Shown here in pieces: positions 1 to 64,000 of a DNA stretch of 64,000 nucleotides. A model generated the notes under the pieces. That model made no database searches, had not been told where the DNA came from, and saw nothing but the letters and a program-made list of their open reading frames with translations. The position numbers were made by a program, and so were the translations under genes. Each line of letters starts with the position of its first letter. Position 1 is the first letter of the stretch. This DNA comes from an uncultured Bryobacteraceae bacterium (lineage in GTDB: Bacteria > Acidobacteriota > Terriglobia > Bryobacterales > Bryobacteraceae), in contig CALDSU010000012.1 in the NCBI GenBank assembly GCA_937924525.1, positions 1 through 64,000 of the forward strand. Reading direction: 5' to 3'.

Positions 1-131
1 CCCCATGCCTATTTCGACCCGCTCGGGATTCCGAGATTGGCTGGCGGCCGACAGCTAAACCCGCCGAACCGCCGTATGCGGACCCGCATGTACGGTGGTG
101 TGACAGGGAAAGCGGGCGACCGCCTACCTAT
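1..131 (+). mobile_element. Group II intron, 3' end only (domains V and VI)
   Basis: Positions 68-99 fold as a domain V hairpin. A nine-pair lower stem (68-76 with 91-99) contains one G-U wobble, followed by a two-base bulge on the 3' side, a four-pair upper stem and a 4-nt loop. The catalytic triad position reads CGC (70-72) rather than AGC. Positions 105-129 fit domain VI, with A126 as candidate branch point, and the intron probably ends near 131. The 3' fragment seen here matches the usual bacterial form, in which the hairpin is followed by GGTGGTGTG. The reverse transcriptase would lie upstream, outside the window. Frame 2 ends with TAA at 55-57 and could be its last codons, but this is too short to assign. 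Recognition rests on structure and motif memory; no alignment was run. Confidence 0.65.
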
Positions 132-175
132 GTCGATTTTGTCCTGGGCCGGAAATGCCGTCGACGCCTGCTTGC

Positions 176-181
176 TACAAT
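176..181 (+). promoter_or_regulatory. -10 box of selC
   Basis: TACAAT ends 7 nt before the first base of the tRNA, the normal distance from a -10 element to the transcription start. No convincing -35 hexamer is visible 16-18 nt upstream. The box lies about 45 nt downstream of the intron junction, so the insertion leaves it intact. Confidence 0.55.
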
Positions 182-188
182 TCCCGAC

Positions 189-283
189 GGAAGCCAATCC
201 TGGCCGGTGCTGGGCCTGGTCTTCAAAACCAGCGTGCGGTCGTTCCGATCGCGGGTGGGTTCGACCCCCACTGGCTTCCGCCA
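189..283 (+). tRNA. selC: tRNA-Sec (anticodon UCA)
   Basis: This is a 95-nt tRNA with an 8-bp acceptor stem (189-196 with 272-279), discriminator G280 and an encoded CCA (281-283). It has a six-pair D stem with wobbles and an anticodon loop CTTCAAA carrying TCA. A long variable arm has about seven pairs (GCGGTCG with CGATCGC). The T arm has five pairs (255-259 with 267-271) and the loop TTCGACC. The 8+5 acceptor/T architecture, long variable arm and UCA anticodon are specific for bacterial selenocysteine tRNA, which inserts Sec at UGA codons with SelB and a SECIS element. No selA, selB, selD or obvious selenoprotein is in this window, so they must lie elsewhere. The closest relative here is a SelA-like PLP protein (36578-37777), which I do not regard as SelA. 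Confidence 0.95.
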
Positions 284-306
284 GCACCTGGCCGGACCGC
301 GCCCGC

Positions 307-1764
307 TCAGCCGGAAGCTCGGCCCGGTTGAGGGGCGGCAGTCTTGAATCCGCGGCGCTCCATGATGCCCCATCCGCCGCGCTTGCCCTTCAGTCCTTCC
401 CACAGGCCTTGCACCCGCCACCAGGTGAGCAGTTGCCGAAAGCCCAGGTTTTCGAGGACCGCCGCGGCGAACAGTTTCAGTGAATCCCGCCAGGAGGGAT
501 AGCGCAGCGTGGTCAGCTCCTCCAGCAGCACGGCGCTGGTGGAGAGCAGCACGCCGAAGACAATCGACACGGAGAAGAACAGCAGGCCGACCTCGGGCGC
601 AATGATGCGGAACACCAGGCCGAGCACAGTGAGCACATAGCCCAGCAGCTCCACCGCGGGGCCGAACATCTCGAAGAACAGGAAGTAGGGGAACGCGAAC
701 ATGCCGACCAGCTTGTAGCGGGGGTTGAGCAGCATTTCGCGGTGACGCCACAGGCTCTCAACGGTGCCACGCTGCCAGCGGCGCCGCTGGCGCTGCAAGA
801 TCTTCAGGGTCTGCGGCACCTCGGTCCAGCAGACCGGGTCGGCCACGTAGACGATGCGGTAGGCCTGCCGGCGGTCCAGGTAAAGATGGTGCAGGCGGAC
901 AATCATTTCCATGTCCTCGCCTACGGTGGAATGCTCGAAGCCGCCCGCCTCGAGCACGGCTTCCCGCTTGAAGAGGCCGAACGCGCCGGAAATGATGAGC
1001 AGGCAGTTGAGCAGGCTGAAGCCGACCCGTCCGCCGTAGAAGGCGCGCATATACTCGACGGCCTGGAAGTTCGCCAGCATCGACGAAGACGTGGTGATGC
1101 GGACGACGCGCCCGTCGCGCACTTCGCAATCGTTGACCGCGCGCACGGTGCCGCCCACCGCGACCACCCGCTCGGGATCTTCCAGATACGGTTTGACCAT
1201 CTCGAGCAGGCCGGCGCGGTCGATGATCGAGTCCGAGTCCACCACCATCACCAGCGGCGAACTCGCCATGTTGATGCCCGCGTTGATGGCGTCGGCCTTG
1301 CCGCCGTTGTGCTTGTCCACCACCACCAGCCGGACGGGATCGGCGGACTGGTAGACGCGGCGGACCGGCTTGGTAGCCAGGGTCCCGATGGGCGCCCGGG
1401 CGGACTTGTAGAGGTGGAAGGCCTCGATCAGCACCTGGAGCGTCGCGTCCTGGGAGCCGTCGTTGACCACGATAACTTCGTAGTCGGGGTAGTCGAGTTT
1501 GAGCATGCCGCTTACGCTCTGCTCGACGGTCTTGGCCTCGTTGTAGGACGGCACAATGATCGAGATGGCCGGCATCAGGGGCGAGCGCATCAGCGCCTCC
1601 CGCTCGGCGCGCGAGAAGGGCGCGTGGTGGCGCCGCATGGACACCAGCGCCATCACGGTCAACGAGAGATAGATGCTGTTGATGACGAAAACATAGAGAA
1701 TGATCCCGCCCTCGACGAAGAAATAGAACCGGTGGACGATGATGTCGAGGGTTTCCCAGTTCAT
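307..1764 (-). CDS. Membrane family-2 glycosyltransferase (PgaC-like processive synthase)
   Basis: This 485-residue inner-membrane glycosyltransferase probably polymerises an exopolysaccharide from nucleotide sugars. An N-terminal membrane segment (about 15-40) precedes a GT-A domain. Visible motifs are NDGS at 101-104, DSD at 176-178, GED at 283-285 (general base region) and QRQRRRW at 324-330, the Q-x-x-R-W acceptor motif of processive GT2 enzymes. Two to three membrane segments follow (about 345-430). The chosen start overlaps the stop of the upstream HEAT gene as ATGA, so translation is coupled; longer in-frame starts would run far into that gene. No PilZ or MshEN domain is seen. The substrate is unknown; poly-GlcNAc or a related glycan is a guess from family resemblance. 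Confidence 0.85.
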   Translation of the reverse strand: MNWETLDIIVHRFYFFVEGGIILYVFVINSIYLSLTVMALVSMRRHHAPFSRAEREALMRSPLMPAISIIVPSYNEAKTVEQSVSGMLKLDYPDYEVIVVNDGSQDATLQVLIEAFHLYKSARAPIGTLATKPVRRVYQSADPVRLVVVDKHNGGKADAINAGINMASSPLVMVVDSDSIIDRAGLLEMVKPYLEDPERVVAVGGTVRAVNDCEVRDGRVVRITTSSSMLANFQAVEYMRAFYGGRVGFSLLNCLLIISGAFGLFKREAVLEAGGFEHSTVGEDMEMIVRLHHLYLDRRQAYRIVYVADPVCWTEVPQTLKILQRQRRRWQRGTVESLWRHREMLLNPRYKLVGMFAFPYFLFFEMFGPAVELLGYVLTVLGLVFRIIAPEVGLLFFSVSIVFGVLLSTSAVLLEELTTLRYPSWRDSLKLFAAAVLENLGFRQLLTWWRVQGLWEGLKGKRGGWGIMERRGFKTAAPQPGRASG

Positions 1765-2948
1765 GCCAGCTCCAGGCCAGGCGAGGGGCCGGCAGCCGCG
1801 GACAGGGCTTCGGCGGCGCGGGCGGCGGGCAGGGCGCCGCCTTCGCGCAGCAGCCGGCGGAGGATTTCGGCGCCGTCCGGCCCGAAGTGCGCCAGCGCCG
1901 TGCACGCCAGACGGGCCAACTCGCCAGATCCCCCGCTCGCGAGCCGCTCAAGCAGGGGCAGCCAGGAGGGTGCGCGGAAAGCCGCCGCCGCCGACAGTGC
2001 GGCGGCTTGCGCCTGTTCCGAATCCGACTCGAGCGCCCGGCGCACGTAGCGTTCCACGTCCTGCCCCTCGGCGGCGAACGGCGTCAGGCGGAGCGCCCGG
2101 GCACGCACCGCGGCCGAAGGGTGCCGCATCAATTGCTCGAGGAAAGGCAGCCGGAGCGCCTTTCGCCAGCTTTCGGCCAGTTCCAGCGCGGCCAGCAGCC
2201 GGGCGGTGTCGCCCGCAGCAGCCTCGGCGGGCAGCGCGGTCTGGCACAAGTCCAGGGCGTGCCGGCGCATCTCGCCGGCCAGCAGGACCCGAACCAGATA
2301 CGGTTTGCCAACGATCAGCGAAAAGACCCAGGCGGCATCTTCCCGCCGTGGGGAGCGGGCCAGCAGGCGGCACGCCGAGGCTTCCACCAGCGGCGTCGAA
2401 CGGCGCGCCAGCCGGCGCAGGGCGGGGCTGCCATATTCGCCAGCCAGCAAACCCAGGCATTCGAGGGCGTGGCGGCGCTCGCGCTCGGGTGCGCGGCGGG
2501 CCCAGCGTTCCCAGCGGCGGACCAGCCGCAGTTGTTCGGCCAGCGCGGTCAACCGGACGCGGCCTTCGCCACTTACCAGCGAAAGGAGGCGCTCCAACGC
2601 CCGGTCGAATTCGGCGGGATAGCGGCGCTCCAGCGCGCGGAGACCGGCCAGCCGGCCATCGCCCGCCGCGTACGCGGCCAATGCCTTCAGCAAATGCGGC
2701 CGCACCCGCCGGGAGCCCATCTCCCGGGCCAGCGCCGCGCGCTTCAATGCGCACGACGTCAGCAACTGGCACAGAATCACCGCCGCTTGCACCGTCAAAA
2801 ACGATGCCGCCAGTGATAACGGCAGCTCCTGCCAGTGGTGGGAGAAGTACTCGACGTGCAGAAACCAGACCGGGTAGAAGAACGAAGCCAGGATGACCGC
2901 GGCGCGGAACCACATCCCCGCCCGGATCAACCTCTCGCCAACCGTCAT
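1761..2948 (-). CDS. Membrane-anchored HEAT-repeat protein
   Basis: The protein has 395 residues. Two hydrophobic N-terminal segments (about 12-30 and 45-65) are followed by roughly 300 residues of short amphipathic helical pairs rich in Ala, Leu and Arg, typical of HEAT-like repeats. This suggests a cytoplasmic scaffold tethered to the membrane. No catalytic motif is visible. ATG at 2948 lies one base after the stop of the receiver gene; an in-frame ATG at 2969 would overlap it by 20 bases and is less likely. Its stop overlaps the start of the glycosyltransferase. The three-gene order receiver, HEAT, GT2 suggests that the HEAT protein links a signalling partner to the polymerase. That role is inferred only from adjacency. 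Confidence 0.75.
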   Translation of the reverse strand: MTVGERLIRAGMWFRAAVILASFFYPVWFLHVEYFSHHWQELPLSLAASFLTVQAAVILCQLLTSCALKRAALAREMGSRRVRPHLLKALAAYAAGDGRLAGLRALERRYPAEFDRALERLLSLVSGEGRVRLTALAEQLRLVRRWERWARRAPERERRHALECLGLLAGEYGSPALRRLARRSTPLVEASACRLLARSPRREDAAWVFSLIVGKPYLVRVLLAGEMRRHALDLCQTALPAEAAAGDTARLLAALELAESWRKALRLPFLEQLMRHPSAAVRARALRLTPFAAEGQDVERYVRRALESDSEQAQAAALSAAAAFRAPSWLPLLERLASGGSGELARLACTALAHFGPDGAEILRRLLREGGALPAARAAEALSAAAGPSPGLELA

Positions 2949-2949
2949 G

Positions 2950-4110
2950 TCACGACGCCCGGGCGACAAGACGCTGCACGCGCGCCGCCACTTCCATAGG
3001 ACTGAACGGCTTGGTGATGTAGTCGTCGGCGCCCAGTCCGAACCCGCGCAGCACGTCGGACTCGGATTGGCGAAGTGAAAGCATGGCCACCGGCAGCGTC
3101 GCCAGTTCCGGCGTCCGCCGAACCTCGGCCAGCACCTGGAAGCCGTCCAGGCCGGGCATCACCACTTCGAGGATGGCGGCGTGGGGCTGCTCCTGCTTGA
3201 GCAAGTCCATGGCCGCGCGGCCGTGCTCGGCCTCGAGGCAATCCATCCCGCACCGGTCGAACGCCGTCGCCAGCAAAGTGCGCGAAGCGGAATCGTCGTC
3301 GGCCACCAGCACCCGCGTCCGTTCCGCTTGGCCGCGGCGGCGTCTGGACGGACTCCGTTCGATCAGACCCGCCGTTCGCCACACCAGCTCCTCGGAATCC
3401 CACGGCTCGTTGACAAAATCCACGACGCCGCGCTGGTGCACGTGCGCCAGCTTGCACAGAAGCCGGCGCGGACCCGTCACCAGCACGGGAAACCCACGCC
3501 GCAGCAGGGTGTCGACGAAGGCGGGATCGGGCGCGGTGGGATCTTCGCCCACGCGCACGATCAGCAGGTCCAAGTGGTTCAAATTGCCGCCATCGGCCGC
3601 TGTCTGGAACAGCCCCATCGCCTCGACTACGCTGAATTGCGCGGTCAGGCACCGCTCGATGGCGATCGCCTCGGGCGGAGCGAACCCGATGGCGGTGATC
3701 CGCTTGCGGGAAAGCGCCGCGTAGAGGCTCCGCGGGGAATCGAGCGTCCTCGCCGCCGTCCGCCCTTCGTCGATCCTTGGCGGGGCGCTGTAAGCTAAGC
3801 GGAGCTGCGGCGGTTCGGCCCCCGCATCCTCGGAAGCTGAAGCTTGCGTTTCCGCCGCCGCGACTGCCGCCAGCACCTCGCCTGCCGGGTTCATCCCTTG
3901 GCCGAGGGGTGCGGGAGCCGTGTCCGAAGCCGGCGCGGGCGTCGCTGCGGGCTTAGCTTCCGGCGCGGGCTCCGCTGCTGGTTCCGCCACCGGCCTCCTG
4001 CGTGGACGCGCCACGCCAAAACCCAATCGGGAAGACAGGCGCACCAAGTCAATCAGGCCATCGTAGCCCGTACCCAATTCTGCCGCGTCTTCGTTGAACA
4101 GCCGGACCAC
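2950..4110 (-). CDS. Receiver-domain protein with Glu at the phospho-acceptor site
   Basis: This 386-residue protein starts at GTG, with GGAGG just upstream. Residues 1-35 form a short conserved-looking segment and 36-125 a Pro/Ala-rich linker. Residues 136-250 resemble a degenerate receiver-like alpha/beta fold, and 264-384 form a clear CheY-like receiver. In the C-terminal receiver the acidic pair D271/D272, the MPG-x-DG loop (318-323), S345 and K367 are all present, but the phospho-acceptor position is Glu315 (codon 3166-3168), not Asp. Glu at this site often mimics the phosphorylated state. There is no DNA-binding or enzymatic output domain, so it probably acts by protein contact, perhaps on the HEAT protein or GT2 encoded immediately downstream. 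Confidence 0.8.
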   Translation of the reverse strand: MVRLFNEDAAELGTGYDGLIDLVRLSSRLGFGVARPRRRPVAEPAAEPAPEAKPAATPAPASDTAPAPLGQGMNPAGEVLAAVAAAETQASASEDAGAEPPQLRLAYSAPPRIDEGRTAARTLDSPRSLYAALSRKRITAIGFAPPEAIAIERCLTAQFSVVEAMGLFQTAADGGNLNHLDLLIVRVGEDPTAPDPAFVDTLLRRGFPVLVTGPRRLLCKLAHVHQRGVVDFVNEPWDSEELVWRTAGLIERSPSRRRRGQAERTRVLVADDDSASRTLLATAFDRCGMDCLEAEHGRAAMDLLKQEQPHAAILEVVMPGLDGFQVLAEVRRTPELATLPVAMLSLRQSESDVLRGFGLGADDYITKPFSPMEVAARVQRLVARAS

Positions 4111-4259
4111 ACTCCTCCCAACGCAATCCCTACTTCGGCAGAGCGCGCTTATTCCTTTAGGGGTACTGGTGACGCGTACGGTGACTCCCCGAAGGTACTA
4201 AGGGGAATACGCAGTCTGTACCGGCACGGCGGGTCTGCCGATCTCTGCCAAGACGCACG

Positions 4260-5402
4260 ATGCCACTCGGGAGGCCAAGCGCGGCCGTATTGCTGACGAT
4301 GCTCCTTGCACCTTCCGCGACCGCGGAGGATGTGGTCCAGCGTGCGCGCGCCCTGGCTGCGGGAAAGCAACGCGCGGAGGCGCTGAAGCTGCTGGCGTCC
4401 CGGCTGGCCGAGGCGCCGGGCGATCTGGACGCCCGGACGCTGCTGGGCGCCGTGTTGTCCTGGGAGGGCCGCTACGAGGAGGCGCGGGGACAATTGCAAA
4501 TGGTCCTCGAGACCGAACCGGGGCACGGCGACGCCACCCTGGCGCTGATGAATGTGGAGTTGTGGTCGGGCCACGGCGACCGCGCGGAGGAGTTGGCGCA
4601 GCAGGCCATCGCGCAAGCCCCGGAGTTCCTACCGTTCCAGGAGGCGCTCGCACGGGTGCGGCGGCAGCGGCGCGCGGCCCTGGCCGAGCCCCAGGTCCAC
4701 GACGTGAAGTGGGAAATGGGCCTCGAGCGTTCCTCCATCTGGTTCAGCGACTCGCGGGACTCCTGGCGGGAAGCCAGGCTGGCGGCGCGCGTGGGTACGG
4801 TGGCGGGACCCGTTTCGGCGAGCGCATCGCAGGCCGCGCGCGGCCGCCTGACCGACCGCATCTTCGAAATCGAGATATTCCCGCGGCTCAATCGTCTGAC
4901 GTACTTCCACGTCATGGCGGGCTACTCCCCGGAAGCGGAACTGTACGCTCGGCGAAGGTACGGCGCGGAACTCTATCGCGGGCTGCCCGCGCGCTTCGAG
5001 GGCTCAATCGGCTTCCGCCAGTATGTGTTCCGGCAGCGGGTGGATCTGATCACCGGTTCGCTCGGCCGGTATTACGGCCGGTGGTTCCTTTCCGCGCGGC
5101 CCTTCGTGGACCGGTCGGCGTTCGGCGTGTCGACTTCTTTGCAGGTCAACGCCAAGCGCTACCTCGGGCGGCGGGGCGGCTATTGGAATAGCCGTGTGGG
5201 GTGGGGCGCTTCGCCCATGGAAGTACGCAGCGTCAATGAGGCGGGAATCCGGAGCTCGCTGTCCTTTTTCCAGGATCTGTACTTGCCGCTTCCGTCCGGG
5301 CTCCAATTCCGCGTCTCCGGAGGGGTGGCCAGTCAGAACCGGCGAGACCGCGGCGCGCTGCGGCAATACGGTTTGAGCGGAACGCTGCTCTATGGGTTCT
5401 GA
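4260..5402 (+). CDS. TPR plus YaiO-family outer-membrane beta-barrel protein
   Basis: This 380-residue exported protein has a signal peptide (about 1-22, ending SATA). Three or so TPR-like helical repeats follow (about 24-130). From about 145 the sequence alternates aromatic and polar residues and ends in Phe (LLYGF), the C-terminal signature of outer-membrane barrels. This arrangement is that of the YaiO family, whose members sit beside exopolysaccharide glycosyltransferases and are thought to form the outer-membrane exit. It is divergent from the receiver/HEAT/GT2 genes, with 149 bp between. I infer that it is the outer-membrane partner of that polymerase. Confidence 0.8.
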   Translation: MPLGRPSAAVLLTMLLAPSATAEDVVQRARALAAGKQRAEALKLLASRLAEAPGDLDARTLLGAVLSWEGRYEEARGQLQMVLETEPGHGDATLALMNVELWSGHGDRAEELAQQAIAQAPEFLPFQEALARVRRQRRAALAEPQVHDVKWEMGLERSSIWFSDSRDSWREARLAARVGTVAGPVSASASQAARGRLTDRIFEIEIFPRLNRLTYFHVMAGYSPEAELYARRRYGAELYRGLPARFEGSIGFRQYVFRQRVDLITGSLGRYYGRWFLSARPFVDRSAFGVSTSLQVNAKRYLGRRGGYWNSRVGWGASPMEVRSVNEAGIRSSLSFFQDLYLPLPSGLQFRVSGGVASQNRRDRGALRQYGLSGTLLYGF

Positions 5403-5405
5403 TCT

Positions 5406-5423
5406 GCGGTACCACGCGGTACC
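5406..5423 (+). repeat. Tandem GCGGTACC direct repeat, 10-bp period
   Basis: Two copies of GCGGTACC lie at 5406-5413 and 5416-5423, exactly one helical turn apart. Each contains the palindrome GGTACC. They sit just after the YaiO stop and 175 bp before the next gene. They could be a regulator site or part of a terminator stem; nothing further can be said. Confidence 0.4.
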
Positions 5424-5489
5424 CCTGTGGAAAACCCAAGCGATCTCCCGCGCTGCCAATGACTTATCCTGTTGGAAATCTTCCGTTTG

Positions 5490-5574
5490 GTACATGTGTA
5501 CTACGTCGCTTTTCGCCTTGGGACCAAGGAACTCCCGATGCCCAAAAGGAATAGCCCCAGCCGAACATGGGGCT
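5490..5574 (+). promoter_or_regulatory. Structured leader between the YaiO and DUF11 genes
   Basis: The 196-bp gap (5403-5598) contains an inverted repeat GTACA-TG-TGTAC (5490-5501) and a perfect 7-bp hairpin, AGCCCCA with TGGGGCT (5553-5574, 8-nt loop). The hairpin has no following T-tract and stands 24 nt before the start codon. This looks like a 5' leader rather than a terminator. I compared it by eye with cyclic-di-GMP and cobalamin riboswitch cores and saw no match. Confidence 0.35.
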
Positions 5575-5598
5575 AGAGTGCAGCTCGGAAGATCGGAA

Positions 5599-7644
5599 AT
5601 GCGTATCCTTGCGTTGTTCGCGGTAGTTCTGGCGCTGGCCTTGCCGTCATGGGCCGTGGTTGCCGGCGAGCGGCTGAGTCCCGTGCTGGAGTATGTGCTT
5701 CAGGCGGGGCCTGGTCAGTACGATGCCTACTTCGGATACCTGAATAACAACGCCGTCGCGGTGACCATTCCGGTGGGCGCGGACAACCGGTTTACGGGCG
5801 TCCAGGACCGCGGCCAGCCTTCGGTGTTCCAACCGGGCCGGCAGGTGGCGGTGTTCGTGGTGCGGTTTGACGGGAACGACCTGGTCTGGACGCTCAAGGG
5901 ACCGGACGGCAACACGCGCACTGCGACCGCGTCGAAGAACCACGTGATCCCACCGGGCACTGCCGACCTGAGCCTGACGGCGACCGGATTGATCAACGGT
6001 CAGGGCGACGCCGAGGTGACCTTTACGCTGGCCAACCTCGGACCTTATCTGGCAACCAACGCCAAGGTGCAGATTTCACTGCCTGGCGGCTTCACCCTGG
6101 TGGACAGCGTGGCCGAGGAAGGCGCCACGCAGCGCACCCCCACGGGCCTGCAATGGGACTTGCCGGTGCTGGCCAGCAAGGCGTCGCGGCGGATTCGCGT
6201 GATCGCGCGGGGAGACCGGACGCAAGGGAACACCGAAGTTCGGGGGAACTGCGCGCACCAGGGACCCGACCCCAACCCGTCGAACAACCACGCCTCCTAC
6301 ACCATTGCGGGGCAGGCCGGCGGCGCCGCGGATAACGGACTGGAAAGCAACGGGCGGCTGGCCCTGCTGCTCGCGCGCCGTTGGGCGTTGCGGGAAACCG
6401 GGGGGCCGCGCGGGAAGAGCCGGATCCGGCTGGCCGAAGGCCGACCCGACACGGAGCTTGGGGCTTTGCTGCCCGCCTGCGGGCCGGCCGAGACCGTCGC
6501 GGTGGCCAGCGCTCCCGCCGACCTGATCGGCGTGACCAACGCCGCCTCGGTGGCGGGCGCCGACTATGTCGACGGCAACGGCAATCGGCAAGGCGCTGTG
6601 CTGGCCATCGCGACCGACTCCGGACTATACGAACACGCCAAGGCGGTCTGCGAGCGCGTCGCCAGGGGCGTGCTCGAGCAGATTCGCGCGATTCGCGTCA
6701 ACGGGCTGCCGTTCCTGATGGCGAAAATCCGCCGGGGCGATGGGGCGATCGAGTACGCGGTCAGTTTCGCCGTGTCGCCGGCGGGCGTCCCGTGGCGGGT
6801 CGACAGCCGGTGGAACCCGGCGCTCGCCCCCCGCTTCAACGGGACCAGGGTGCTGAATTTCCAGGTATGGGCCGCCAACGCGGAGTTCGCCGAAGGGCTG
6901 GTGGCAGGAATCCTCGAGCGGATGCCCCGCGCCGTCTCGGACGATCCCGATGTGGCGCCTCCTGCCGTCTTTGTCCGCAGCGCGCGTTACCAGAGCGGCA
7001 CGCTACGCCTCGAGTTGGAACGGCTGGACGCGTCGATCCAGACCGTCACCGTGGCGGGCTCGCTCGCCCTCACCGAACCGGGCCAGCGTTCCTGGGTGGA
7101 GTACGAGGTCCCGTTCGCACCCGCGGTGACGGTCCCGACCGGCCCGTTCTTCGACTTCGATTTCCGGATGGGCGAAGACCCGGCCTACGTCGCCGACGGC
7201 GCGTGGAGTTATTGGGTGGCCCCGGAGGACGGCCGGGTGGCCGAGTTTGAAGTGCTGGCGCAGCCTTCCACCGGGGCGGACCACGGAGGCGCGCCCGTCG
7301 AGCGAGGCATCCGGGCTTCGGGCCGCGTCGAGACGTACGTGTCTTTCTTCCGCCACCTGCTGCCCAAGGCGCTGCCCGTGGATCTCCGCGCGTTTGCGGC
7401 GATCGAGTTCACCGCCGCCGGCGAGGGGACGTTGGAAGTCATCCCCGTCAAGTCCAGCATCCGGACGCCCGCCGCTCAATACCGGCGGCGTTTCCCGCTA
7501 ACGGGCGGCGGCGAGCGCCTCCGCCTGGACCTCACCGGCTTCGACGCGCACGACGTCACCACGCTGTATTTCAACGTGCTGGGCACGGGCGCCTTCGACC
7601 TCCGGATCGAGGACGTGCGCCTGGTCCCTAACCCCGGCGAATAG
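5599..7644 (+). CDS. Secreted protein with a DUF11-like domain and a C-terminal beta-sandwich
   Basis: The protein has 681 residues. The start at 5599 gives a clean signal peptide (residues 1-23, LALPSWAVVAG) preceded by GGAA; an in-frame start 69 codons earlier would bury it. Residues about 120-235 form a DUF11/CARDB-like immunoglobulin fold with the typical closing phrase PDPNPSNN. A central region (about 250-440) is of unknown type. The C-terminal 150 residues look like a carbohydrate-binding or CIA30-like beta-sandwich that ends in IEDVRLVPN. It is probably a surface or extracellular adhesion or matrix protein made together with the adjacent polysaccharide locus. No catalytic residues are recognised. 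Confidence 0.7.
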   Translation: MRILALFAVVLALALPSWAVVAGERLSPVLEYVLQAGPGQYDAYFGYLNNNAVAVTIPVGADNRFTGVQDRGQPSVFQPGRQVAVFVVRFDGNDLVWTLKGPDGNTRTATASKNHVIPPGTADLSLTATGLINGQGDAEVTFTLANLGPYLATNAKVQISLPGGFTLVDSVAEEGATQRTPTGLQWDLPVLASKASRRIRVIARGDRTQGNTEVRGNCAHQGPDPNPSNNHASYTIAGQAGGAADNGLESNGRLALLLARRWALRETGGPRGKSRIRLAEGRPDTELGALLPACGPAETVAVASAPADLIGVTNAASVAGADYVDGNGNRQGAVLAIATDSGLYEHAKAVCERVARGVLEQIRAIRVNGLPFLMAKIRRGDGAIEYAVSFAVSPAGVPWRVDSRWNPALAPRFNGTRVLNFQVWAANAEFAEGLVAGILERMPRAVSDDPDVAPPAVFVRSARYQSGTLRLELERLDASIQTVTVAGSLALTEPGQRSWVEYEVPFAPAVTVPTGPFFDFDFRMGEDPAYVADGAWSYWVAPEDGRVAEFEVLAQPSTGADHGGAPVERGIRASGRVETYVSFFRHLLPKALPVDLRAFAAIEFTAAGEGTLEVIPVKSSIRTPAAQYRRRFPLTGGGERLRLDLTGFDAHDVTTLYFNVLGTGAFDLRIEDVRLVPNPGE

Positions 7645-7688
7645 TCCGGACGCGCGTCAAAGCGAGGAGGCAAGGGCGCCGCCCCACC

Positions 7689-8627
7689 TCAAACCAGGCG
7701 CCGGAGCTTGGTGACTCGCCCGATCTCCACCCATTCGGCCACGAAGATATTCCCTTCGTGGTCGAAGCAGGCGCCATGCGGGCAGATGAATTTGCCGGGG
7801 CGGAAGTTCTCGCGGGGCTGGCGGCGGAGTTGGCTGTAGTCTCCGGTGCTGTCTTCGCCCAGGTGCGCCAGCGGCTGGTTCTGGCGGTCGAGCAGGGTCA
7901 CGCGGGAGGCCAAGTCGGGAATCAGCAGCACGCCATCCCGCTCGTCGAAGTGGCAGGGAAGGTGCACTGCTCCGCTTTCCGTGCGGACCCAGCCGCCGTC
8001 CAGCGTGAAGTACTGCAAACGCCGGTTGGTGCGGTCCGCCACCAGCAGCAGTGGTTCCGGTCCCCGCGTGTCGATGGTGAGCCCGTGCGGGCAGTTGAGC
8101 TCGCCATCCCGATCCCCAGGCGCCTCGCCAATGGTCCGGAGGTAGTTGCCGTGCAGGTCGTATTGCAGGATGAAACTGGAACCATAGCCGTCGGCCAGGT
8201 AAAGGTCGCCGTTCGGGGCGATCGCCACGTTGGTCGGGCTGAACTTGCGCCCGTCCTGATAGCGCTCGGAATCCCGGGGGTAGGTCAGCCGCAGGACTTC
8301 TTCGCCCGCGAGCGTGGTCTTCACCACCACGCCGTGCAGAAAATCTGTCAGGAAGAGGAACTCGTCGGCGCCCTCTCGGACGTACTGGAGACCGTGTGCG
8401 CCGCCCTGAAACTCGCTCCCCCAGGAGCGGACGAATCGCCCTTCCGGGTCGAACACCGCCACGGCGTCCGGCGAAGCGCTGGACGCATGGACGGTATGGC
8501 AGATATGAATAAAGCCTTGGGCGTCCTCGCACACCCCGTGCGTGTTCCCGAAGCGCAGGGTGTCGGGCGGCTGCGCCCAATCGTGAATCACTTCATACTG
8601 GTGCTTGCCGTGGCCGGTGATCAGCAT
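7689..8627 (-). CDS. NHL-repeat beta-propeller protein
   Basis: This 312-residue protein is built of NHL-type blades. Phrases such as PNGDLYLADGYG, CPHGLTIDTRG and CPHGACFDHEGNIFVAEW mark successive repeats. ATG at 8627 is preceded by GGGAGA, and a TACACT -10 box lies 10 nt upstream; longer in-frame starts run into non-protein-like sequence. No signal peptide is visible, so it is probably cytoplasmic. The similarity to the beta-propeller of peptidyl-glycine hydroxyglycine lyases suggests ligand binding or lyase activity, but no substrate can be named. It converges with the DUF11 gene and is divergent from terC. Confidence 0.75.
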   Translation of the reverse strand: MLITGHGKHQYEVIHDWAQPPDTLRFGNTHGVCEDAQGFIHICHTVHASSASPDAVAVFDPEGRFVRSWGSEFQGGAHGLQYVREGADEFLFLTDFLHGVVVKTTLAGEEVLRLTYPRDSERYQDGRKFSPTNVAIAPNGDLYLADGYGSSFILQYDLHGNYLRTIGEAPGDRDGELNCPHGLTIDTRGPEPLLLVADRTNRRLQYFTLDGGWVRTESGAVHLPCHFDERDGVLLIPDLASRVTLLDRQNQPLAHLGEDSTGDYSQLRRQPRENFRPGKFICPHGACFDHEGNIFVAEWVEIGRVTKLRRLV

Positions 8628-8637
8628 CGGTCTCCCG

Positions 8638-8643
8638 AGTGTA
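8638..8643 (-). promoter_or_regulatory. -10 box 10 nt before the NHL gene start
   Basis: TACACT on the minus strand, with TTGGCC 19 nt further upstream as a weak -35. With normal spacing the transcript would begin about 3 nt before the ATG. It is one of several very short-leader promoters in this window. Confidence 0.45.
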
Positions 8644-8813
8644 GCGGATGTTGCGCCCGGGAGGCCAATCCTGCGATTGTTCCTGGGCACGGCTACGGAA
8701 CTTTCTATCGATCGACGGGCCCGCCCCGTTCTATCCTGAAGCCAGGGAAGAGCCACTCTGCCCATCCGGCTGTCGCCCCGCGTCGTGCCCGATAATAGCG
8801 AAGAGCCCTCTCG

Positions 8814-9848
8814 ATGCCGAAGTACGTCACCCTGTTTCCGTTCGAACAATATTGGTGGTTTTACGCCGCGTTCAGCGTCTTCGTGATCTTTCTGCTGCTG
8901 ATTGATCTGGTGGTCTTCCACCGCAAGGCGCACCGGGTCACGCTGCGGGAGGCCGGCGTGTGGTCGGCGGTCTGGGTTTCGCTGGCGCTGCTGTTCAATG
9001 TGGGGCTATATTTCTACGCGGTCTGGCAACTGCCGCAGGACCCGCGCCTGGCCGCCGTCGCCGGATTCGACCCGCAGGCCGCGGCGCGCCGGGTGAGCCT
9101 CGAGTTCCTGGCGGGCTACCTGGTGGAGTGGTCTCTTTCGATTGACAACCTGTTTGTCTTCCTGGTGGTGTTCGGCTTTTTCGCGATTCCCCCGGCCTAT
9201 CAGCACCGCATTCTGTTTTACGGGATTCTCGGCGCCATTATTCTGCGCGGGTTGTTCATCGCCATCGGCACAGCGCTGATGCGGTTCCACTGGGTGATCT
9301 ACGTGTTCGGGGCGTTTCTGATCTTCACCGGCCTGCGGATGATTTTCGGCCAGGAGAAGCAGCTGGAGCCCGACAAGAACCCGGTGATCCGGATGTTCCG
9401 CAGGTGGGTGCCGGTCACCGCGCAGTTCGAGGGGCAGAACTTCTTTGTCCGGGTCAAGGGCGTGTTGCACGCCACGCCGCTGTTCGTCACCTTACTGTTC
9501 GTGGAAATGACCGACCTGGTGTTCGCGGTGGATTCGGTGCCGGCGATCCTAGCTCTCACCCGCGAGCCGCTGATTGTCTTTACCTCGAACGTGTTCGCCG
9601 TGCTGGGCCTGCGCTCGATGTACTTTTTGCTGGCCGGGGTGGCCGACAAGTTTCACCTGCTCAAGTACGGTTTGGGCATCGTGCTGGTCTTTGTGGGGCT
9701 GAAGATGATCTGGTTGAACGACCTGTTTGGCGGCCACTTCCCCATCGGCTGGTCGTTGGGCATCATCGCGGGGGTCATCGGGAGTTCGGTGATCCTCTCG
9801 CTGGTGTTTCCCAAAAAGCAGGAAGCCGTCAGCTGTTCGGCGGACTGA
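8814..9848 (+). CDS. TerC-family integral membrane protein (probable metal exporter)
   Basis: This 344-residue protein has about nine hydrophobic segments. TerC signature regions are clear: YLVEWSLSIDNLFVF near 105-120 and FVEMTDLVFAVDSVPAI near 225-240, both with membrane-embedded acidic residues (E and D) proposed to bind cations. The family includes Mn(II) exporters and proteins that supply metal to secreted enzymes. The ATG has only a weak Shine-Dalgarno. The 170 bp upstream show no recognisable yybP-ykoY (manganese) riboswitch. It is transcribed in the same direction as gdhA but 198 bp apart, so the two are probably separate units. Confidence 0.9.
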   Translation: MPKYVTLFPFEQYWWFYAAFSVFVIFLLLIDLVVFHRKAHRVTLREAGVWSAVWVSLALLFNVGLYFYAVWQLPQDPRLAAVAGFDPQAAARRVSLEFLAGYLVEWSLSIDNLFVFLVVFGFFAIPPAYQHRILFYGILGAIILRGLFIAIGTALMRFHWVIYVFGAFLIFTGLRMIFGQEKQLEPDKNPVIRMFRRWVPVTAQFEGQNFFVRVKGVLHATPLFVTLLFVEMTDLVFAVDSVPAILALTREPLIVFTSNVFAVLGLRSMYFLLAGVADKFHLLKYGLGIVLVFVGLKMIWLNDLFGGHFPIGWSLGIIAGVIGSSVILSLVFPKKQEAVSCSAD

Positions 9849-10046
9849 CGCCTCCGCCGCCCGTGTCTAAAATCGCCGTGCGCGAGGCCCGCTCTTCAGC
9901 CATGGAAACGAAGAGCCGCGACCTGGCGGGGGGCGGACATTTTCGGGCTTGGGACCCGGGCTGTTACGGCTGAGCACCTTGCCTTGAGGACCAAAGTTTA
10001 GGGTATCGTAAAGAGGATTCATTTCTTTGAAAGGTAGTCCTGATCC

Positions 10047-11330
10047 TTGAACATCGACACCCTCTCCGCGCCGGCGTGCCCTCCTGTGAGCGCCTATGAC
10101 GTCGCTCTGCAGAACTTTCAAAACGCCGCTGCCGCGCTGGAACTCAGCGACGATGTGAAATCGCTGATCATGTACCCGGAGCGCGTTCTCACTGTTAACG
10201 TCCCGGTCCGCATGGATTCGGGAGAGATCACCCGATTCGAGGGGTACCGCGTGCAGCACAACACCGCCCGCGGGCCCGCCAAGGGCGGCATCCGCTATCA
10301 CCCGTCCGTGACCTTGGATGAAGTGAAGGCGCTGGCCATGTGGATGACGTGGAAATGCGCCGTGGTCAACATCCCGTTCGGAGGCGGCAAGGGCGGTGTC
10401 GTCTGCAACCCGAAGGCGATGAGCGCCAACGAGTTGGAGCGCCTCACGCGCCGTTACACGGCGGGCATTCTGCCGCTGCTAGGTCCGGGGCGGGACATCC
10501 CCGCTCCGGACGTGTACACCAACTCCCAGACGATGGGCTGGATTATGGATACCTACAGCATGATGAAGGCCGACGGGTATCCTATTCCGGGTGTCGTCAC
10601 CGGCAAGCCGATTTCGGTAGGCGGTTCGCTCGGCCGCGATGAGGCCACCGGGCGCGGCGTGTTTCATTGTTTACAGTCCGCCTCTGGGCACCTCCGCATC
10701 TCCCTGAAGGGCTCCAAAGCCGTGGTGCAGGGATTCGGCAACGCCGGTTCGGTGGTCGCCAACTTGCTCGACAGCCACCAGTCGCTGGTGATCGCCGTGA
10801 ACGACTCGCGTGGCGGCGTTTACCGGGAAGACGGATTGGACATCCCCAAGCTGATGTTGCACAAGGAGCGGACCGGGAGCGTCGTGGGTTTTCCCGGCGC
10901 GCAGCCGATCGGCGACGAGGACCTGCTGGCGCTGAAATGCGATTACCTGATCCCGGCCGCCCTCGAGAATGCCATCACCCGCGACAACGCCGGCCGCGTG
11001 TGCGCCAAGGTGCTGGCCGAAGCCGCCAACGGTCCGGTGACGCCGGAAGCCGACGCGATTCTGGAAACCAACGGGGTCTTTGTCATTCCCGACATTCTGT
11101 GCAACGCCGGCGGCGTGACCGTCTCGTACTTCGAGTGGTGTCAAAACGAGCAGCACCTGTATTGGGACCTCTATGAGGTCGAAAAGCGGCTGGAGCGGGT
11201 GATGCAGAGCAGCTTCAACGAGGTGCTCAACTACCATACAGACCGGAAGGTGAGCATGCGCCTGGCGGCCAATATGGTTGGCGTCAGCCGCGTCGCCAGT
11301 TCGACGCTGGCGCGCGGCCTGTATCCGTGA
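10047..11330 (+). CDS. gdhA: Glu/Leu/Phe/Val-type glutamate dehydrogenase
   Basis: This 427-residue cytoplasmic enzyme interconverts glutamate and 2-oxoglutarate plus ammonia. Visible are the substrate-binding GPAKGGIR and the active-site PFGGGKGG near 115 (catalytic Lys). A conserved DIPAPDVYT segment follows near 150, then a Rossmann coenzyme fingerprint QGFGNAGS near 230. Length and architecture fit the hexameric GDH family used by many soil bacteria. The start is TTG at 10047, with GAAAGG about 10 nt upstream. A weak promoter (TTGCCT at 9979, TATCGT at 10004, 19-nt spacer) may drive it. NAD versus NADP preference cannot be decided by eye. It ends 11 bp from the convergent TonB receptor gene. 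Confidence 0.93.
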   Translation: MNIDTLSAPACPPVSAYDVALQNFQNAAAALELSDDVKSLIMYPERVLTVNVPVRMDSGEITRFEGYRVQHNTARGPAKGGIRYHPSVTLDEVKALAMWMTWKCAVVNIPFGGGKGGVVCNPKAMSANELERLTRRYTAGILPLLGPGRDIPAPDVYTNSQTMGWIMDTYSMMKADGYPIPGVVTGKPISVGGSLGRDEATGRGVFHCLQSASGHLRISLKGSKAVVQGFGNAGSVVANLLDSHQSLVIAVNDSRGGVYREDGLDIPKLMLHKERTGSVVGFPGAQPIGDEDLLALKCDYLIPAALENAITRDNAGRVCAKVLAEAANGPVTPEADAILETNGVFVIPDILCNAGGVTVSYFEWCQNEQHLYWDLYEVEKRLERVMQSSFNEVLNYHTDRKVSMRLAANMVGVSRVASSTLARGLYP

Positions 11331-11341
11331 GCGCCGCCGCG

Positions 11342-13645
11342 TCAGAAGAAACGCATGGTGTACGTAAAGCGGAATCCACGCCCGATCTCCGGAGCCAGAT
11401 CCTTGATGAACGACAGGTGGTTCCGGTAGAGCCGGTCGCCGGCGTTAAACAGGTTGCCGGAGAAGACATGGACGACGTGCGGACGCGTGACCGTGTACTG
11501 CGCTCCGAGGTGGAAGACGGCATAGCCGGGAGTCGGGGTTTCCGTCTCGAAGACCCGGTCCTGCCGGCCGGCCGCGAGTAATTGCGGGCGCACGGACAGG
11601 CGCCCGAAGCGGAAATCCAGGCCGCCGCGGCCGCGGAGCGGCGGAATGCGCGGCAGGGGCTGATTGCGGACCTTGAGTTGCGCGTTCACGTAATCCATCC
11701 CCAGGTTCAGCCAGACGTTGGGCAAGAGGCCAAAATCCACGCCCGCCTCACCGCCCGTAAAGCGGCTGTCGGCTTGCGACCAGTTGGCTTCCACCAGGCC
11801 GTCCTCAATCTCGCCCGTAGGCGCGAGATACACGAAGTTGCGGATGTCGTAATAGAAGAAATTCGCTTCCGCGCGGATACGGGAACCGCGGTGGCGCAGC
11901 GACAGGTCAATGCCATCCGCGCGTTCCCGTTGCAGGTCGGGATTGCCGATTTCGTACGTCAGGTTGCCGATGTGGGGCCCCCGATTGTACAACTCCTCGA
12001 GCGCCGGCGCGCGGTAGGAATGCGTGTAATTGGCCACCATCGCCCCGTTCCGCCAGGCCGGCACGTGGATGCCGGCCGCTCCGGAAAAGCCGGTGAAAGA
12101 GCGGCTCCGCAGCCCCGTGGGGTCGTATTGGTTGTTTTCAATGCGCCCGCCGAACTGGAGACGGAAGCGCTCGAAACCGATTTCTTCCATACCGAACACC
12201 GCGAAGTTGTTCTGAATCACCGGAGGGGCCAGCGCTTCCGCGCCCGCGGTCTTGTAGTCGCGGTGCATGCCCTGAAAGCCGAAACTGCCGGACAGCCGGC
12301 CGCGGCGGGCCTGCTCAAACGTGCCGCGGTAGACCACCTGCCTGTTGTTGAACCGCGTCCCCACTTCCTCGCCTTCCAGTTCGCGGTGCTGCCAGTCGCT
12401 GTAGTTCAACGAGAGCCGGAAGCTCTCGAGGGCGCCGGCGAGTTTGCGCATGCCGCCGCTGAAGCGGAAGTTGTGCCGCCGGAAGTCCAGATCGACGAGT
12501 TCGTGCTCCTGATCGTCGTCGTGGTCGTCTTCATCCTGAAGCCGGATTCTTCCCGACCGGCTGTTGCGCGAGAAGAGCCCGGAACTGCGGCGGAGCAGGC
12601 TCCCGCCGCCGTGCAGGTCGTGGTCCTCGTGGCTCCCATGGAACTCGCCGGCGAAGGGCACGCCGAAACGGCCTTCTTCGTACCGGTAACCGGCATCGAA
12701 GAAGGCCTGGCGACCGTACCACCCGCCGCCGCCGAACGTGTTCGTCAAGCGGGTGTGGGAGTTCTCAATCCGGCCCTGGGCGGTATTGTAATCGCCGGTC
12801 CGCTGGCCGCCGCCGCCGCCCCAGAACAGCCAGTTCCTGACGCCGAACTCGAAGCCGCCGCTGCCCCCGCCTTGGTTATTGGTGGTGCCTCCCAAACCCG
12901 TGACGTATCCCCGCACGCCCGGATGGGGTTCGGGGTGGGCCTGGTGGTGGCCGGTGATCGCGTTGACCACGCCGCCCAGCGCGTTGCTGCCGTAAAGCAG
13001 CGTGGCCGGGCCCTTGACTACCTCCAGCCGATCCAGGCTGGAGGGATCCACCGACTCGCCGTGGTCGCCCGACTGTGAAGACAAAGTCCCGGTTGGCATC
13101 CCGTCGGTCATGATGAGGACCCGGTCGCCATCGAATCCGCGGATCACCGGGCGGGAGTTGCCCACTCCGAAGCTGCGCTTGGCGACGCCGGGCTGCTGGT
13201 CCAGCACTTCTCCCAGCGATGGCTGGCTGCGCGTGGCCAGGTCCAGCGAGTCGATCGTCGTCACGGTTTGAAAGCTTTCGAAAACCGACTGTTCGATGCC
13301 TCGCGCCGTGACGGTGATTTGCTGCCGCAGCGGCCGGACATCCAGTGCGAAATCCAGCACCGCGGTTTGGTCCGGCGCGATCGTGACGCTTTTGGCCTCG
13401 TCCGTCAAGGAATGCAGGTGAACCGTGACGGTGTAAGTTCCCGGCGCCAGTCCGGTGATTTCGTAAGAGCCGTCGGGCCCGGTTTCCACCATCCGCCCGG
13501 TCTGGCCGACCAGCACGCGCGCCCCTTGCAGGGGCGTCGCCTTTCCGTTGAGCACGACCTTGCCGCGAAGACTGCCCGTCGGCTGCGAGAAGGAGACGCC
13601 GGCGCCGAAAAGTAACGCAATCGCTAGTAAAGATAGATTTCTCAT
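11342..13645 (-). CDS. TonB-dependent receptor with His/Asp-rich loops (ZnuD-like)
   Basis: This 767-residue outer-membrane importer has a signal peptide (1-20) and a carboxypeptidase-regulatory-like domain (about 24-100). A plug domain (about 110-230) contains the RPVIRGF and DGMPTG landmarks, and a 22-strand barrel ends in Phe. Metal-ligand clusters are striking: HHQAHPEPH at 233-241, HGSHEDHDLH at 336-345 and DEDDHDDDQEHE at 371-382. Such His-rich loops are typical of the ZnuD group of zinc (and haem) receptors, so zinc capture is the best guess. The start at 13645 is chosen for the signal peptide; two upstream in-frame ATGs lack one. It follows a small HxH/CxxC protein gene, supporting a metal role. 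Confidence 0.85.
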   Translation of the reverse strand: MRNLSLLAIALLFGAGVSFSQPTGSLRGKVVLNGKATPLQGARVLVGQTGRMVETGPDGSYEITGLAPGTYTVTVHLHSLTDEAKSVTIAPDQTAVLDFALDVRPLRQQITVTARGIEQSVFESFQTVTTIDSLDLATRSQPSLGEVLDQQPGVAKRSFGVGNSRPVIRGFDGDRVLIMTDGMPTGTLSSQSGDHGESVDPSSLDRLEVVKGPATLLYGSNALGGVVNAITGHHQAHPEPHPGVRGYVTGLGGTTNNQGGGSGGFEFGVRNWLFWGGGGGQRTGDYNTAQGRIENSHTRLTNTFGGGGWYGRQAFFDAGYRYEEGRFGVPFAGEFHGSHEDHDLHGGGSLLRRSSGLFSRNSRSGRIRLQDEDDHDDDQEHELVDLDFRRHNFRFSGGMRKLAGALESFRLSLNYSDWQHRELEGEEVGTRFNNRQVVYRGTFEQARRGRLSGSFGFQGMHRDYKTAGAEALAPPVIQNNFAVFGMEEIGFERFRLQFGGRIENNQYDPTGLRSRSFTGFSGAAGIHVPAWRNGAMVANYTHSYRAPALEELYNRGPHIGNLTYEIGNPDLQRERADGIDLSLRHRGSRIRAEANFFYYDIRNFVYLAPTGEIEDGLVEANWSQADSRFTGGEAGVDFGLLPNVWLNLGMDYVNAQLKVRNQPLPRIPPLRGRGGLDFRFGRLSVRPQLLAAGRQDRVFETETPTPGYAVFHLGAQYTVTRPHVVHVFSGNLFNAGDRLYRNHLSFIKDLAPEIGRGFRFTYTMRFF

Positions 13646-13703
13646 GCATGACCCCATTCGCCCTCCTGCCATCCGGCGAGGAAGGTCGTAGAATTTCGCC
13701 TCT

Positions 13704-13729
13704 CATCCGCCGGCTTCCGCGGGCGGATG
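13704..13729 (-). promoter_or_regulatory. Inverted repeat in the leader of the TonB receptor gene
   Basis: CATCCGCC and GGCGGATG form a perfect 8-bp inverted repeat around a 10-bp spacer, 59 bp before the receptor start. It could be an operator (a Zur-like repressor is plausible given the zinc context) or an mRNA stem. The sequence does not match a consensus I can quote. Confidence 0.4.
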
Positions 13730-13752
13730 CAAAAACTACAGGTGGATGGGAT

Positions 13753-14010
13753 CTAGGCGGGCGGGGCCCTGGCATGGCCGCCAGCCAGCACCGGGCCGGC
13801 GGGACGCCAGACGCGGGTTTCGGGAACCGCGTACTCAACCGTGTCCGGCGGCGGCGCGAATGCCGCGATCTGCGGCGCCTCCACCGGCAGGCTGCTGACT
13901 TGGCAGATGGCGCACTCCCGCTGGGCCGCCCCGTCGTGAAGATGCGACAGAGATACTGCGGGCAACCAGGTCAGGACGCAGATCAACGCCCCGATGAGAA
14001 GGCGGTTCAT
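13753..14010 (-). CDS. Small secreted HxH/CxxC protein (DUF2946-like)
   Basis: This 85-residue protein has a hydrophobic leader (1-20), then HLHD at 23-26 and CAIC at 33-36, and a Pro/Ala-rich tail. Short exported proteins with an HxH motif followed by a Cys pair are commonly encoded beside metal TonB receptors and metal efflux genes and are grouped with DUF2946; the function is unproven. The ATG at 14010 is chosen because the hydrophobic leader begins there; the longer frame upstream runs into the preceding gene. A TATACT box lies about 20 nt before the ATG, so this gene and the receptor (107 bp downstream) may have their own promoter. Confidence 0.65.
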   Translation of the reverse strand: MNRLLIGALICVLTWLPAVSLSHLHDGAAQRECAICQVSSLPVEAPQIAAFAPPPDTVEYAVPETRVWRPAGPVLAGGHARAPPA

Positions 14011-14056
14011 CTCAGTCAGTTTCTCAGTATACGACGGAATCTCACGCGCGCCCGGG

Positions 14057-15148
14057 TTACGGGTTCGGTCGGGCCGGCTGCTCCTGAAGTTGTTCGTCGC
14101 CGAGGGGCTCCGGCGTGTCGAACGTGATGGCTGCGTCCGCGGCGAACTTCCGGTATAGCCGGAACTCCACTTCATTCTTCGTCAGCAGCTTTTCGCTGCG
14201 CATCCGGACCACGGCGCGCAGGGGCAGCAGGTGCGTCTGTTCACCGATCGTCGTGTACCCATAGTCCAGAACCGTGCTGGCCTGCTGGATGGGAAAGCTG
14301 GGGGGAATGCCCTCGGCGTGCAGAGTCACCCGGAGGATGGCCCCCGAGTCGCGCTCCACGTAGATCAGGCCGGAGTAGCCAGTGATAATCTCCTCGCGGC
14401 GCTCGTAACTCAGCCGCCACTGCGAATGCGGCTGTGCGATCCGGTAGGAGAAGACATGCACGCGGCTGCCGCGCAAGGTGGCCCACCGTTCCCAGGCGAA
14501 ACGGGCCTGCGAACTGGCGGCAAAGATCTCCCGGAGAATGCTGCCGAATTCGCCGGTTGAGGTGGCGCCGCCGAGCGACTCATACGGCGCTTCGGTGGGG
14601 TGGCTGTTCACCAGGACAAGTTTGTAATTTTCCCGCTGCTCAAAATAGGTCAGACGCGCGGTGAGGGTGTCCTGCGCCTGCCAGAACTCGAGCCCGCTGG
14701 GGTCGTAATAGCGGCGCGTCACCTGCGTGCAGATGAAGTCGGGCAGGTTCCTGGAATAGTTCAACGCGTATTCGCGGGTTTGTTCCAGGATGCGCTGCTG
14801 CTCGGCGGGGGAGGGAGGGGGAATGGGGGGAGGCCCCTCGGGGCGGCTGACCGGGGCTGGCGGCTTCAACTCCGCCGAGGCGTTCCGCAGCGCCTTTAAC
14901 GCTTCCAGCGTGCGCGGCCCTGCGCCCTTGCCCTGGAGCGTTTCGATGGTGACGTCGTCAAGGCGTTCGCTCAGCCTGACCCGCTGCAAATAAGCAGCTA
15001 CCTGCTTATCAGGATGCTTCAGTTTGATCGATGACTCGATGAAACGAACGAGTTGGTCCACCGTGAGCTGGCTTTGAGACCACAGTCCTGGAGCCAGCCC
15101 CAGCGCGAAACCAAACAGCAGCGGCAGCGACCAGCGCCTCACAGACAC
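14057..15148 (-). CDS. Secreted protein of unknown function (acidobacterial type)
   Basis: The protein has 363 residues, with a signal peptide (about 1-25, ending GLWSQ). A helical region (30-95) and a Pro-rich linker (95-115) lead into a conserved-looking beta-rich domain that opens LPDFICTQVTRRYY, a phrase I associate with lineage-specific Acidobacteriota proteins. It has no catalytic motif I recognise. It sits 16 bp downstream of the AsmA-like gene and 46 bp upstream of the small HxH protein, all on the same strand. I infer an envelope protein co-transcribed with asmA. Confidence 0.6.
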   Translation of the reverse strand: MSVRRWSLPLLFGFALGLAPGLWSQSQLTVDQLVRFIESSIKLKHPDKQVAAYLQRVRLSERLDDVTIETLQGKGAGPRTLEALKALRNASAELKPPAPVSRPEGPPPIPPPSPAEQQRILEQTREYALNYSRNLPDFICTQVTRRYYDPSGLEFWQAQDTLTARLTYFEQRENYKLVLVNSHPTEAPYESLGGATSTGEFGSILREIFAASSQARFAWERWATLRGSRVHVFSYRIAQPHSQWRLSYERREEIITGYSGLIYVERDSGAILRVTLHAEGIPPSFPIQQASTVLDYGYTTIGEQTHLLPLRAVVRMRSEKLLTKNEVEFRLYRKFAADAAITFDTPEPLGDEQLQEQPARPNP

Positions 15149-15164
15149 TATTCTCGCATCGCCG

Positions 15165-17876
15165 CTACGGGGGTGGCGGCTCGTTCGATTTCGGCCGCCG
15201 GGACTTCAGGCGGTCAAGCAGGTCGCGCAGGGGATTGGCCGGCTCGGCGGCAGGCGCGGGCGCCGGCGCCGGCGCCGGCGGCTGGGGCGGGGCAGCCGTT
15301 TCTCCTCCGGCGGCTTCCGGCGCGGTCGTCGCTGGTGGCGGCGCCGGAGCGCTGAGACCGCGTGGCGCGGTCAGGCCCCGCAATTGCAACTCGGCCAGCC
15401 GTTCGGCGTCCGGCAGATACCGCAATTGCGGGTAAGCCCCCGAGATCCGCAGCGGGATGACCAGCTCGCCTTTCGGGTTGGCAAGCGCCGTGGTCAGCCA
15501 CCCGCCGATCCTGGATCCTCCGGCGCGCGCGCTCGCCTCTTGGCTCAGGACCGAGATCATCCTCAGGTCGACGGACTGGTCGGCCAGGTTTAGCGCGCCG
15601 GCCCCTGAAAGCGTGACCCCGGCGGTTTCCAGGCGCAGGTCGTCGGTCCGGGCGACGCCGTCGCGGATCTGCAAGGAACCTCCCATGCGCGCGATCGCGG
15701 TCCCTCCCGTAGCCGGCTTGGCGAACGCCAGGAACTTGCCCAATCCCGCAATCTCGCTCAGCAGGTCCACGCCGGCCAGCCGCCCGCTCTCCATGGAAAA
15801 CGAAGCGGCGCCGTTCAGCGATCGCGCCGGCGGCTGCCCGGGTTCGGGCGCGAACCGTACGTCGGTGTCCATCCGCACCCGCCCTTCGAGCGCGCCCTTC
15901 CATGCGGTGAGGGCCGCCAGCAGTTGATTGGCGTCCACCGCTTCCAGCCGGCTGCGCACGGCGTATTGGGTCGGCGCCGCGCGCGTGTCGATGGTCACCG
16001 CGCCCGCATGCCGGCCTCCGTAAACCTCCGCGGTGAGCGGGTCCAGCCGGATGACGCCATCCTCGAGCGCGCCGTTGGTCTGCACGTTCTTGAGGACGAT
16101 CTGCTGGAGATGCAACTCGCCGATGGACAACGCCCCTGCGCCGGTGATGCGCACCGGCTGAGCCGCCGGCGTGGCGGGCGTTTCCGCCAGCCACTGACCG
16201 GCATCCGCGGACACCAGCCGGTCGATGGCGGCGCGGAAAGTGACCTGGGGATTGGCAAAGTCCCGCAGCGCGAGGTTGCCGCGCAGCGTAGAGGCGCCCA
16301 CCGTGGCCGCGCCGATTTCGATCCGCGCCGTGTCGCGGTCGAAATTCACCTGCGCCGAGCCGATGCGCACGGGCACGCGCAGCGCGGCGAGTTGAATCGT
16401 TGCCTGGGAGAGCGAGGCGGAACCGGAGGCCGACAGCGGTCCGGCGAGCGGACCCTCCACGCGCACGTCCAGCGCCACCTGTCCCGTCCCCTGCGCGCGC
16501 TCGGGATGCACCGCTCCCAGGGCGGCGCCGATGTGCAACAATTCGTCCAGCCGTCCCTGCGGCGCGCGCACCGCCGCCTCCAGCGTGGCGTCCCGGCGCG
16601 TGTAGCCGTGCACGGCAAACGAGGCGGCCAGACGCGTGCCGCCGGTTTCGGCCGTGAACTCGCGCGCGCGGATGGCCGCGGGCGTGGCCTCCAGCGCCAG
16701 GGCGGCGACGCGCACCGGCTGCTTCCAGCCGGAGGCTTTCACCGTGAGATCGCGCGCTTCGATGCTTCCTTCCAGGCTCGGCCGCGCGGCGGCGCCCCGC
16801 ACGCGCAGCGCTGCCGTCAGTTGTCCGTTCACGTCGAAATCCGCCCGGGGCGGGCCGAACGCGTAAGCCAGTTGCGCCAGGCCGCGAATGGGCGCGTTGC
16901 GCGCGCCGACCTGCAAGTCCAGATTCGTGGTCTCACCCCTGTCGATCCGTCCGGCGGCCGACATCTTCAGGCCGCCCACCTCCACTGTCAGCGCGGCAAG
17001 ATCGAAACGGTCCCGCTCCAGGTCGCCCCGCACTTTATAGTCAGCGAGTATCGGCTCCCCGAACGGCCTGCTCCGGACCTGCAACTGCCTCAGGGTGATG
17101 CGGCCTTCCATTTCCAGCGCCGGATGTTTGAGTCGAATCGTGGTCTCGCCGGAGGCGATGGCCTCGGCGGGTAAGCTTGCGAGGCCGCCGGAGACTTTGC
17201 GGAGCGCCGCGAGCGACGCCTGTTCCAGCCGTAGCGTGCCGTCGAAATCCAGCCCCCCGTCCGGCCGCGGCTGGCCGCGCCCGCGCAGCGCCACCGCCTG
17301 CTTCCCCACGCCCGGCAGCCGGAGCGCCAGTTCCACCCGGAACGGACGGTGCGGAGCGAAGTCGTGGAGAGCCAGGTCGATGTGGTGATAAACCGCGCGG
17401 GGCGAGCGGGCCTTCTCGTCCGTAAGCGCCACCTTCCCATCTTCGATCTCGAGCGCGGCGAACGACAGCGCCGTTCCACCGCCGGACGTTCCGCCCAGCG
17501 TCTGATAGTTCCATTCGCCGCGCCGGTTGCGCACCAGTTCGATCGCCGGTTCGCGCAGGACGAGCGATTCGAGCGAAATCTCGCGCCGCAGCAGCGCGAG
17601 CAAACCGACCCGCACGCGCGCCTCGCGCGCGGAGGCGAACGGCCGGCCGGTGCGGAACGCCGGGGCTTCGCCAATCTCCAACCCCTCCACGCGCAGGCCC
17701 AGCGGAAACAGGCTCAGCCCGATTTCTCCCAGGGAGACCTGGCGTTGAAGCCCCTGCTGCATCCGCGCCTGGAGGACAGGACGCAAGGTTTCCGAATCGA
17801 TGGCGAACCGCAGGATCGCCGCCGCCAACAAGACCGCCGCCAGCGCCACGCCCGCCGGAACAAGAATGCGTTTCAT
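15165..17876 (-). CDS. AsmA-family envelope protein
   Basis: This 903-residue protein is anchored by one N-terminal membrane segment (about 4-24) and followed by long periplasmic beta-rich repeats. The N-terminal part (LGEIGLSLFPLGLRVEGLEIGEAP) is typical of AsmA. The C-terminal part (GAGALNLADQSVDLRM) is the AsmA_2-like end that precedes a low-complexity Pro/Ala tail (coded by a GCGCCGGC-rich repeat around 15250-15280). AsmA-like proteins form bridge-like lipid-transfer structures between the membranes. The ATG at 17876 is preceded by GGAGGACC; a longer frame continues upstream but overlaps the divergent promoter region. It is divergent from the Oar-type receptor gene (96 bp). Confidence 0.85.
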   Translation of the reverse strand: MKRILVPAGVALAAVLLAAAILRFAIDSETLRPVLQARMQQGLQRQVSLGEIGLSLFPLGLRVEGLEIGEAPAFRTGRPFASAREARVRVGLLALLRREISLESLVLREPAIELVRNRRGEWNYQTLGGTSGGGTALSFAALEIEDGKVALTDEKARSPRAVYHHIDLALHDFAPHRPFRVELALRLPGVGKQAVALRGRGQPRPDGGLDFDGTLRLEQASLAALRKVSGGLASLPAEAIASGETTIRLKHPALEMEGRITLRQLQVRSRPFGEPILADYKVRGDLERDRFDLAALTVEVGGLKMSAAGRIDRGETTNLDLQVGARNAPIRGLAQLAYAFGPPRADFDVNGQLTAALRVRGAAARPSLEGSIEARDLTVKASGWKQPVRVAALALEATPAAIRAREFTAETGGTRLAASFAVHGYTRRDATLEAAVRAPQGRLDELLHIGAALGAVHPERAQGTGQVALDVRVEGPLAGPLSASGSASLSQATIQLAALRVPVRIGSAQVNFDRDTARIEIGAATVGASTLRGNLALRDFANPQVTFRAAIDRLVSADAGQWLAETPATPAAQPVRITGAGALSIGELHLQQIVLKNVQTNGALEDGVIRLDPLTAEVYGGRHAGAVTIDTRAAPTQYAVRSRLEAVDANQLLAALTAWKGALEGRVRMDTDVRFAPEPGQPPARSLNGAASFSMESGRLAGVDLLSEIAGLGKFLAFAKPATGGTAIARMGGSLQIRDGVARTDDLRLETAGVTLSGAGALNLADQSVDLRMISVLSQEASARAGGSRIGGWLTTALANPKGELVIPLRISGAYPQLRYLPDAERLAELQLRGLTAPRGLSAPAPPPATTAPEAAGGETAAPPQPPAPAPAPAPAAEPANPLRDLLDRLKSRRPKSNEPPPP

Positions 17877-17972
17877 CGCTGGTCCTCCGTCTTCATCATA
17901 AGGGGAGGGAACGGTGGCGCCGCTCAGACGATTGGGATAAGCTCTTAGCGAAATTGTTTCCGGGAGTTCGCG

Positions 17973-20900
17973 ATGCGAATTGCGTTGGTGTTTTCCCTTT
18001 GCTGTCTGCTTGTGCCTCCCGCTAAACTCGTCGCCCAGGTCACGCAAACCGGCAGTATCCGCGGCACGGTCGTGGATCCTTCCGGCCTGGGCATCCCCGG
18101 CGCGACCGTTTCGATCGCCAATGCCACGCGCCTGGTGGTCCGTACACTGACCACCAGCGCCGATGGGACCTTCGTGTTCCAGTCCGTGCCCAACGGCACC
18201 TATGAAGTTTCCAGCGAGGCCGCAGGCTTTAACAGGGTAGTCCTGACGCAAGTGATTCTACGCAGCGGCGAGAACGCCGTGCTCGAGTTGAAACTCAAGC
18301 CCGCGACCGTGACGACTTCGGTGGACGTGACCGAAGCCAACGCCCCCCTGGTCAATTCCGTCAACGCGAACATCAATGCGGTGCTCTCGAACACGGAAGT
18401 CATGAATACGCTTTTGCCCGCGAACGATGCGGTGCGCCTTGCCGCCTTTTTGCCGGGTGCGTCGAGCGAGTACGTACACAACGGGCAATCGGCGAACCAG
18501 AATGTGATCGTCGTGGACGGTTCAAACGACGGCGACGAATTCATCGCCGCCGGGACGTGGAAGTTCCATCCGCCTTCCGATTCGGTGGCCGAGTTCCGCG
18601 TCACCCAAAACGGCTACACCGCGGACTTCGGCCGCGCCTCCGGCACGCGCCTGGAGTTCGTCACCAAGACAGGCACCAACGAGTTTCACGGCACCGCGTA
18701 CTGGTTCCACCGCCAGCCCGCGTTCAACGCGCGGAACTGGGGGCAGACGGTGCGCTCCATGCGGCGGTTTAACGACGTGGGCTACACGCTGGGTGGACCC
18801 GCCGTGAAGGAAAAAATCTACTTCTTCTGGACCAGCTACTACCGCAGGAGCAAAACGCCGCAGTCCGGTTTCCGTACTTGGCCCACGCGGGCCCAGGCGG
18901 CGGGAGATTTCAGCGCGTGGCTGAACCCGCCCGCGCCGCTGCGGCCGCGCATCGTGCGGGATCCGCTCACCAATCAGCCCTTTCCCGGCAACGTGATTCC
19001 CCCAGAAAGGCTGAACCGGAACGCGGTTGCTTACCTGAATCTGTTCTATCCCCTGGTGGCCGATCCCCGCGCGCTGAACAACAATGATTTCACCGCGGAC
19101 GACCAATTGGATCAGGACGATTTCTACGCGCCGCGGGTGGACTTCCGCGTATCGAACAAGCTGAACATGTATGTGCGGGGTATGTACAACCGGCGCGACC
19201 AGTCGTTTGCCGATTTAGCGCCGCAGATGCGTTTTTCGCCTGACCAGTTGCGAATCCCGGGCCGAACGTTCTCAAGCGCTCTGGCTGGCACCTATATCTT
19301 TTCTCCGGCATGGTTCGCGGACTTTCAGTTCACGGTCTCTCGCACGGATGGAAGTTGGCAGCAGAAAGATCCGGAGAGCGCGCTACTGGAGCGCATCCCG
19401 AACTGGAACACCCGGCTGCTCTATCCCGCCGCCAACGTTCTGGGCCAATTGCCGCAGTTGAACCTCGCGGGGGGGCAATATACCAACATCGGCCGCGCGG
19501 TCGGGCGGTCGAACAAGTGGGGCCAAGGCAATCTCAGCGCGAATTTCAACCGGCAAAGCGCGCGGCATACCCTGAAGTTCGGTATCGAGGAGGTGTACCG
19601 CGGCAATACCCAGACCGGATACGGAAACACATTCGGCACGTACTCGTTCGACGGCTTCTTCACTGGCGACGCGGTGGCCGACCTGCTGTTGGGCTTCGCC
19701 CGCAGCTTCACGCAGATGAGCAGTTCGATCTACTGGCGGGCGGCGGCCTGGCAACACGGCTGGTATGCGCAAGACGAGTGGCGCGTCCATCGTAAGCTGA
19801 TCCTGACCTACGGTATCCGCTGGGAGGCGGACGGCGCCTACAAAGCGGTCGCGGGCCAACAGTGGTCGAACTGGCGGCCCGAGAAGTTTGATGCTTCCAG
19901 GGCCCACCGCGTGGACCCGGTCACCGGCGTGATTATTGGCCCGGTGAACAATATGAATGGCATCGAGGTGGTGGACGTCGTGGCCGGGCCTCCTCTGAAC
20001 AACTGGTCCCCCCGCTTCTCCGTGGCTTATGCGCCCACCGCCAGTTCTCTCGTGTTCCGCGCGGGCTACGGACTCTTCTACGACCACCAACAGGGGCCGA
20101 CAACGCGGCTGCCGGGCAACCCGCCGTTTCGCTTCACGACGACGCTGCTAAACGTTGACCTCGATGATCCTACGGGCGGCGCCCCGGACGTCAACCGTCC
20201 GACCACGCTCACGGCGGTAAGTTTGCCTTTCCGTACGCCGCGTACTCATAAATGGTCCTTCAGCGTACAACGCGATCTGGGCGGTTTCCTCGCCGAGGCG
20301 TCCTACGTCGGGGCGCGCAACACCCACCAGGCGCTCGGCATTGCGTTGAATCAGCCGGCGCCGAACGCGGACGTGCTGGCCCGGCGCTTGAATATCGAGG
20401 CAATTCGTCCGTACTACGGCTTCAGCAACATTACCCAAACCCAGTTTGTCGGCAATAGCCGTTACGATTCGCTTCAGGCGCAGGTGCGGCGTCCGTTGCG
20501 AAAGGGCTTGTTCTTCCAAGCCTCGTACACCTTCAGCAAACTCTATACCGACGGCGGCATCACCGATCCGCGTAACCGCGCCTACGACGCCGGCCGTGCC
20601 GGCGGCGATTTCCCCCACATCTTTTCGTTCGCCGGCAATTGGGAACCGCAGTTTTTCCTTCAGGCGTCGCCTGTGATCAAAACGGTCCTCCACGGCTGGA
20701 GCTTATCCACAACTCTGAGACTGATTTCCGGGGCCCCTTTGGCGGTTGCGATGCCCACCGATACGACGGGCATCGGCCGCACGGTGCGCCCCAACTGGAG
20801 CGGTAGCGTCGCCCACCTGCGGACCATGGCGCGCTGGTTCGACGGCGCCGCGTTCTCCGCGCCTCCCCCACTCGTCTTCGGCAACGCCCCCGTGGATGCC

Positions 20901-21119
20901 GTCCGCGGTCCGGGCCAGCGCAACTGGGATCTCGGAGTGTTCCGTTCCTTCACCCTGCGCGAAAAATTATCGCTCCAATACCGCTTTGAAGCGTATAACG
21001 CTTTGAACCATTTCAACCTCAACAATCCGGGCGCGACTTTCGGCACACCGAACTTTGGCGTGATTGTCGGCAAGAGCAATCCACGAAACCTCCAGATGGG
21101 GCTGAGGCTGATTTTCTGA
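17973..21119 (+). CDS. Oar-type TonB-dependent receptor
   Basis: This 1048-residue outer-membrane protein has a signal peptide (1-22). An N-terminal carboxypeptidase-regulatory-like domain (about 27-105, TGSIRGTVVDPSG) precedes a plug-like region (FVTKTGTNEFHGTAYWFHR near 230) and a long barrel ending in Phe. The length and organisation match the Oar/OmpA-like receptors that are greatly expanded in Acidobacteriota and are thought to import oligosaccharides or other polymers. GGGAG lies 8 nt before the ATG. Its stop overlaps the start of the DUF2961 gene (TGATG), so the pair is co-translated. I infer that it imports the glycan hydrolysed by that partner. Confidence 0.9.
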   Translation: MRIALVFSLCCLLVPPAKLVAQVTQTGSIRGTVVDPSGLGIPGATVSIANATRLVVRTLTTSADGTFVFQSVPNGTYEVSSEAAGFNRVVLTQVILRSGENAVLELKLKPATVTTSVDVTEANAPLVNSVNANINAVLSNTEVMNTLLPANDAVRLAAFLPGASSEYVHNGQSANQNVIVVDGSNDGDEFIAAGTWKFHPPSDSVAEFRVTQNGYTADFGRASGTRLEFVTKTGTNEFHGTAYWFHRQPAFNARNWGQTVRSMRRFNDVGYTLGGPAVKEKIYFFWTSYYRRSKTPQSGFRTWPTRAQAAGDFSAWLNPPAPLRPRIVRDPLTNQPFPGNVIPPERLNRNAVAYLNLFYPLVADPRALNNNDFTADDQLDQDDFYAPRVDFRVSNKLNMYVRGMYNRRDQSFADLAPQMRFSPDQLRIPGRTFSSALAGTYIFSPAWFADFQFTVSRTDGSWQQKDPESALLERIPNWNTRLLYPAANVLGQLPQLNLAGGQYTNIGRAVGRSNKWGQGNLSANFNRQSARHTLKFGIEEVYRGNTQTGYGNTFGTYSFDGFFTGDAVADLLLGFARSFTQMSSSIYWRAAAWQHGWYAQDEWRVHRKLILTYGIRWEADGAYKAVAGQQWSNWRPEKFDASRAHRVDPVTGVIIGPVNNMNGIEVVDVVAGPPLNNWSPRFSVAYAPTASSLVFRAGYGLFYDHQQGPTTRLPGNPPFRFTTTLLNVDLDDPTGGAPDVNRPTTLTAVSLPFRTPRTHKWSFSVQRDLGGFLAEASYVGARNTHQALGIALNQPAPNADVLARRLNIEAIRPYYGFSNITQTQFVGNSRYDSLQAQVRRPLRKGLFFQASYTFSKLYTDGGITDPRNRAYDAGRAGGDFPHIFSFAGNWEPQFFLQASPVIKTVLHGWSLSTTLRLISGAPLAVAMPTDTTGIGRTVRPNWSGSVAHLRTMARWFDGAAFSAPPPLVFGNAPVDAVRGPGQRNWDLGVFRSFTLREKLSLQYRFEAYNALNHFNLNNPGATFGTPNFGVIVGKSNPRNLQMGLRLIF

Positions 21120-22444
21120 TGTTCGCCCTGCTCCTCTTTCAACTGCTGCTCGGGCCGAACCCGCTGGACGTGGCGACCCTCCCTACCCCGGACGGCACCA
21201 AAACCGCCATGCGGAGTGGCTTTGACTACAACGATGCAAACTACGATTCGGGGAATCTGATCCGGGTGGAGCCAGCCGGAAAGCCCTTTACCGACCCCGC
21301 CACCGAGTGGGTCCTGTTCGACCGAGCCGGCCCCGGGGTGATCACCAGCATCTGGTTTACGGGCAAGAACAAGAAGGGAGGCGCCTGGATCGGCGGGCGC
21401 CTCAACTTCTATTTCGACGGGAATTTCCAGGCGTCCATCAGCGGCGCCCTGCCGGAGATCTTCGAGGAGAGCCGGGTGTTCCCGGCTCCCCTCGCCGAAA
21501 AATCGAGTGGTGGATGGCTGTCGTACCTTCCCATCTACTACGCTCGATCCTTGAAGATCACCATTTCCGAGCATGGCGATGGCTACACGCACCGCAAGAA
21601 TGGGCGGGGCGAGACTATCCCGCACCTTTATCACCAGTTCACGTACCAGGACCTGCCGCGCGTCCCGCGTTCCGGCGCCTCTCCCCTCAAAGACTGGACG
21701 TGGAAACCGCGGGGCGTTTTGCAGCGGTTTTCGGGCGGTTTTCAAACGAAAGGCCGCGGCGTGGTGGAGGAATTGCGCCTGCTCGAGGCCCCGGACGACG
21801 GCCGGGTTCGGGTCGCGGCCGACGGGAGGACCACGGTGGATCTCACGGTCGCCGAACTGCTTGGCTTCTCCCGCCAGAAGCGCCCGGATGCCAGGTTTCG
21901 CTCCTTACTGTTGGGCATCGACGATGCGGGCGCGGTCTATGTGAGGTTCCCCATGCCCTACCGCCGAACGCTGCGGATACAAACGCCCGGCGCCGCCGAG
22001 ATCCGTTTCCGCCGCGGTTGGCCTGCCTCCGAACAATTTTACTTTCGCGCCCAAACCCTTCAGGACGTGACCGAATCCGGCCGCGACATCCAAATTCTGA
22101 AGGCGCAGGGCCGCGGACACTTTGTGGGAACTATCCTTGAGTTACACGACCAAACCATGGAAGGAGACGATCGTTTCTACGTGGACGGCGAGCCGTTTCC
22201 GCCTTCCTGGCACGGTACGGGCACGGAGGATTACTTTCGCTGCGGATGGTACTTTTTGGGCGGTCCGCTCACCCGCCCCTTGTACGGCATGCTGGACGCC
22301 CAGAAACCCAAGGTCGCCTATCGCTTTCATGTCGCCGACCGCGTGAATTGGCGGAAATCGGCAATCATCGGATTCGAGCACGGTCACGCGAACGAATACC
22401 TGGGGCCGTTCCGCGGGGTGGTGTTCTGGTACAGCGAGCGCTGA
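21119..22444 (+). CDS. DUF2961 / GH172-like glycan-active protein
   Basis: This 441-residue protein has a short hydrophobic leader (1-14), so it is probably secreted or periplasmic. The DUF2961 signature is clear: FDRAGPGVITSIWFTG near 65-80 and HGTGTEDYFRCGWYF near 360-375, where the Glu in TEDYF is the expected catalytic residue. Some DUF2961 proteins have been shown to be GH172 enzymes acting on fructofuranosides or arabinofuranosides. The substrate here is unknown. Translational coupling to the Oar-type receptor suggests a two-gene uptake and hydrolysis unit, like a reduced polysaccharide-utilisation locus. Confidence 0.85.
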   Translation: MFALLLFQLLLGPNPLDVATLPTPDGTKTAMRSGFDYNDANYDSGNLIRVEPAGKPFTDPATEWVLFDRAGPGVITSIWFTGKNKKGGAWIGGRLNFYFDGNFQASISGALPEIFEESRVFPAPLAEKSSGGWLSYLPIYYARSLKITISEHGDGYTHRKNGRGETIPHLYHQFTYQDLPRVPRSGASPLKDWTWKPRGVLQRFSGGFQTKGRGVVEELRLLEAPDDGRVRVAADGRTTVDLTVAELLGFSRQKRPDARFRSLLLGIDDAGAVYVRFPMPYRRTLRIQTPGAAEIRFRRGWPASEQFYFRAQTLQDVTESGRDIQILKAQGRGHFVGTILELHDQTMEGDDRFYVDGEPFPPSWHGTGTEDYFRCGWYFLGGPLTRPLYGMLDAQKPKVAYRFHVADRVNWRKSAIIGFEHGHANEYLGPFRGVVFWYSER

Positions 22445-22521
22445 GAGCCGCCCTGCCAGGCAATTGATCCCATTCCTATCGACTTGATCGCCCTTGGCGG
22501 TTGTGTTACGTTGCTTAGCGG

Positions 22522-22947
22522 ATGCAGACTTCGGTGAAGGGAGAGTACGCTCTCCTGGCCGTGTTCGACCTGTCGCTGCAACCCCCTGGCGTTCCGGTGA
22601 GAATCGCCGAGATCGCCAAACGCCAGCAGATCCCCCAGAAATTTCTGGAGTTGATCCTCGCCAGCCTGAAACAGGGGGGCTTTGTCCAGTCGCGGCGGGG
22701 AGCGGACGGCGGTTATCTGTTGGCGCGGCCGGCCTCGGAAATCACGGTGGGAGGCGTCCTCCGGTTTCTGGAAGGGCCGGCGAGCGGCAAGAATGCGGCG
22801 CGGCGGAGGCCCGATTCGCCTTTCAAGGAGTTGTGGGCGGAGGTAGACGCCGCAGTGTCCGGCATCGTCGATCACCGCACCTTCGCCGATCTGCGTCGCG
22901 CGTGGCAGGAAAAGCAAAGTCAATTCATTCCGAATTGGGAGATTTAG
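22522..22947 (+). CDS. Rrf2-family transcriptional regulator (CymR-like)
   Basis: The protein has 141 residues. An N-terminal winged helix (GEYALLAVFDLS, then IAEIAKRQQIPQKFLELILASLKQGG) and wing GADGGYLLARP identify Rrf2. There are no cysteines, so it cannot carry the Fe-S cluster of IscR or NsrR. This matches CymR, which controls cysteine metabolism by binding CysK as corepressor. The gene lies 6 bp upstream of cysK, exactly the partner expected. A TTACGT -10-like box lies 10 nt before the ATG. The first in-frame ATG is used. Confidence 0.88.
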   Translation: MQTSVKGEYALLAVFDLSLQPPGVPVRIAEIAKRQQIPQKFLELILASLKQGGFVQSRRGADGGYLLARPASEITVGGVLRFLEGPASGKNAARRRPDSPFKELWAEVDAAVSGIVDHRTFADLRRAWQEKQSQFIPNWEI

Positions 22948-22953
22948 ATTACA

Positions 22954-23907
22954 GTGTGGTTCGCGGACAACTCGTTGAGCATCGGGCGCACGCCCCTGGT
23001 CAGATTGAACCGGGTCCCGGGCGGAGCGCCGGCTACGCTGCTGGCTAAGATCGAAGGGCGCAACCCCGCCTACTCGGTCAAATGCCGGATTGGCGCAGCC
23101 ATGATCTGGGACGCCGAGAAGCGGGGGGTGCTGCACCCGGGCAAAGAGATCGTCGAGCCCACCAGCGGAAACACGGGGATCGCGCTGGCTTTTGTCGCTG
23201 CGGCGCGCGGCTATCCCATCACGCTGACCATGCCGGAAACCATGTCGATTGAACGGCGGAAGGTGCTCAAGGCATTCGGCGCGAATCTGCTGTTGACGGA
23301 GGGCGCCAAAGGTATGTCGGGCGCCGTGGCCAAGGCGGAAGAACTCTGCGCCTCCGACCCCGACCGCTACGTGCTGCTCCAGCAGTTCAAAAATCCGGCC
23401 AACCCCCGGATTCATTTCGAGACCACGGGTCCGGAGATCTGGGACGACACCGAGGGCCAGATCGATGTGCTGGTGTGCGGGATCGGAACCGGCGGCACCA
23501 TCAGCGGGGTGGCCAACTACATCAAGAAAGAAAAGGGCAAGGCTATTCACGCCATCGGCGTCGAACCGGTCCACAGCCCGGTGATCTCCCAGAAACTCAA
23601 AGGCGAGGAACTCAAGCCCGGCCCCCACAAGATCCAGGGCATCGGCGCGGGATTTATTCCGGATACGCTGGATCTGTCTGTGGTGGATGAAATCCAGCAC
23701 GTTTCCAACGACGAGTCGATGGAAATGGCGCGCCGCTTGGCGCGCGAGGAAGGCATCCTGTGCGGCATTTCCTGCGGCGCCGCCGCCGCCGTGGCGGTGC
23801 GGGTGGCGCACGAAGAGCGGTTCCGAGGCAAGACGATCGTCGTGGTGCTGCCCGACGCCGGCGAGCGGTATCTGTCAACCGCGCTCTACGAAGACCTGGC
23901 GGTATAA
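22954..23907 (+). CDS. cysK: Cysteine synthase A (O-acetylserine sulfhydrylase)
   Basis: This 317-residue cytosolic PLP enzyme makes cysteine from O-acetylserine and sulfide. The PLP lysine is K43 (SVKCRIG), the substrate loop is TSGNTGIAL near 68-76 and the phosphate cup is GTGGTISG near 175-182. The start is GTG at 22954, 6 bp after the rrf2 stop; the conserved N-terminal phrase [13 protein letters not shown] fits this start. It is probably co-transcribed with, and a partner of, the Rrf2 regulator. Cystathionine beta-synthase is less likely: there is no CBS domain and the length fits CysK. Confidence 0.93.
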
Positions 23908-24080
23908 GGTTCCGCGCCGGCGGCGCAGTTTCCGGGAGCCGCGCACGCGCCTCGCAGCGATGTGTCCGTGGCGCGGGGCGACAGGGCGCGGGTGGCGCCC
24001 GGCGAGAGCGCGCAGAGGATCGTCCGCTTCCCCGTTCCCAGGCGTCGCCGCCCGGCAAAGCCAGCGCGTGGCAGATGAGA

Positions 24081-25385
24081 TCAGGGAGCGAGAGCGGCCG
24101 CGCGGGCGTCCAGCCGCCAGACGTCGCTTTCCATGTTGTTCCCGGCCACCATCCAGAGCGCGCCCCCGTGCACGAACACGCTTGCCGCGTGCCGCGGTTT
24201 CCACGGCGTGCCAGGGACTTCATACCAATTGACGCCGTCGGCCGAATACCAGACGTCGTTCCGGTTGCCGCCCTGGGCGTGATACCCCTCCAGCACCCAC
24301 AGCCTGCCGTCGAACACGGCCACTTCGTGGTACTGGCGCGGATGCCAGGGGGCTTCCGCGGTATGGCGCCGCCAGCGGCGGCCGTCGGCCGAACTCCAAA
24401 CGTCGCTGTAGAAGTGGCGCGCCGGGGTTTGCGGCGTATCGTACGTGCCGCCGCCCAGGATCCAAATGCGGCCGCGAAACACCGCACTGCCGCCGATCAT
24501 GCCGCGCGCGGACCAGTAGGGCTCGCGCGGCGGTACTTGCTCCCAGCGCACCCCGTCGGCGGAGCGCCAGATGTCGCGATAGAACTTCTCCGGACCTCCC
24601 GCGAAAGCGGGCATGGTCTGCCCGCCGATCACCCAAATTTGGTCCTGATGGACCACCGTGTAGTGCAGCGCCCGCGGCGCCCAGGGTACGCGCGCATTCA
24701 CCAGCGTCCAGTTCACCCCGTCGGCTGAACTCCACACGTCGTCCTGGTAATGCTGCTGATTGGCGTCGCCGCCCACAATCCACATGCGGCCGCGATGTAC
24801 GGCATAGCCCGCCGTATGGCGGCCCTCCCAATCGCGCCGGGGATCGAACGAAGCGTCCCGGAACGTATTCGGTTTGCGCTCCACCCACGCGGCGCCGTCG
24901 GTGCTGGACCAGACATCGTTGCTGCAAATCAACGGAAAATGCCGCTGGTCGCGCGGATTCCACCCGCCGATCAGCCAGAGCTGATTTTGAAAGGACAAGG
25001 CTCCCGCTCCGTCGCGCGGCGCGAAGGCGGCGTTTGCCGTGACCTGCGTCCAGCGGTAGCCGGCAACCTCCTGCGAACCGACCATGGCAAACGTCCCGCT
25101 CACCGCCGGAGTTTGTCCGGGCGCTTCCAGGCGAAGCCTCGCCCGGCGGTGCAGCCGGGCAGGCACGGTCCACCGGAAGCGGCCGGCGCTGGCCGGGACC
25201 TCCGCGATGCGTTCCCATCCGTCGCCGGCGGCGTAGCTCAGCACCGCCGCGCCGGCCGCGCCCGAGGCGGTCCAGGCGACCACGTGGATGCTGCCCGCGG
25301 CCCACACCTCTCCCCCGCCGGGGGACGTGAACGAGACGGCGCTCCAGGCAGGCAACCCGAACATCCAGCAGAGCAGGCTGCGCAT
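24081..25385 (-). CDS. Secreted kelch-like beta-propeller protein
   Basis: The protein has 434 residues with a signal peptide (about 1-17). An immunoglobulin-like domain (about 18-105, GGEVWAAGSIHVVAWTASG) is followed by a propeller with five blades, each carrying a DVWSSADGVNW-type phrase and a nearby WVIGG or WILGGG turn, plus a shorter closing blade. It resembles galactose-oxidase-type or kelch propellers. No copper-oxidase residues were identified, so binding rather than catalysis is assumed. The start at 25385 is 11 nt after the radical SAM stop and gives the signal peptide. The longer frame upstream lies inside that gene. Confidence 0.75.
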   Translation of the reverse strand: MRSLLCWMFGLPAWSAVSFTSPGGGEVWAAGSIHVVAWTASGAAGAAVLSYAAGDGWERIAEVPASAGRFRWTVPARLHRRARLRLEAPGQTPAVSGTFAMVGSQEVAGYRWTQVTANAAFAPRDGAGALSFQNQLWLIGGWNPRDQRHFPLICSNDVWSSTDGAAWVERKPNTFRDASFDPRRDWEGRHTAGYAVHRGRMWIVGGDANQQHYQDDVWSSADGVNWTLVNARVPWAPRALHYTVVHQDQIWVIGGQTMPAFAGGPEKFYRDIWRSADGVRWEQVPPREPYWSARGMIGGSAVFRGRIWILGGGTYDTPQTPARHFYSDVWSSADGRRWRRHTAEAPWHPRQYHEVAVFDGRLWVLEGYHAQGGNRNDVWYSADGVNWYEVPGTPWKPRHAASVFVHGGALWMVAGNNMESDVWRLDARAAALAP

Positions 25386-25396
25386 GGGAATCGCGC

Positions 25397-26404
25397 TTAT
25401 TGTATCCCTGGGGGAGGAAACAGCACCAACTGTTCGTGGCCCGCCGGCGTCTCCGGTTCGTGCGCCAGCGGAGCGGAGGCCAGCGCCAGGTCCGCGCGAA
25501 TTCGCGCCACCCGCTCGCGCAACCGTGCGGGGTAAGGGCCCCGCAAGTACATGCCGCCGGCGTAAGCCGCGCGGTATCGCCCGGCCAGGTGAGGAAACTG
25601 CTCCTCCAGCAAGGGGAAAAAGACGCGCCGCGCCGCGCTCGACAGGAACAGCGGCTGCGCCCCAAAGAAACCCGCGCCGGCGTCCTTGGCCGCCTCGGCC
25701 ACTTCCCGTAGGTCCCGCTCCGCGTCGTTGATGCCGGGCAGCACCGGACTGCAAAATACGCCTACCGCCAGTCCGGTGGCGGCTAGGCGGCGCACCGCCT
25801 CCACCCGCCGCCGCGGATGAGGCGCGCGCGGCTCCAGCAGGCGCGCCCGCTCCGCATCCAGCGTGGTGATGGTCATGTTCACGTGGACCGTGTTCCTGCC
25901 CGCCACCGCCCGCAGAATATCCAGGTCTCGCACGATCAGGTCCGACTTCGTCGTGAGGGACAGCCGCCGTCCGCGATCTTCCGCGAAAACTTCCAGAATC
26001 TCCCGCGTGCGCCCAAACCGCCTCTCCGCCGGCTGATACGGGTCCGTCGCCGTCCCGATCGCAATAATGTGCTCCCGCGGCGCCTTGCGCAGATCCCGCC
26101 GCAGCAGCGCTCCCGGAGACGCTTTGGCGTAAATCTTGTCCTCGAACTCCTCCGGCGACCGCAACTCCATGAACTCATGGGTGTAACGCGCGTAGCAGTA
26201 GCGGCAGCCGAACTCGCAGCCACGGTAGGGATTGATGCTCCAGGCGAAAAAGCGCATTCCCCGCACTCGGTTCAGCAGCGAGCGCGCCGGCAGTTCAAAA
26301 TACTGGACGCGCCGCTTCGCGACGAGCGCTGGGCTGGCCGCCGCCAGTTGCGCGATGCCGGTTGCCACACTTTCGATCTTCGCCTGATATTCGCCTTTTG
26401 TCAA
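25397..26404 (-). CDS. SplB-like radical SAM protein
   Basis: This 335-residue protein belongs to the COG1533 group. The 4Fe-4S/SAM motif is in INPYRGCEFGCRYCYAR near 58-74 (CxxxCxxC). AIGTATDPYQPAE near 115-127 is the conserved second region, and GVFCSPVLPGINDAE lies near 215-230. These proteins share a fold with spore photoproduct lyase, but most have no proven substrate. The start is uncertain: the frame opens with TTG at 26404 without a good Shine-Dalgarno, and GTG at 26368 is an alternative. It is divergent from the sugar transferase, with only 14 bp between if the TTG is used. Confidence 0.82.
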   Translation of the reverse strand: MTKGEYQAKIESVATGIAQLAAASPALVAKRRVQYFELPARSLLNRVRGMRFFAWSINPYRGCEFGCRYCYARYTHEFMELRSPEEFEDKIYAKASPGALLRRDLRKAPREHIIAIGTATDPYQPAERRFGRTREILEVFAEDRGRRLSLTTKSDLIVRDLDILRAVAGRNTVHVNMTITTLDAERARLLEPRAPHPRRRVEAVRRLAATGLAVGVFCSPVLPGINDAERDLREVAEAAKDAGAGFFGAQPLFLSSAARRVFFPLLEEQFPHLAGRYRAAYAGGMYLRGPYPARLRERVARIRADLALASAPLAHEPETPAGHEQLVLFPPPGIQ

Positions 26405-26418
26405 GAGGAGGGCGTGAT

Positions 26419-27846
26419 ATGCTCTTAGGTGGCGTGTTGAACCGGAACCCCCGCAAGGCGCGCCTGCTCTTCGCGCTCTCCGACATCATCTTGACCTGGC
26501 TCGCGTTCGAAGCCGCGTACCATACCCGGGCGCTGCTGCTCGATCTCGGGCGGTTGTTTTACATCGATGCTCCCATCAAGGCGCTGATTCTCGGATTCAC
26601 GCTGCTGGTGTGGGTGTTGTTGGGGATCTGGTATCAGATCTACGACCGGCTCCAGGCGGGCAAACTGCCCACCGTGCTGGCGGAAACCACGCGCCAATGC
26701 GCCTTGGGCGCGCTGGCGGTGGTGGTCTTCGAGTATGCATTGCGCTTGGACCTCAGCCGTCCTTTTCTGGCGCTGTTCGCGGGGTACGCGTGGGTGTTGC
26801 TGTGCCTGTTCCGGCTGAACGCGGGAAACGTGGCGGGCTATATCCGGCGGGAATTCGGGCAGCCTCACTACGTGGTGATCGTGGGCACGGGCGAACGCGC
26901 GCGGCAGTTGGGGCGGCAACTGGAGGACTCCGCCGCTCAGGGAGTGCGCCTGATCGGTTTTCTTGATGAGCATGCCGGTGACGGCCGGGTCGAGTTGAAC
27001 CAGGTCTATCCGGTGTGGCCGTTGGCGGAACTCAGCGACCGGTTGCGCCGCCAGGTGATCGACGAGATCGTCTTCGCGGTGGACAGCCAGCGTCTCGCCG
27101 CGCTCGAAGACGTCTTCCTGCTCTGCGATGAAGAGGGCGTGCGGACGCGAGTGGTGCTGGACTTCTTTCCCCACGTCAACAGCAGGATTTCGTTCGAGAC
27201 GGCGGGGACGACGCCGCTGGTCACGTTCACCGCGGCGCCGGCGGACGAGATCCGGCTGCTGGTGAAACGGACCATCGACATCGTGATCGCCGCCGCGGCG
27301 CTGCTGGTGCTGTTTCCGTTGATGGTGCTCCTCGGGCTGCTGATCCGGGCGACGTCGCGGGGACCTGCCATCTTCCGGCAGCGCCGCTGCGGGCTCAACG
27401 GACGGATGTTCACGTTCTACAAGTTCCGTTCGATGTGCGAAAACGCCGAGGAGCTGAAAGCCTCGCTCGCGCACCTGAATCAGAAACAGACGGCGTTCAA
27501 GATTCCCAACGACCCCCGCCTGACGCCGCTCGGCCGGTTGCTGCGGAAGTTCTCGATCGACGAATGGCCGCAATTGTGGAACGTGTTGAAGGGGGATATG
27601 TCGCTGGTGGGTCCGCGTCCCGCCGTGCCGGAGGAGGTCGAGCGCTACCAGCGCTGGCAGCGGCGGCGGTTGCGGATGCGGCCCGGCTTGACATGCCTGT
27701 GGACGCTCGCCGGCCGCGACGCGGTGGACTTCGACACCTGGATGCGCCTGGATCTCGAGTACATCGACAACTGGTCGCTGGCGCTCGACTGGAAGATCCT
27801 GCTGCTGACCATTCCCCGCGTGCTCAGCGGCCGCGGCGCGCACTGA
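26419..27846 (+). CDS. Polyprenyl-phosphate sugar-1-phosphate transferase (exopolysaccharide priming)
   Basis: This 475-residue inner-membrane enzyme transfers a sugar-1-phosphate to undecaprenyl phosphate, the first step of exopolysaccharide or O-antigen assembly. Four N-terminal membrane segments (about 12-130) precede a CoA-binding-like nucleotide domain (VVIVGTGERARQLG near 155). A fifth membrane helix (about 295-320) precedes the catalytic domain with FYKFRSM, PLGRLLRKFSIDEWPQLWNVL and GDMSLVGPRPAVPEE. ATG at 26419 is preceded by AAGAGGAGGG at good spacing. No Wzx, Wzy or glycosyltransferase genes adjoin it, so it acts as an orphan initiator here. Confidence 0.9.
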   Translation: MLLGGVLNRNPRKARLLFALSDIILTWLAFEAAYHTRALLLDLGRLFYIDAPIKALILGFTLLVWVLLGIWYQIYDRLQAGKLPTVLAETTRQCALGALAVVVFEYALRLDLSRPFLALFAGYAWVLLCLFRLNAGNVAGYIRREFGQPHYVVIVGTGERARQLGRQLEDSAAQGVRLIGFLDEHAGDGRVELNQVYPVWPLAELSDRLRRQVIDEIVFAVDSQRLAALEDVFLLCDEEGVRTRVVLDFFPHVNSRISFETAGTTPLVTFTAAPADEIRLLVKRTIDIVIAAAALLVLFPLMVLLGLLIRATSRGPAIFRQRRCGLNGRMFTFYKFRSMCENAEELKASLAHLNQKQTAFKIPNDPRLTPLGRLLRKFSIDEWPQLWNVLKGDMSLVGPRPAVPEEVERYQRWQRRRLRMRPGLTCLWTLAGRDAVDFDTWMRLDLEYIDNWSLALDWKILLLTIPRVLSGRGAH

Positions 27847-27900
27847 GCGTTCCGCCAATCCCGCGCGCCGCGCCCGGACAAACACCGCCCGCCGCTGGCG

Positions 27901-27906
27901 TATCAT
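27901..27906 (+). promoter_or_regulatory. -10 box ahead of the sugar isomerase gene
   Basis: TATCAT lies 12 nt before the ATG, followed by the Shine-Dalgarno AGGAG. The predicted leader is only about 5-6 nt, so the Shine-Dalgarno would be at or near the 5' end. Confidence 0.35.
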
Positions 27907-27918
27907 AGGAGACGGCGC

Positions 27919-28836
27919 ATGAATCGCCGAAATTTGCTCTTGGCGCCCTTGGCCGGCGCTCTCCTCGCCAGGTCGAACCGCATTGACGCCTCACGCCTGA
28001 GCGCGATCACCGACGAGATCGGCATGACGCCGCTGGAGGCGCTCGCGTTCGCCCGGCATTATGAATTGCAGTGGATCGAGCTGCGCAGCGTTCCCCAGCG
28101 CGGCCCCGAATACGCGTTTCTGCCGGACGCCGAGGTGAAGGCCGCCGCCGCCTCGTTCCGTGACGCGGGACTGCGGGTCTCCTTCCTGAATACCTCTCTG
28201 CTCAAGTTCCCGTGGCCTGATGCGGAGCCGGTCCGGCCGCGCCGCGGTTCTGCGGCCGATATCGAAAAGCAACGGCAGCAAGAGGCGCAGCGGTTCGCCC
28301 GCCGCCTGGACGATCTGCGGCTGGCCATCCGCGCCGCCCACCTCTTCGACGTCAGCAAAATCCGGGTCTTCTGCGGCATGCGCGTGGCCGAGCCCCAGCG
28401 GCTGTTTCCGCGCATCGCCGACGTGCTGGGCGAAATGAGCGTGATCGCCGAACGCGAAGGCGTCGCCCTGCTGATCGAGAACGAAGGGGCCTGCAACGTG
28501 GCCACCTCCGCCGAACTGGCGGAGATCCTGCGGCTGATTCCTTCCAAGGCCGTTGGCGCGAACTGGGATCCGCACAACGACCTCGGCCACCGCCAGATTC
28601 CGTTTCCCGACGGGTACCGGCTCTTACCGAAAGAACGGCTGGGCAACGTGCAGGTGAAAGGAAAAAGCCTTTTGGACCCCCAAACCCGACTGGACTGGCG
28701 CGCGATCTTCGCCTCCCTCGAACGCGACGGTTACCAGGGCCAGGTGGGCCTGGAAACGCATTATTTTGACGGCACGCTGATCGAAAAATCGCACTTGTCC
28801 ATGCAGGAACTGCTCCGTATGGTAAAAGAGTCCTGA
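27919..28836 (+). CDS. Sugar phosphate isomerase/epimerase-like TIM-barrel protein
   Basis: The protein has 305 residues. A short leader (MNRRNLLLAPLAGALLA) resembles a minimal export signal. A xylose-isomerase-like/AP endonuclease-2 TIM barrel follows. Likely metal ligands are the Glu in LIENEGACN near 195, and ANWDPHND (Asp/His) near 215, with the C-terminal GLETHYFDG Glu/His. Acidobacteria often encode exported members of this family; substrates are usually unknown sugars or inositols. TGATG overlap couples it to the next gene. Confidence 0.8.
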   Translation: MNRRNLLLAPLAGALLARSNRIDASRLSAITDEIGMTPLEALAFARHYELQWIELRSVPQRGPEYAFLPDAEVKAAAASFRDAGLRVSFLNTSLLKFPWPDAEPVRPRRGSAADIEKQRQQEAQRFARRLDDLRLAIRAAHLFDVSKIRVFCGMRVAEPQRLFPRIADVLGEMSVIAEREGVALLIENEGACNVATSAELAEILRLIPSKAVGANWDPHNDLGHRQIPFPDGYRLLPKERLGNVQVKGKSLLDPQTRLDWRAIFASLERDGYQGQVGLETHYFDGTLIEKSHLSMQELLRMVKES

Positions 28837-29333
28837 TGCGCCTGCCGCTGCGTCCCTCGATGTTCGGCGTGGGGCTGGTGGGCGCCGGCCTGCTCGTAGC
28901 GTTCATCTTCTGGTTTCAACGCGGCGCGCATATTCAGTTGAAAGGCTCGGTGCTCAAGGTGCGGACCCTGTCGCTGGAGCCGGAGTCGACCATCGCGGTG
29001 CTCGATTTCCGCATCACCAATCCGGCGGACTATGAGTTCGTCATTGGCAGGGTGGAGGTTTTCCTCGAGGACGGCTCCGGCCAGCGCATCCAGGCGGACA
29101 ACGTCGCCGAGGTGGACGCCCGACGCTTATTCGAGTATTATCCGATCCTCGGGCAGAAATATAACGAGACGCTGCTGATGCGCGACCGGGTGCCCGCGCG
29201 GCAAACGTGGGACCGGATGATCTGCGTGCGGGTGCCGGCGCCGGAAGCCCAGGTGTTGCGGCGCAAGCAGTTCGTGGTCCGGATGGAAGACGTGGACGGA
29301 CCGGTGGCCGAAATCGGGGAGACTTCCCGGTGA
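28836..29333 (+). CDS. Membrane-anchored protein of unknown function
   Basis: This 165-residue protein has one N-terminal transmembrane segment (about 9-27), then a beta-rich domain of about 130 residues. Phrases such as ESTIAVLDFRITNPADYEFVI resemble the LEA/WHy-type immunoglobulin fold found in desiccation-related proteins, but the match is by eye only. The start overlaps the previous stop (TGATG), so it is translated together with the isomerase. The pairing suggests an exported or membrane function for both. Confidence 0.6.
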   Translation: MRLPLRPSMFGVGLVGAGLLVAFIFWFQRGAHIQLKGSVLKVRTLSLEPESTIAVLDFRITNPADYEFVIGRVEVFLEDGSGQRIQADNVAEVDARRLFEYYPILGQKYNETLLMRDRVPARQTWDRMICVRVPAPEAQVLRRKQFVVRMEDVDGPVAEIGETSR

Positions 29334-29388
29334 GCGCCACGCCGCGAGGCGGCGGACATCCCCTCTAAATTTTCCCGGTCCTCCGCCG

Positions 29389-30924
29389 ATGGATGGTTGT
29401 GGCCCGCAGCGCTGCGCTGTGGCCGCCTGGGCCATCCGCGCCGGCATGGCCGCCGCTTCATCCTTGCCGTGCACGGCAGAGTCTGCCCTCGCGTGTACGC
29501 AAGCAATCGGATCGCCGATGGGAGCCTGCCCCTCCATCCCGCGGGTGGCCGAACCCGAAGCCTGCGGACCCGCCGTGGTTCGCCGCGTCGCCTGGATTTC
29601 CGACGCACCTCCGCCTTCCGGCCATCTCCCCGTCCACGAAGGTGGATTGCGTATCGCCGTGGAATGGCTGGTGACGGTGGGGGAGGCGCTCCGCCGCATC
29701 GCGGCGGGCGCTTGCGACGCGGTGCTCGTGAACCTGCCGCTGGTTGGATGGGAGGCCGAGGCGACCCTCGCGGAGATTCGCCGCCGTTCGCCGGGGGTTC
29801 CGGTTTTCCTGAACGCGCCCGGCGCCAGTCCCCCCGAGGCGTGCCGCTGGATGGAACTGGGAGTGGCGTTCGTCTATGGCGGCGCGGTTCCTCCCGATGA
29901 CTTGGCTGCTCGCCTCGAGGATCGCTTGCCCGGCGCGCCGTCGGTTGAACCGTGGCGCGCCCTGCTGGTCGGCGACAGTCCCGCCATGGAGTCCGTATGC
30001 TCGCTGGTCCGCCTGGTGGCGGCGCGCCGCTCGACGGTGTTGATCACCGGGGAAACGGGCACGGGAAAAGAACTGGTGGCGCGCGCCCTCCACTTGGCCG
30101 GCCCGCGCGCCAGGCATGCGCTGGTGGCGGTGAATTGCAGCGCGATTCCCGAGCACCTGCTGGAAGCCGAGTTGTTCGGCCACGTCCGGGGCGCCTTCAC
30201 GGGCGCAGTGCAGCAGAGGGTGGGGCGATTTGAGCTGGCGGATCGCGGAACGCTCTTTCTCGACGAGATCGGCGATTTGCCCCTCGACTTCCAGACCAAG
30301 CTGCTGCGCTTCCTCCAGGAGCGGGAATTCCAGCGCCTCGGCAGTTCCGAGACGCTCCGCGTGGACGTGCGCGTGGTGGCCGCCACCCACGTCGATCTGG
30401 CCCGCCGCGTCGAGCAAGGCCGCTTCCGCGAGGATCTGTTTTACCGGTTGAACGTGGTGCCGATCGCCACCCCGCCGCTCCGCGAACGGTCGGAGGATAT
30501 TCCCGCGCTGGTGCGCCATTTTCTCCGCAAAATCTGCGCCAGCGAACAGTTGCCGCCCAAACGGGTGTTCCCCGAGGCGCTCAATCGCCTCAAACGCTAC
30601 CCGTGGCCTGGGAATGTCCGGCAACTCGAGAATGCGGTCGAGATGGCCGTGGCTTTGAGCGGAGACCGGGAAGTGCTCCACGCGGCGGACTTTCGCCTGC
30701 CGCTAGCCTCGCCCCAACCGCCGGCCGCGATCTCCGCCGCTCCCGGCTTGCCGCTTCCCCCGGAAGGACTCGACTTCGAGGAAACCGTGAGCCGGTTTGC
30801 AAGGCAACTGATCGAGCAAGCCCTTCGCCGGACCGGCGGGAACAAGAAGCGCGCCGCGGAAATTCTTCGCCTGAAACGGACCACCCTGACCGCCAAGTGG
30901 AAGTCGCTCCAGGGGGTTTGCTGA
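29389..30924 (+). CDS. Sigma-54-dependent activator with a degenerate receiver domain
   Basis: The frame has 511 residues. About 60 leading residues look unstructured, and translation may begin later (for example Met20 at 29446). Residues about 65-180 have receiver-like spacing but carry Asn115 (LVNLP) where the phosphorylated Asp belongs, and lack the acidic pair. The AAA+ domain is intact: Walker A GETGTGKE 221-228, GAFTGA 268-273 (sigma-54 contact), Walker B LFLDEIGD near 289-296. It ends in a Fis-type helix-turn-helix (GGNKKRAAEILRLKRTTL). It should remodel sigma-54 RNA polymerase without phosphorylation. It is 18 bp upstream of the DUF2760-Hsp70 genes, its most likely neighbours in function. 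Confidence 0.88.
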   Translation: MDGCGPQRCAVAAWAIRAGMAAASSLPCTAESALACTQAIGSPMGACPSIPRVAEPEACGPAVVRRVAWISDAPPPSGHLPVHEGGLRIAVEWLVTVGEALRRIAAGACDAVLVNLPLVGWEAEATLAEIRRRSPGVPVFLNAPGASPPEACRWMELGVAFVYGGAVPPDDLAARLEDRLPGAPSVEPWRALLVGDSPAMESVCSLVRLVAARRSTVLITGETGTGKELVARALHLAGPRARHALVAVNCSAIPEHLLEAELFGHVRGAFTGAVQQRVGRFELADRGTLFLDEIGDLPLDFQTKLLRFLQEREFQRLGSSETLRVDVRVVAATHVDLARRVEQGRFREDLFYRLNVVPIATPPLRERSEDIPALVRHFLRKICASEQLPPKRVFPEALNRLKRYPWPGNVRQLENAVEMAVALSGDREVLHAADFRLPLASPQPPAAISAAPGLPLPPEGLDFEETVSRFARQLIEQALRRTGGNKKRAAEILRLKRTTLTAKWKSLQGVC

Positions 30925-30928
30925 GGCC

Positions 30929-30934
30929 TATAAC
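30929..30934 (+). promoter_or_regulatory. -10 box 8 nt before the DUF2760 start
   Basis: TATAAC overlaps the gap after the activator gene and ends 8 nt before the GTG at 30943. No -35 is obvious. If used, the DUF2760 mRNA would be leaderless. A sigma-54 -24/-12 element (GG-N10-GC) is not evident at this spot. Confidence 0.35.
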
Positions 30935-30942
30935 TGGGGGCC

Positions 30943-31545
30943 GTGGAGTTCGCTATCCTAACGGGAGAGATCACTGCTCGTTTGGCAGCCCTCGCGCCCG
31001 CGGCGGGAGAGCTTTCCTGGAGATCATTTTTGGGACGTCTTGGTTTAGCTATCAAGAGCTTCTGGGCCATTCTGCGGACCGGCGCGCTGCCGGATGAAGT
31101 GGTGCAGCGCCTGGGCCTGGCGCGGCGGGGGCCGGCGAAAGCCGCACCGGCGGCGGCGCAGGCCGGACCCGCCGAGGGCGCCCTCCAGATGCTGGGCATC
31201 CTCCAGCGCGATGCCCGGCTGATCGACTTCCTGATGGAGGACATCGCCGCCTACTCCGACGACCAGGTGGGCGCGGCGGTGCGGAGCGTTCATCAGCAGT
31301 GCCGCGAGGCGCTCAACCGGTATGTGCAACTGGCCCCGGTGATCGACGGCGTCGAGGGCACCTTCACCAAACTGGCCGGCATCGAGCTTACGGCCGTCAA
31401 GCTGGTGGGAAACGTTCCGCCGCAGCCGCCCCCGGGCGGCGTGCTCCGGCATCGCGGCTGGCGGGGCGTCAAAGTCGACCTGCCTCCTCTGGGCGCCAAA
31501 ACCAATCTCTCCGTCGTGGCGCCCGCGGAAATCGAAATTGAGTAG
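30943..31545 (+). CDS. DUF2760 protein
   Basis: The protein has 200 residues. The N-terminal half is helical with an Ala-rich linker (about 62-80). The C-terminal half contains LLGILQRD-like and LIDFLMEDIAAYSDDQVGAA phrases, then EGTFTKLAGIELTAVKLVGNVP, all diagnostic of DUF2760. Members are typically encoded immediately before Hsp70-like genes, as here, and may be their client or adaptor; the function is unknown. The start is GTG at 30943. Its end overlaps the TTG start of the first Hsp70 gene by 8 bp. Confidence 0.82.
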   Translation: MEFAILTGEITARLAALAPAAGELSWRSFLGRLGLAIKSFWAILRTGALPDEVVQRLGLARRGPAKAAPAAAQAGPAEGALQMLGILQRDARLIDFLMEDIAAYSDDQVGAAVRSVHQQCREALNRYVQLAPVIDGVEGTFTKLAGIELTAVKLVGNVPPQPPPGGVLRHRGWRGVKVDLPPLGAKTNLSVVAPAEIEIE

Positions 31546-33379
31546 CCTCGCTTTGGATTCCCGCTTCGTCATTGGCATCGACCTCGGCACCACCAACTGC
31601 GCCCTGGCGTACGCCGACACGGCGGCCATGGGCGCGGACCCCGCGCTGCCTCCGGTCTCCGTCCTGGGGATCGCCCAGTTGGTGCACCCGGGAGAGGTGC
31701 GCGCGGAACCGCTCTTGCCGTCGGCGCTGCTGCTGCCGGGTCCGGCGGATTTCCCCGCGGGCTCTGTGGCTCTGCCCTGGGACGGCGCGGACGGGCAGGT
31801 GATCGGACGGCTGGCCCTGCGGCGCGGCGCCGAACTCGCCGGCAAGCTGGTTTCATCCGCCAAGTCCTGGCTGTGCCACGCGGGCGTGGATCGCACCGCC
31901 CCGATTCTGCCGTGGACCGCCGCGCCCGGCGTGCGCCGGCTATCGCCCGTCGAGGCCTCCCGGCTCTACCTGGAATATCTGCGGCAAGCGTGGGATCACG
32001 CCATGCCGGAAGCCCCGTTCGCCAGCCAGCAGGTCCTGGTGACGGTGCCTGCTTCGTTCGATGCGGTGGCCCGCGACCTGACCCAGCGGGCCGCGGAACA
32101 GGCGGGTTATCGCCAGGTCACGCTGCTGGAAGAGCCGCAAGCCGCCTTTTACGCCTGGATCGAGCGCCACCCCGGCTGGCGCGAACGCGTCACGGTGGGC
32201 GACCTGATCCTGGTGGTCGACATCGGCGGCGGCACCACCGATTTCACCCTGATCGCGGTGACCGAGCGCGCGGGAGAACTGGCTCTGGAGCGCGTCGCGG
32301 TGGGAGATCACATCCTGCTGGGCGGCGACAACATGGACCTCGCGTTGGCCCGGCTGGTCGAAGCCGAACTGGCGCAAGCCGGCCGGAAGCTGGACGCCAT
32401 GCAATTGCAGGCGCTGTGGCACAACTGCCGGGCGGCCAAGGAAAAACTGCTGGATCCCGAGTCCGGCGTCGACGAGGAACCGGTGACCATCCTGGGGCGC
32501 GGATCCGGCCTGGTGGGCGGCGTGATCAAGGCGAAACTGAAGCGCGCCGATGTCGGCCGCGTCCTGCTGGATGGTTTCTTCCCGGAGGTGTCCAGCCAGG
32601 AGGAGCCGCGCCGCGCCCGCCGGGTGGCGTTGCAGGAAATGGGGCTGCCCTATGCGGCCGACCCGGCCGTGACGCGGCATCTGGCGCGGTTTCTGCGGCA
32701 GCAAGCCTCGCAGGCCGAGCACGGGGCGGTGCGGCGCGGCGCCAGCGGGCTGGCGACGCCCACGCATGTCCTCTTCAACGGCGGCGTGCTCCATGCGCCC
32801 CTGGTGCGCGAGCGGCTGTTGGCCGTGCTGAACTCGTGGCTGGCCGCCGAGGGCGCGGCCCCTGCCCGGTTGCTCGAAGGAGAAGACCTGATGCAGGCCG
32901 TAGCGCGGGGCGCGGCGTACTACGGGCTGGCGCGGCGCGGCAAGGGCGTCCGGATCCGCGGGGGCGTGCCCCGCACGTATTACGTCGGCATCGAGAGCGC
33001 GCTGCCGGCCGTCCCCGGACTGCCGAATCCGCTCAAGGCCTTGACCGTCGCCCCGTTCGGCATGGAGGAAGGCACGCAAGCGCGCGTCCCCGGGCCCGAA
33101 TTCGGCCTCACAGTCGGCGAGCCCGCCGAGTTCCGCTTCTTCAGCTCAGCGTCCCGCAAAAACGACGAGCTCGGCGCGTTGATTGAGGAAGTGGGCGATG
33201 ACATCGAGGAGCTTTCGCCGATCGAGGTGACCCTGCCCGCCAGCGAAGGCGGGGGACCCCTGACGCCCGTGACGCTGGAAACCGTGGTGACCGAGACCGG
33301 GGTGCTGCAACTTTGGTGCGTCGCGCGGGACGGCCGCCGTTGGAAACTGGAGTTTAACGTCCGCGAGCGCATCGGGTAA
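31538..33379 (+). CDS. Hsp70-family protein 1 (atypical DnaK-like ATPase)
   Basis: The protein has 613 residues. The nucleotide-binding domain is clear: phosphate loop 1 GIDLGTTNCALAY near 13-25, phosphate loop 2 VVDIGGGTTDF near 226-236, and the adenosine region NGGVLHAPLVRERL. The C-terminal 130 residues are a short beta-rich tail, much smaller than a DnaK substrate-binding domain plus lid. It is not DnaK: no DnaJ or GrpE gene adjoins. The start is TTG at 31538, overlapping DUF2760. It is paired with a second, longer Hsp70 21 bp downstream, suggesting a heteromeric chaperone. Confidence 0.88.
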   Translation: MSSLALDSRFVIGIDLGTTNCALAYADTAAMGADPALPPVSVLGIAQLVHPGEVRAEPLLPSALLLPGPADFPAGSVALPWDGADGQVIGRLALRRGAELAGKLVSSAKSWLCHAGVDRTAPILPWTAAPGVRRLSPVEASRLYLEYLRQAWDHAMPEAPFASQQVLVTVPASFDAVARDLTQRAAEQAGYRQVTLLEEPQAAFYAWIERHPGWRERVTVGDLILVVDIGGGTTDFTLIAVTERAGELALERVAVGDHILLGGDNMDLALARLVEAELAQAGRKLDAMQLQALWHNCRAAKEKLLDPESGVDEEPVTILGRGSGLVGGVIKAKLKRADVGRVLLDGFFPEVSSQEEPRRARRVALQEMGLPYAADPAVTRHLARFLRQQASQAEHGAVRRGASGLATPTHVLFNGGVLHAPLVRERLLAVLNSWLAAEGAAPARLLEGEDLMQAVARGAAYYGLARRGKGVRIRGGVPRTYYVGIESALPAVPGLPNPLKALTVAPFGMEEGTQARVPGPEFGLTVGEPAEFRFFSSASRKNDELGALIEEVGDDIEELSPIEVTLPASEGGGPLTPVTLETVVTETGVLQLWCVARDGRRWKLEFNVRERIG

Positions 33380-33400
33380 TCACTTCCCGCGGAGGGCCCC

Positions 33401-36085
33401 ATGAAGATTGGCATCGACCTCGGCACCACCAATTCCGCGCTGGCCTATATCGACCCGCGCGAGGGGGGCGACCAGGACTTTCCGCCCATCCACGTGCTGG
33501 ACATTCCGCAACTGGTCGCGCCCGGCAGAATCGAATCGCGCAAGGTCCTGCCTTCGTTTCTGTTTCTCGACGCGGATCAACCCGTCGGCGCGTATGCCCG
33601 CGACCAGGGCGCGCTGGTGCCCACCAAGCTGGTGCATTCGGCCAAGAGCTGGTTGTCGAACGCCGGGGTGGACCGCACCGCCAAGATTCTTCCTTGGGAC
33701 GCGCCCGAAGGCGGACGCGTGCTGTCGCCGGTGGAGGTGTCGGCGCGGCTGCTGGAAACCATCCGCAAAGCCTGGGAACAGAGCACGGGGGGGCCGCTGG
33801 ATGAGCACGACCTGGTGCTCACCGTGCCGGCGTCATTCGACGAGGAGGCCCGCGAGCTGACGGTGATGGCCGCCGAACAGGCCGGCTTGCCCAAGCTGAC
33901 GTTGCTCGAAGAACCGGCCGCGGCGTTCTATTCGTGGATCGCCAACAACTTTGCGCGCTCACGCAAGCTGCTGTTCGACGGTCAGGTGGTGCTGGTCTGC
34001 GACGTCGGCGGCGGCACCAGCGATTTCAGCCTGATCCGCGTGAGCCGCGACGGGGACCGCATCGACTTCACCCGCACCGCGGTAGGCAAACACCTGCTGC
34101 TCGGCGGCGACAACCTCGACCTGACGCTGGCCTGGCTGGTGGAAACCAAACTGGGAGCGCAACTATCGGTCCGCCAGCGCAGCGGACTGCGCCGCCAGTG
34201 CTCCGCGGCCAAGGAGCGCCTGCTCTGCGATCCGACCCTGGCCAGCGTGCCGATCACCGTGACGGGCGCGGGCGCCTCCCTCATCGGCGGCACGCTCCGC
34301 ACGGAAATCCTCCGCCACGAAGCAGAGGAACTCGCTCTCGAAGGATTCCTGCCGTTCTCCAAACGCGGCGAGTTCCCCAAGGAGGAAAAGCGCAGCCTGT
34401 TCCGCGAGCTGGGCTTGCCGTACGTCACCGACCCGGCGATCACCAGGCATCTCAACCAGTTTCTCGAGACCGCCGGGCAGGCGCCCGACGCCATCCTGTT
34501 CAACGGCGGCTTTTTCATTCCCGACCTGCTGCGGCAGCGCGTGGCCGACGTGGTGGAATCCTGGTACGGCCGGCGGCCTGAGGTCTTCGACAACCGCGAT
34601 CTGGACCTGGCCGTCGCGGCGGGCGCCGCATATTACTCCTATGTGCGCTCCACCGGCAGCGGTATCCTGGTGCGCGGCGGACTGCCGCGGACGTACTACG
34701 TCGGCATCGGCGACGCCACCCTGGACCGGATCCCCACGCTCTGCCTGGTGCCGCGCGGCGCCGAAGAAGGCTCTACGCAGGAACTCGATCGCGAGGCCCT
34801 GCAATTGGTGGCCAACCGCCCGGTTTCCTTCCGCCTGTATAGTTCGCTCACGCGCACCGAAGATCAGGTGGGCGACCTGGTCGAATTCGCGCCCGGCGAC
34901 GAAAACCTGCACGTGCATGCGCCGCTGGTGGCGGTGATCCGCTTCGGCAAGAAGAACGGGGACCGCCTGGTGCCGGTCAAGCTGGGGGCGCGCCTCACCG
35001 AGGTGGGCACGCTGGAAACGTGGTGCGATTCCAAGATCAGCGAGCATCGCTGGCGGCTGCAATTCGAATTGCGCAAGTCCGCGGCGCAGGCGGCAGCCCC
35101 TCGGAAACCGGCCGCGGTGGTCAGCGAGGAAGCGGCGCGGCAGGCCATCGAGTGGATTCGCGCCGTGTTTACCCCGAGCGCGCGCTCGCCGATCGAGCCG
35201 GAGGAACTTCCCGCCAAACTCGAAGCGACGCTGGGGCTTGGCCGCGCCTCCTGGCCGCTGACGGCGATCCGGCCCATGGCGGACGTCTTTCTGGAATTGG
35301 CCGACGGGCGGAAGAAGAGCCCCGCTTATGAAGTGCGCTGGCTCAATTTGTGCGGTTTGTGTCTTCGCCCGGGCTTGGGTTATCCGGGCGACGACTATCG
35401 CATCGAGCAGGTACGCCGCATCTTTGCCGCCGGGCTTACCTTCCCCAACCAGGTCCAGTGCGAGATCGAATGGTGGATCTTCTGGGGCCGGGTAGCGGGC
35501 GGCTTCAACCGTAACCAGCAGGTGGACCTGTTCCAGCGGGCCGCTTCCCTCCTCCTCCCGAAGCTGCCCAAAGGAGGAAAACCGGCCAAGCCCGTGCGGG
35601 TGAACAGCAGCCTGCTGCGCGAGATGTGGCGCACGGCATGCAGTCTGGAACTGCTGCCGTCGCAAACCAAGATCGAGCTGGGGGACAGCCTGGTGAAGCG
35701 GGTGAAAGCCGGCGAAGCCAAGGAGAGCGACTTGTGGTGTCTGTCCCGGCTGGGCGCCCGGGCTTTGTTGTACGGACCCGCCAACCAGGTGTTGCCGCCG
35801 TCGACCGCCGGCCGCTGGGCCGAAGCGCTGCTGGCCGTCAAAGAGGATCGCGCCACCCTGGGCGACGCGCTGGCCTCCCTGGCGCGGTACACCGGCGATC
35901 CGGTGCGCGACCTGGCGTCCCACGTCCGGGAGGCCGTGGAGCGCCGTCTCTCCTCCATGCCCAACGCCGGCCGCCTGCTGACAGCCTTGCGGGGCGAAGA
36001 CGAAGGCGACGAGACCGCCCTCGGCCGCATCTTCGGCGAGGAGTTGCCGTCCGGCCTGGTGCTGGGCAAACCGGAAACGGCGTAG
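33401..36085 (+). CDS. Hsp70-family protein 2 with long C-terminal extension
   Basis: The protein has 894 residues. Residues 1-13 begin MKIGIDLGTTNSA, and phosphate loop 2 is CDVGGGTSDF near 203-212. A large insertion-free ATPase domain is followed by a beta-rich segment (about 460-560) and about 320 further residues of helical character unlike canonical DnaK. The extension resembles the DUF3731-type tail found on Hsp70 homologues next to DUF2760. An AGGG Shine-Dalgarno lies about 7 nt upstream of the ATG. Together with the preceding two genes it forms a compact three-gene module headed by a sigma-54 activator. Confidence 0.88.
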   Translation: MKIGIDLGTTNSALAYIDPREGGDQDFPPIHVLDIPQLVAPGRIESRKVLPSFLFLDADQPVGAYARDQGALVPTKLVHSAKSWLSNAGVDRTAKILPWDAPEGGRVLSPVEVSARLLETIRKAWEQSTGGPLDEHDLVLTVPASFDEEARELTVMAAEQAGLPKLTLLEEPAAAFYSWIANNFARSRKLLFDGQVVLVCDVGGGTSDFSLIRVSRDGDRIDFTRTAVGKHLLLGGDNLDLTLAWLVETKLGAQLSVRQRSGLRRQCSAAKERLLCDPTLASVPITVTGAGASLIGGTLRTEILRHEAEELALEGFLPFSKRGEFPKEEKRSLFRELGLPYVTDPAITRHLNQFLETAGQAPDAILFNGGFFIPDLLRQRVADVVESWYGRRPEVFDNRDLDLAVAAGAAYYSYVRSTGSGILVRGGLPRTYYVGIGDATLDRIPTLCLVPRGAEEGSTQELDREALQLVANRPVSFRLYSSLTRTEDQVGDLVEFAPGDENLHVHAPLVAVIRFGKKNGDRLVPVKLGARLTEVGTLETWCDSKISEHRWRLQFELRKSAAQAAAPRKPAAVVSEEAARQAIEWIRAVFTPSARSPIEPEELPAKLEATLGLGRASWPLTAIRPMADVFLELADGRKKSPAYEVRWLNLCGLCLRPGLGYPGDDYRIEQVRRIFAAGLTFPNQVQCEIEWWIFWGRVAGGFNRNQQVDLFQRAASLLLPKLPKGGKPAKPVRVNSSLLREMWRTACSLELLPSQTKIELGDSLVKRVKAGEAKESDLWCLSRLGARALLYGPANQVLPPSTAGRWAEALLAVKEDRATLGDALASLARYTGDPVRDLASHVREAVERRLSSMPNAGRLLTALRGEDEGDETALGRIFGEELPSGLVLGKPETA

Positions 36086-36142
36086 CCGGGCCGGTCGGTG
36101 ACCAGCCCCGCGTGGCGTCGCTCCCCGGCCGGCGCGTGCGTC

Positions 36143-36574
36143 CTACCGGTGCGCGATTACGTCGATCTCGACCAGGCAGCCCGGGAGGGGAATGCCGGAC
36201 ACCGCCACGGTGGTCCGCACGGGCGGCGTGTCGCCAAACCGCCCGCGGTAGGTTTCGTTCATGGCCGCGTAATCGTCGAGCGTGGCCAAGTACACGTTGG
36301 CCTTGAGCACCTTGTCCATCGCGGAGCCCGCCGCCTTCAGCGCGGCCTCAATCTGGTCCAGAACGGTCTTGGTTTGAGTCCGGATATCGCCGCTGGCCAC
36401 GCCGTGGCCCGAGATAAATACCAGGTCGCCGTAAGAAATCGCCTCGGAATAAAGCGGCGTTCCTTTGGGCTTTTCTCCCCGGAAGTGCGCCTGCTTGGCG
36501 CGCTGGGGCTGCGCCGCGGCGGCGGCGGGTAAGGCCGCGGCCGCCACGATGGCGTTGCGTCGGGTGGATTTCAT
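36143..36574 (-). CDS. RidA-family protein with export leader
   Basis: The protein has 143 residues. A leader with RR (MKSTRRNAIVAAAALPAAAAAQ) precedes a complete RidA (YjgF/YER057c/UK114) domain of about 115 residues. The conserved arginine that binds the imine carboxylate is present in PPVRTTVAV, and GCLVEIDVIAHR closes the domain. RidA hydrolyses 2-aminoacrylate-like enamine/imine by-products of PLP enzymes. It starts 3 bp after the PLP-enzyme gene, so it probably detoxifies or completes that enzyme's reaction. Export of RidA is unusual and is inferred only from the leader. Confidence 0.87.
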   Translation of the reverse strand: MKSTRRNAIVAAAALPAAAAAQPQRAKQAHFRGEKPKGTPLYSEAISYGDLVFISGHGVASGDIRTQTKTVLDQIEAALKAAGSAMDKVLKANVYLATLDDYAAMNETYRGRFGDTPPVRTTVAVSGIPLPGCLVEIDVIAHR

Positions 36575-36577
36575 GGT

Positions 36578-37777
36578 CTATCCCTTACGTGCGCCGAAGA
36601 TTTCGCGGATGCGCCGCGCCACCATTTCGGCCTCGCCCGGTTGCAGCATCCAGGTCGAGATCTCCACGGTTCCTTTGGGCGGCGAAGGCACCAGTTCGAT
36701 CGAGGGCTCGCCGTCCCGCAGTTGCTGCATCAGTTGCGCCGGCGTCAGGCCCAGGCGGGCTTCCTCCCAGGTGAGGCGCACGTGCGGGACCTGGTTGGCG
36801 ATGACGGGCACAAACCGCTCGGCCCGGAGCGTGGGGACGCCGCGCAGCGCATCGATCATGGACCGGGCGCGCCGTTCCCACTCGCGTTCCAGCGCGGCGA
36901 AGTCCTGCTTGAGGAACTTCTCGACGGCCACCATCATGCCGACCAGTTCCTCCTTGTTCACTTTGCAGCTTCGTCCGATGGTGTCGCTGTAAGGCGAGGT
37001 GTTCAACCGGGCGGCGTGGATCAGGTCGGCGCGCCCGAGCAGCAGACCCGCGCTCTGCGGTCCGCGGATGCCCTTGCCGCCCGAAACGGCGATCAGGTCG
37101 AAGCCGAGTTGAATCGGCCGGGTCAAGTTTTCGAGCGGCGGCACGTCGGCGGCGGCGTCATTGAACGTGGGAATGCCGCGCCGCTTGCCGATTTCGACGA
37201 ATTCTTTCATCTTCACCTGGCCGAGCGGCTCGGATTTGTTCAGGAAAAGCAGCATGGCGGTCTGCGGGCCGATCGCGCGCTCGAGTTGCTCGCGCGTCTC
37301 TACCTCTACCAGGCGGATCCCGCAATTGCGGACCATGTGGTCGTAGGGAAAGCGGTGCGTCCTCTGGACGATCACCTCGTTCTTCATTCCCGTGAGGTCG
37401 GGGATGCGCTGGATCTTGTCCGGGTCGGCGCCGGTGATGCAGGCGGCGGTCCCCACCGTCAGCGCGGCGGCCGCGCCGGAGGGCACCATCGCCGCTTCCA
37501 CGTTCAACATTTGGGCAATGCGTTTGCCCACCGCGTCGTGCAGTTCGCTGATGCGGACAAAGCGGGTGGAAAGCTGTTGGATGGCCTCCACCACTTCCGG
37601 CCACATGAGGGACGCGGTGAACATGGTGTAGACGCCGGCGCCGTTGATGATGGGGCGCACCCCCAGCGAGGCGAGGTAGTCGGGCGCTTTCGCGGCGGCG
37701 CCGCGGCCGGCCCAGGCCCCCACCAGGGGGAGTCCGGCCAGCCGTTGCAGGAAGCCCCTGCGATGCGATGCAGTCAT
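36578..37777 (-). CDS. SelA-like PLP-dependent enzyme with Tat-like leader
   Basis: The protein has 399 residues. The leader SHRRGFLQRLAGLPLVGAWAG resembles a Tat signal. The rest is a fold-type I PLP enzyme: ATMVPSGAAAAL-like turn near 96-105, FNDAAAD near 206-212 (Asp pairing with the PLP pyridine), and Schiff-base Lys235 in VSGGKGIRGPQSAG. This group is related to SelA and to D-glucosaminate-6-phosphate ammonia-lyase, and usually performs ammonia elimination. The reaction here is likely alpha,beta-elimination, giving an enamine for the downstream RidA. It has a recognisable promoter (TTGTCA, 18 bp, TACAAT), with the -10 ending 8 nt before the ATG. Confidence 0.82.
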   Translation of the reverse strand: MTASHRRGFLQRLAGLPLVGAWAGRGAAAKAPDYLASLGVRPIINGAGVYTMFTASLMWPEVVEAIQQLSTRFVRISELHDAVGKRIAQMLNVEAAMVPSGAAAALTVGTAACITGADPDKIQRIPDLTGMKNEVIVQRTHRFPYDHMVRNCGIRLVEVETREQLERAIGPQTAMLLFLNKSEPLGQVKMKEFVEIGKRRGIPTFNDAAADVPPLENLTRPIQLGFDLIAVSGGKGIRGPQSAGLLLGRADLIHAARLNTSPYSDTIGRSCKVNKEELVGMMVAVEKFLKQDFAALEREWERRARSMIDALRGVPTLRAERFVPVIANQVPHVRLTWEEARLGLTPAQLMQQLRDGEPSIELVPSPPKGTVEISTWMLQPGEAEMVARRIREIFGARKG

Positions 37778-37785
37778 GTCCGGGC

Positions 37786-37815
37786 ATTGTAGAGAATCGG
37801 CCGGGCAGGTGACAA
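37786..37815 (-). promoter_or_regulatory. Promoter of the PLP enzyme/RidA operon
   Basis: On the minus strand, TTGTCA (37815-37810) and TACAAT (37791-37786) are separated by 18 bp. The start codon lies 8 nt after the -10, so the mRNA should be leaderless or nearly so. The -35 lies inside the inverted repeat at 37801-37848. Confidence 0.6.
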
Positions 37816-37848
37816 GCCCCGGCTCGCGGCTGGGATGTCACCGCCCGG
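37801..37848. repeat. 48-bp inverted repeat over the -35 of the PLP operon
   Basis: Arms pair as CCGGGC with GCCCGG and GGTGACA with TGTCACC, then CCC with GGG, interrupted only by an unpaired A807-type base and a small mismatch, around a central GC-rich loop. The symmetry and the overlap with the -35 hexamer suggest an operator. A cruciform or REP-like element is an alternative. No second copy was noticed in the window. Confidence 0.55.
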
Positions 37849-37974
37849 TTGCGCCGCTGAGGCCCCCGCGTACTTCAGACAGGGCTCCTCGAATGGGACC
37901 GCGACCGGTTGGAGCATATACTGTCCGCCTGCGCGGACGTGAGCGAACGAGGGGGGGAGCTATAGAATGGAAGG

Positions 37975-38694
37975 GTGCCAACGCCCAATCCCGCGCACCG
38001 GGGCGATGCGGCCGAAGACATCGCTTTGGTGCTCTCGCCCGCCGCGAGGGCGCTGGGTTTCTGGTCCGCGGCAGGCGCCACGGTGCTCAGCCTGACGTAC
38101 GTGGCCGGCCAGCTTGCGGAATGGCTGGGATGGCTTGGCTCGGCGGGGGGTCCGGAGAGCGCCAGCACGCCGCTCGGCCTCGCGGTGCTGCTGACGCCCT
38201 CGCTGTTGCTGGGGCCGGCCTTCCTGCTGATGGTGGTCAGCATCCACGAACTGGCTTCGCCCGAGCGGAGGGTATGGAGCCTGGCGGCCATGGCCTTCGC
38301 CACCGCGTATCTGGTGCTGACCGGCGTCACCTACTTTGTACAACTCGCCTGGGTCACGCCCCGCCTGGCGGCAGGACGAATCGCGGGCATGGAGCCGTTT
38401 CTTTTCGTGCCGTTTGATTCGTTCCTGTACGCAGTGGACATTCTTGGCTATAGCTTCATGAGCGTGGCTACGCTCCTGGCCGTCCCGGTCTTCACGGGTC
38501 CGGGTGTCGCGCGAATCGCGCGCCGGTTCCTGATGGCCAACGGGCTGTTGCTGCCCTTCCTTGCGCTGCAAATGTACTGGCATGGGCTGATCTGGATCGC
38601 GGCGGCGTGGGCGATTACGTTCCCGGGCGCCACTTGGTCCGTCGCCGTCTTGTTTCGCCGCGCCGCTCCGCGCCGGGAGCATGGAGCGCCGTAG
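37975..38694 (+). CDS. Polytopic membrane protein of unknown function
   Basis: The 239-residue protein has about six hydrophobic segments (near 30-50, 68-88, 102-122, 145-170, 190-208 and 210-228). No conserved motif is recognised. The start is GTG at 37975, with a TATAGA -10-like box ending 8 nt upstream; an out-of-frame ATG lies in between. It is 46 bp upstream of the propeller/dehydrogenase run and may belong to that unit. Confidence 0.55.
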   Translation: MPTPNPAHRGDAAEDIALVLSPAARALGFWSAAGATVLSLTYVAGQLAEWLGWLGSAGGPESASTPLGLAVLLTPSLLLGPAFLLMVVSIHELASPERRVWSLAAMAFATAYLVLTGVTYFVQLAWVTPRLAAGRIAGMEPFLFVPFDSFLYAVDILGYSFMSVATLLAVPVFTGPGVARIARRFLMANGLLLPFLALQMYWHGLIWIAAAWAITFPGATWSVAVLFRRAAPRREHGAP

Positions 38695-38704
38695 GGGGCG
38701 CCGC

Positions 38705-38710
38705 TATAAA
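38705..38710 (+). promoter_or_regulatory. -10 box ahead of the first PQQ-like gene
   Basis: TATAAA lies 30 nt before the ATG at 38741, with a GGAAG Shine-Dalgarno in between. The predicted leader is about 23 nt. An in-frame ATG at 38711 directly after the box would be too close to be transcribed and is rejected as start. Confidence 0.4.
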
Positions 38711-38740
38711 ATGAGGGAGTCCGCGTTGCAGGAAGACCTT

Positions 38741-40905
38741 ATGTCCTTTCTTCGCCTGATGGTGATCGCTGTGCTCTCGCTTCCCGCGGTTCCGGCCGAA
38801 TGGAAACCTACCGGAAGCGACTGGCCGGAGGCGCGCGGTCCGTTTCGCGACGGGCGGTCGCTTGAGCAGGGTTTGCCGGAACGGTGGTCGCCGCAGGGCG
38901 AAAACCTGGCCTGGCGGCTCCCTTTCGGCGGCCGCTCGGCGCCGATCGTGATGGGCGGCCGCCTGTATTTGCAAACGTCGGCGGGTTCGGGCGAGACCTT
39001 GCAGGAGCGGGTGGTCTGCGTCGATGCCGACACCGGCAAGATGCTCTGGGAGCACCGCTTCAACATGTACCTGAGCGACGTGCCCCCGCACCGGATTGGC
39101 TGGGCGTCGCCGGCGGGCGATCCGGTTACCGGGAACATTTACGTGCTGGGCGGCGGCGGCACGCTGCTGGGCCTGTCGCGCGAGGGCAAACTGCTCTGGC
39201 AACGTTCGCTCGGCGAAGAATTGGGGATGGTGACCACGCACGGCGGGCGGACCGTCTCGCCGGTAATTGACGGCGACCTGGTGATCGTCAGCGGCATCAC
39301 GTCCGGGTGGGGCGACACGGCGCGCGCGCAACACCGCTTTCTCGCGTTTGACAAGCGCAGCGGCGAAACGGTGTGGATCACGGCGACGCCCGGCCGCCCG
39401 TTCGATACCACTTACTCGACTCCCACCATCGCGGAGATCAACGGGACCCGCCTGCTGATCGCGGGCGCCGGCGATGGCGGCGTGCATGCGCTGAAACCAC
39501 AAACCGGCGAGCTGGTCTGGAGCTTTCTGACCTCCAAGCGCGGCATCAACACCGGCGTGGTGCTGGTCGGCAACCAGGTGATCGTGTCCCATTCGGAGGA
39601 GAACTACGACACCAGCGACATGGGAATTCTCGCCTCCATCGACGCCACGGCGCGCGGCAAAGTGGGACCGGAACAGATCAAGTGGGCGGTGAAGGGTTTC
39701 CTGGGCGGCTTCTCCTCGCCGGTCGTGGTGGGCAAGCAGATCCTCCAGGCCGACAACGGCGCCAATCTGCACGCGTTCGACGCAAACACCGGCAGGCAGT
39801 TGTGGCAGCTCAACCTGGGCACCATCCAGAAGGCTTCGCCGGTCTATGCCGACGGCAAGATCTACGTGGGCTCCGAGAACGGGCGCTTTTTCATTTTGAA
39901 ACCGCACGCCGATCGCGCCGAGGTGCTGGACGACGATCAACTCGGCGCCGAGCAGACGCCGGAGGCGATCATCGCCTCGCCGGCGGTGTCGCAGGGACGG
40001 GTGTACCTGGTGACGATGGACGCCGTGTACGCGATCGGCAAGACCCGGAAACCGCCGCTGGCCTATGAGGGGCGCGCTCTTCCGGCCGGGTCAGGCCCGC
40101 CGGCGCACCTGCAAGTGACCCCGGCGGATGTGATCCTGAAACCGGGCGCAGCAGCCGTCTTCCGGGCGCGCCTGTTTGACGCCCAGGGCCGCTTCCTGCG
40201 CGAGGAAGCGGCGGAATGGACGCTGGAGCAACTGGAGGGCACCCTCTCCGGCGGCAGGTTTCAGGCGGCGGCCGATCCGGTGGGGCAGGCGGGCAAAGTC
40301 AAGGCGGCCGTCGGCGGCCTGTCGGGAACCGCCGCCGTGCGGGTGATGCGGCCGCTTCCCTGGTCGGAGGAGTTCACCGGCCTGTCCGCGCCGCCGCCCG
40401 AGTGGGTGAACGCGACGGGCAAGTTCGCGGTCCGGGAGATGGAGGGAAACCACGTCCTGGTCAAACTGGCCGATAATCCGTTCACCAAGCGGGCCCGCGC
40501 CTTCCTGGGTTTGACCAGTTGGTCCGATTACACGATCGAGGCCGACGTGCGGGCCGCCGAAAAACGCCGCCAGATGGGCGACGGGGGCGTGGTGGCGCAG
40601 CGCTACGCGCTGGTGCTCTTCGGCAATCACCAGCGGCTGGAATTGCAATCCTGGCAGCCCGAAACCAAGCGGACGGTGCAGAAGCGCTTTCCCTGGAAAG
40701 CGAATACGTGGTACCGGATGAAGCTGGAAGTGCGGAACCTGTCCGACGGGAAGACCCGGGCGCGGGGCAAGGTCTGGCTCGCCGCCGAAGCGGAACCGGC
40801 GGAGTGGCTGGTCGAACGCCTCGACCCGATTCCCAACCGCGAAGGCAGTCCCGGCCTCTATGCCGATGCGCCCTTTGAGGTCTACTTTGATAACGTGAAG
40901 GTGTC

Positions 40906-40918
<13 letters not shown>
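38741..40918 (+). CDS. Secreted PQQ/BamB-like propeller fused to a LamG-like domain
   Basis: The protein has 725 residues with a signal peptide (1-18, ending AVPA). Residues about 25-435 form an eight-bladed BamB/PQQ-type propeller with repeats such as DADTGKMLWEHRF and DANTGRQLWQLNLG. A short Ig-like linker (about 455-545) leads to a C-terminal jelly-roll (about 560-725, SDYTIEADVRAAEKRRQMGDGG to FEVYFDNVKVSW) of the concanavalin/3-keto-disaccharide-hydrolase-like fold. No catalytic Asp/Lys of quinoprotein alcohol dehydrogenases was identified, so it is probably a binding or scaffold protein. It overlaps the next gene by 13 bp. Confidence 0.8.
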
Positions 40919-42354
<1,436 letters not shown>

Positions 42355-42356
42355 GC

Positions 42357-43460
42357 ATGACGCCGTTCGACTGGGAGGCGCGGACCCGCCTGGTCTTTGG
42401 ACCGGGCAGCCTCCAGCGCCTGGGCGAAGTCGCCCGCGGGCTGGGATTCTCCCGAACCCTGGTGGTGGCCGATCCCGGGGTGGCCGCGGCCGGTTACGCC
42501 GATCGCGCCGCCGCGATCCTGGAGCAGGCGAACATCGCGGCGTTCCGCTTTCACGATTTCGACGCCAACCCCGACACCGCGATGGTGGAGACCGGACGCC
42601 GCGTGGCCGAACGAGCGGGCGTGGATTCGCTGGCCGCCGTCGGCGGCGGCAGCAGCATGGACTGCGCCAAGGGCATCAACTTCCTGCTGACCAACGGCGG
42701 CGCGATGCGCGACTACTGGGGTTGGGACAAGGCGGCGCGCCCGCTGTTGCCCGCGATCGGCGTGCCGACCACGACGGGCACGGGGAGCGAAGCGCAGTCG
42801 TATGCGATTATCTCCGACGCCGAGACCCACGTGAAGATGGCCTGCGGCGCTCCTGCGGCGGCCTTCCGTGCGGCGATTCTCGATCCCGAGCTGGCTCTGA
42901 CGCAGCCGCGCGCCGTCCGCGCCATCACCGGCTATGACGCCATTTCGCACGCCGTCGAAACGTTTGTCACCACCCGCCGGACCGCCCTCTCAGAGTGTTT
43001 CTCGCGGGAAGCGTGGAGATTGCTCTCGGCGCATTACCTGCGGTCGCTCGCCGCGCCGGACGACCTCGAAGCGACGGCGGGCATGCAGTTGGGCGCGTAT
43101 TTCGCCGGCGTGGCCATTGAGAACTCGATGCTGGGGGCCACGCACGCCTGCGCCAATCCCCTGACCGCGAACTTCGGGACGACGCACGGCGTCGCTATCG
43201 CCGCCCTGCTCTCGCACGTCGTGCGGTGGAACGAACCGGTGGCCGGCGCGCGCTACCGGGAACTGGCGTCCAATCTGCCGCGGCTGCTTCAGGAGTTGGC
43301 GGAGGCGGCCGGTCTGCCGGTCTACGTGGGCTCGCTCGAGGTGCCCAGCGCCGTGCTGCCGGAACTGGCCGAGCAGGCGGCCGCGCAGTGGACAGGACGG
43401 TTCAATCCGCGGCCCTTCGACCAGCGGGGCGCGCTGGAGATCTACCGATGGGCGTACTGA
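42357..43460 (+). CDS. Iron-containing (group III) alcohol dehydrogenase
   Basis: This 367-residue cytosolic NAD(P)-dependent oxidoreductase has its coenzyme loop at GGGSSMD 96-102 and [10 protein letters not shown] 138-147. All four metal ligands of the family are present: D194 and H198 ([10 protein letters not shown]), H263 (ATHACANP) and H277 (TTHGVA). ATG at 42357 is 2 bp after the preceding stop; a longer frame starting inside that gene is a shadow. The substrate is unknown. It is encoded between two secreted propellers and ahead of a thiamine-diphosphate enzyme, so it may reduce or oxidise an aldehyde/alcohol in the same catabolic route. Confidence 0.9.
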
Positions 43461-44572
43461 GGCCAATCGCCCGGCGGGAGTGGCTGCGCTGGGCGGCGGC
43501 GCTGGCGGCGCCCTTGCCGCTGCGCGCCGAAGACGCCTGGCCGCAGTTCCGGGGCAACCCGCAATTGACGGGCGTCGCCACCGGGACGCTGCCGGCCGAG
43601 CCGAGGCTGCGGTGGACCTTCGAGGCCGGCGAAGCGGTGGAGTCGTCCGCGGCGATCGCCGGCGGCGTGGTGTATGTCGGCTGCCAGAGTGGCCACCTGT
43701 TCGCGCTGGACCTGGCTACCGGCAAGGAGCGCTGGCGTTACAAGGCCGCAGATCTGGAAGGCATCGGCGAGTCCTCACCCGCGGTGGTGGAGAATCGAGT
43801 GTACATCGGCGACCTAGCGGGCGTCTTCCACGCCGTCGACGCGGCCTCCGGCAAAGCGCTTTGGACTTTCAAGACCTCGAATGAGATCAAGTCTTCGCCC
43901 GCCCCGGCGGGCGACCGCGTGTTGATCGGCTCCTACGACGGGACGCTCTACGCCTTGCAGGCGGCCACCGGCGCTTTGCTTTGGAAGGTCCGGACCGACA
44001 ATTACATTCACGGGACCCCCGCGGTCGCCGGCGGCCTGGCGTTCATCTCCGGCTGCGACGAAGTGTTCCGCGCCCTTCGCGTCAGCGACGGCAAGGAAAT
44101 GTACCAGTTTCCGTCCGGCGGTTATACGGGCGCTTCGCCGGCCCTGGTGGACGGCGTGGCGTACTACGGCACCTTCGGCAACGAAGTGGTGGCGGCGAGC
44201 TTGCAGTCCAGGCGTCTGCTGTGGCGGTTCGAGCACCCCCAGCGGAAGTTTCCTTTTTACTCCTCGGCGGCGGTGAAGGGTGACCGGTTGGTGCTGGGCG
44301 GGCGCGACAAGCACGTCTACGCGCTGACCCGGGCAGCCGGCCAGCCGCTGTGGCAATTCGCCACCCGCGCCCGCGTGGACTCCTCGCCCGTCATCTGCGG
44401 GGACCGGGTCTACATCGGTTCGAACGACGGGCGGCTGTACGGCCTTGACCTGGCCTCCGGCGCCAAGGTGTGGGAGTTCGAGGCCGGCGCCGGGATCTCC
44501 GCTTCGCCCGCGTTGGCGGGCGGCCGCCTTGTGGTTGGAACGCAGGATGGGCGCATCTACTGCTTTGGCTAG
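43448..44572 (+). CDS. Exported PQQ/BamB-like propeller with Tat-like leader
   Basis: This 374-residue protein has a leader with RR ([22 protein letters not shown]), then a seven- or eight-bladed propeller. Very regular blades ([56 protein letters not shown]) are each preceded by VYIGS-type strands. It is shorter and more regular than the two propellers upstream. The start at 43448 overlaps the Fe-ADH stop by 13 bp. It is probably periplasmic and probably co-expressed with the dehydrogenase. No cofactor-ligand assignment is possible by eye. Confidence 0.8.
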
Positions 44573-44586
44573 CGCGCCGGCTCCCG

Positions 44587-44592
44587 TATAAT
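44587..44592 (+). promoter_or_regulatory. Consensus -10 box 9 nt before the TPP-enzyme start
   Basis: This is a perfect TATAAT, with TTGGCT 16 nt upstream (44565-44570) as -35. It ends 9 nt before the ATG at 44602, leaving a predicted leader of 0-3 nt. There is room for GAGCGG but it would lie upstream of the transcription start. Confidence 0.6.
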
Positions 44593-44601
44593 GCGAGCGG
44601 A

Positions 44602-46131
44602 ATGACTAGCGTCGAATGGTTTGCCGCCACGCTGCGCCGCCGGGGCGTGGACTGGATCGCCACCCTCTGCGGGCATGGCCTCGATCCGTTGTTTCACGCG
44701 GCTCGCCAGGCCGGGATTCGTTTGGTGGATGTCCGCAACGAGCAGACCGCGGGCTACATCGCCAACTACTATGGTTGCCTGGCGCGCCGCCCGGGTGTGT
44801 GCGCCTCCTCGAGCGGCGTTGCGCAAATCAATGGGCTGACCGGCGTCGCCAACGCCTGGTTTGACTCCGCGCCGATGCTGCTGATCAGCGGGTCGGCGGC
44901 GCTGCGCACCGAAGGCCTTGGCCATTTTCAGGACCTGGATCAGGTGGCGCTGGCGCAACCGGTGACCCGCTACGCGCGCCTGATCGCACATCCCGAGCGC
45001 GCGGCGCAGATGCTGGAGGAAGCGCTGGACGCCGCCGAGGGCGAGCCCCCCGGTCCCGCCTATCTCACTTATCCGATGGATGTCCAGCGCGCCGTAGTGT
45101 CCCCCGAGCGGATGGTGCGTCCGGCGCCTCCCGCGCGGGTGACGCCCGCCGGAGACGTCGAGGCGGCGGCGCGCGCGCTGGCGCAAGCCCGCCGGCCCTA
45201 TGTGGTCGCCGGCTCCGGGATTTATTACGCGGGCGAGGGCGCGGCGCTCATCGCAACTTGCGAGCGCTTGCGGATTCCGTTTGCGATTCCCATCTGGGAC
45301 CGCGGCTTCCTTAATGCTCCTTCGCCGGCGTTCGTGGGAATCCAGGGAGCGCTCAGCGGCGGGCCGCGCATCCTCGACGACGCCGACTGTATCGTGATGG
45401 CCGGGGCCCTGGCCGACTACCGGGTCGGACACCTGCAAACCGAAGCCGCCGTCGTCCGTCTGACGCGCGGCTGGGCGGAATTGAGCCGCGCCCTGCAACC
45501 CGTTCCGGCGCACGCCGCATGGCTGGCCGAAGCGCGTGGGCGCCGCGAGGAGTTCCGCCAGGCTGTCGAGCGTAACGCCCGGCAGCAGGCGGCCGCGGGT
45601 ACGCACGTCGTGCACATTCTGGACGCACTTGGCAGGATGCTGACGCCGCAAACGCATCTGCTGATCGATGGCGGCAGCGTCGGCCAGTGGACGCACCACC
45701 TGATGACGGACCGCTACCCGTCCCGTTGGCTCACGTGCGGCCGCAGCGGGGTGGTGGGCTGGGGATTGGGCGGCGCGATGGCCGCCCGCCTGGCCGATCC
45801 CGCCGCTCCGGTGATCCTGCTCTCCGGCGACGGCGCGTTCACCTTCACCGTGGCCGAACTCGAGTGCGCCGTCCGACAGAACCTGCCGTTCGTCGCCATC
45901 GTGGCGGACGACCTGGGCTGGGGCATCACGCGCGCGGGGCACCTCCGCCAGTTTGGCGAGCCGATCGCCAGTTCCTTGGGCCCGGTCGACTTTGTCCGGC
46001 TGGCGGAATCGCTGGGCGCGAAGGGCGTGCGCGCCGCCGAACCGGCCGCCATCGAACCCGCCGTGCGGGACGCGCTTGCTTCCGGCCAGGTCGCCGTAGT
46101 TCATGTGCCGGTGACGGGCGGGAACCCGTAG
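44602..46131 (+). CDS. Acetolactate synthase-like thiamine-diphosphate enzyme
   Basis: The 509-residue protein has three domains in the order of acetohydroxyacid-synthase relatives. The Pyr domain has the catalytic Glu in VRNEQTAGY near 43-51. The central domain covers about 190-320, and the PP domain has GDG in LSGDGAFTF near 410. At the second Mg/ThDP ligand, the usual Asn of the GDG-X24-N motif is Asp (VADDLGWG). Candidate activities are 2-oxoacid decarboxylase or carboligase; true IlvB is unlikely because no IlvN or ilvC adjoins. It has its own promoter 30 bp after the propeller gene. The start was chosen by the promoter and by the conserved N-terminus. Confidence 0.82.
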   Translation: MTSVEWFAATLRRRGVDWIATLCGHGLDPLFHAARQAGIRLVDVRNEQTAGYIANYYGCLARRPGVCASSSGVAQINGLTGVANAWFDSAPMLLISGSAALRTEGLGHFQDLDQVALAQPVTRYARLIAHPERAAQMLEEALDAAEGEPPGPAYLTYPMDVQRAVVSPERMVRPAPPARVTPAGDVEAAARALAQARRPYVVAGSGIYYAGEGAALIATCERLRIPFAIPIWDRGFLNAPSPAFVGIQGALSGGPRILDDADCIVMAGALADYRVGHLQTEAAVVRLTRGWAELSRALQPVPAHAAWLAEARGRREEFRQAVERNARQQAAAGTHVVHILDALGRMLTPQTHLLIDGGSVGQWTHHLMTDRYPSRWLTCGRSGVVGWGLGGAMAARLADPAAPVILLSGDGAFTFTVAELECAVRQNLPFVAIVADDLGWGITRAGHLRQFGEPIASSLGPVDFVRLAESLGAKGVRAAEPAAIEPAVRDALASGQVAVVHVPVTGGNP

Positions 46132-46146
46132 CCCGGCGGGAACCTG

Positions 46147-47076
46147 TCAGGCGTCGGCTTCCATTTCCCGCGTGACCGCCAGCCGGGAACACTCCACCGC
46201 GTTGGCGACGGCCTCGGCGGTGTTGCCCATCAGCAGGGCGGACATTCCGCGGCGTCCGGCCGAGCCCATCACCAGCAGGTCGATCTTCTCGGTCTTGCAG
46301 AAGAGCGGAATCACCACTAGCGGATCGCCCCGTTCGAGGTGGACGCAGCGGGCGGGCAGGCTCGCATCGCAGCGGTCGAGCAACGCCTGGAGTTCGGCGG
46401 CGTGCCGCCGCCGGGTCTCTTCGAAGTAGTTCCGGGTCTGCTCGTCCTCCCCCTGGCAGAAAGCCGAGTGCGCGAACAGGCTCTCGCCGAAAGCGCGCCA
46501 GGCGTGCAGAATGTGCAATTCGCCCGCGAATGCGCCGCACAGCACCTCTGCCACGTGCAGGATGCCGGCGTTCAGTTCGGCGCTGGCGGGGTTGCCGGGC
46601 TGGGTGGCGACGGCGGCGAGAATCCGCATGCGCCTGCGCGAGCGCCGCGGACGCACAATCCATACGGGACAAGGGCAGTTGCGCAGCAGGTGCATGGCGG
46701 TCTGGCCCGCGCGCGACCCGGCCTCCGCGCGTTCCGCTGGCACCACCACCAGGCCATGGCCTCGCTCCCGCGCGTCACGGACCAGTTCGGTCTCCAGTGC
46801 GCCCTGGAATATCTCCTCTTCCACTTCCAGGCCCTTTGCTCGCCACCGGCGCGCCCAGGACTGAAGCTGTCTCCGTATTTTCTCGCGCGCGAGGGCGGCC
46901 AGCGCCGCCCAGTTGGGGATCGCCATCCGGCGGTAAGCCGGCGGCTCCGGCAGGGCGTGTACAATCTTCAGCCGGGCTCCGATCGCGCCCGCCAACTGGC
47001 CTGCCTGCTTCGCGGCGTCTGAGTTCGAGTCCGCCCCAAACGCCGCCAGCACGCTCTGTATCTTGGTTGCCGGCAC
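46147..47076 (-). CDS. Tandem universal stress protein
   Basis: The protein has 309 residues with two UspA domains (about 1-145 and 150-300). The second ends with GSAGRRGMSALLMGNTAEAV, the G-x2-G-x9-G-(S/T) nucleotide-binding motif; in the first the corresponding loop is altered (PAERAEAGSRAGQTA), so it may not bind ATP. GTG at 47076 is preceded by AAAGGAGGG at 7-nt spacing and is preferred to an ATG 12 codons upstream. It is 28 bp downstream of the P-type ATPase gene and probably co-transcribed. Confidence 0.87.
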   Translation of the reverse strand: MPATKIQSVLAAFGADSNSDAAKQAGQLAGAIGARLKIVHALPEPPAYRRMAIPNWAALAALAREKIRRQLQSWARRWRAKGLEVEEEIFQGALETELVRDARERGHGLVVVPAERAEAGSRAGQTAMHLLRNCPCPVWIVRPRRSRRRMRILAAVATQPGNPASAELNAGILHVAEVLCGAFAGELHILHAWRAFGESLFAHSAFCQGEDEQTRNYFEETRRRHAAELQALLDRCDASLPARCVHLERGDPLVVIPLFCKTEKIDLLVMGSAGRRGMSALLMGNTAEAVANAVECSRLAVTREMEADA

Positions 47077-47104
47077 GGCATCCCTCCTTTCCGCGAGCGG
47101 CCGC

Positions 47105-49822
47105 TCAGCCATTCGCCGCCGCCCGGCGCCGCAGCCATTTCTCCAACCCGATCACGGCCCAGATCACCGAGGACGCGCCGAGAATCAGGAGCCACTCGCC
47201 GCCGCTGATCGGCGCGCTGTGGAAGGCCTTGTTCATAAAAGGCACGTAGGTAAAGATCAACTGGAGGACGGTCATCACGCCGACCCCGACAATCAGCCAG
47301 GGGTTCGAAAACACGCCGAGGGCGAACATCGACTGCGTGAGCGAGCGGCAGTTGAACAGGTAGAACATCTCGCCGAAGACGAACACATTGACGGCCATCG
47401 TCCGCGCCACGGCCATGGAGTCGCCCGTGAACAGCGACCACTTGAAGAAGCCGAAAGCCGCCGCCAGCAGCATCACGGACACCAGAACGATCCGGATCTG
47501 GAGGGTGCGGGTCAGGATCGGCACAGCGGGGTCCCGCGGCGGCCGCGTCATGAGCCCGGGCTCCTTGGGCTCCAGCGCCAGCATCAGCCCGAGGCAGACC
47601 GCCGTAGTCATGTTGATCCACAGCAATTGCACCGGCAGGATGGGCAGCGTGGCGCCCACCAGCACCGCCGCCAGGATCACCAATCCTTCGCCGACGTTCG
47701 TCGGCAGCGTCCAGGCGATGAACTTGACCAGGTTGTCAAACACGCTCCGGCCTTCTTCCACCGCCGCTTCGATGGACGCAAAGTTATCGTCGGTCAGGAC
47801 GATGTCGGCGGCCTCTTTGGCCACTTCGGTGCCGGCGATGCCCATGGCGACGCCGATGTCGGCCCGGCGCAGCGCGGGTGCGTCGTTGACGCCGTCGCCG
47901 GTCATCGCCACCACGTGACCGCGCGCCTGGAGCGCCGTCACCAGGCGAAGCTTCTGCTCGGGGCTGACGCGGGCGAACACGGACGTCCGGTCCGCGGCCT
48001 CCGATAGCTCGGCGTCGCTCAGCGAAGTCAACTCCACACCCGTCAGGGCCGGCGCGCCGCCGCCGTTGAGTCCCAACTGCGCGGCGATGGCGGTGGCGGT
48101 GCCCGCGTGATCGCCCGTGATCATTTTGACCCGGATGCCGGCGCGCTGGCAGGCGCCCACCGCCGTAATCGCCTCCGGGCGGGGCGGGTCGATCATCCCT
48201 TGTAGGCCAAGGAACGTGAGGCCGGTGGAAACGTCTTCGTGCTCGATGGTCGTCTTCCCTTCGGCGAGCCGCGCGCGCGCCAGCAGCAGTACGCGCAATC
48301 CCTCACCGGTCATCGCCTCCATCTGGCGGAGTACGGCTTCCCGGTCTACGGGGCGCAACTCGCCGTCGGCCTCCAGCGCGGTCTCGCAGCGCGGCAGCAG
48401 CGTTTCGGCCGCCCCTTTCAAATACCCCACCGGCTCTGCGCCGTCCGGGCTCGAGTGCAGCGTGGCCATGTACTGGTGTTCGGATTCGAAGGGAATCGCG
48501 TCGAGCCGGGGCGCGGCTTGCTGCTCGGCCTCGGTCAGGCCGTACTTCAAGGCCGACGACACCAGCGCGCCCTCCGTCGGATCGCCCTCCACTCGCCACA
48601 CCCCGTCCTTCTGCAGCAGCGCCGCGTCGTTGCACAGCAAGCCTGCGCGGAAGCATTCGCGCAGGGCGGCGTTTTCCTGGGGCGGCGTCCCGCTGACCGC
48701 TTCCACCTCCCCCACCGGCGCGTATCCCGTTCCGGAGAGGCGGTAGACGCCGCCGCCCGCGTAGGCGGCGTGCACCGTCATCTCGTTCTGCGTGAGAGTG
48801 CCGGTCTTATCCGAGCAGATGACGGTGGTGCTGCCCAGGGTTTCCACCGCGGGCAGTTTCCGGATGATCGCGTGGCGGCGCGCCATGCGCGCTACGCCGA
48901 TGGCCAGCGTGATCGTCAAGGCGGCCGGCAACCCTTCCGGAATCGCCCCCACGGCCAGCGCCACGGACGCCATGAACATGTCCAGCCAGGATTCGCCCCG
49001 GATCGTCCCCACCAGGAACGTGAAGGCGGCCAGCGCCAGAATCACCCACAGCAACACGTGCGAAAACTGGGTGATCTTGCGAGTCAGCGGCGTCGCCAAG
49101 GCCTCCGTCGTTTTGATCAGTTCGGAAATGCGGCCGATCTCCGTGCGGTCGCCGGTGGCGACCACCACGCCGCGCCCGGCGCCGTAGGTGACCAGCGCCG
49201 ACGAGTACGCCATATTGAACCGGTCGCCCAAGCTCGCCGCGGTGGTCAGCGGCGCCACGTTCTTCGACACCGGCACGGACTCGCCGGTCATGGCCGACTC
49301 GTCCACTTGCAGGCCACGCACGCTGATCAGGCGCAGGTCCGCCGGAACCTTGTCGCCGGCCTGTAGCAGCACAATGTCGCCAGGAACCAGTTCTTTGGCG
49401 TCGACGTGGCGTTTTTTGCCGCCGCGGACGAGCGTCGCGTCCGTGGTCATGGAGCGGGCCAAGGCCTCGATGGCGCGCAGCGCCTTCGATTCCTGGAAAA
49501 AGCCGACGACGGCGTTCACCAGCACCACGCCAAAGATCACGCCGCTGTCCACCCATTCCTCCAGCAGGGCCGTAATCAACGCGGCCGCCAGCAGAATGTA
49601 AACCAAGGGCTGATGGAACTGCATCAGGAAGCGTACGAACGGACCGCGCGTCGAGGGCGGGGTCAACAAATTCGGCCCGATCTTTTCATAGCGGGCGGCG
49701 GCCTCGGCGTCGGTCAGGCCGGTCTCGGCATGCGTGCCGAGGGCCTCCACCGCCTCTTCCACGGTCATTTCAAACCAGGGGCGATTCTGTACTTGGGTTT
49801 CTTCGGTCTTCGTCTGTGACAT
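47105..49822 (-). CDS. P2-type cation-transporting ATPase (Ca2+/H+-ATPase-like)
   Basis: This 905-residue inner-membrane pump has an N-terminal cation-ATPase domain (about 15-75). The actuator motif is TGES near 180, membrane helix 4 has PEGLPAA, the phosphorylation site is DKTGTLT near 345, and the hinge is TGDGVNDAPAL. The C-terminal ATPase domain contains NMTTAVCLGLMLALEPKEPGLM. PEGLP places it with calcium/manganese or related P2 pumps rather than heavy-metal P1B pumps (no CPC, no HMA domain). ATG at 49822 follows GGAG closely. Ion specificity cannot be settled; the adjoining Usp gene suggests a stress role. Confidence 0.9.
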   Translation of the reverse strand: MSQTKTEETQVQNRPWFEMTVEEAVEALGTHAETGLTDAEAAARYEKIGPNLLTPPSTRGPFVRFLMQFHQPLVYILLAAALITALLEEWVDSGVIFGVVLVNAVVGFFQESKALRAIEALARSMTTDATLVRGGKKRHVDAKELVPGDIVLLQAGDKVPADLRLISVRGLQVDESAMTGESVPVSKNVAPLTTAASLGDRFNMAYSSALVTYGAGRGVVVATGDRTEIGRISELIKTTEALATPLTRKITQFSHVLLWVILALAAFTFLVGTIRGESWLDMFMASVALAVGAIPEGLPAALTITLAIGVARMARRHAIIRKLPAVETLGSTTVICSDKTGTLTQNEMTVHAAYAGGGVYRLSGTGYAPVGEVEAVSGTPPQENAALRECFRAGLLCNDAALLQKDGVWRVEGDPTEGALVSSALKYGLTEAEQQAAPRLDAIPFESEHQYMATLHSSPDGAEPVGYLKGAAETLLPRCETALEADGELRPVDREAVLRQMEAMTGEGLRVLLLARARLAEGKTTIEHEDVSTGLTFLGLQGMIDPPRPEAITAVGACQRAGIRVKMITGDHAGTATAIAAQLGLNGGGAPALTGVELTSLSDAELSEAADRTSVFARVSPEQKLRLVTALQARGHVVAMTGDGVNDAPALRRADIGVAMGIAGTEVAKEAADIVLTDDNFASIEAAVEEGRSVFDNLVKFIAWTLPTNVGEGLVILAAVLVGATLPILPVQLLWINMTTAVCLGLMLALEPKEPGLMTRPPRDPAVPILTRTLQIRIVLVSVMLLAAAFGFFKWSLFTGDSMAVARTMAVNVFVFGEMFYLFNCRSLTQSMFALGVFSNPWLIVGVGVMTVLQLIFTYVPFMNKAFHSAPISGGEWLLILGASSVIWAVIGLEKWLRRRAAANG

Positions 49823-50261
49823 CTCCAAAGCCTCTCGGGATTGATCCGTTGCGTCGCCACCTATTAGAACAAGACCGGCGGGACGGTGACGAACCTCGCC
49901 GGGCGGAGGGCCGTCCGATGAAGGACGAAGCAAGACTGGCGCAGCGCGGGCAGTCGTGGGCCAGGAACTCGCGCTTGCGCCGGGCCACCTTCAGGACGCG
50001 AACAGAGGACTCGGCATCTGTCCCCGGGGCAGGAGGATGCCACGCGACTGGCGAATCAGCTTTCTACCATGGCTGCTGTGCGGCAAGCGCGGTTCCCCGT
50101 TTTTGACGGACGCGCGCGGGACGAATACGCGCAGGTCCTGTCGGAACTTGGTCCCTCGCTGCCGGGACCAAGATTCAGCTTCATTCATCTTGGACGCCAG
50201 TTGGTGGCGGCGGGTTCCAGAAACCGGTTGTGCCCCGTCGAACGTATGGACTGTGTGCTGT
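49823..50261. other. 439-bp gap with no supported gene
   Basis: This is the longest non-coding stretch in the window, lying upstream of the ATPase and downstream of cobU, both on the minus strand. Open frames here have no recognisable protein features and mostly extend into cobU on the opposite strand. Both the ATPase promoter and the cob operon terminator should lie here; I could not place either with confidence. No riboswitch or tRNA is recognised. Confidence 0.5.
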
Positions 50262-50771
50262 TTATCGTACCCGCAAGGGGATGCCGAAGATCATCCAGTG
50301 TACGGCCAAGGCCCGTGTCGCGGCCTGTTGATTCAACCTGCCGGCGGCATCGCGAAAGGTTCGCGCCAGCGGATTGTCGGGTACGATGCCGCACCCGACT
50401 TCATTGGTCACCAGCATCACGGCCGCCGGACTCGAGGCGGCCGCCGCAACCAGCCGCTCGCCCTCGGCCGCCCAGTCATAGCCTCCGGCAAGCAGGAGAT
50501 TGCTGAGCCAAACAGTGAGGCAGTCGACCACGATCGCATCGAACGCCGCTGCGCGCGCGGTCAGCAGCGCGGCGACGGCGATGGGTTCCTCAAACGTCGT
50601 GAACTCCGCGCCGCGCTCAACCCGGTGGCGGGCGATGCGGGCGCGCATCTCCTCGTCGAAGGCCTGCGCCGTGGCGACAAAGGCGCGTCGGGGACCTGCC
50701 TCGCGAGCCAGTTTTAGCGCGTAGCTGCTCTTGCCGCTGCGGCTGCCGCCGCCGATGAGAATCAGGGGCAT
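50262..50771 (-). CDS. cobU: Adenosylcobinamide kinase/guanylyltransferase
   Basis: This 169-residue cytosolic enzyme phosphorylates adenosylcobinamide and attaches GMP, preparing it for lower-ligand addition. P-loop GGGSRSGKS (8-16), VVDCLTVWLSNLL near 82-94 and VTNEVGCGIVPDNPLARTFRD near 120-140 are family landmarks. It is the last gene of the cobalamin operon, starting 4 bp after the btuC stop. The longer frame upstream is inside btuC. Confidence 0.93.
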   Translation of the reverse strand: MPLILIGGGSRSGKSSYALKLAREAGPRRAFVATAQAFDEEMRARIARHRVERGAEFTTFEEPIAVAALLTARAAAFDAIVVDCLTVWLSNLLLAGGYDWAAEGERLVAAAASSPAAVMLVTNEVGCGIVPDNPLARTFRDAAGRLNQQAATRALAVHWMIFGIPLRVR

Positions 50772-50775
50772 CGGG

Positions 50776-51774
50776 TCATAACCATAAGCTGCGGCGGCGT
50801 GTCCGCAGCAGCCAGATAAAGAAAGGTCCCCCGCACATGGCCGTGATGACGCCCACGGGCACTTCGGCGGGAGCCAGGACGGTGCGCGCGAGCGCATCGC
50901 AGACCGCCAGGAAGGCGGCGCCTACCAGAAAAGAGCACGGCATCAGGACGCGGTGATCGGCGCCGACGCGCAGACGCAGCGCGTGCGGCACGATCAACCC
51001 GACAAAACCGATCGGTCCGGTCAGGGCGGTGACCGCTCCGGTAAGAACTGATCCCGCCAGGTAGCCTGTCAGCAAGAGGCGGCGCGGCGACAACCCCCGT
51101 GCCGACGCCCAGTCCTCGCCCACGGCCAGCAGGTTCCAGTCGCGCGCATGCCGCAGCACAAGCGCGGCCGCCGCCAGGGTGATGACGCTCAACCAGGCCA
51201 GCGCCGGGTATTCCACCGCGTCTACGCCCCCCATCAGCCAGCGGCTGATCGAAAACGACTGCGTGAAGCCGGCCAGGTTGTGCAGAAACAGAATCAACGC
51301 CAGACACATGCTGTTGATGGTGACTCCCGCGAGCAGCAGCGTAAACGAGGACATCCGGTTGCCCTCCGTGGCGATGAGCAGAACAATGACCAGCGCCCCC
51401 GCCGCGCCCGCGAAGGCGGCCACCCAGACCGCCGGCAGGTAGAACGCCTGCGTCCAGCCCAGGCAGATGGCGGCGACCGCCCCCAACGCGGCGCCGCTCG
51501 ACACGCCCAGTGTGTACGGGGTCGCCAGCGCATCGCGCAACAGCGCTTGAAAGAGCGCCCCCGCCAGCGACAGGCAGCCGCCGGCCAGCATCGCCAGCAG
51601 CACTCTGGGCAGGCGCAACTCCCATAAGATCTGGCGCTCCATAGACGAGGCCAGCGTCACGCGGCTCCAATCCAGCGCGGTCGGTCCGGCCAGCGGGGTC
51701 AGGATCAGCGCCGCCAGCGCCGACCAGGCGACCGCCTGGAACAGCCGTTGCGGAGAGGCTGGATCAATTCCCAT
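50776..51774 (-). CDS. btuC: Vitamin B12 ABC transporter permease
   Basis: This 332-residue FecCD/BtuC-type permease has about nine or ten membrane helices. Conserved are the ELRLPRVLLAMLAGGCLSLAG segment near 53-73, the DALATPYTLGVSSGA segment near 82-96, and GPIGFVGLIVPH near 245-256, which includes the L-loop that couples to the ATPase. It overlaps btuD by 11 bp. The substrate assignment rests on the riboswitch and on neighbouring cob genes; FecCD permeases alone cannot be told apart from siderophore transporters. Confidence 0.9.
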   Translation of the reverse strand: MGIDPASPQRLFQAVAWSALAALILTPLAGPTALDWSRVTLASSMERQILWELRLPRVLLAMLAGGCLSLAGALFQALLRDALATPYTLGVSSGAALGAVAAICLGWTQAFYLPAVWVAAFAGAAGALVIVLLIATEGNRMSSFTLLLAGVTINSMCLALILFLHNLAGFTQSFSISRWLMGGVDAVEYPALAWLSVITLAAAALVLRHARDWNLLAVGEDWASARGLSPRRLLLTGYLAGSVLTGAVTALTGPIGFVGLIVPHALRLRVGADHRVLMPCSFLVGAAFLAVCDALARTVLAPAEVPVGVITAMCGGPFFIWLLRTRRRSLWL

Positions 51775-52531
51775 ACGCGATCCACGGGCGGCCCGCCAGC
51801 GTCTGCCGCACTTCCGCGTCCACGCCGAAGACTTCCGCGATCCGCTCGCGCGTAAACGCCTCCGCCGGCGCGGAGTCCTCCACCAGACGGCCCCGGTGCA
51901 GCAGCAGCACCCGGTCGCTGTAGGCCGCGGCCAGGTTCAGATCGTGCGTCACCGCGACCGCCAGCAGACCCCCCCGGCAAAGGCGGCGCAGCAACTCGTA
52001 CAGCGCCACCTGGTGCTGCAAGTCCAGAAACGCTGCCGGTTCGTCCAGCAGCAGCACCTGAGGCTCCTGCGCCAGCGCCGAGGCCAGCACCACGCGTTGC
52101 CGCTCGCCGCCGCTCAAGGAACGGAAATCCCGCTTGCGGAACGCGACGGTATCGGTCATCTCGAGGGCGCGCTCCACCATCCGCCAGTCGTCGCCGCGCT
52201 CGAACAGGCCGTGGCAGTATGGCGTGCGGCCCATCAGGACCACCTGCTCCGCCGTGAACGGAAACTCAATCCGCACGTTCTGAGGCACGAAGGAAACGTC
52301 GCGGGCAAATTCGCGGCGCGGCCACGCGCGCACTTCGCGGTCCCGGTAGAAACAATGGCCCCGGTAATCCGCGCGCAAGCCGGCCAGCATGGTCAGCAGC
52401 GTCGATTTGCCCGCGCCGTTCGGCCCGGCGATGGTGACCAGTTGTCCCGCCGGCAGCGAGAAGGAGAGGTCCTCGAGGACGGCGCAGGCGCCATAAGCGT
52501 ATCCGGCTTGTTGGGCGCGCAGCAGAGTCAC
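51764..52531 (-). CDS. btuD: Vitamin B12 ABC transporter ATP-binding protein
   Basis: This 255-residue ATPase has Walker A GPNGAGKST near 36-44, Q-loop VPQNVR near 83, signature LSGGERQR near 138-145, Walker B VLLLDEPAAFLD near 158-169 and switch His in VTHDLN. The start is GTG at 52531, overlapping the btuF stop as GTGA; the longer frame lies within btuF. It forms the importer with BtuC and BtuF. Confidence 0.92.
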   Translation of the reverse strand: MTLLRAQQAGYAYGACAVLEDLSFSLPAGQLVTIAGPNGAGKSTLLTMLAGLRADYRGHCFYRDREVRAWPRREFARDVSFVPQNVRIEFPFTAEQVVLMGRTPYCHGLFERGDDWRMVERALEMTDTVAFRKRDFRSLSGGERQRVVLASALAQEPQVLLLDEPAAFLDLQHQVALYELLRRLCRGGLLAVAVTHDLNLAAAYSDRVLLLHRGRLVEDSAPAEAFTRERIAEVFGVDAEVRQTLAGRPWIAYGN

Positions 52532-53379
52532 CAGCCCGCCTCCGGATGCAGCATGCGCGCGAACGCCTCGGCCGCCTCGACGACGCGCGGCCCCGGCACG
52601 ACAAAAATATCCGAGGCCACGGCGTACACCCGGCCCGCCGCCACCGCCTGAAGCGAGGAGCGTTGCCGCCACAGCGCGACCACCTGTTGTTTCCGCTCCT
52701 CGGTGACGCCCTTGGTCTCCGCCATTTCGCCCATGTCGACGATGACATCCGGGTTGCGGGCCAGCACGGTTTCCAGCGAGATCTTGGGGTAGTCGACCGG
52801 ACTGTCCGCCAGCACGTTGCGTCCGCCGGCAATGTCGATGATGGCGTTCAGGTAAGATCCCCGGCCCACGGCAATGAGACCCTCCAGCCTTCCGGGGGTG
52901 CGGCCGACGACAAACAACAGACTGCGCCGCGGGCGGCGCCGGGTGCGGGTCCGGATTTCGTCCAGCCGCGCGCGGATGCGGCCGGTCAACTCCCGCGCGC
53001 GGGCGGCGACGCCCCCTGCCTCGCCGATCGCTTCGATGGCGGCGAACATGCGTTCGAGGTCGCCGTGCTCCACCAGCAGCACGGGCAGCGCGAGGCGCCT
53101 AAGCTGCTCCTCAACGCCCTGCGGCTGTTTGAGCAGGATCACCAGGTCGGGCTGGAGGGCGGCGATCCGCTCGACGTTCGGCCGCAGGTAGGTGCCCACC
53201 TTCGGCAGGGAGGCGGTCTCCGGAGGGTAGTGGCAGTAAGTGGAGACGCCGACCACGCGCTCGCCGAGTCCGAGGGCGAACAGGGACTCGGTGACGCTGG
53301 GCGCGGTGGAGACGATCCTGTGCGGCGGCGCCGCCCAGCCGAGCGGCAGGGTGAAAAGGAGCAGCACTATGCCGCGCAC
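52528..53379 (-). CDS. btuF: Periplasmic cobalamin-binding protein
   Basis: The 283-residue protein has a signal peptide (MRGIVLLLFTLPLGWAAP). Two lobes are linked by a helix, as in the helical-backbone metal-receptor family: RIVSTAPSVTESLFALGLGERVVGVS is the N-lobe opening, TYCHYPPE and KVGTYLRPN follow, and KGVTEERKQQVV falls in the C-lobe. The start is GTG at 53379, with GGGAGGAG 5-6 nt upstream and a 13-bp overlap with cobD. It delivers corrinoid to BtuCD. No outer-membrane BtuB gene is in the operon. Confidence 0.9.
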   Translation of the reverse strand: MRGIVLLLFTLPLGWAAPPHRIVSTAPSVTESLFALGLGERVVGVSTYCHYPPETASLPKVGTYLRPNVERIAALQPDLVILLKQPQGVEEQLRRLALPVLLVEHGDLERMFAAIEAIGEAGGVAARARELTGRIRARLDEIRTRTRRRPRRSLLFVVGRTPGRLEGLIAVGRGSYLNAIIDIAGGRNVLADSPVDYPKISLETVLARNPDVIVDMGEMAETKGVTEERKQQVVALWRQRSSLQAVAAGRVYAVASDIFVVPGPRVVEAAEAFARMLHPEAGW

Positions 53380-54383
53380 GGAAACTCCTCCCAGGCTGCG
53401 ATCAGCCGCTCGTTTTCCGCACGCGTGCGGACCGCGACGCGAACCGCGCAGCCGTTGACTCCGGGCCAGCCCTGGCAGTTCCGCACCAGGACCCGCCGTT
53501 CGAGCAGGAAGGCGGTCAGCGCGGCTGAGGAATAAGCGAGGCGGACGAACACGTAGTTGGCGGTGGAAGGCGTCACTTCGACGCCCGGCAGCGTCCGCAG
53601 TCGCGCTTCCAGCCAAGTCCGCTCGGCGGCGACGTACGCCAGGGTCCGTGCGTGGTGTTCGGTGTCCTCCAAGGCGGCGACCGCGGCGGCTTCGGCCAGC
53701 ACGTTTACCTGCCAGGGCTCCCGCTGCGCGCGCAACCGCGCGATGGCCTCCGCCGCGCCCAGCAGTGCGCCCACGCGCAGTCCGGGGAGGGCATGAAATT
53801 TGGTCAGCGAACGAAGGACGAACAGCCCCGGCCGCCGCTCGAGCAGCGCGGCCACAGACGCCAGGCCCGTAAAATCGAGAAACGATTCGTCCACCAGCAC
53901 GGGACACGAGGTGTCCAGCAGCCAGGTGCGCAGCCGCGACGGGCGCAAAACCTCGCCGGTGGGGTTGAGCGGCTGCGTCGCCACCAGCAGGCCGTCGTCC
54001 GGCCAGGCATCCAGGTCGGCGGCCGGCGCGAGCGCGGCGTACGGATACGCGCGGTGAAACTCGGAAAACACCGGCACGGCGAGCGTGACCTTGCGGTTTC
54101 GCCAAACACGCGCAAAAAAGTGCAGCAGTTCGGTGGCGCCGTTGCCGGTCAGGATCTGGTCCTCGCCCACGCCCCAATGTTTCGCCAGGGCGGCGCGGAG
54201 GGCGCGCGGCTCCCGGTCCGGGTAGTGGCGGATGCGCTCCAGCGCGGCGGCGATGGCCGGCGCCACGCGCGGCGACGGGCCCAGCGGGTTGATGCTGGCG
54301 CTGAAGTCGGCCACCTCACGCCAGTCCCACCCGCGCTCTGCGGCCACCGCGAACAGGTCCCCCCCATGCGTCACGGTGCTCAC
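53367..54383 (-). CDS. cobD: L-threonine-O-3-phosphate decarboxylase-like aminotransferase
   Basis: This 338-residue fold-type I PLP protein is related to histidinol-phosphate aminotransferase. The N-terminus THGGDLF and DFSASINPLGPS is typical of CobD/CobC, and the PLP Lys lies in RSLTKFHALPGLRVG. CobD makes (R)-1-amino-2-propanol phosphate for the cobalamin nucleotide loop. The start is GTG at 54383, overlapping the cobQ stop (GTGA). The operon lacks cbiB, which would use the product. Confidence 0.85.
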   Translation of the reverse strand: MSTVTHGGDLFAVAAERGWDWREVADFSASINPLGPSPRVAPAIAAALERIRHYPDREPRALRAALAKHWGVGEDQILTGNGATELLHFFARVWRNRKVTLAVPVFSEFHRAYPYAALAPAADLDAWPDDGLLVATQPLNPTGEVLRPSRLRTWLLDTSCPVLVDESFLDFTGLASVAALLERRPGLFVLRSLTKFHALPGLRVGALLGAAEAIARLRAQREPWQVNVLAEAAAVAALEDTEHHARTLAYVAAERTWLEARLRTLPGVEVTPSTANYVFVRLAYSSAALTAFLLERRVLVRNCQGWPGVNGCAVRVAVRTRAENERLIAAWEEFPCAA

Positions 54384-55795
54384 AGATAAAGCTCCGCAAA
54401 CCGCCGGGTATCGGCATACGTGGAGAACCATTCGCCCAGGCGGTCGTACACCTGCGTTTTGGGCGGCAGCGGCGGAACCGTCACGCCGAGGATTTCTCCG
54501 AGCACCGCCGGATCTTCCAGCGCGCCGTGCAGGTACGTCCCGAAGATGCGGCCGCAGCGAACCCCTTCCGCCGCGCCGTCCTCCAGGAGCGCGAAGGGTG
54601 GCACCCGACGGGTGAGGCTAGTCCGGCCCAGGTGGATCTCATACGCGCGGAAGCGTAAGCCGGACGGCGTCACGGCGTCCACGACGCGTGTGGTCTTCTC
54701 CGCAGCCATCACGGTGAAGGCGGGCAACAAGCCCAGCCCCTGCGCCTCGCGACGCGGCGATTCGACGCCGAATGGGTCCGCGACAAGCTCGCCCAGCATC
54801 TGGTAGCCGCCGCACACGCCCACGATGGCCGCGCCGGCGCGGTGCTGGTCCCGCACCCAGTCCGCCAGGCCCGTTTCCCGCAGCCACGCCAGGTCCGCCA
54901 GGGTGTTCTTGGTGCCCGGCAGGAAGACAGCGTCGAAAGGTTCCTCACGCGGGCGGGCAAGCCACACCGCCCAAGGCATCAGGCGGAAGTCGGTGAAGTT
55001 GGAAATGCGCGGAAGGCGAATGATTGCGGCGCGGCAGGGCGCGTCCGGCGCCGGCGGCGCTGCGGGCCGCTCCAGCGCGACTCCGTCCTCTTCATCCAGC
55101 GGCGCGTCCGCCAGCCACGGAAACACGCCGAGGCAGGGAAGCCCGCTCCGCTCCTCCAGGATGCGCACGCCGTCGTCGAACAGGCGCGGGTCGCCGCGGA
55201 AACGGTTGACGGCCAGCGCCTTCACCAGGGCGCGATCTTCCGGAGGCAGCAAGCCGATTGTGCCCAGCAGCGCCGCGAAGATGCCGCCCCGGTCGATATC
55301 GCCCACCAGCAGCGCCGGCGCGCCAAGGCGGCGGGCCAGGCCGAAGTTCACCAGGTCGCGATCCGCCAGGTTCAGTTCCGCCACGCTGCCGGCGCCTTCG
55401 ATCACGACGTACTCAAAGCGCTCCGCCAGCCGCGCATAGGCCGCCAGCGCCTGGCCCAGCAGGTAATCGAAATGCGCATAGTAGTCGCCAGCGCTGAGTG
55501 TCCTCCACACCTTTCCGTTGACTACCACCTGGCTGCCGCAATCCGAGTTCGGTTTCAGCAGAATCGGATTCAGGTCAGGCGACGGTTCCAGCCCGCAGGC
55601 TTCGGCTTGCGCAACCTGCGCGCGTCCGATCTCCCCCCCGCCGGGGCACGGATAGGAATTGTTGGACATGTTCTGCGCCTTGAAGGGTGCGACCCGAAAC
55701 CCCTGGCGAAACAGGTAGCGACAAATCGCCGTGGTCATCCAGCTTTTGCCGGCATGCGACGCCGTGCCGCCGACGAAGATGGGTTTGGCGGGCAT
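54380..55795 (-). CDS. cobQ: Cobyric acid synthase
   Basis: The 471-residue protein has an N-terminal ATPase-like amidoligase domain (VGGTASHAGKSWM, then FKAQNMSNNSY) and a C-terminal class-I-type glutaminase domain. That domain carries the nucleophile Cys in VGVCGGYQMLG near 330 and the His in GTYLHGALED near 430. It amidates adenosylcobyrinic acid a,c-diamide to cobyric acid. Its presence with cobD shows capacity beyond simple cobinamide salvage. It starts 9 bp after the adenosyltransferase stop. Confidence 0.94.
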   Translation of the reverse strand: MPAKPIFVGGTASHAGKSWMTTAICRYLFRQGFRVAPFKAQNMSNNSYPCPGGGEIGRAQVAQAEACGLEPSPDLNPILLKPNSDCGSQVVVNGKVWRTLSAGDYYAHFDYLLGQALAAYARLAERFEYVVIEGAGSVAELNLADRDLVNFGLARRLGAPALLVGDIDRGGIFAALLGTIGLLPPEDRALVKALAVNRFRGDPRLFDDGVRILEERSGLPCLGVFPWLADAPLDEEDGVALERPAAPPAPDAPCRAAIIRLPRISNFTDFRLMPWAVWLARPREEPFDAVFLPGTKNTLADLAWLRETGLADWVRDQHRAGAAIVGVCGGYQMLGELVADPFGVESPRREAQGLGLLPAFTVMAAEKTTRVVDAVTPSGLRFRAYEIHLGRTSLTRRVPPFALLEDGAAEGVRCGRIFGTYLHGALEDPAVLGEILGVTVPPLPPKTQVYDRLGEWFSTYADTRRFAELYL

Positions 55796-55804
55796 CGCGG
55801 CGGG

Positions 55805-56380
55805 CTACCAGGCGCGCGACCAGCGCGGACCGGCGTGCGCGGCGTCGCGCAGGCGGGCGTCGCGGCCGCCCTGTAATTCGATCTGTCGCCCGCACAGCCA
55901 CAACAGGTCGGAAAGACGGTTGAGGTAGCGGAGTACGTTGGGCTGCACCGCAACGCCGCCTTCCCGCAACCCGACGATCAGGCGCTCGGCGCGGCGGCAG
56001 ATAGTGCGCGCCACGTCGTAAGCCGCCGATGCCGGGTCCTCGCCCGGAATCGACCAGTCCGCCAGCATGCCCTCGATGGCTTCCAGGCGATGCACTTCCG
56101 CGGTGAGCCGGTCCACCATGGCATCGGTGATTTCGGGCGGTTTCTTCTTGCTTTCCGGGGGAGTGGCCAGCGAAGACCCGACGGCGAACAATTCTCGCTG
56201 GATCGTTTTGGTCAGCTCCCGCAGCCCCTCATCGGCGCAGATCGAGCGGGCGAAACCCATGGCGGAGATCAACTCGTCGAGCGTGCCGTAGGCCTCGACC
56301 CGGGGGTCGCTCTTGGAGACGCGGACGCCGCCCGCCAGGCCGGTTTGGCCGCCGTCGCCGCGCTGGGTGGCTATCGACAT
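55805..56380 (-). CDS. PduO-type cob(I)alamin adenosyltransferase
   Basis: This 191-residue enzyme adds the adenosyl group to reduced corrinoid. The N-terminal ATP-binding stretch GDGGQTGL with VSKSDPRVEAYGTLDELIS (about 8-40) is diagnostic. The helical bundle ends with DVARTICRRAERLIVG and YLNRLSDLLWLCGRQ near 125-175. ATG at 56380 has GGAGGAG 5 nt upstream; an in-frame ATG 13 codons earlier lacks one. It is the first gene of the operon after the cobalamin riboswitch. Confidence 0.93.
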   Translation of the reverse strand: MSIATQRGDGGQTGLAGGVRVSKSDPRVEAYGTLDELISAMGFARSICADEGLRELTKTIQRELFAVGSSLATPPESKKKPPEITDAMVDRLTAEVHRLEAIEGMLADWSIPGEDPASAAYDVARTICRRAERLIVGLREGGVAVQPNVLRYLNRLSDLLWLCGRQIELQGGRDARLRDAAHAGPRWSRAW

Positions 56381-56468
56381 GGACGCTCCTCCGGTTGCGG
56401 AGCGTGATCGTTTCGGCAAGTCGCTGGCATCGGGCCTCTCCCTCGAAGGCGTTTGCGTTTCACGAGTG

Positions 56469-56485
56469 CGCGCCCGGGGGGCGCG
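56469..56485 (-). promoter_or_regulatory. GC-rich hairpin downstream of the cobalamin aptamer
   Basis: CGCGCCC and GGGCGCG pair perfectly around a 3-nt loop, just after the B12 box. No U-run follows, so an intrinsic terminator is unlikely. It stands about 88 nt before the start codon and may be part of the expression platform, or it may pair with the aptamer loop L5 region. Confidence 0.4.
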
Positions 56486-56488
56486 GGC

Positions 56489-56693
56489 AACCGGCAGGTC
56501 TTCGGACTCTGCAGGCGCTGTTCCTACTGGCCGTCGCTTCCCGGCGCGCGCAAGCGCCAGTGCTGGACCGCGCCAAAGTGGCGCGGTGACGGGGTTCGTT
56601 CCTGCTTACCGCTGCGGGGCAGTTCCGGATTCGCACCGGATTCCCGTTTTCACCCTCCCCGCGCACGGGGAGAGAACCGATTGCACCCCGTAG
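56489..56693 (-). ncRNA. Cobalamin riboswitch
   Basis: On the minus strand the element begins near 56690, shows GGTGCGAATCC and CTGCCCCGCAGCGGTAAGC in order, then GGGAAG and GACGGCCAGTAGG. It closes with the B12 box AGTCCGAAGACCTGCC (56508-56493). These are the conserved core blocks of the adenosylcobalamin riboswitch in the right order and spacing. It should repress the downstream pduO-type, cobQ, cobD, btuFDC and cobU genes when cobalamin is abundant. A -10-like TACCCT lies at 56697-56692. Confidence 0.93.
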
Positions 56694-56745
56694 GGTATCA
56701 CGCAGGGGACCGGTGGGCATCCCAGGTTCGCGGGCGGCGGCCGGC

Positions 56746-56751
56746 TACAAT
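56746..56751 (+). promoter_or_regulatory. -10 box 8 nt before recX
   Basis: TACAAT is separated from the recX ATG by 8 nt (CGGAGCGG). The predicted transcript starts at or next to the initiation codon. It is divergent from the riboswitch promoter, about 50 bp away. Confidence 0.5.
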
Positions 56752-56759
56752 CGGAGCGG

Positions 56760-57329
56760 ATGCCGGAACGGAACCAGCGCCCGCGGCCGCGCCTGGACGA
56801 GAACGCCCTGTTCGACTACGCCGTGCAGGCGCTCGCCGCCCGCGCGCATTCGTCGGCCGAACTGCGGCGGAAGTTGCGCGCGAAGGCGGCGCGCGCCGGC
56901 GACGTCGAACGGGTCGTGGCCCGCCTGAAAGAGTGCGGCTACTTGAGCGACCGGCGCTTTGCGGAAACGCTCGCCGGCGCCCGGCTGCACAACCAGGGGT
57001 TCGGCAAGGCCCGCGTGCTGCGTGAACTGCGCGGGCGGCGCGTCGCGCCGTCCGTCGCGGAGAAAGCCGTCCGGGACACCTACGCCGAGGTGGACGAGAC
57101 GGCGCTGATCGAGCAGTACGTCGAGCGGCGTATCCTGCGCGCCGGACGAGGCGAGCGCCTGCGGGACGAAAAGGAGCTGGCTTCGGCGTACCGCAAACTG
57201 CTGCGCGCCGGTTTCAGCCACGGCAACGCGCTCGGCGTCCTGAAACGGCTCGCAGCCACGCCCGGCCAATTCGATGAGTTTGATCCCCCGGAACCGGAGG
57301 CGGCAGGGGAGGAGGCGCCGGGCGTATAG
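56760..57329 (+). CDS. recX: RecX-family regulator of RecA
   Basis: This 189-residue protein is made of three-helix repeats. The first contains DYAVQALAARAHSSAELRRKL, the second LKECGYLSDRRFAETLAGARL with GFGKARVLRELRGR, and the third RDEKELASAYRKLLRAGFSHGNALGVLKRL. This is the classical RecX tandem. RecX binds RecA filaments and modulates recombination and the SOS response. No recA adjoins. The acidic C-terminal tail (FDEFDPPEPEAAGEE) is extra. The start is confirmed by the -10 box and the aligned first repeat. Confidence 0.85.
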   Translation: MPERNQRPRPRLDENALFDYAVQALAARAHSSAELRRKLRAKAARAGDVERVVARLKECGYLSDRRFAETLAGARLHNQGFGKARVLRELRGRRVAPSVAEKAVRDTYAEVDETALIEQYVERRILRAGRGERLRDEKELASAYRKLLRAGFSHGNALGVLKRLAATPGQFDEFDPPEPEAAGEEAPGV

Positions 57330-57369
57330 CCGCGCGGGCCCTGCCGGCCCCCGGCGCAGGATGGCGCGG

Positions 57370-58293
57370 TCAGGCGAGCGCTTTTTCGAGGTCGGCCGGG
57401 TCGCCGAACTTCACGCCAGAAAGCGCGGGATCGATATTGCGGAGCAAGCCGGTCAGCACCGCGCCTGCGCCCACTTCGACAAAGCGCGTCACGCCCTGGG
57501 CGGCCAGGTAGCGAACCGATTCCGCCCAACGCACGGGATTGGGCACCTGCTGATACAAACCCTCCCGCGCCTCCGCGCCGGTGTGAATTTCGCGCGCCTG
57601 CCAGTTGTTCACCAGCGGAATCCGGAGGTCGCGAAAGACCGTCTGCGCGAGATCCGCCGCCAGTTTTTCCTGCGCGGGCTTCATCAACGCGCAGTGGAAC
57701 GGCGCGCTCACCGGGAGCAGTACGGCGCGCTTGGCGCCGGCGGCCTTGGCCCGTTCGACCGCCCGTTGGACCGCTCCGGCGTGACCGGCGATCACCACCT
57801 GGTCCGGAGAATTCAGGTTCGCCGCGCTCACGACCTCGCCCTCGGCCGCCTCCTCGAGGACGCGGTCCAGCGCGTCGCCGGGCATCTTCAGCAGTGCGGC
57901 CATCGCGCCGGCTCCGGGCGGGACCGCCTCCTGCATATACCGGCCGCGTTGCCGGACCAGGCGCACGGCGTCCGCGAACTGGAGGCTGCCCGCCGCCACC
58001 AGCGCCGAGTACTCGCCCAGGCTGTGCCCGGCCACATAGGCCGCATCCAACCCGTGTTCCCGCAAGACGGCCAGCGCGGCCACCGATACGGTAAGCAAGG
58101 CCGGCTGGGTGTTCTCCGTCAATTTCAATTGTTCGTCCGGCCCCTCAAAACAGAGGCGGGAGATCGCGAACCCCAGGGCCTCATCGGCTTCGTGGAAGAC
58201 GCGCCGCGCCGAGGGGAACGTATCCGCGAGGTTCTTCCCCATGCCCGCCGCCTGCGAGCCCTGGCCAGGGAACAAAAATGCGATTTTCGACAT
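57370..58293 (-). CDS. fabD: Malonyl-CoA:ACP transacylase
   Basis: This 307-residue cytosolic enzyme transfers malonyl from CoA to acyl carrier protein for fatty acid synthesis. GQGSQ (10-14) forms the oxyanion region, GHSLGEY has nucleophile Ser91, and the SAPFHCALM His lies near 198. It is a full-length single-domain protein, so housekeeping FabD is more likely than a polyketide enzyme. It is not beside fabH, fabG or acpP here. The -10 box is 7 nt before the ATG. Confidence 0.93.
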   Translation of the reverse strand: MSKIAFLFPGQGSQAAGMGKNLADTFPSARRVFHEADEALGFAISRLCFEGPDEQLKLTENTQPALLTVSVAALAVLREHGLDAAYVAGHSLGEYSALVAAGSLQFADAVRLVRQRGRYMQEAVPPGAGAMAALLKMPGDALDRVLEEAAEGEVVSAANLNSPDQVVIAGHAGAVQRAVERAKAAGAKRAVLLPVSAPFHCALMKPAQEKLAADLAQTVFRDLRIPLVNNWQAREIHTGAEAREGLYQQVPNPVRWAESVRYLAAQGVTRFVEVGAGAVLTGLLRNIDPALSGVKFGDPADLEKALA

Positions 58294-58300
58294 TCTTCCA

Positions 58301-58306
58301 ATTGTA
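58301..58306 (-). promoter_or_regulatory. -10 box 7 nt before fabD
   Basis: TACAAT on the minus strand ends 7 nt before the ATG, so the predicted transcription start coincides with the start codon. No good -35 is seen. Confidence 0.5.
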
Positions 58307-58324
58307 GAAGGCTGCCGCGCGCGC

Positions 58325-59302
58325 TTACACGCGGAAATGCGGCTTCAACAATTCGAAGATGTCGTCCAACTCGCGCAGGTCGCCGGCGTCCATGGTGAAT
58401 TTGCGCGTGCGGCGCATGACCACGGTCTTGAAGATTCCGCGCCGCCGCAGGATCTCCTTTTGGAGGACGAAACCCGTCTGCCGCTCGAGGACTGCGGAAA
58501 GCAGAAACTTAGCGAACAGCTCGCGCGACTCTTTCTTCTTGCCTTCGTGGAACAAGTCCCAAATGGCCGCCTGGATGTCCGCGAAGCCGGCGCCGGCCAT
58601 CGTTCCGCCGCCGCCGCGCTCCATCTCCTGATAGAGGTTCATCGCCCCGCCCCCGGTCGAGGCGATCAGCCGGCCCTTCGCTTCGCGCGCCAGGCGGGTG
58701 ACGTCGTGCGGGATGTTGCCCATCTCCAACTTGGCGATCTTGTAGCTGGGTATTTTGTCGGCGAGTCTCAGCAGCCAGTCCGTGTTCATGCCCGGAGTCG
58801 AGACTTGCACCGACAGCGGCAGTTTGGAGACGGAGGCGATCGCCAGGAAATACTCCGTGAGCGCGTCGGGGTCGGAAGAGTTGTCGCCCGGCCCGAGCGC
58901 GTGCAGACCGTCGGCGCCGATCTTCTCGGCGTAGCGGGCGTACTCCATCGCCTCGAATTTGTTGGCGCCGTGCACGCCGATTAGTACGGTGGTGCGGCCG
59001 CGCGCCTCCTGGACGACGGTCTGCGCATAGCGCATGCGTTCCTTGCAAGAAAGCGACGTGGTTTCGCCGGCGCCGGCGGGCCAGACGATGCCATGCACGC
59101 CGCCGCGCACCAGAAAGTCGGTTTCCTTGCGCAGCGATTCCTCGTCGATCTCCAGATTGTCCAGGAAAGGGGTCTGCATGATGACGAAGATGCCTTCCCA
59201 TTGCTTCTGGCCGGAAGCGGCGGACGAGGAAGACGCGGACAGAGCGGCGGCCGTCGCGGCCGAGCCGGAGAGAAACGTACGGCGAGAGGTGAGTGAAGAC
59301 AT
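58325..59302 (-). CDS. DapA/NanA-superfamily aldolase-like protein with Tat-like leader
   Basis: The protein has 325 residues. The leader LTSRRTFLSGSAATAAAL is Tat-like, followed by a DHDPS-type TIM barrel (WEGIFVIMQTPF near 35-46, GGVHGIVWPAGAGE near 67-80). A plausible Schiff-base Lys is in YKIAKLEMGN near 180. The conserved Tyr of the DHDPS active site is not evident (LHALGPGDNS in that region), so the reaction probably differs from dihydrodipicolinate synthesis. Exported family members are common in Acidobacteriota; substrates are unknown. Confidence 0.78.
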   Translation of the reverse strand: MSSLTSRRTFLSGSAATAAALSASSSSAASGQKQWEGIFVIMQTPFLDNLEIDEESLRKETDFLVRGGVHGIVWPAGAGETTSLSCKERMRYAQTVVQEARGRTTVLIGVHGANKFEAMEYARYAEKIGADGLHALGPGDNSSDPDALTEYFLAIASVSKLPLSVQVSTPGMNTDWLLRLADKIPSYKIAKLEMGNIPHDVTRLAREAKGRLIASTGGGAMNLYQEMERGGGGTMAGAGFADIQAAIWDLFHEGKKKESRELFAKFLLSAVLERQTGFVLQKEILRRRGIFKTVVMRRTRKFTMDAGDLRELDDIFELLKPHFRV

Positions 59303-59355
59303 GTCCCCTCTTGAATATCAGAGTTTGCCGCCGTGCGGTAGCGGTGATGCCGGCC

Positions 59356-60387
59356 CTAGCCGGTGGCGAGGTTGGTCAGACCGGCGTCGCGCGCCCAGCG
59401 CAGCGCCTGGTGATACTCGGCGCGCGTGGGGCGGCGGTTGATCTCCGGGTACTGATGGGCGCGATGTTCGGGGCGGTATTGCGCCATCAGGTTGACATAG
59501 GTGGAAGGGCGCAGCCGCTCGGCGACGAACTTCACAAACCGGTCGGTGCCGGAGGCGTTCTCGGGCAGCACCAAGTGCCGCACCATGAGCCCCCGCAAGG
59601 CGATCCCCTGCTCGTCGGTGACCAGGTCGCCCACCTGCCGGTGCATCTCCACCAGCGCGGCGGCGGCGACCTCGGGGTAATCCGAGGCGCCGGCCGATAA
59701 GCGTGCGGCTTGGGCCGGATCCTGGTACTTGAAGTCGGGCAGGTAAATATCCACTACGCCATCCAGCAGCTTGAGAATCTCGACGGGTTCGTAGCCGCCG
59801 CAGTTGTAGACCAGCGGCAGGCGCAGCCCGCGCTGGATGGCGATCCGCAGCGCGCCCACGATGTTCGGGACGATGTGGGTGGGCGTCACCAGGTTGATGT
59901 TGTGACAACCCTGGTTCTGCAAGTCCATCATCAGCCGCGCCAGCGTCTCGTCGCTGACCAGAGTCCCGGCGCCGCGGTGGGCGATCTCCCAGTTCTGGCA
60001 GTAGACGCACAGCAGGTTGCAGTGGCTGAAAAAAACCGTGCCCGATCCGCGCCGCCCCGTCAAGGGGCCTTCCTCGCCGTAGTGGGGATGGGCGGAGGAA
60101 ACGCGCGCGCGATCCGCGGCGCGGCAGACTCCCTTTTCGCCCCGCGTGCGATTGACGCCGCACTGCCGGGGACACAGCCGGCAGGAGCGGTAGACCCCCT
60201 TGAGTTCCGCCTCGCGCCGGGCAAGTTCGCCGCTGGCCTCGAGCGCCAGGTAAGCCGGTTCCCAGCCGTGGCGCGCCCGCACGGGCTGGCGGGGAGCGGC
60301 CGACCCAGGCTGGCAGGCCGAGGTAAGGGTGAGCAAGCCGCCGGTAAGCACGCCGACTTCGAATTGCCGCCTCGTCGTATTGGACAT
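59356..60387 (-). CDS. Radical SAM protein with Tat/lipoprotein-like leader
   Basis: The protein has 343 residues. The N-terminus has NTTRRQFEV followed by a hydrophobic stretch and LTSAC, combining a twin-arginine and a lipobox-like Cys. A Cys-rich segment CRLCPRQCGVNRTRGEKGVC (about 68-87) precedes the SAM/Fe-S motif CNLLCVYC near 117-124, as in COG1313 (PflA-related activases such as PflX). A radical SAM enzyme outside the cytoplasm would be unusual, so the leader needs testing. The start at 60387 follows GGAUCC-type weak spacing; the longer frame upstream overlaps clpP on the other strand and is a shadow. Confidence 0.8.
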   Translation of the reverse strand: MSNTTRRQFEVGVLTGGLLTLTSACQPGSAAPRQPVRARHGWEPAYLALEASGELARREAELKGVYRSCRLCPRQCGVNRTRGEKGVCRAADRARVSSAHPHYGEEGPLTGRRGSGTVFFSHCNLLCVYCQNWEIAHRGAGTLVSDETLARLMMDLQNQGCHNINLVTPTHIVPNIVGALRIAIQRGLRLPLVYNCGGYEPVEILKLLDGVVDIYLPDFKYQDPAQAARLSAGASDYPEVAAAALVEMHRQVGDLVTDEQGIALRGLMVRHLVLPENASGTDRFVKFVAERLRPSTYVNLMAQYRPEHRAHQYPEINRRPTRAEYHQALRWARDAGLTNLATG

Positions 60388-60474
60388 CGGAGGATCCTGC
60401 CCTGAGTATGCGCCAGCGCGGTTCGCAAGTCGAGGGGGGCGGCGGAAAACCCGAAAACGTGGTTCGATAGAAGG

Positions 60475-61059
60475 ATGGCCCTGGTTCCCATGGTGGTGGA
60501 GCAGACCTCGCGCGGCGAACGCGCCTATGACATCTACTCCCGCCTGCTCAAAGACAACATCATCTTCATCGGGGTGCCGATCGACGATCACGTCGCCAAT
60601 CTGGTCACCGCGCAACTGCTGTTCCTGGAAGCGGAGGCGCCCGACAAGGATATCTATCTGTACATCAATTCGCCGGGGGGCTCGATCACCGCGGGCATGG
60701 CCATTTACGACACCATGCAGTTCATCCGGCCCGACGTAAGCACCATTTGTATCGGCCAGGCCGCATCGATGGCGGCTTTGCTGCTGGCGGCGGGTACGGC
60801 GGGCAAGCGCTTCTCGTTGCCCAACTCCCGGATTCTGATTCATCAGCCGTCCATGGGGGGCTTGTCCGGCCAAGCCGCCGACATCGACATCTATGCCCGG
60901 GAGATCTTGCGCATGCGCGAAATCACCAACAGCATTTTGGCGCGGCACACCGGCCAACCCCTCGAGAAGGTCGCCCGGGATGTGGACCGCGACTACATTA
61001 TGAGCGCGGCGGAGGCCAAGGACTACGGCCTCGTCGACGCCATCATCGACCGGCATTGA
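60475..61059 (+). CDS. clpP: ATP-dependent Clp protease proteolytic subunit
   Basis: This 194-residue serine peptidase forms the tetradecameric ClpP chamber. Catalytic Ser98 (GQAASMAA) and His123 (LIHQPS) are clear, with an Asp near 171 (DRDYIMSA). INSPGGSI at 64-71 is the oxyanion loop. It lies 195 bp upstream of clpX. The usual upstream gene tig is absent; the left neighbour is the divergent radical SAM gene. Confidence 0.96.
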
Positions 61060-61139
61060 CCGGATTGGGTCGGCGGAACCCCTTAGGGTCGGCCGCATTC
61101 CCTGACGGGACTCGGAACGAACCGGGACGGAAAACCCTT

Positions 61140-61169
61140 TTGACTTCTCTTTCCCCTGTTGGCGATAAT
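61140..61169 (+). promoter_or_regulatory. Sigma-70-type promoter of clpX
   Basis: TTGACT (61140-61145) and GATAAT (61164-61169) are separated by 18 bp, giving a leader of about 80 nt before the GTG. clpX can therefore be expressed independently of clpP. Confidence 0.65.
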
Positions 61170-61254
61170 AGAGGCAGCAGATTCAACGCGGGACCAATGA
61201 CTCCGAGGGGTTCCATCCCGGGCCATCCCATTCAAACCGGCGAGGAGAGGACGT

Positions 61255-62523
61255 GTGAAACGTACCGGCTCAGATGATACGCTTCGTTGCTCGTTCTGCC
61301 ATAAGAGCCAAGATGTTGTCGGCAAGCTGATCTCCTCCCCCAGCGATTATCCGCGCGCCTACATTTGCGACGAGTGCATTGCCGTCTGCAACTCGATTCT
61401 GGAAGATGACAAGGCGGACCACCCGTCTTCGCCCCCCAGCCGTTTGCCTAAGCCACTGGAAGTAAAGGAATACCTGGATCAGTACGTGATCGGGCAGGAA
61501 GGGACGAAAAAGAAGCTGGCCGTCGCTGTCTACAATCACTGCAAGCGGGTGCACATGAACAAGCTGCGGTCGACGGACGTCGAACTGCAGAAGTCCAACA
61601 TCCTGCTGATCGGACCGACCGGCACGGGCAAGACCCTGCTGGCGCAGACGCTTGCCCGCATCCTGGACGTGCCCTTCGCGATTGTCGATGCCACCACCTT
61701 GACCGAAGCCGGCTATGTAGGCGAAGATGTGGAGAACATCATCCTGAAGCTGCTCCAGGCGGCGGATGGAGATGTGCAGCGCTGCCAGCAGGGCATCATC
61801 TATATTGATGAAGTTGACAAGATCTGCCGGAAGGATGAGAACCCGTCGATCACCCGGGACGTCTCGGGCGAGGGCGTCCAGCAGGCCTTATTGAAGATCC
61901 TGGAAGGCACGGTAGCCAATGTCCCGCCCCAGGGCGGGCGCAAGCATCCGCACCAGGAATTTACCCCGGTGGACACCACCAACATCCTGTTCATCTGCGG
62001 CGGGGCGTTCGTTGGGCTGGAGAAAGTGATCTCGCGCCGGATTGGCAAGAAGTCGATGGGCTTCCTGAACGAGGAGGACCGCCAGAAGACCGCCGCAGGC
62101 ATCAGTGGACGCCGCGACATCAACCTGCTCGAGCAGGTGCAGCCGGTGGATCTGATCAAGTACGGCTTCATCCCGGAGTTTATCGGCCGGATGCCGGTGG
62201 TGGCGGTCCTCGAAGACCTGGACCGGCAGGCGCTGATCCAGATTCTTTCGAAGCCGAAAAACTCGATTATCCGTCAGTACCAGAAGCTGTTTGAGTACGA
62301 AAACGTCCGCTTGCGCTTTACCGACGATGCGCTGGAAGCGGTGGCCACGCTGGCGATGGAGCGCAAGGTCGGAGCCCGCGGGTTGCGCATGATCCTGGAG
62401 GATCTGATGCTCGACCTGATGTACTACCTTCCGTCGTACAAGAAAGTGCGCGAGTTCCAGGTGACGAAAGAGATGGTGCTGGCGCAAAAGATTAATTTGA
62501 CCCTGCTGGAAAAGGCAGGCTAG
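61255..62523 (+). CDS. clpX: ATP-dependent Clp protease ATP-binding subunit
   Basis: The 422-residue AAA+ unfoldase has an N-terminal four-Cys zinc finger (CSFC at 12-15 and CDEC near 38-41). Walker A GPTGTGKT lies near 119-126 and Walker [10 protein letters not shown] near 182-190. The IGF-type ClpP-binding loop region falls near 265 in the GKKSMGFL vicinity, and sensor and arginine-finger regions follow. The start is GTG at 61255, with GAGGAGAGG 5 nt upstream. It delivers substrates to ClpP and is followed by lon, the common clpP-clpX-lon order. Confidence 0.96.
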
Positions 62524-62534
62524 CTTCCTCTGTA

Positions 62535-62565
62535 GGGCAGCCCGCGTGTGCGGGGATGGCTGCCC
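62535..62565 (+). terminator. Possible terminator/attenuator between clpX and lon
   Basis: GGGCAG pairs with CTGCCC around an inner stem CCCGC with GCGGG and a GTGT loop. A TTTTT run begins about 13 nt after the stem (62579), further than in a classical intrinsic terminator, so read-through into lon is plausible. Confidence 0.5.
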
Positions 62566-62622
62566 GTTCTCCAAGCAGTTTTTGTTGGTCTCACATCCGC
62601 ACACCCGGGATCATTCATCAAT

Positions 62623-64000
62623 GCTTACCTCGAGAGAAAAGTCCGACACCAAGCGCTTGCCCATGATGCCCATTCGGGACGTGGTCATCTTTCCGTTCAT
62701 GATGACCCCCTTCGTGGTGGGGCGTGAATCCAGCGTGCGCGCGCTGGAGGAGGCCCTGGCGGGCGACAAGAAGATCTTTCTGGCGACGCAGCATGACGCC
62801 TCGGTGGACGAACCGAAACCGGACGAGATTTACCAGGTCGGCACCATCGTCAACATCGTGCAAAGCCTTAAACTGCCGGACGGGAATATCAAGGTCCTGG
62901 TGGAGGGTGTCGAGCGGGCCAAAGTGGTGTCTGTCACCGATGAGGAAGGCTTCTTCCGCGCGGTGGTGCGCACGTTCAGCTACCGGGTCGAGCCCGGACC
63001 GCAGTTGGAGGCGCTGACCAGCCGCGTCACGTCGCTGTTCGAGCAGTACGTAAAGATCAGCCAGAATCTGAACTACGAGACGATGGTGGCGGCGATCCGG
63101 GTGGACGACCCCAGCAAGCTGGCCGACACGGTGGGCGCGAACCTCCAACTGACCATCGAGGAAAAGCAGGAACTGCTCGAAATCTTCGATCCCATCGACC
63201 GGCTGACGCGCATCGCCGAGGTGCTCGACATCGAGATCGAAAAACTCAATGTGGACCGCACGATCCAGGGCCGCGTCAAGCGCCAGATGGAGCGGGCGCA
63301 GAAAGAGTACTACCTCAACGAAAAGATCAAGGCGATCCAGAAGGAACTCGGCCGCGGCGAAAAGAGCGAAATCGACGAGCTCAAGAAGAAGATCGACGCC
63401 GCGGGCATGACCAAGGACGCGCACGACAAGGCCATGGCCGAGTTGAAGCGCCTCGAGAACATGCCGCCGATGTCGGCCGAGTCGACGGTGTCGCGCAACT
63501 ACCTCGAATGGCTGCTGGCGGTGCCGTGGAAGAAAAAGTCCAAGGAAATCCGCGACCTCAGCTACGCCGAGAAGGTGCTGGAGACCGACCATTACGGGCT
63601 CGAGAAGATCAAGGAGCGGATTCTGGAGTTCCTGGCCGTGCGTCGGCTGGTCAAGAACCCGCGGGGATCGATCTTGTGCTTTGTGGGCCCGCCGGGCGTG
63701 GGCAAGACCTCGCTGGGCATGTCGATCGCGAAGGCCACGGGACGCAAGTTCGTCCGCCTTTCCCTGGGAGGGGTCCGGGACGAAGCGGAAATCCGCGGGC
63801 ACCGTCGAACCTACATTGGCGCCCTGCCGGGCCAGATCCTGCAAATGATGAAGAAGGCCGGCACCAAGAACCCGGTCTTCATGCTGGATGAAGTAGACAA
63901 GATGTCGATGGACTTCCGCGGCGATCCATCGGCGGCCCTGCTCGAGGTGCTGGATCCGGAGCAGAACTTCATGTTCATGGATCACTACCTCGACGTCGAG
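62623..64000 (+). CDS. lon: ATP-dependent protease Lon (3' end beyond window)
   Basis: The first 459 residues are present; the frame is open at 64000. The N-terminal LonN domain (about 14-210) starts RLPMMPIRDVVIFPFMMTPFVVG. A coiled-coil region (about 220-320, QMERAQKEYYLNEKIKAIQKELG) leads to the AAA+ domain with Walker A GPPGVGKTS near 355-363 and Walker B FMLDEVDKM near 421-429. The proteolytic Ser-Lys domain lies outside the window. The ATG at 62623 has no strong Shine-Dalgarno. Lon degrades misfolded and regulatory proteins. Confidence 0.95.

Follow-up and report, generated by a model that had tools for sequence, protein, structure and literature searches.

All five genes named in the first-pass annotation (receiver, HEAT protein, GT2, YaiO and DUF11 protein) were located in the window, i.e., the whole 64,000-nucleotide stretch of DNA that was analysed, together with the arrangement it had described, an overlapping or abutting minus-strand trio with divergent YaiO and DUF11 genes. 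The receiver, the HEAT protein, and the GT2 synthase form a tight minus-strand operon (307-4110(-)), which is divergent from the gene for the TPR-YaiO barrel (4260-5402(+)). According to the gene positions, the intergenic region between the two (4111-4259) holds putative promoters for both operons.

The membrane GT2 polysaccharide synthase (307-1764(-), 485 aa, Pfam Glyco_tranf_2_3 with E 2.4e-28) has its longest ORF at 307-1905(-), its likely start at ATG 1764, and a 4 bp overlap with the gene for the membrane-anchored HEAT-repeat protein (1761-2948(-), 395 aa, Pfam HEAT_2 with E 4.1e-08). The longest ORF of the latter spans 1761-2969(-), giving 402 aa from TTG 2969, with ATG 2948 as the likely start. 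The stop codon of the receiver gene (2950-4110(-), 386 aa, Pfam Response_reg with E 2.6e-24) abuts this start (TGACATG). Within the receiver gene, the GAA codon at 3166-3168(-) encodes a Glu replacing the phospho-acceptor Asp, as indicated by the alignment and by a survey of cassette receivers. On the plus strand, the TPR-YaiO outer-membrane protein (4260-5402(+), 380 aa, PF19413 with E 3.3e-33, TIGR04390 above cut-off) is followed by a secreted DUF11 protein (5599-7644(+), 681 aa, DUF11 with E 2.4e-12), a neighbour that is judged to lie outside the cassette. Its longest ORF begins at 5392, its signal-peptide start is ATG 5599, and the DUF11 domain covers residues about 135-236.

Recurrence of the cassette

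Scanning about 85,000 species genomes with a GT2 alignment yielded at least 80 loci; two of the three scan seeds (L014 and L022) had originally been found via HEAT, and the sample is thus not fully blind. Combined with Acidobacteriota genomes and plasmid records, the scan loci make up a set of 108 loci that each contain a close relative of the GT2. The loci were chosen by GT2 similarity, Paenibacillus is over-represented among them, some are metagenome bins with possibly wrong labels, and ORF calls are approximate in the GC-rich ones.

Rare co-occurrence in relatives had been named beforehand as evidence against the system. Instead, among the matches listed, the HEAT gene adjoins or is fused to the GT2 gene in 106 of the 108 loci, and the two loci where it is missing (L064 and L075) begin at a contig edge. 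The HEAT model matches none of 507 background ORFs (at least 200 aa, outside the cassettes), and in a separate test Pfam HEAT_2 was detected in 63 of 69 GT2-adjoining proteins, that of the window included. The range covers about eleven bacterial phyla plus haloarchaea among the matches listed. As for Acidobacteriota, a GT2 match at E<=1e-60 is present in 63 of the 297 genomes sampled, and HEAT stands beside GT2 in all 20 of those 63 that were inspected. Within the family to which the window belongs, HEAT homologues of divergent sequence (about 30% identity) adjoin the receiver gene (REC), and most of them adjoin GT2 as well.

Individual loci show the same neighbourhood in different orders: REC-YaiO-HEAT-GT2 with overlaps of 4 bp (G034), YaiO-TPR-sulfatase-like-REC-HEAT-GT2 (G048), and, in annotated records, REC-YaiO-HEAT-GT2 with an Hpt gene alongside (Mesorhizobium ciceri), receiver-TPR-HEAT-GT2 (Erythrobacter aureus), and REC-HEAT-GT2 (the haloarchaea Salinirubellus and Haloarcula). 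With about 100 divergent genomes sharing it, the gene set is not a chance arrangement. The cassette is real and widespread, and the view of it as a local oddity is contradicted by this recurrence.

The DUF11 protein does not share in this conservation. Across 81 family genomes only partial matches to residues about 4-121 were obtained, in 7 other genomes, and SZAS-8 (L023), the draft genome with the nearest GT2, gave no match. On the basis of these 81 genomes and the draft relative, the DUF11 protein is rejected as a cassette member, and its proposed place in the system is withdrawn.

A separate observation concerns one relative that has REC-HEAT pairs without an adjoining GT2 gene (L020, L021), a hint that REC and HEAT together serve as a reusable control unit.

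The operonic neighbours include HisKA in 11 of 89 cases, Hpt in 6, sulfatase in 5, and UDP-sugar dehydrogenase in 4, and acyltransferases are found as well. A polysaccharide deacetylase gene was also found (L014; G034), and sulfatase and LTA-synthase-superfamily genes are recurrent in the relatives' cassettes. Many Bacillota copies have, instead of YaiO, a secreted protein of ~740 aa, with no Pfam match in those tested, which on visual inspection resembles a TIM-barrel-like glycosidase. The window's own cassette has no deacetylase, hydrolase, or kinase gene. Together, the relatives' partner genes for UDP-sugar dehydrogenase, polysaccharide deacetylase, sulfatase or LTA-synthase-like enzymes, acyltransferase, and the TIM-barrel-like secreted protein suggest that the polymer may be altered once it has been made, possibly with uronic acid or amino sugar.

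The synthase, the HEAT protein, and the YaiO barrel

The GT2 is an inner-membrane protein with a complete set of processive motifs, namely NDG (residues 99-104), DSD (174-179), GED (282-284), and QRRRW (326-330), the last being the QxxRW motif; its synthase-type fold was judged on a fused homologue. The Pfam scan of the window GT2 gave GT families only, with no match to PilZ or any other c-di-GMP-binding domain. Although the best NCBIfam match is PgaC_IcaA, a PgaC/IcaA orthologue is ruled out, as the TIGR03937 score of 147.6 bits lies below the cut-off (422.3). A BcsA/CelA cellulose synthase is rejected by TIGR03030 (65 bits against a cut-off of 699.1) and by the missing PilZ domain, and a NodC orthologue is likewise ruled out by curated cut-offs. 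Matches to PDB sequences are weak, the best having 41 bits.

The HEAT protein contains a single strong hydrophobic segment (residues 42-60 counted from ATG 2948), which supports a putative membrane anchor. Six natural HEAT-GT2 fusions of ~950 aa were found among the matches listed, in Mollicutes, Bacilli, and Bacillota loci. One of them (L082), a fusion from a relative rather than the window proteins, was modelled with good confidence from an alignment whose rows are mostly unfused (pLDDT 89.5, pTM 0.85). The pTM of this single fused homologue gives indirect support to a fixed HEAT-GT2 arrangement. In the structure-library comparison the GT2 half of the fusion matches PcManGT best (Z 26.9), followed by hyaluronan synthase (Z 25) and BcsA (Z 24.4), and the HEAT half is poorly probed because the GT2 half fills the match list. 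From the observed pairing and natural fusions we infer that the HEAT protein would be an obligate partner of the synthase, with a presumed regulatory role.

Since the top structural match, PcManGT, is a mannosyltransferase, the GT2 might instead glycosylate an envelope anchor (a lipid, a teichoic-like molecule, or another), with YaiO and the sulfatase or LTA-synthase-like partners building or modifying a glycoconjugate; the recurrence of the latter genes and the presence of cassettes in Mollicutes and haloarchaea also favour such a role. However, the GT2 carries QxxRW, close to 400 residues of the fused homologue align with hyaluronan and cellulose synthases, and the partner with TPRs and barrel is similar to BcsC and PelB, so that envelope-anchor glycosylation is considered unlikely, and synthesis of a polysaccharide is the preferred reading.

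According to family cut-offs, the barrel protein is a YaiO (PF19413, 115.5 vs 23.9 bits; TIGR04390, 98.4 vs 32 bits). Its AlphaFold2 model, built with 33 homologues (pLDDT 92, pTM 0.68), has TPR helices at residues about 22-142 and a 14-strand barrel at 151-379. Known polysaccharide export pores have 16 or 18 strands, i.e., more than YaiO. Foldseek ranks BcsC (E. coli, first) and PelB (PelBC complex) in places 1-3 and PgaA in place 7, and a second structural comparison puts the barrel nearest to TodX/FadL, CymA, and OmpG (Z about 20). Among the matches listed, the YaiO model, which contains TPRs and may therefore have made a few calls on TPR only (e.g., Deinococcus L145), has a match near GT2 in 58 of 75 diderm loci vs 1 of 33 monoderm or archaeal ones, a difference for which the Fisher test ignores kinship. 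Family assignment, model, and co-occurrence thus all place a TPR-containing outer-membrane barrel with the synthase in diderms.

The low strand number and the best matches of the barrel would suit a mere accessory, i.e., a small 14-strand channel or a surface anchor, with the polymer leaving by another route or staying periplasmic, as would the absence of YaiO within 5.5 kb of GT2 from about one quarter of the diderm loci. Such a role is rather unlikely in view of the TPR-plus-barrel build, the BcsC and PelB matches at the top of the Foldseek list, and the almost complete lack of YaiO where cells have no outer membrane; moreover, in some apparent absences (L022, L024) YaiO is located further upstream. 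As for the inner-to-outer-membrane glycan machine of the first-pass annotation, a REC-HEAT-GT2 set acting with YaiO in diderms fits both the folds and the neighbours, and its DUF11 part is dropped.

The receiver and its phospho-acceptor position

The receiver protein consists of a Pro/Ala-rich N-terminus, a receiver-like segment, and a C-terminal receiver. The extra N-terminal receiver and the Hpt-like segment present in relatives are missing from the window copy. Its phospho-acceptor position is occupied by Glu (ILEVVMPG), the acidic pair and the Lys are intact (VADDDS, TKPFSP), and the conserved Thr is replaced by Ser.

Among the matches listed, the receivers nearest to GT2 have Asp in 66 cassettes, Glu in 24, and Asn in 2. 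Diderm copies show 59 Asp vs 2 Glu (the window and the Myxococcota locus L027), and monoderm or archaeal copies 7 Asp vs 22 Glu, with Glu found chiefly in Bacillota and Mollicutes cassettes. The other Acidobacteriota receivers examined have Asp, except for one Asn (L063). The GT2 tree, a quick one with several weak forks, requires at least 7 Asp/Glu changes. Because most cassette receivers keep Asp, the window Glu is, as judged from the receivers surveyed, a derived yet recurrent state. A non-phosphorylatable receiver, as had been proposed, may therefore describe the window copy but is not the rule, given the Asp majority in diderms and the histidine kinase and Hpt genes adjoining several diderm cassettes.

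The window receiver could also be a decaying remnant, its switch lost and the synthase unregulated or idle. Its Glu is unique among the Acidobacteriota receivers examined, and the absence of the relatives' N-terminal receiver and Hpt-like segments would agree with decay. The gene nevertheless keeps an open reading frame as well as the acidic pair and the Lys, and the presence of Glu in 23 other cassettes, together with the repeated Asp/Glu changes on the tree, suggests a selected state; decay is accordingly considered rather unlikely, and a receiver that still acts on the synthase is preferred.

The claim that the cassette replaces cyclic-di-GMP control agrees with a GT2 that has no PilZ match but is too strong as worded. 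A GGDEF domain that by eye looks degenerate is attached to the receiver in several copies from Bacillota, Mollicutes, and Myxococcota, and GGDEF and PilZ genes occur in the genome of the window, always outside the cassette.

Proposed mechanism and known systems

Among bacterial polysaccharide synthases, the best known are controlled by cyclic-di-GMP via PilZ or similar domains. The cassette is likely to be a synthase-dependent polysaccharide system with the HEAT protein as an obligate synthase subunit and the receiver as the switch; the REC-HEAT-GT2 set probably makes a cell-surface polysaccharide and exports it where an outer membrane exists. The membrane GT2 would polymerise a sugar nucleotide in the cytoplasm, and its fold implies that the chain would cross the membrane by a channel of the enzyme itself. 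An N-terminal helix would anchor the HEAT protein with its repeats facing the cytoplasm, where the receiver would bind it and switch the synthase, a contact suggested by the gene order. The HEAT protein and the receiver may in this way stand in for PilZ/BcsB control. In most diderm copies a phosphorelay probably drives the receiver. As for the window copy, the Asp-to-Glu change and the missing N-terminal receiver and Hpt-like segments would fix an on-like state. The TPR-YaiO protein would guide the chain across the periplasm and form its pore in the outer membrane, as suggested by its TPR-barrel architecture and by how rarely it occurs where cells have no outer membrane.

In a broader and more tentative form, the cassettes may represent a distinct class of regulated synthases in Bacteria and Archaea, in which HEAT replaces PilZ/BcsB-type control, the receiver gates the synthase directly rather than transcriptionally, and freezing by Asp-to-Glu change has arisen independently in several lineages; this is possible, though put at somewhat below an even chance. 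If true, it would mean that phosphorelays can gate polymer synthesis directly in bacteria, with or without an outer membrane, and in haloarchaea. The cassette also offers a testable role for the poorly known YaiO barrel, and the natural Glu-receiver variants are ready-made test cases.

No prior description of the REC-HEAT-GT2 set was found in the open-licence PMC papers searched, including PMC8669469, PMC8250860, and PMC10434189, a scope that gives the absence little weight; within it, the earlier statement that no characterised system has this gene set stands.

The cassette would work in the manner of Pga, Bcs, Pel, or Nfr, and several known systems share features with it. Bcs and Pel resemble it in the BcsA-like synthase fold (fused homologue) and in BcsC and PelB, the top structural matches of the TPR-barrel; Bcs differs, however, in that the cassette GT2 has no PilZ match and stays below the CelA cut-off. 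Pga provides the best NCBIfam match of the GT2 and, in PgaA, a TPR-barrel protein matched by the YaiO model, but the PgaC_IcaA score is below its cut-off, and the cassette has HEAT and a receiver where Pga has PgaD. Hyaluronan synthases are also membrane GT2 proteins of similar fold (Z about 25, fused homologue), whereas sequence identity is about 16%, and we know of no HEAT partner for them. The yaiO-yaiX-yaiP-yaiS stretch of E. coli K-12 likewise combines a YaiO barrel with a nearby GT2 and a putative deacetylase. It is rejected as the same system, since YaiP has only weak similarity to the window GT2 (28% over only 243 aa) and the stretch contains neither HEAT nor a receiver. The closest described small system is E. 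coli NfrA-NfrB-YbcH (PMC8669469), in which NfrB is a c-di-GMP-binding effector and for which no HEAT protein or receiver is described in that work; like the cassette, it is a small operon that combines an inner-membrane synthase with a TPR-containing outer-membrane barrel (PMC8669469, PMC8669472).

Cassette variants in other genomes

In the window's own family, Bryobacteraceae, four loci (L015, L016, L017, and L018; L-numbers denote loci from other genomes) carry operons of receiver (REC), HEAT-repeat, and GT2 synthase genes, with GT2 proteins just 26–31% identical to that of the window. Judged by sequence, these operons are a diverged branch of the cassette. REC-HEAT pairs with no adjoining GT2 gene are found at L020:7119-10547 and L021:7758-10219, the former lying next to a gene for a PilZ-DnaJ-like protein (read by eye).

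Sulfatase or LTA-synthase-like membrane enzymes are encoded within the cassette at L045 (according to Pfam), L147 (according to annotation), and L022, L024, and L026 (by eye). Between the YaiO and HEAT genes of Marinifilum breve sits a CotH kinase gene (L097:7485-8804).

A secreted protein of ~740 aa, TIM-barrel-like by eye, recurs in monoderm cassettes and at one Deltaproteobacteria locus (L090:6506-8737, L074:12206-14434, L033:6568-8817, L034:5066-7240, and L081:5313-7718); the Pfam scan reported no match in the copies scanned.

In L065, a metagenome-assembled genome labelled Klebsiella pneumoniae, the cassette GT2 groups with Alphaproteobacteria; L065 is probably mis-binned.

Genes around the window cassette

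The NHL-repeat protein gene (7689-8933, minus strand) has ScyF as its top NCBIfam match, under the cut-off. Its true start is probably further in than listed, because the listed start overlaps a TerC-like gene at 8814.

A selenocysteine tRNA gene (anticodon TCA; 189-283, plus strand) flanks the GT2 gene (307-1764, minus strand) on its 3' side. Together with a strong SelA match at C15, a part of the same genome outside the window, this tRNA makes it likely that the organism synthesizes selenoproteins.
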